From assembly GCA_021159425.1 (NCBI GenBank), contig JAGGRU010000268.1, positions 1 through 14,728 on the forward strand: 14,728 nt of DNA, written 5' to 3'. Below are positions 1 to 14,728 of this stretch, piece after piece (position 1 is the stretch's first letter; each line of letters begins with the position of its first letter). Source of the DNA: Sulfurovum sp. (GTDB taxonomy: Bacteria; Campylobacterota; Campylobacteria; Campylobacterales; Sulfurovaceae). A program made the position numbers and the translations under genes. The notes beneath the pieces were generated by a model. The model saw only the letters and a list, made by a program, of their open reading frames with translations. It was not told the origin of the DNA and did not search any database.

Positions 1-1
1 G

Positions 2-229
2 ATGAAGAAACTTCAAGATGTATTGGGTCTTTTTCATGACAGTCATCAGCAAAAATTGATCTTTGAAGGGTTGTTGAAAACAGAAAAGAATGAAAAAGTA
101 CGATCTTTTATCAATGAGATACTTTTCCCTAATTTGAAAGCATATCAGAAAAAAGAGATCTTGGAAATTCAAAAACAATTAAAGGAATTTTTGAAAAAAG
201 AGGAAGCATACAGGAAGATCTTTGCCTGA
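2..229 (+). CDS. CHAD-domain protein, C-terminal fragment
   Basis: This is the 3' end of a gene that begins before the window. The frame is open from the first bases, so the Met at base 2 is probably internal. The 75 visible residues start with KKLQDVLGLFHDSHQQ, which resembles the LQdxLGxxxD segment near the end of CHAD domains. The rest is helical and rich in Lys and Glu. CHAD domains are all-helical with conserved basic residues, bind polyphosphate, and are often encoded near polyphosphate or adenylate-cyclase-like (CYTH) proteins. No CYTH partner can be seen here. The gene ends 17 bases before the stop of the convergent upp gene. The family call rests on one short motif. Confidence 0.6.
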   Translation: MKKLQDVLGLFHDSHQQKLIFEGLLKTEKNEKVRSFINEILFPNLKAYQKKEILEIQKQLKEFLKKEEAYRKIFA

Positions 230-236
230 TCTTTTT
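215..236 (+). terminator. possible terminator of the CHAD-domain gene
   Basis: A 6-bp stem (AAGATC, 215-220, with GATCTT, 228-233) encloses a 7-base loop and runs into a T tract ending at 236. It overlaps the stop codon at 227-229 and lies just before the convergent upp end. The stem is short and AT-rich, so it is a weak intrinsic terminator at best. Confidence 0.35.
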
Positions 237-246
237 AGCCTATATA

Positions 247-870
247 TTATTCCGGTGTATTGTAAGCCCGATCTCCCGCATCTCCCAAGCCTGGCATAAT
301 AAACATTTGCTCATTAAGATTTTCATCTACCTGAGCAATATAGAGTTCTACATCCTGATGTTTTTGTTCCAGGACGGCAAGTCCTTCCGGAGATCCGATA
401 ATATTGAGTGAGATGATCTTTTTGGGTGATTTACTTTTTATGACAGCTATTGCATCACAGAGTGATCCGCCTGTGGCTACCATAGGATCAACGATGATCA
501 CTGTTTTTCCTTTACATTTGGGTATACGATCATAGTAAAGAATAGCCTGATGGGTCTTTTCGTCACGTTTCATCGCTAAAAAACCTGAAGATGCTTTTGG
601 GAAAAGTGCAGTGACTGACTCTATCATTGGAAGTCCTGCACGTAAAATGGTGACAAAAAGAAGATCTTCTTCTTTGATGAAGCCAAATGACGCTTTCCCC
701 TGCCATGTTGTGATCATTTGCTCTTCAACTGTTTCTGCTTTAAGTGCCTCGTAGACTAGCAGACGTGCCAGTTCCTGCACAATATGTCGAAAGCGCAAGG
801 CATCAGTTTTGCTTTCTCTTAAATGATTTACTAAGGTTTTAACAACAGGATTGGAAAGTTCATGGATCAT
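247..870 (-). CDS. upp: uracil phosphoribosyltransferase
   Basis: Cytosolic pyrimidine-salvage enzyme: uracil + PRPP gives UMP + diphosphate. The PRPP-binding loop is clear (VDPMVATGGS, around residues 127-136), as is the C-terminal uracil-binding signature (GLGDAGDRAYNT, near residue 200), where the usual Gly before the final Thr is Asn. An upstream ILRAGLPM segment matches the family. Length (207 aa) is normal. Two adjacent ATGs are possible, at 873 and 870. I chose 870 because the GAGG at 880-877 is only 3 bases from the first ATG but 6 from the second. The gene stands alone, convergent with the CHAD-domain gene and divergent from the FtsH-like gene. An extended -10 box lies just upstream. 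Confidence 0.95.
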   Translation of the reverse strand: MIHELSNPVVKTLVNHLRESKTDALRFRHIVQELARLLVYEALKAETVEEQMITTWQGKASFGFIKEEDLLFVTILRAGLPMIESVTALFPKASSGFLAMKRDEKTHQAILYYDRIPKCKGKTVIIVDPMVATGGSLCDAIAVIKSKSPKKIISLNIIGSPEGLAVLEQKHQDVELYIAQVDENLNEQMFIMPGLGDAGDRAYNTPE

Positions 871-876
871 CATACA

Positions 877-880
877 CCTC
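877..880 (-). promoter_or_regulatory. ribosome binding site deciding the upp start
   Basis: On the minus strand GAGG is followed by TGT and then ATGATG. Spacing is 3 bases to the first ATG and 6 to the second, so the second ATG (870) is the better start. Confidence 0.55.
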
Positions 881-897
881 TTCTCTTTAGATACTTT

Positions 898-906
898 ATT
901 ATACCA
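898..906 (-). promoter_or_regulatory. upp promoter, extended -10 box
   Basis: The minus strand reads TGGTATAAT, a perfect TG-N-TATAAT extended -10. A start about 7 bases downstream gives a leader of roughly 20 bases that includes the ribosome binding site. No convincing -35 is present, which an extended -10 does not need. The box lies about 30 bases outside the left end of the palindromic element, so the element did not destroy it. Confidence 0.55.
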
Positions 907-969
907 ACTTGTTTTGAGTTATGCTAAAATAAGGTATGGGCATCTCTAATAACCCTGTATGCTCATAAC

Positions 970-1063
970 ATCACTAGATTTTGTCTAGGCTAGGCACTCT
1001 TTTGAAGTCCTAGCCATAGCTAAGTCAAAAAAGAGTAACGACGCATAGGCAAAATCTAGTGAT
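970..1063. repeat. internal inverted repeat, 14 bp
   Basis: ATCACTAGATTTTG at 970-983 is perfectly complementary to 1050-1063, and pairing continues imperfectly through CTA. The right arm followed by GCCC reads on the other strand as GGGCATCACTAG, close to the element terminus GGGCATCTCTAA. The internal repeat may therefore be a diverged copy of the end. Confidence 0.75.
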
Positions 1064-1135
1064 GCCCAGAGGGTGGGCTTTGCAAACGCAATCTTTCACA
1101 AGATGCTTACTTCGTCTTAGCTATGGCTAGGACTT
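1005..1135. repeat. internal inverted repeat, 20 bp, interlocked with its neighbours
   Basis: AAGTCCTAGCCATAGCTAAG at 1005-1024 is perfectly complementary to 1116-1135. The left copy lies in the loop of the 970-1063 hairpin. The right copy lies in the loop of a third, 12-of-14 inverted repeat (1075-1088 with 1158-1171). The 20-bp pair therefore competes with the two side hairpins, or joins them as a kissing-loop contact. Confidence 0.75.
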
Positions 1136-1229
1136 GAAAGCTTCTTGCAAAATCTTACATTTGCAAAACCCATTATGAGTGTACAGGGTTATTAGAGATG
1201 CCCATGTATAAGCATATAAAGGTTAGATC

Positions 1230-2576
1230 ATGGCAAGAAAAAAAGCTAAAGATACTCCAAAAATACACAAATCAAAAATAGGTTTTAATGACATTGTCGG
1301 GCATACGAAAACCAAGGAACGTCTCAAAGCGATCATCAAGATGATAAAGAATCCAAAAAAACTGGAACGTTTTGATACCCCTGTCCCCAAAGGTTTGCTT
1401 TTGTATGGTCCTGTCAGTATAGGTAAAAGTATGCTTGCAAAAGCATTTGCCAAAGAGGCTGGTATGTCATATTATGAAATATCAGGTTCCCAGCTTTTTG
1501 AACTGTCTCATATCAAAGAGGTATATGAGACAGCTTCAAAACATGCACCCTGTGTAGTGATCCTTGAAGATATAGATATTAAAGGGATCATACAGGGTAC
1601 TATTACCAATGTTTCATTTTCAGATATAGCCAAAGTATTGGAGTCTATAGATGCTATGGTCTTTACCATCGCTACAGCAGAGAGTCTTGATGCAGTCGAT
1701 CCTGTTTTAACTTCATCTCAAAAGCTGGATTTTTTACTGGAAGTTTCCAAGCTTGATAAAGATGCAAGAAGGTTTTTTATAGAAAAGATAATGGAAAAAC
1801 CGCATGATCCAAAGATCAATATAGAACGTATCGTACGGTATATTACCGGAATGAGTGCCTTGGATCTTGAAAGACTAGGGCGTATGGCTGCACTTCATGT
1901 TGTGGAAGAGGAGAAAGAAGTGATCACCGAAGAAATACTTATAGAACAGATAAATATTATAAAGTATGGACATAAGATAGAAAAGCAGATGGTAAAAAAT
2001 CTTGAAGAAGAACTTGAAATGACAGCTTATCATGAAGCATCACATGCTGTGCTTTCCTCTCTTCTTTTGCCACATATAAAGATAGAGCAGGTGACCATAG
2101 CCCCTAGAAGTAAAATGCTTGGTTTTGTCTCCTATAGCGCTGATGATGAGTTGTCCAATGTAACAAAAGAGGAGTTATTTAACGATGTCTGTGTATTGCT
2201 TGCAGGACGTGTGGGAAAGATCAAAAAAGCAGGAATGGAACATATGGACAGTGGTGCGATTAATGATCTTTCACAAGCCTCACTACAGGTTTATGCTGCC
2301 ATTAGCAATCTCGGTATGGACAAAGAGTTAGGATTTATCAATATTGATTCTATTGCCGTGTTGGATAACTATTTCTTAAGTCAGCAGATCGAAAAAAGAT
2401 TTTTACACTGGATGGATGTAGCAAAAGAGCATACCATCAAATTAGTTGATAAGCATTGGAGTATCATAGAAGTATTGGCACTTAAACTCATAGAGCAGGA
2501 GATTGTCGAGAGTGATGAACTCTCAAAGATCATAGGTAAGAAAAAGATCTCACATAAGATCCCGGATAGCCTATAA
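1230..2576 (+). CDS. soluble FtsH-like protein: degenerate AAA+ domain plus zinc metalloprotease (M41)
   Basis: The 448 residues align with FtsH from the start of the AAA domain. The N-terminal membrane anchor and periplasmic region are absent, so the protein should be cytosolic. Walker A is present (GPVSIGKS, 60-67). Walker B reads VVILEDID, with D and E swapped relative to FtsH. About six residues holding the aromatic pore loop are missing after GSQLFEL (86-92). The sensor-1 Asn is Ala150, and both arginine-finger positions are replaced (Ser162, Lys165). The lid region follows (about 200-225). The M41 protease domain keeps HEASH (268-272) and the third zinc ligand in SGAINDL (Asp346). The ATG has AAAGG 7 bases upstream, and no upstream FtsH sequence is seen, so the short form is native. 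The left flank is the palindromic element; the gene converges on glgB with 6 bases between the stops. Function is unknown: possibly a motor-independent protease or a partner of true FtsH. Confidence 0.85.
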   Translation: MARKKAKDTPKIHKSKIGFNDIVGHTKTKERLKAIIKMIKNPKKLERFDTPVPKGLLLYGPVSIGKSMLAKAFAKEAGMSYYEISGSQLFELSHIKEVYETASKHAPCVVILEDIDIKGIIQGTITNVSFSDIAKVLESIDAMVFTIATAESLDAVDPVLTSSQKLDFLLEVSKLDKDARRFFIEKIMEKPHDPKINIERIVRYITGMSALDLERLGRMAALHVVEEEKEVITEEILIEQINIIKYGHKIEKQMVKNLEEELEMTAYHEASHAVLSSLLLPHIKIEQVTIAPRSKMLGFVSYSADDELSNVTKEELFNDVCVLLAGRVGKIKKAGMEHMDSGAINDLSQASLQVYAAISNLGMDKELGFINIDSIAVLDNYFLSQQIEKRFLHWMDVAKEHTIKLVDKHWSIIEVLALKLIEQEIVESDELSKIIGKKKISHKIPDSL

Positions 2577-2597
2577 ATGAGTTTAACTCATCTTTTT
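2577..2597 (+). terminator. possible terminator between the FtsH-like gene and glgB
   Basis: ATGAGTTTAACTCAT (2577-2591) is a near-perfect palindrome directly after the FtsH-like stop and is followed by CTTTTT. The stem is at most 7 bp, AT-rich and with a very small loop, so it is weak. It overlaps the last codons of glgB on the other strand. Read that way it lacks a good T tract, so it probably serves the plus strand. Confidence 0.4.
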
Positions 2598-4505
2598 AAG
2601 GTAGATAACACTAAGCGGAGGCAGTGTTACAGATAACATATTTTTTCGTCCATGATGCTCTTTTGCACGTGATTTTATGGGTGCATCATTGGTGATATCC
2701 CAGCCGTCAAATTCTGATGATTGGGAATTGAAGATCTCTTCATAGGTTCCTTTACTTGGTAAACCAATAGGATAATCCACATGCGTTTTATCTGAAAAAT
2801 TACAGATAACAACGATAGGCTTATCTCTTTTACTCCCTTTACGAATGAATGAGATAACATTTGCTTCATAGTCATTCTCATCGATCCATTCGAAACCTTC
2901 AGGTTCTACATCATTTTTATGCAGTGACGGTTCGTCCTGGTAGAGTTTATTGAGTGTTTTTAAGAGTGTATTCAGCCCTTTATGCTGTGGATATTCCAGT
3001 AAGTGCCAGTCAAGACTCCGTTCATAGTTCCACTCGGCGAACTGAGCGATATCCCCTCCCATAAAGAGAAGTTTTTTACCGGGATGTGCGATCATAAAAC
3101 CATAGAGTGCTCTGAGATTGGCAAACTTTTGGTTGTTGTCTCCCGGCATTTTATTGATGAGTGACCCTTTCATATGAACGACTTCATCATGGCTTAACGG
3201 CAGCAGATAGTTTTCATTGTATGTATAAACAAAACTGAATGTAAGATGCTGGTGATGATGCTGACGATGGATCGGATCATTTTTCATATATTTCAGTATA
3301 TCGTGCATCCATCCCATATTCCACTTATAACCAAATCCTAAGCCTCCCTGGCTGACAGGACGGCTTACCATTGGGTAGTTTGTAGACTCCTCGGCAAACA
3401 TCATAATGTCATCAAAGGCATCATAAACACTGCTGTTAAGCTGCTTTAAAAATTTGACAGCTCCTCTGTTTTCATTGGTACCGTCTTCATTAGGTATCCA
3501 CTCTCCTTCTTCCCTGGCATAATCAAGATAGAGCATGGAAGCCACCGCGTCAACACGAATACCATCAATATGATACTTCTCAAGCCAGAACATAGCAGAG
3601 CTGATCAAAAAGGCACGCACTTCATTACGGTCATAGTTGAAGATCGCACTTTTCCATTCGGGATGATACCCTTTACGCGGATCTTTATGTTCATAAAGAC
3701 AGGTACCGTCAAAATTCATCAGTCCATGTCCGTCCGTGACAAAGTGAGAAGGTACCCAGTCAAGAATGACACCGATACCATGCTCATGCATGATATCTAC
3801 AAACTGCATGAACTCCTGAGGTGTTCCATAGCGTGATGTAGGAGCAAAATAACCTGTTACCTGATATCCCCAGGAGCCTTCAAAAGGAAATTCAGTAATA
3901 GGCAGAAGTTCCACATGGGTGAAATTCATCTCTTTAAGATAGGAAGCTAAAGCTGTTGCGGCTTCTACATAAGTTAAAAAGCGATTATCCTCTTCTACTT
4001 TACGCTGCCATGAACCCAAATGGACTTCATAAATAGAGATGGGTGCTTTGTGTGAATTTTTCTTACGGCGTGAACGCATCCATGCTTTGTCATTCCATGT
4101 ATAATCATCAATATTCCAAACACGTGACGCTGAACTTGGTGCAACTTCTGCATAAAAAGCATAAGGATCAGCCTTATCTGCATTTGCATTTTCTTCATCA
4201 CTCTCAATATGATATTTATAGGTCATTCCCTGATCAACGCCTTCAATAAAACCATCCCAAATACCGGAACCGTCACCACGAAGCTGGAGTTTATGGCTTC
4301 TGTCGTTATAATCATTAAAGTCACCCCGTACATACACACCATTGGCATGAGGTGCCCAAACAGCAAAGTATGTGCCTTTGTTACCTTCACGTTCCATAAG
4401 ATGTGACCCTAAATGATCATAGAGTTTTGCATGAGATCCTTCTTTAAAGAGATAAATATCAAGCTCGGTAAAACGGCTGACATCATAGTGTATTGTGTGT
4501 GACAT
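2583..4505 (-). CDS. glgB: 1,4-alpha-glucan branching enzyme (GH13)
   Basis: Cuts alpha-1,4 glucan and rejoins the piece by an alpha-1,6 bond, making the branches of glycogen in the cytosol. With the start chosen here it has 640 residues. A CBM48-like N-terminal module (about 30-110) precedes the GH13 barrel. The four GH13 regions are visible: DWVPSH (249-254), GIRVDAV with nucleophile Asp319, AEES with general acid Glu372, and LSHDE with Asp440. A C-terminal beta domain ends the protein. It lacks the extra N-terminal module of the about 730-residue E. coli type. A longer frame reaches 4583, but it would overlap glgA by 77 bases. The ATG at 4505 has AAGGA 6 bases upstream and begins one base after the glgA stop, which implies coupling. 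It is the last gene of the operon. Confidence 0.95.
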   Translation of the reverse strand: MSHTIHYDVSRFTELDIYLFKEGSHAKLYDHLGSHLMEREGNKGTYFAVWAPHANGVYVRGDFNDYNDRSHKLQLRGDGSGIWDGFIEGVDQGMTYKYHIESDEENANADKADPYAFYAEVAPSSASRVWNIDDYTWNDKAWMRSRRKKNSHKAPISIYEVHLGSWQRKVEEDNRFLTYVEAATALASYLKEMNFTHVELLPITEFPFEGSWGYQVTGYFAPTSRYGTPQEFMQFVDIMHEHGIGVILDWVPSHFVTDGHGLMNFDGTCLYEHKDPRKGYHPEWKSAIFNYDRNEVRAFLISSAMFWLEKYHIDGIRVDAVASMLYLDYAREEGEWIPNEDGTNENRGAVKFLKQLNSSVYDAFDDIMMFAEESTNYPMVSRPVSQGGLGFGYKWNMGWMHDILKYMKNDPIHRQHHHQHLTFSFVYTYNENYLLPLSHDEVVHMKGSLINKMPGDNNQKFANLRALYGFMIAHPGKKLLFMGGDIAQFAEWNYERSLDWHLLEYPQHKGLNTLLKTLNKLYQDEPSLHKNDVEPEGFEWIDENDYEANVISFIRKGSKRDKPIVVICNFSDKTHVDYPIGLPSKGTYEEIFNSQSSEFDGWDITNDAPIKSRAKEHHGRKNMLSVTLPPLSVIYLKKMS

Positions 4506-4506
4506 T

Positions 4507-6000
4507 TTAATTCCTTTCTGTTGCATCACCAAAACGCTGTGCAATGCTGTATCTATACATATCTTCATAAGATTTAGCTGCAACTTCCCAACTGAACTGT
4601 TTTTTCATTGCATTTTTTATGAGATTCTTCATTCCCTTTTTATCATGATAGTAGGTATCTACTGCCCATTTCACTGTGCCATACAAGGCGTCTGCAGAAG
4701 CTTCATAAAACTTAAATCCGTCACCTTTTCCGGTATAGGGCTGATAATTTTCGATCGTATCTTCCAAGCCGCCTGTCGCACGAACGATCGGCAGCGTTCC
4801 GTAGCGGAGACTATAGATCTGATTGAGCCCGCAAGGCTCAAAGAGTGAAGGCATCAAAAAGAAATCGCTTCCTGCTTCGATCTGATGTGCCAGATCATTT
4901 TTGTATCCTATATAGGTTCCAAATTTTTCCGGATAGTCTGAGGCGATTTGACTGAAAAAGTCTTCAGCCCACTTTTCACCTGCACCCAAAAGAACGATTT
5001 GAATATCCATGTCCAAAAGCCCATGAATTGCTTCCGCCAAAAGGGTGATACCTTTTTGTTCCGCCAGTCGTCCAACCAAACCGATGAGAGGTACATCTTT
5101 ACGTTGAGGCAAACCGAATGTTTTTTGCAGTTCACTCTTACAGATCTTTTTTCCTGCCATTTTATTGCTGTCGTAATTAGAAGGAATAAGCGTATCGACT
5201 GCCGGACTCCACTCCTCATAATCCACACCATTCAAGATACCAAAGAGTTTTGTACCATGATGACCGATCAAACCTTCAAGCCCCCATCCAAATTCGGAAG
5301 TACGGATCTCATCGGCATACTTTTGACTTACAGCGTTAATGGCATTGGAATGCACAATTCCCCCTTTTAAAAGGTTGATCCCGTCATGTTCTTCCAGTTC
5401 ATTTACATTAAAATGTTCCCATCCTATACCTAAAACATCCATAGCACCCTTATAGAACTTACCTTGATGCTGAAGATTATGGATGCTCAGTACAGAAGCC
5501 GTACGTTCAAAGTCAGGATCATTTGCATAGACTGTATTTAGGAAGATCGGCATCGCTGCAGTATGCCAGTCATTTGCATGGATGATATCCGGATTGAAAT
5601 GCAGTTTCTTAGCCAATTGCATTGCGGCCCGTGAAAGAAAGATAAAACGGTTGTCATTGTCACTGAAAGCAATGCCATTTTCATCATAAAGACCTTTGCG
5701 TCCATAGTAACGCTCATGCTCAATAAAGTAGATCGGCACATCAGATCCGGGAAGCACACCTTCATGCACGCCTGCCCACTCTTCTCCGATCACGCCCATA
5801 GGTACACCAAGTGAACCCTCCATAGGTTTGAGATCGTATTTCTCTCTGTCAACAATATAATAACGCGGCATCACGACCCGTACATCATGTCCAAGTTTAC
5901 GAAGTGCTTTTGGAAGTGCACCTACAACATCGGCTAAACCTCCGCTCTTGGCAAAAGGAACCACTTCTGCTGCAACGATTAAGATCTTTAATTTCTTCAT
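4507..6000 (-). CDS. glgA: glycogen synthase, GT5 (first of two paralogues)
   Basis: Transfers glucose from a sugar nucleotide (ADP-glucose in most bacteria) to the non-reducing end of an alpha-1,4 glucan in the cytosol. The 497 residues show the GT5 N-terminal motif KSGGLADV (Lys18), HANDWHTA (141-148), the C-domain start GRLAEQKG (310-317) and the catalytic-loop motif FEPCGLNQ with Glu388. The C-terminal SWEVAAKSYEDMYR helix is typical. A longer frame reaches 6033, but the ATG at 6000 has AAGGAG 8 bases upstream, while the upstream ATG has none. It lies 48 bases after malQ and one base before glgB. It is closer to the family consensus than the second copy at 7563-8975, so it is the better candidate for the main elongating synthase (inference). 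Confidence 0.95.
   Translation of the reverse strand: MKKLKILIVAAEVVPFAKSGGLADVVGALPKALRKLGHDVRVVMPRYYIVDREKYDLKPMEGSLGVPMGVIGEEWAGVHEGVLPGSDVPIYFIEHERYYGRKGLYDENGIAFSDNDNRFIFLSRAAMQLAKKLHFNPDIIHANDWHTAAMPIFLNTVYANDPDFERTASVLSIHNLQHQGKFYKGAMDVLGIGWEHFNVNELEEHDGINLLKGGIVHSNAINAVSQKYADEIRTSEFGWGLEGLIGHHGTKLFGILNGVDYEEWSPAVDTLIPSNYDSNKMAGKKICKSELQKTFGLPQRKDVPLIGLVGRLAEQKGITLLAEAIHGLLDMDIQIVLLGAGEKWAEDFFSQIASDYPEKFGTYIGYKNDLAHQIEAGSDFFLMPSLFEPCGLNQIYSLRYGTLPIVRATGGLEDTIENYQPYTGKGDGFKFYEASADALYGTVKWAVDTYYHDKKGMKNLIKNAMKKQFSWEVAAKSYEDMYRYSIAQRFGDATERN
4511..4516 (-). promoter_or_regulatory. ribosome binding site deciding the glgB start
   Basis: AAGGAA lies inside the last codons of glgA (Glu-Arg-Asn-stop). 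The AAGGA core is 6 bases before the ATG at 4505. This supports the shorter GlgB and re-initiation by ribosomes finishing glgA. Confidence 0.75.
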
Positions 6001-6008
6001 ATTTTTAT

Positions 6009-6014
6009 CTCCTT
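6009..6014 (-). promoter_or_regulatory. ribosome binding site deciding the glgA start
   Basis: AAGGAG sits 8 bases before the ATG at 6000. The alternative in-frame ATG at 6033 has no purine-rich site upstream, so the shorter GlgA is preferred. Confidence 0.75.
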
Positions 6015-6024
6015 CTTTAACTAT

Positions 6025-6030
6025 ATTATA
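6025..6030 (-). promoter_or_regulatory. possible internal promoter -10 before glgA
   Basis: A perfect TATAAT on the minus strand lies in the 48-base malQ/glgA gap, the widest gap within the operon. No -35 or correctly spaced extended -10 TG is present. It could give glgA-glgB some independent expression, but such a hexamer is easy to find by chance in AT-rich DNA. Confidence 0.25.
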
Positions 6031-6048
6031 CATCTAATTTTTAAATTC

Positions 6049-7566
6049 TTACGCATCTTCCGATTTTCGATCTGCAACCCGTCCATAAAGTTGGGTCATT
6101 TCCAGTAAGTCTTCTTCAAGATCTGTATCTAATACATCATCCTTCATTCTCCATTGCCAGTTTCCACCCATTATCCCCGGACGATTCATATAGGCTTCAC
6201 TTCCCAGACCAAGCAGATCCTGCATTGGGAACAGTGCTATATTGCACACCGTCCCCAATGCAGCACGGATCATATCTCTATGAATGAGCCCGGCATCTGT
6301 ATTGAGATAGCGTCTTGTAAAATCCTGAACCTCTTCAGGCTGATTATTCCACCATCCGACTACGGTATCATTGTCGTGAGTACCTGTATAGACCACTTGA
6401 TTTCTCTTTAGGTTATGCGGTAGGAATGCAGAGGGATCAGCACTTTCCATAGACTCAAATCCAAATTGCAGTACTGCCATCCCCGGATAATTCACTGCTT
6501 CAAGCAGATCGGTCACATCCTGGGTGATGATGCCAAGATCTTCCGCGATCAAAGGCAACTTTCCCCCCATGGCTTTTTCAAGTGTTTTGAAAAGATCCAA
6601 TCCAGGTCCTTTTTTCCATTGACCGGAGATCGCCGTCGTTTCATCCGCCGGAATTTCCCAATAGCTTGCAAACCCGCGAAAATGATCTATTCTGACAAGA
6701 TCGAACATATTTGCCATATGACGAAAACGATCCACCCAGAAAGAATACTTTTCTTTTTTCAGTACTTTCCAGTCAAAGAGAGGATTTCCCCAACGCTGTC
6801 CGGTTTCACTGAAATAGTCCGGCGGTACACCTGCAACGACGGTAGGATTACCGGCACTGTCCAGTTTAAACCACTTGGGATGACTCCAGACATCAGAGCT
6901 GTCATGTGCCACAAAGATCGGCAGGTCACCTATGAGTTTCACATGATGCTGTTTGGCATACTGTTGTAATTTTTCAAATTGTCGGAAAAAAAGAAACTGA
7001 ATAAAGCGATGTAACTGGAGTTCATCATGAAGTTTCTCTGCCTGATCAGCAAGTGCTTTAGGATGACGCATCCTCAGCACTTTTGGCCACTCTGTCCATG
7101 GACGCATCTCATGATGAGATTTCAGTGCAGAAAAAAGTACAAAATCTTCCAGCCATGCAGCTTCTTTTTTGCAAAAGTCATGAAACGGTTCTGCCAACAG
7201 ATGTTTTGGAAGAAGCTTAAACTGCAAATAGGCTTTTTTTAACAGCTTAAGTTTATAGGGAATGACTTGATCATACGCCACATGCGTTTGATCAAAGGAC
7301 TCAGTTTCTATCTCCAGGGGAGAGAGAAGTTCATCTTCGATCAATAGTTCCGGACTGATAAGTACGGGATTGCCGGCAAAAGCAGAAAGCGTCTGATAGG
7401 GAGAATCTCCATAACCTGTTGGTCCCAAGGGAAGCATTTGCCAAAATGTTTGACCGGAATGCTCCAAAAAATCAATAAAATGGTAGGCAGAAGGACCTAA
7501 GTCTCCTATGCCATATGTCGTTGGAAGCGATGTCGGATGCAGAAGAATTCCACTGGTACGTTTCAT
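6049..7566 (-). CDS. malQ: 4-alpha-glucanotransferase (amylomaltase, GH77)
   Basis: Disproportionates alpha-1,4 glucans by moving a glucan segment to another chain or to glucose; cytosolic. The 505-residue length is that of the compact amylomaltases. The start RTSGILLHPTSLP is characteristic. The catalytic triad is visible: nucleophile Asp294 in VRIDHFRG, acid/base Glu342 in IAEDLG, and Asp398 in THDNDT. The C-terminal NRPGIMGGNWQWR is also a family hallmark. The ATG overlaps the stop of the upstream glgA-type gene in an ATGA, and AGGA lies about 7 bases before it, so translation is probably coupled. In this setting it may recycle short maltodextrins trimmed from glycogen, or make primers for the synthases. 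Confidence 0.95.
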   Translation of the reverse strand: MKRTSGILLHPTSLPTTYGIGDLGPSAYHFIDFLEHSGQTFWQMLPLGPTGYGDSPYQTLSAFAGNPVLISPELLIEDELLSPLEIETESFDQTHVAYDQVIPYKLKLLKKAYLQFKLLPKHLLAEPFHDFCKKEAAWLEDFVLFSALKSHHEMRPWTEWPKVLRMRHPKALADQAEKLHDELQLHRFIQFLFFRQFEKLQQYAKQHHVKLIGDLPIFVAHDSSDVWSHPKWFKLDSAGNPTVVAGVPPDYFSETGQRWGNPLFDWKVLKKEKYSFWVDRFRHMANMFDLVRIDHFRGFASYWEIPADETTAISGQWKKGPGLDLFKTLEKAMGGKLPLIAEDLGIITQDVTDLLEAVNYPGMAVLQFGFESMESADPSAFLPHNLKRNQVVYTGTHDNDTVVGWWNNQPEEVQDFTRRYLNTDAGLIHRDMIRAALGTVCNIALFPMQDLLGLGSEAYMNRPGIMGGNWQWRMKDDVLDTDLEEDLLEMTQLYGRVADRKSEDA

Positions 7567-8975
7567 ATTGTTTTCCTATAGAGCTTTAAATAGCTTTTGC
7601 TACTCTCTTCAAAAGAGACATTGCAATGCATATTGGATTTTGAAATTTTTGAAAAATGTTTTTTGGATGCAAACAGCTTCAATGACCGCTTTACTGCTTT
7701 GACAATAGCAGTACTGCTTAATGTACTCAGTAAAATACCCTGTCCGCAAATAGAACTATCAGTATCATCTATATCCCGAACAGTGTCATGCAGTCCGCCT
7801 ACATCATTGACTATAGGTATCGTCCCATAACGCAGGGAAATAAGCTGATTGAGTCCGCAAGGCTCAAAACGTGAAGGCATTAGAAGGAGATCCGCTGCTG
7901 CATACATTCTGTGTGACAGAGATTCATTATAACCAAAGAGGATCGAAAAATTGTCATAATTTTTACTTGCACTCATCAATGTTTCAGCCATTGTCTCATC
8001 ACCATCTCCCAAAATAGCAAAGTTAAGTTTCATTGCCAATAGTTTAGGTAAAGCTTCTATAATAATATCAAGCCCTTTTTGTTCCGTAAAACGTCCAATG
8101 AAAACGATAAGCGGCTTATCTGCATCTGTCAGTCCATGTGCTTTACAAAAGAGAGTTTTATTACTTTTTTTACCTGAAAGTTTTTCAGCACTGTAGTGTT
8201 TTGTGAGTGCCGGATCGTTCAGAGGATCAAAAAGTACTGTATCAATACCATTGAGAATGCCGTGAAGTTTAGAGGTATGAACCTGCAAAAAACCCTCAAG
8301 TCCACAGCCAAATTCAGGCAGAAGGATCTCTTTGGCATATGTGGGACTTACTGTTGTTACAACATCACTGTAGGCAATACCCGCCTTCATACAATTCATC
8401 TTTCCCCAGAACTCAATACCTTCAGGCGTAAAATAATGCTCACTCAGCCCCAGACGCTCTACACTTTCCCTGGGGAAAAGTCCCTGAAAAACCAAATTGT
8501 GAATCGTGAAAATAACAGGTAGTTCAGGGAGTACTTCTTTTGCCCAGAGTGCTGCCAATGCAGTGTGCCAATCGTTAAGATGTAATATATCGATCTTAAA
8601 CATTTCTGCCATAATAACCAGCGTTTTGGAAAAAATGCCAAAACGAAGATCATTTGAGGGATAGTCACCATTTTTGTTTCCATAGGGAGTGATACAGTGG
8701 CATAAGGTTGCTTCGTGTACAAAAAGGGTACGTACACCCCGATTCATTCCTTCAAAAAGTGAGATCTCATAGATATCTTTTCCCAGTGTAATCTGGAAGG
8801 ACTCATTCATCGATGTAAGAGCAAATTTTTCTCTATCTATAAAATCATAAAGAGGCATCACCGAAAGTACATCTGTCTGTTTCGCCAAAGCAGCGGGTAA
8901 AGCCTGTGCTACATCCGCCAATCCCCCGGTTTTTGCATAAGGAAAAATTTCAGAGGCAGCAAAAAGCAGCTTCAT
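7563..8975 (-). CDS. glgA: second glycogen/starch synthase, GT5
   Basis: A second GlgA-family glucosyltransferase of 470 residues. It keeps KTGGLADV (Lys15), HLNDWHTA (132-139), GRFTEQKG (294-301) and SRFEPCGLNQ (Glu371), so it should be active. It is shorter than the other copy because of gaps in the N-terminal domain, and its C-terminal helix reads VSFEESSKSYLKLY, with Phe where GlgA usually has Trp. The two copies are clearly diverged and are separated by malQ, so this is not a recent tandem duplication. The ATG follows the galT stop directly (TAAATG), with GAGAGG inside the galT end. Where two synthases occur they can differ in chain initiation or chain-length preference. Which role applies here, and whether ADP- or UDP-glucose is used, cannot be read from the sequence. 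Confidence 0.92.
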   Translation of the reverse strand: MKLLFAASEIFPYAKTGGLADVAQALPAALAKQTDVLSVMPLYDFIDREKFALTSMNESFQITLGKDIYEISLFEGMNRGVRTLFVHEATLCHCITPYGNKNGDYPSNDLRFGIFSKTLVIMAEMFKIDILHLNDWHTALAALWAKEVLPELPVIFTIHNLVFQGLFPRESVERLGLSEHYFTPEGIEFWGKMNCMKAGIAYSDVVTTVSPTYAKEILLPEFGCGLEGFLQVHTSKLHGILNGIDTVLFDPLNDPALTKHYSAEKLSGKKSNKTLFCKAHGLTDADKPLIVFIGRFTEQKGLDIIIEALPKLLAMKLNFAILGDGDETMAETLMSASKNYDNFSILFGYNESLSHRMYAAADLLLMPSRFEPCGLNQLISLRYGTIPIVNDVGGLHDTVRDIDDTDSSICGQGILLSTLSSTAIVKAVKRSLKLFASKKHFSKISKSNMHCNVSFEESSKSYLKLYRKTI

Positions 8976-9995
8976 TTAAATTTTTACCTCTCGTAACAGA
9001 TCTGCTGCTTCTTCCGGTTCCACAGGGTTAATTAACATTCCGGTAGAGAGTTCAAAGCCTCCCAGTCGATAGATACGAGGCATAATACGGATCGTCATCC
9101 GATAATACTTTTTGAGATGGGGAAAATAAGGCTCATTTTCAAAATTGCTGTTTAACGGTGCCATATTGAAAGCGAGATTATAGTTGAAGTTTCCCAACTG
9201 TACATCCAAGCGCATAAACACTTCTTTCAGCAGTTCGGAAAGATGAACAATATCATCACGATTGAGGTCATCAAGTGTACTCAACGCTCTTTTAGGTGCT
9301 ATCATTACCTCAAAGGGAAAACTTGATGCAAAAGGGCAAAAAGCTACAAAATCACCTCTTTGAGTGATAATTCTTAACTTTTCATTTACTTCATTTTCAA
9401 GAATATCTTCTACTTTTCCACGTCCGTGCCGACGATAATACTGAAAATCTTTTTCCATAAGCCTCAGCACGTTATGCGGCTCGACAGGGAGTGCGATGAT
9501 CTGGGTATGAGGATGCGGTTGTGTCGCACCTGCATTCTCTCCATGATTTTTAAATACAGAGATATGGATCAGTCGTTTGTCCTGGCGAAGATCAGCGATG
9601 CGCATAGAGATAGCTGAAAGCCATTGTCCTATCTGCAGACTATCCAAGCTAGCCGGGCGGCAATCATGAGAGGGCGTATCGATGACGATCTCATGTGCTC
9701 CCACTCCCGGACGAGACTCAAACATACCGTCTACTTTTGAATAATCTTCAAGTTCGATCTGTACTGCTTTATAAAGATTGGGGATAACACGTACACTCCA
9801 GCCATTCTCATTGGCATGATTGCTTCTGATCGCATAGATCTCAGGAGGTGTCATCTCTTCATGCCCTTCACAAAAAGGACAAGAATCCTTCGATGTGGAT
9901 GAAGGCTTGACTAAAAGTGTATCGGGTCGTCTCATGCGTTCGGGTGCGATCAAAACATAATGATCGTGCAATCTATCTCGTCGTATTTCAGACAT
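8976..9995 (-). CDS. galT: GalT-family hexose-1-phosphate uridylyltransferase
   Basis: HIT-superfamily nucleotidyltransferase; the classic reaction is UDP-glucose + galactose-1-P giving glucose-1-P + UDP-galactose. Numbered from the second ATG, the zinc-site Cys pair is CPFC (39-42). The active site HPHTQ (161-165) holds a probable zinc ligand (His161), the nucleophile His163 and Gln165; His110 may also bind zinc. Length (339 aa) is normal. ATGs at 10001 and 9995 are possible. The GAGG at 10007-10004 is 2 bases from the first and 8 from the second, so I chose 9995. No galK or galE accompanies it, and its neighbours are glucan enzymes. It may therefore act on NDP-glucose, as GalT-like ADP-glucose phosphorylases do, rather than on galactose. 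The family is sure; the substrate is not. Confidence 0.88.
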   Translation of the reverse strand: MSEIRRDRLHDHYVLIAPERMRRPDTLLVKPSSTSKDSCPFCEGHEEMTPPEIYAIRSNHANENGWSVRVIPNLYKAVQIELEDYSKVDGMFESRPGVGAHEIVIDTPSHDCRPASLDSLQIGQWLSAISMRIADLRQDKRLIHISVFKNHGENAGATQPHPHTQIIALPVEPHNVLRLMEKDFQYYRRHGRGKVEDILENEVNEKLRIITQRGDFVAFCPFASSFPFEVMIAPKRALSTLDDLNRDDIVHLSELLKEVFMRLDVQLGNFNYNLAFNMAPLNSNFENEPYFPHLKKYYRMTIRIMPRIYRLGGFELSTGMLINPVEPEEAADLLREVKI

Positions 9996-10003
9996 GGGCA
10001 TTT

Positions 10004-10007
10004 CCTC
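10004..10007 (-). promoter_or_regulatory. ribosome binding site deciding the galT start
   Basis: GAGG is 2 bases from the ATG at 10001, which is too close, and 8 bases from the in-frame ATG at 9995. The second start is preferred. Confidence 0.5.
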
Positions 10008-10016
10008 TTTTATTCA

Positions 10017-12056
10017 TTAGACAAACCAGTTTTCTGCATATGTAGTCTCCAGGTTGACTTCAAGTTCTCCGTAACCGGGAAGCGTTTGAGTAATGATACC
10101 ATCCCGTTCGATCTCAAAACGCAGCTGAATCTCTCCGGCATCGAGTGCAGAAAAATCCAGACTCAATTCAAGCCATGTAGCACAAGCCACTTCAAGCTTG
10201 ACACCATTTGATTCGTTCATAGACTTTTTTGTGCTGCAAAGTGCTGCAAACTGAATTTCAAATCGTATTTGAAACGGTTCAATGATAATATGAAGTTTAT
10301 CACAATGTTGCAATGTAGGCATATCACCTATAAAGGCACAAAAGAACTGCTTTTCATTTTGACCAAAACGTATGGTCTCGATCGGACCACGGACCCTATC
10401 CATCGTTGAGAAGAGTTTTGTTTCATCAACAACCCCACACCCAACCCACTCAAAGAAAGTATTGTGACTACCGTTAATATCCGGAGAGATAGGAAATTTC
10501 GGTTGTAAGAGAAAGTCTTCACTGCTACGATCAGAAATGATCGGAGTATAGAGATCGTAAGGGGGTGATATGTTCATAAGAAGATAGATCTCTATCAGAT
10601 GTGAACGGAAAAGCTCATCAAATTCAGCACCAAATTCAGTAACATGATCATCTCCATACCACCAGAACCAGTCTGAACACTGAGCAGCAAGGAAGTGTTG
10701 AAGGATCTTCTCTTTAACTTCTTGCCCCAGTGTCTCTTCATGGTGCTGATAGTCACGCTTGGTCATATAGATCAGTTCCCAGCCGCGTGTTTTTTCAGGA
10801 TGTCCTACCCAGGTATTGAACTCACCATGGATCCAGCTTCCGGGTGCCAAACGGGAAAGTTCTTTTGCTTCCTGCTGTGCAACTTCATCCATACCTACCA
10901 TTTCGCACCAGGAAGTATGTGAGAGTTTACGGTAGAGTGCATCAAAAAAGTCAAATGCATTGTTATTATAAAATTCCCAGGCATTCTCACCATCAAGAAT
11001 AACAAATACTGTACTATCCTCTCCCACACCCGGAAGAGACTCCAGCGAAGAGACAAAATGATCTGCTGCACGCTCTGAATCCCAAAAACGATAGGTAAAC
11101 CCTAACAGGTCACTGAGTCCATGGTCTCTAAAACCTATCGTAAGATCACTGTATTTGTAAGGTTGATAGAGTGTATCACGATGATCTGAACCTAAGGATT
11201 TAAATAAGATCGCTTCATCTGTTGCGATCCATTTGAGTCCGGCATCACGATAGAATGCAGCAGTACGTTCATCTACCGCTCCTTCTGCCGGCCAAAACCC
11301 TACTGCATCGTGACCGAAAGTCTTTTTAAATAATTCCTGTGCTCTGGATATTTGAAGTTTTGCATCTTCTTCCATTGAGATAGGATGTTCCGGAAGATTA
11401 GACCCCGGATGTGCGATCTCTGCATTGTGCATATCAACAAGCAGAGGCAAGATAGGGTGGTTAAGCGGTGTGGTGGAAAGCGAAATCGTTCCCTCATTTT
11501 GTAATTTGCTATAGTAGGGGAAAATGCTTGAAATAAAGTCACCAAGTGTCTCTAGCAATGAAAGCTTCTGATGACATTGAAACCCATCTTTTGTCTCAAG
11601 TAACTCTTTGATAACACTGTTGTGTGTACGCAGATACACTCCACACCAGGCAAGAATGAACCACACTTCCATATCACAAAGTTCATCATCGCTATACTGT
11701 TCAAGATGGTAGAGTTCACTATAGGGTTCGATCGGTTCGATCATTGTTTCATAAGGTGCGCTTTTGCACATCTTGATCATCCATTGTCGATCTGTTTCAT
11801 TTAATTCCGAGGGATGTTTCATCCATAAAGTAAAAAAACGATCATTTGAGACAATATCCTCACTATAGAGTTGTATCTGTTCTATCAGTGGAGGGGTAAT
11901 ATTGAATGTGGCTTTTAAACCACTGTGACGAGCAAGCATCCAAGGCATATCGTAATAATCTTTAATAGCATGCAGAAAAACCCAAGGCATCTGCATAATA
12001 CCGGAAGCATTGCGATAATCAGGTTGATGCATGTGCCAGAGAAAAGCCAGTTTCAT
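10017..12056 (-). CDS. GH57 alpha-glucan hydrolase or transferase
   Basis: Retaining alpha-glucan enzyme of family GH57. The five family regions can be followed in 679 residues: LWHMHQPDY (6-14), LVDMHNAEIAHPGS (206-219), the nucleophile segment GFWPAEGA with Glu258, the acid/base segment LDGENAW with Asp355, and GSWIHGEFNTW (406-416). SDWFWWYGDD (461-470) is also typical. A beta-rich C-terminal domain (about 520-679) follows the barrel. No signal peptide, so cytosolic. GH57 includes amylases, amylopullulanases, glucanotransferases and branching enzymes, and I cannot tell which this is. The frame extends to 12158, but the chosen ATG at 12056 gives the family N-terminus and lies 4 bases after the upstream stop. 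It has only a weak ribosome binding site, so coupling is likely. Confidence 0.9.
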   Translation of the reverse strand: MKLAFLWHMHQPDYRNASGIMQMPWVFLHAIKDYYDMPWMLARHSGLKATFNITPPLIEQIQLYSEDIVSNDRFFTLWMKHPSELNETDRQWMIKMCKSAPYETMIEPIEPYSELYHLEQYSDDELCDMEVWFILAWCGVYLRTHNSVIKELLETKDGFQCHQKLSLLETLGDFISSIFPYYSKLQNEGTISLSTTPLNHPILPLLVDMHNAEIAHPGSNLPEHPISMEEDAKLQISRAQELFKKTFGHDAVGFWPAEGAVDERTAAFYRDAGLKWIATDEAILFKSLGSDHRDTLYQPYKYSDLTIGFRDHGLSDLLGFTYRFWDSERAADHFVSSLESLPGVGEDSTVFVILDGENAWEFYNNNAFDFFDALYRKLSHTSWCEMVGMDEVAQQEAKELSRLAPGSWIHGEFNTWVGHPEKTRGWELIYMTKRDYQHHEETLGQEVKEKILQHFLAAQCSDWFWWYGDDHVTEFGAEFDELFRSHLIEIYLLMNISPPYDLYTPIISDRSSEDFLLQPKFPISPDINGSHNTFFEWVGCGVVDETKLFSTMDRVRGPIETIRFGQNEKQFFCAFIGDMPTLQHCDKLHIIIEPFQIRFEIQFAALCSTKKSMNESNGVKLEVACATWLELSLDFSALDAGEIQLRFEIERDGIITQTLPGYGELEVNLETTYAENWFV

Positions 12057-12060
12057 TATG

Positions 12061-14565
12061 CTACTTTGTCCAATTTGCGATTTTTTCCTCGTACTGAGCA
12101 AAAATTGCTTTTCCTGCTGTCTCGTTTTCTGCCTGTATGTAGAGATTGAGATGGTCACTGTACTGATCAGGGATCATTAATATCCAGTCAGTTTCATTCA
12201 GCCAGATCTTCACACCGTCAGAGGAAGAAGAACGCTTATCACGGCTGTCTTCCAGGAATTTACGCATCATTTTTCCTTTAAGTGCCTGAGAGCACTCAAT
12301 TTTGGTTTGCGTATGATAGAAGTTTTCTGTTTTTGCAACAAGATCAGCAAGTTTCACATCATACTTGACGAGCATTTCCAAAATTTTAATGGCAGCATAC
12401 ATGGAATCTCTATAAAGAGAAAATTCGGTAAAGGCAAAGTTTCCATCCGTTGTAGCTATCAAGTCATATTTTTTTAGCTGCTCTGCTTTAAAATCTGCAT
12501 ATTTACCATACTCGATATCAAGATTATCAAATTTAACCATGTCCGGAGCCCAAGTAGGCAGGAAGATACGTTTTCTAACTCCTTCAGCAACAGCATCAAG
12601 ATCCATAAGCGCCAGAACGATCAAAAGAGAATCCTGCTTTGAGAGCAGGGTTCCTTTGTCGCAAACAATCTCCAAACGTTGCCCGAAAGGATACAGAAGG
12701 AATCCGGCATCAAGTTCCAGGCTTTTGACGATCTTTTGCATATCCTCAATGGAGTGCTTATGCAGAGATTTGAAATTGGCGAGGCGTTGCGCATCATAGA
12801 AGCCATTGAAGATGATATTCTCAATCTTCAGATCATTAAGTACATGAGGGAAAACTTCACTTGCCGCACCATGCATCATGTCTACTGCAATACGACAGTC
12901 TACACAGGAGAAAAGTCTCTTTTGAAAACTCTCTTCCATGCTTTTTTTGTAGTCGCCGCACTCTTCAATACGATGAGATTCGGTTACTCTCCCGATTTTA
13001 CTAAAATCCACTCTTCTGAAAGTCTCTTTGAAGAAAGCTTTCTCAATCTTTTTGGCAAGGTCATTGTTGATGCGAAGTGCTTCATCATTATAAAAAGTCA
13101 CTACTGTACTGCTCGTATCATCTCTTACTTGTTTGAAGAATACCCCTGCAATGTAGTCTGTATGACGAGTCAGGTCGTAACGCATCACAGAGGAGGGAAT
13201 GCTTTTGAGGTCAATGACATTGATACCTGCTGCCAGCATACCTCCCACGAATGCCCGCTTGAGCATTCGTGAACTTTTATGGTGATCTCTGCCTACCAGG
13301 ATAGTGCTGCCTACCGGAAGCTGTACCCCAAAAGCCTCAGCCAGTTTACTGGACATTTCACAGGAGAACTCTACATTGGATTTTCCTATGACCATCCCGT
13401 TTTCAAAAATAGAGTTTTTGTATTTACTCCCCAGGATCACATTGCTACTGATGATAGAGGCAGATTCGATTATTTTGTCAGGCCAAATGGTCACATCTTT
13501 TTCTACTGTCACCAATTCACCGATTTCACAACCTTCTGCCAGGATGATTCCTGCGGTCATTTTGGTATTTTTACCGATGATATTATTATTACAGATCACA
13601 CCATTGTCGATCTTCGTACCTTTGCCGATAGAGACATTTTCCCAGATCACAGAGTTGCTGATTTTGCTGTCTTCGCCTATTGCACCATTGTCGGAAACAA
13701 CGATATTTTTAAGCTTGGCTCTTTTACCGATCGTAACATTTTTACCCAAAACAACTTTTCCGATGATCTCTACACTCTCGTCGAGATCATAAGGTTCAGA
13801 ACTGTAGAGCTCACCGTCGGGATATTGGGTCACTTCACCAGGCATTTTGAAGTCAACCCGTCCACTCATGATATCTTCATGGACTTCTCTATAGCTGTCA
13901 GGATTTCCAACATCTCTCCAATATCCATCGGCATATCCGGCGATCAGTTCAACATTTTCTTCCATCAGAAGGGGGAAGAGATCTTTGGCAAAGTCAAAAT
14001 CCTCTCCTTTGGGAATATAGTCAAGGATCTCCGGTTCTATGATATAGATACCGGTATTGATCGTATCACTGAAGACTTCTCCCCAGCTTGGCTTTTCAAG
14101 GAACTTTTCGATCGTACCTTCATCGTTGGCAATAACCACACCAAATTCCAGTGGATTTTCGACAGAGGTCAATGTGATCGTCAGCTTGGATTTTTTCTGT
14201 TTATGATAGTCGAATATCTTTTGAAAGTCAAAATCTGTTACCAGGTCACCAGAGATAATGATAAAGTTATCATCACCGATGAGATCCTGTGCCAGTTTGA
14301 CGGCACCCGCTGTTCCATAATCATCATCAGGAATAACATAAGTAATATTCATGCCAAAGTCACTGCCATCACCAAAATAGTCCTGTATGACCTCCGGCTT
14401 AAAGTAGAGGAGAACAATAAAATCTTTGATCCCCAGATCTCTCATGGTAATCATTGTATTTTCCATCATTGGTCGATTGATAACCGGTAACATTGGTTTA
14501 GGTCTTGAGTTTGTAAGTGGCTGAATCCGTGATCCGAATCCTCCTGCCATGACTACTGCTTTCAT
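12061..14565 (-). CDS. sugar-phosphate nucleotidyltransferase with hexapeptide helix and degenerate phosphohexomutase domain
   Basis: Three modules in 834 residues. First, a nucleotidyltransferase (1 to about 235) with MAGGFGSRIQPLT, RPKPMLPV and the metal-binding SGDLVTD, of the mannose-1-P guanylyltransferase or glucose-1-P nucleotidyltransferase type and not GlgC. Second, a left-handed beta-helix of hexapeptide repeats (about 255-375). Third, a phosphomannomutase/phosphoglucomutase-like region (about 400-830) recognised by GRDHHKSSRMLKRAF and its general layout. All four mutase active-site loops are replaced: no TASHNP serine loop (near 476-490), YPFGQR (625-630) for the metal loop DGDxDR, ATTDGNF (704-710) for the GGEESGH sugar loop, and IPDQYSD (798-804) for the RPSGTEP phosphate loop. 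The mutase part is thus probably structural or regulatory. This is the first gene of the glucan operon, with AGGGG 8 bases before the ATG. It may supply NDP-glucose or GDP-mannose; the sequence does not decide. Confidence 0.88.
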   Translation of the reverse strand: MKAVVMAGGFGSRIQPLTNSRPKPMLPVINRPMMENTMITMRDLGIKDFIVLLYFKPEVIQDYFGDGSDFGMNITYVIPDDDYGTAGAVKLAQDLIGDDNFIIISGDLVTDFDFQKIFDYHKQKKSKLTITLTSVENPLEFGVVIANDEGTIEKFLEKPSWGEVFSDTINTGIYIIEPEILDYIPKGEDFDFAKDLFPLLMEENVELIAGYADGYWRDVGNPDSYREVHEDIMSGRVDFKMPGEVTQYPDGELYSSEPYDLDESVEIIGKVVLGKNVTIGKRAKLKNIVVSDNGAIGEDSKISNSVIWENVSIGKGTKIDNGVICNNNIIGKNTKMTAGIILAEGCEIGELVTVEKDVTIWPDKIIESASIISSNVILGSKYKNSIFENGMVIGKSNVEFSCEMSSKLAEAFGVQLPVGSTILVGRDHHKSSRMLKRAFVGGMLAAGINVIDLKSIPSSVMRYDLTRHTDYIAGVFFKQVRDDTSSTVVTFYNDEALRINNDLAKKIEKAFFKETFRRVDFSKIGRVTESHRIEECGDYKKSMEESFQKRLFSCVDCRIAVDMMHGAASEVFPHVLNDLKIENIIFNGFYDAQRLANFKSLHKHSIEDMQKIVKSLELDAGFLLYPFGQRLEIVCDKGTLLSKQDSLLIVLALMDLDAVAEGVRKRIFLPTWAPDMVKFDNLDIEYGKYADFKAEQLKKYDLIATTDGNFAFTEFSLYRDSMYAAIKILEMLVKYDVKLADLVAKTENFYHTQTKIECSQALKGKMMRKFLEDSRDKRSSSSDGVKIWLNETDWILMIPDQYSDHLNLYIQAENETAGKAIFAQYEEKIANWTK

Positions 14566-14636
14566 AATTCACACCCCTTTTTTAATAATTAAATATATAA
14601 ACTGTATTGATAAATATCTTTTGTGTACCTAATATT

Positions 14637-14642
14637 ATTATA
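14637..14642 (-). promoter_or_regulatory. candidate promoter -10 of the glucan operon
   Basis: A TATAAT on the minus strand lies about 70 bases before the first operon gene, in a 163-base AT-rich stretch (14566-14728) without a gene. No clear -35 is present. The leader would be about 65 bases and ends with AAGGGG before the ATG. Several other AT-rich hexamers in the leader could serve instead. I see no operator, riboswitch or attenuator there. Confidence 0.35.
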
Positions 14643-14728
14643 TATCCAAACATGTTAATATATATTGAAAAACCTTAATGCTAATTAAAACCGTCCCGAC
14701 TTTCATACATAGTAACCACATAAAACCT

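Follow-up and report, generated by a model that had tools for sequence, protein, structure and literature searches.

A soluble FtsH-like protein of Sulfurovum that keeps the zinc-protease site and lacks conserved motor residues

FtsH-type proteases are taken to require ATP-driven threading. Several described systems depart from the standard arrangement. In plants, the FtsHi proteins and the Ycf2-FtsHi motor have kept the P-loop and lost the HExxH motif, as far as the accessible parts of the report go (PMC11266112; PDB 8xku). According to the available sections of Kaur et al. 2020 (PMC7159879), FtsH ternary conflict systems contain two FtsH-type AAA domains, the N-terminal one being dead, accompanied by MoxR and vWA genes. 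The protease or ATPase domains of FtsH alone have been reported to form hexamers in the part of a further source that was at hand (PMC9020784). In the literature searched we found no description of a soluble FtsH relative with a dead motor and an intact HExxH, a negative result that weighs little since subscription papers lay mostly outside the search.

Here we describe an FtsH-like gene in a 14,728-nucleotide stretch of DNA from Sulfurovum sp., the whole of which is called the window in the following. The start codon is preceded by AAAGG 7 nt upstream; the positions of all features are collected in Table 1. Pfam searches of the encoded protein gave Peptidase_M41 (90.6 bits, profile positions 5-191 of 191, residues 259-434) and a single AAA domain (59.9 bits, residues 56-172). 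Scores remained below the cut-off for both the FtsH equivalog model NCBIfam TIGR01241 (196.5 bits, cut-off 600) and the IetA/IteA anti-phage ATPase model NF042959 (49.8 bits, cut-off 510), and PADLOC PDLC02196 gave 42.1 bits. The N-terminus coincides with the start of the AAA domain, the N-terminal transmembrane helices of FtsH being missing. No transmembrane-like segment was found in the protein, whose maximum 19-residue hydropathy (KD19) is 1.19 in comparison to 2.24-3.05 in 16 membrane FtsH proteins, so the lack of a membrane anchor noted in an earlier sequence-only reading is borne out.

Table 1. Coordinates of the FtsH-like gene and its features in the window
Feature	Position	Strand	Residues	Remarks
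Whole gene, FtsH-like protein without membrane anchor (group D, S)	1230..2576	+	448 aa	ATG at 1230, stop codon ends at 2576
AAA large subdomain, motor motifs lost	1275..1754	+	about 16-175	Pfam AAA 56-172, motif counts, model
Walker A GPVSIGKS	1407..1430	+	60-67	Gly60, Gly65 and Lys66 invariant, Ser67 variable
Site of missing six-residue pore-1 loop	1500..1514	+	91-95	
Walker B with D and E exchanged, VILEDID	1557..1577	+	110-116	
Sensor-1 Asn position	1680..1682	+	Glu151	
Arg-finger positions	1713..1724	+	Ser162, Lys165	
AAA lid and linker	1755..1994	+	about 176-255	Most constrained part among orthologues
M41 zinc metallopeptidase domain	1995..2540	+	about 256-437	Pfam M41 259-434, model
HEASH zinc/catalytic motif	2031..2045	+	268-272	H, E, H in 32/32 S
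Third zinc ligand in SGAxxDL	2265..2267	+	Asp346	D in 32/32 S

Motif residues were counted in 32 proteins of the Sulfurovum type (S, the window protein included) and in 32 membrane-type FtsH proteins, 16 of them from the family and 16 from a set of 20 dereplicated proteins from viral contigs. The S counts leave out a split copy (L061), the fragments in genomes G102 and G118 and four short proteins of another family (L105-L108); the controls leave out the viral-contig proteins L219, L237, L248 and L253. Sensor-1 and Arg-finger positions follow what we take to be the E. coli numbering. HEASH, Asp346 and Walker A are all present in the window protein, in agreement with the sequence-only reading, and the zinc site was found in 32/32 S proteins. 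The motor presents a different picture. The pore-1 interval comprises 3 residues in all 32 S proteins versus 9 in all 32 FtsH controls, and the aromatic FVG loop is gone; the deletion, estimated beforehand at about six residues, is thus exactly six. Walker B reads ILEDID in the window protein compared with FIDEID in FtsH, and the predicted exchange of D and E is present in every S protein, as is the predicted loss of both Arg fingers, no Arg being found at either position (0/32). Loss of the sensor-1 Asn likewise holds throughout (E 28, Q 2, G 1, T 1, against Asn in 32/32 FtsH proteins compared), although its position had been placed at Ala150, one residue off from Glu151 to which it aligns. 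The P-loop Ser/Thr, normally a magnesium ligand, corresponds to residue 67, which is Ser in 22 S proteins, Gly in 5, Lys in 3 and Ala in 2. Since Gly60, Gly65 and Lys66 as well as Asp116 of Walker B are invariant in 32/32, S may still bind nucleotide, and the acidic Glu113/Asp114 pair makes slow hydrolysis possible.

Of the canonical columns with at least 90% conservation, S has retained 36% in the AAA domain (87 columns), 35% in the lid (20) and 68% in M41 (27). The bias of the losses toward the motor suggested by the sequence-only reading is therefore real but not total. The four short relatives of another family have also kept the zinc site, with Walker B reading ED in three and KD in L107. 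As for the viral-contig proteins left out of the controls, L219 and L237 are canonical FtsH and L248 has a 9-residue interval with a WVG-type loop, and the protein at L253:1507-2895 has kept HELGH and RPGR but has neither an FVG loop nor a sensor-1 Asn. Loss of motor elements beside a retained zinc site is therefore not entirely restricted to the clade of S. A predicted structure of the window protein gave pLDDT blocks of 84-95 in the AAA large subdomain except for residues 111-130; its input alignment included 20 FtsH proteins, and the FtsH-likeness of the model is thus partly built in. The fold predicted from 6 orthologues alone had a pLDDT of 40.

The S gene is carried by 35 of 175 genomes of Sulfurovaceae, counting the window genome (a draft of 1.87 Mb in 411 contigs, 81% complete). 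Full or nearly full copies with at least 67% identity occur in 32 of these, fragments in G102 and G118 and a split copy in G115; 33 carriers belong to the genus of the window (78 genomes) and 2 to another genus. The 31 intact or nearly intact orthologues share 67-85% identity with the window protein, and the five at 79-85%, four Sulfurovum MAGs and one Campylobacterota MAG, are all among the family genomes counted. Within the genus, by the lists compiled from this survey, the gene is present in 24 and absent from 18 of the 42 genomes that are at least 90% complete and is therefore dispensable. We looked for orthologues with an intact pore loop and Arg fingers, as the sequence-only reading had proposed; this refuting case did not turn up, and the same losses together with the kept zinc site were met in 32/32, a recurrence beyond chance. 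Values of dN/dS, which had also been called for, range from 0.025 to 0.114 (mostly 0.03-0.07) in 14 listed pairs out of 19 whose dS was usable. S is under purifying selection among the orthologues and, given this and its conservation, is not decaying. The ratio is similarly low in the AAA and protease halves and today is not higher in the AAA half; in the lid and linker 41/80 columns are invariant, and dN/dS of the same 14 pairs runs from 0 to 0.069. Being about as constrained as M41, the AAA domain appears to be needed, though apparently not as a motor.

In the window the S gene is flanked on one side by upp, coded on the opposite strand, and on the other by a convergent glycogen cluster, its neighbors among the 8 window genes tested being uracil phosphoribosyltransferase and glycogen genes. 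The cluster (2583-14565) comprises two glycogen synthase-like genes and genes for a branching-enzyme-like protein, GH77, GH57, a GalT-like protein and a nucleotidyltransferase-phosphomutase fusion. A MITE-like element, whose terminal inverted repeats measure 33 nt and are 94% complementary, occupies positions 936-1205 and ends 24 nt before the S start codon; a related stretch (87%) is found elsewhere in the same genome (G000:C1:11951-12141). The gap between upp and S measures 356 nt in the window versus 80-163 nt in the 12 other loci with upp adjoining S. No neighbor of S is constant among the loci compared, upp adjoining it in many but not all.

We also surveyed the order, where a strong match was obtained in 69/398 genomes and 19/87 genera; 60 stretches were fetched, and a further 20 for group B and a long form from the window's own family (L046). 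The longer members of the clade, 762-1092 aa, carry an extra N-terminal ring that matched the D2 rings of ClpB and ClpA in the three proteins tested (in L115, ClpB 558-850 and ClpA 447-715). In group A this ring has a P-loop and DEIEK in 6/7 proteins, HExxH is kept, and the FtsH motor lacks only the pore loop and the Arg that corresponds to residue 168. Group B shows the P-loop and GW[KS]GY in the N ring of 20/20 proteins, with DAFEK or DSFEK as Walker B (one row with unresolved residues), and these same two elements are all that its FtsH ring is missing. HExxH, however, is lost in 25/25, 20 from the survey and 5 read later. The 33 long relatives of group C (762-896 aa) have a degenerate N ring, with a GYxGY-like segment in none and the P-loop Ser in only one, and the zinc site in 33/33. 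Walker B of their FtsH ring is ED in 12, EG in 8, DE in 6 and other in 7; the sensor-1 Asn was found in 2/33, the first Arg finger in 5/33 and the second in 33/33. With the DE pair in 6/33 and the second Arg finger in all, group C may not be wholly motor-dead. In group D, that is S, the N ring is absent and the second Arg finger is gone too. FtsH-like membrane hydropathy (at least 2.24) is reached by none of 96 clade proteins; 5/96 reach 1.6-1.89, in one case by a segment in an N-terminal extension of uncertain start.

The six-residue pore-1 deletion is common to all groups (A 7/7, B 20/20, C 33/33, S 32/32). Since it is shared by clade members with an intact motor, it is by itself no evidence of motor decay; the loss reported by the sequence-only reading stands, its use as a sign of decay does not. 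In a FastTree phylogeny B nests with A (0.929), and S forms one clade (0.945) joined to the long protein L144 (0.998), while the node uniting C and D is weak (0.587). The simplest order to be inferred from the tree would place the loss of the FtsH-ring pore loop, which is shared by proteins with another ring that could still thread, before the loss of hydrolysis. L046 groups with C and not with S, which could reflect transfer or an old paralogy. The N ring was not found as a separate gene in the 8 genomes searched for a split arrangement; the matches there were frames of 862-872 aa and of 729-737 aa, which by their size alone would be ClpB and ClpA, together with a 325-aa frame at the beginning of a contig in G213. 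With regard to mobility, none of the plasmid or phage records spans 80% of the group A protein, and the plasmid matches of S, 30 among the matches listed, all have less than 30% identity. The surroundings of the longer forms differ between groups. A trigger-factor-like gene, one member of which was Pfam-tested, is present in the fetched flanks of 14/20 group B loci (L039-L058 except L046, plus L142), others lying near hemerythrin, repeat and receiver-domain genes. Four of the 7 group A loci (L134-L137) have DUF4062 STAND-type NTPase neighbors (Pfam-tested in L134, L135 and L137), L134 and L136 also a TIR protein (Pfam-tested in L134); these surroundings look like a conflict or defense island. 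No such NTPase or TIR neighbors were seen around the group A loci L140, L141 and L143.

The observation made from sequence is thus confirmed and its interpretation partly supported. With about even confidence we read S as an ATP-independent soluble M41 zinc peptidase whose AAA domain is a selected scaffold and passive gate. This reading builds on the architecture, the motor losses, the retained zinc site, the purifying selection and the living relatives at several stages described above. Its ancestor would have been a two-ring protease made of a ClpA/B-D2-type ring, an FtsH-type ring and an M41 domain; in the S lineage ATP hydrolysis and threading would have been given up first and the whole N-terminal ring later. 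The remaining FtsH-type AAA domain, inert as a motor, would serve as an oligomerization scaffold and passively gate the M41 ring beneath it, the two layers presumably assembling into a putatively hexameric ring peptidase. Peptides, unfolded segments and exposed tails would diffuse in unaided and be cut without unfolding. A ring peptidase that works without unfolding is the simplest way to account for a zinc site that never varies in combination with a motor that is dead and an AAA domain that is under constraint. Somewhat more tentatively, the clade may represent an AAA+ protease lineage dropping ATP, from A (both activities) over C (degenerate rings, peptidase kept) to S, with sister group B having kept the motor and lost the peptidase, sometimes in the same cell.

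Other readings have to be weighed against this. Split copies in the single genomes G115 and G344 could point to a decaying pseudogene or paralogue, which is ruled out by the conservation of the 31 orthologues and their dN/dS. It is very improbable that S is a pseudo-enzyme acting as binder or adaptor with HExxH for structural zinc only: the M41 half does keep just 68% of the canonical conserved columns, but no substitution of Glu269, of either His or of Asp346 occurs among the 32 S and 33 C proteins, and group B demonstrates that the same clade readily drops the zinc-site His residues. Nor was any pointer found, such as a conserved neighbor among the loci compared, to the adaptor or regulator of FtsH proposed by the sequence-only reading; that proposal is weakened, though S may still have such a role. 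The nucleotide-gated peptidase proposed there, in which the AAA ring, perhaps as a slow ATPase, would open and close the M41 ring without any threading, agrees with the invariant Gly60, Gly65, Lys66 and Asp116 and with a constraint on the AAA half that equals that on the protease half. Since 10/32 have Gly, Lys or Ala for the P-loop Ser/Thr, the Arg fingers are missing and sensor 1 is replaced, we consider it weakened and rather unlikely.

A further possibility, also unlikely in our view, is a division of labor in mixed rings with membrane FtsH, an FtsHi-like protein or group B, in which S would do the cutting and its ATPase partner the pulling. Motors with a dead protease are at hand: a membrane FtsHi-like protein, of which Helicobacter HP0286 is possibly the counterpart, has a close orthologue (at least 60% identity) in 71/78 genus genomes (a tally of 76 also counts 5 whose best match is another FtsH). 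The 16/16 genus copies read keep motor and pore loop, with YQ[AGS]AK in place of HExxH; the copy in the window genome (L004:589-2259, G000:C15) has an intact motor and YQGAK. Canonical ftsH was not found in this 81% complete draft; as the relatives carry one, it is probably missing from the assembly. Group B, with motor residues intact and HExxH lost, is the complement of S, and mixed FtsH-type complexes have been described in the accessible portions of two reports (PMC9020784, PMC11266112). The distribution of group B, compiled from the orthologue survey with subgroups in G096, G101, G119 and G128 assigned by length and identity and then confirmed by reading, is mixed. The YEAGR subgroup occurs with S in 7/8 genus genomes (Fisher p 0.009), but in 5/6 of those at least 90% complete (p 0.21), both uncorrected for kinship, and 19/24 S genomes of that completeness are without it. 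The other subgroup accompanies S in 2/12 genomes and, among those at least 90% complete, never (0/6 versus 24/36, p 0.004, kinship not corrected). A fixed complex is therefore unlikely, and the distribution gives no support to B as an obligate partner. The lack of a conserved neighbor and of a membrane anchor in S likewise speaks against a partner motor.

With a conserved family that has dropped the residues for threading and hydrolysis but never the zinc site, one can test if an M41 ring functions by itself, what role is left to an AAA ring that no longer drives anything, and in what way evolution takes coupled machines apart. Group B, its complement in the same genus, is a built-in control.

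In comparison with FtsH, m-AAA and i-AAA proteases (M41, TIGR01241), S shares HExxH and the third ligand Asp in M41 but is devoid of the membrane segment, the FVG pore loop, the sensor-1 Asn and the Arg fingers, and its Walker B is exchanged. The D2 ring of ClpA and ClpB (TIGR02639, TIGR03346) is homologous to the N ring of the longer relatives, a ring absent in S. With the two-ring proteins of group B in the same genus S has the clade and the pore-loop deletion in common; unlike S, these keep the motor residues, have lost HExxH and possess the N-terminal Clp-D2-like ring. The FtsH ternary conflict systems, as described in the available text, resemble S in having FtsH-type proteins with one catalytically dead AAA domain, whereas S has one AAA domain and no MoxR or vWA gene among the 8 window genes tested. 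Plant FtsHi proteins, as far as the accessible source describes them, are like S FtsH relatives minus one activity, but S keeps HExxH (32/32) and loses the motor. Calling S the reverse of FtsHi was therefore apt, and within the genus it is group B and the FtsHi-like protein that show the opposite combination.
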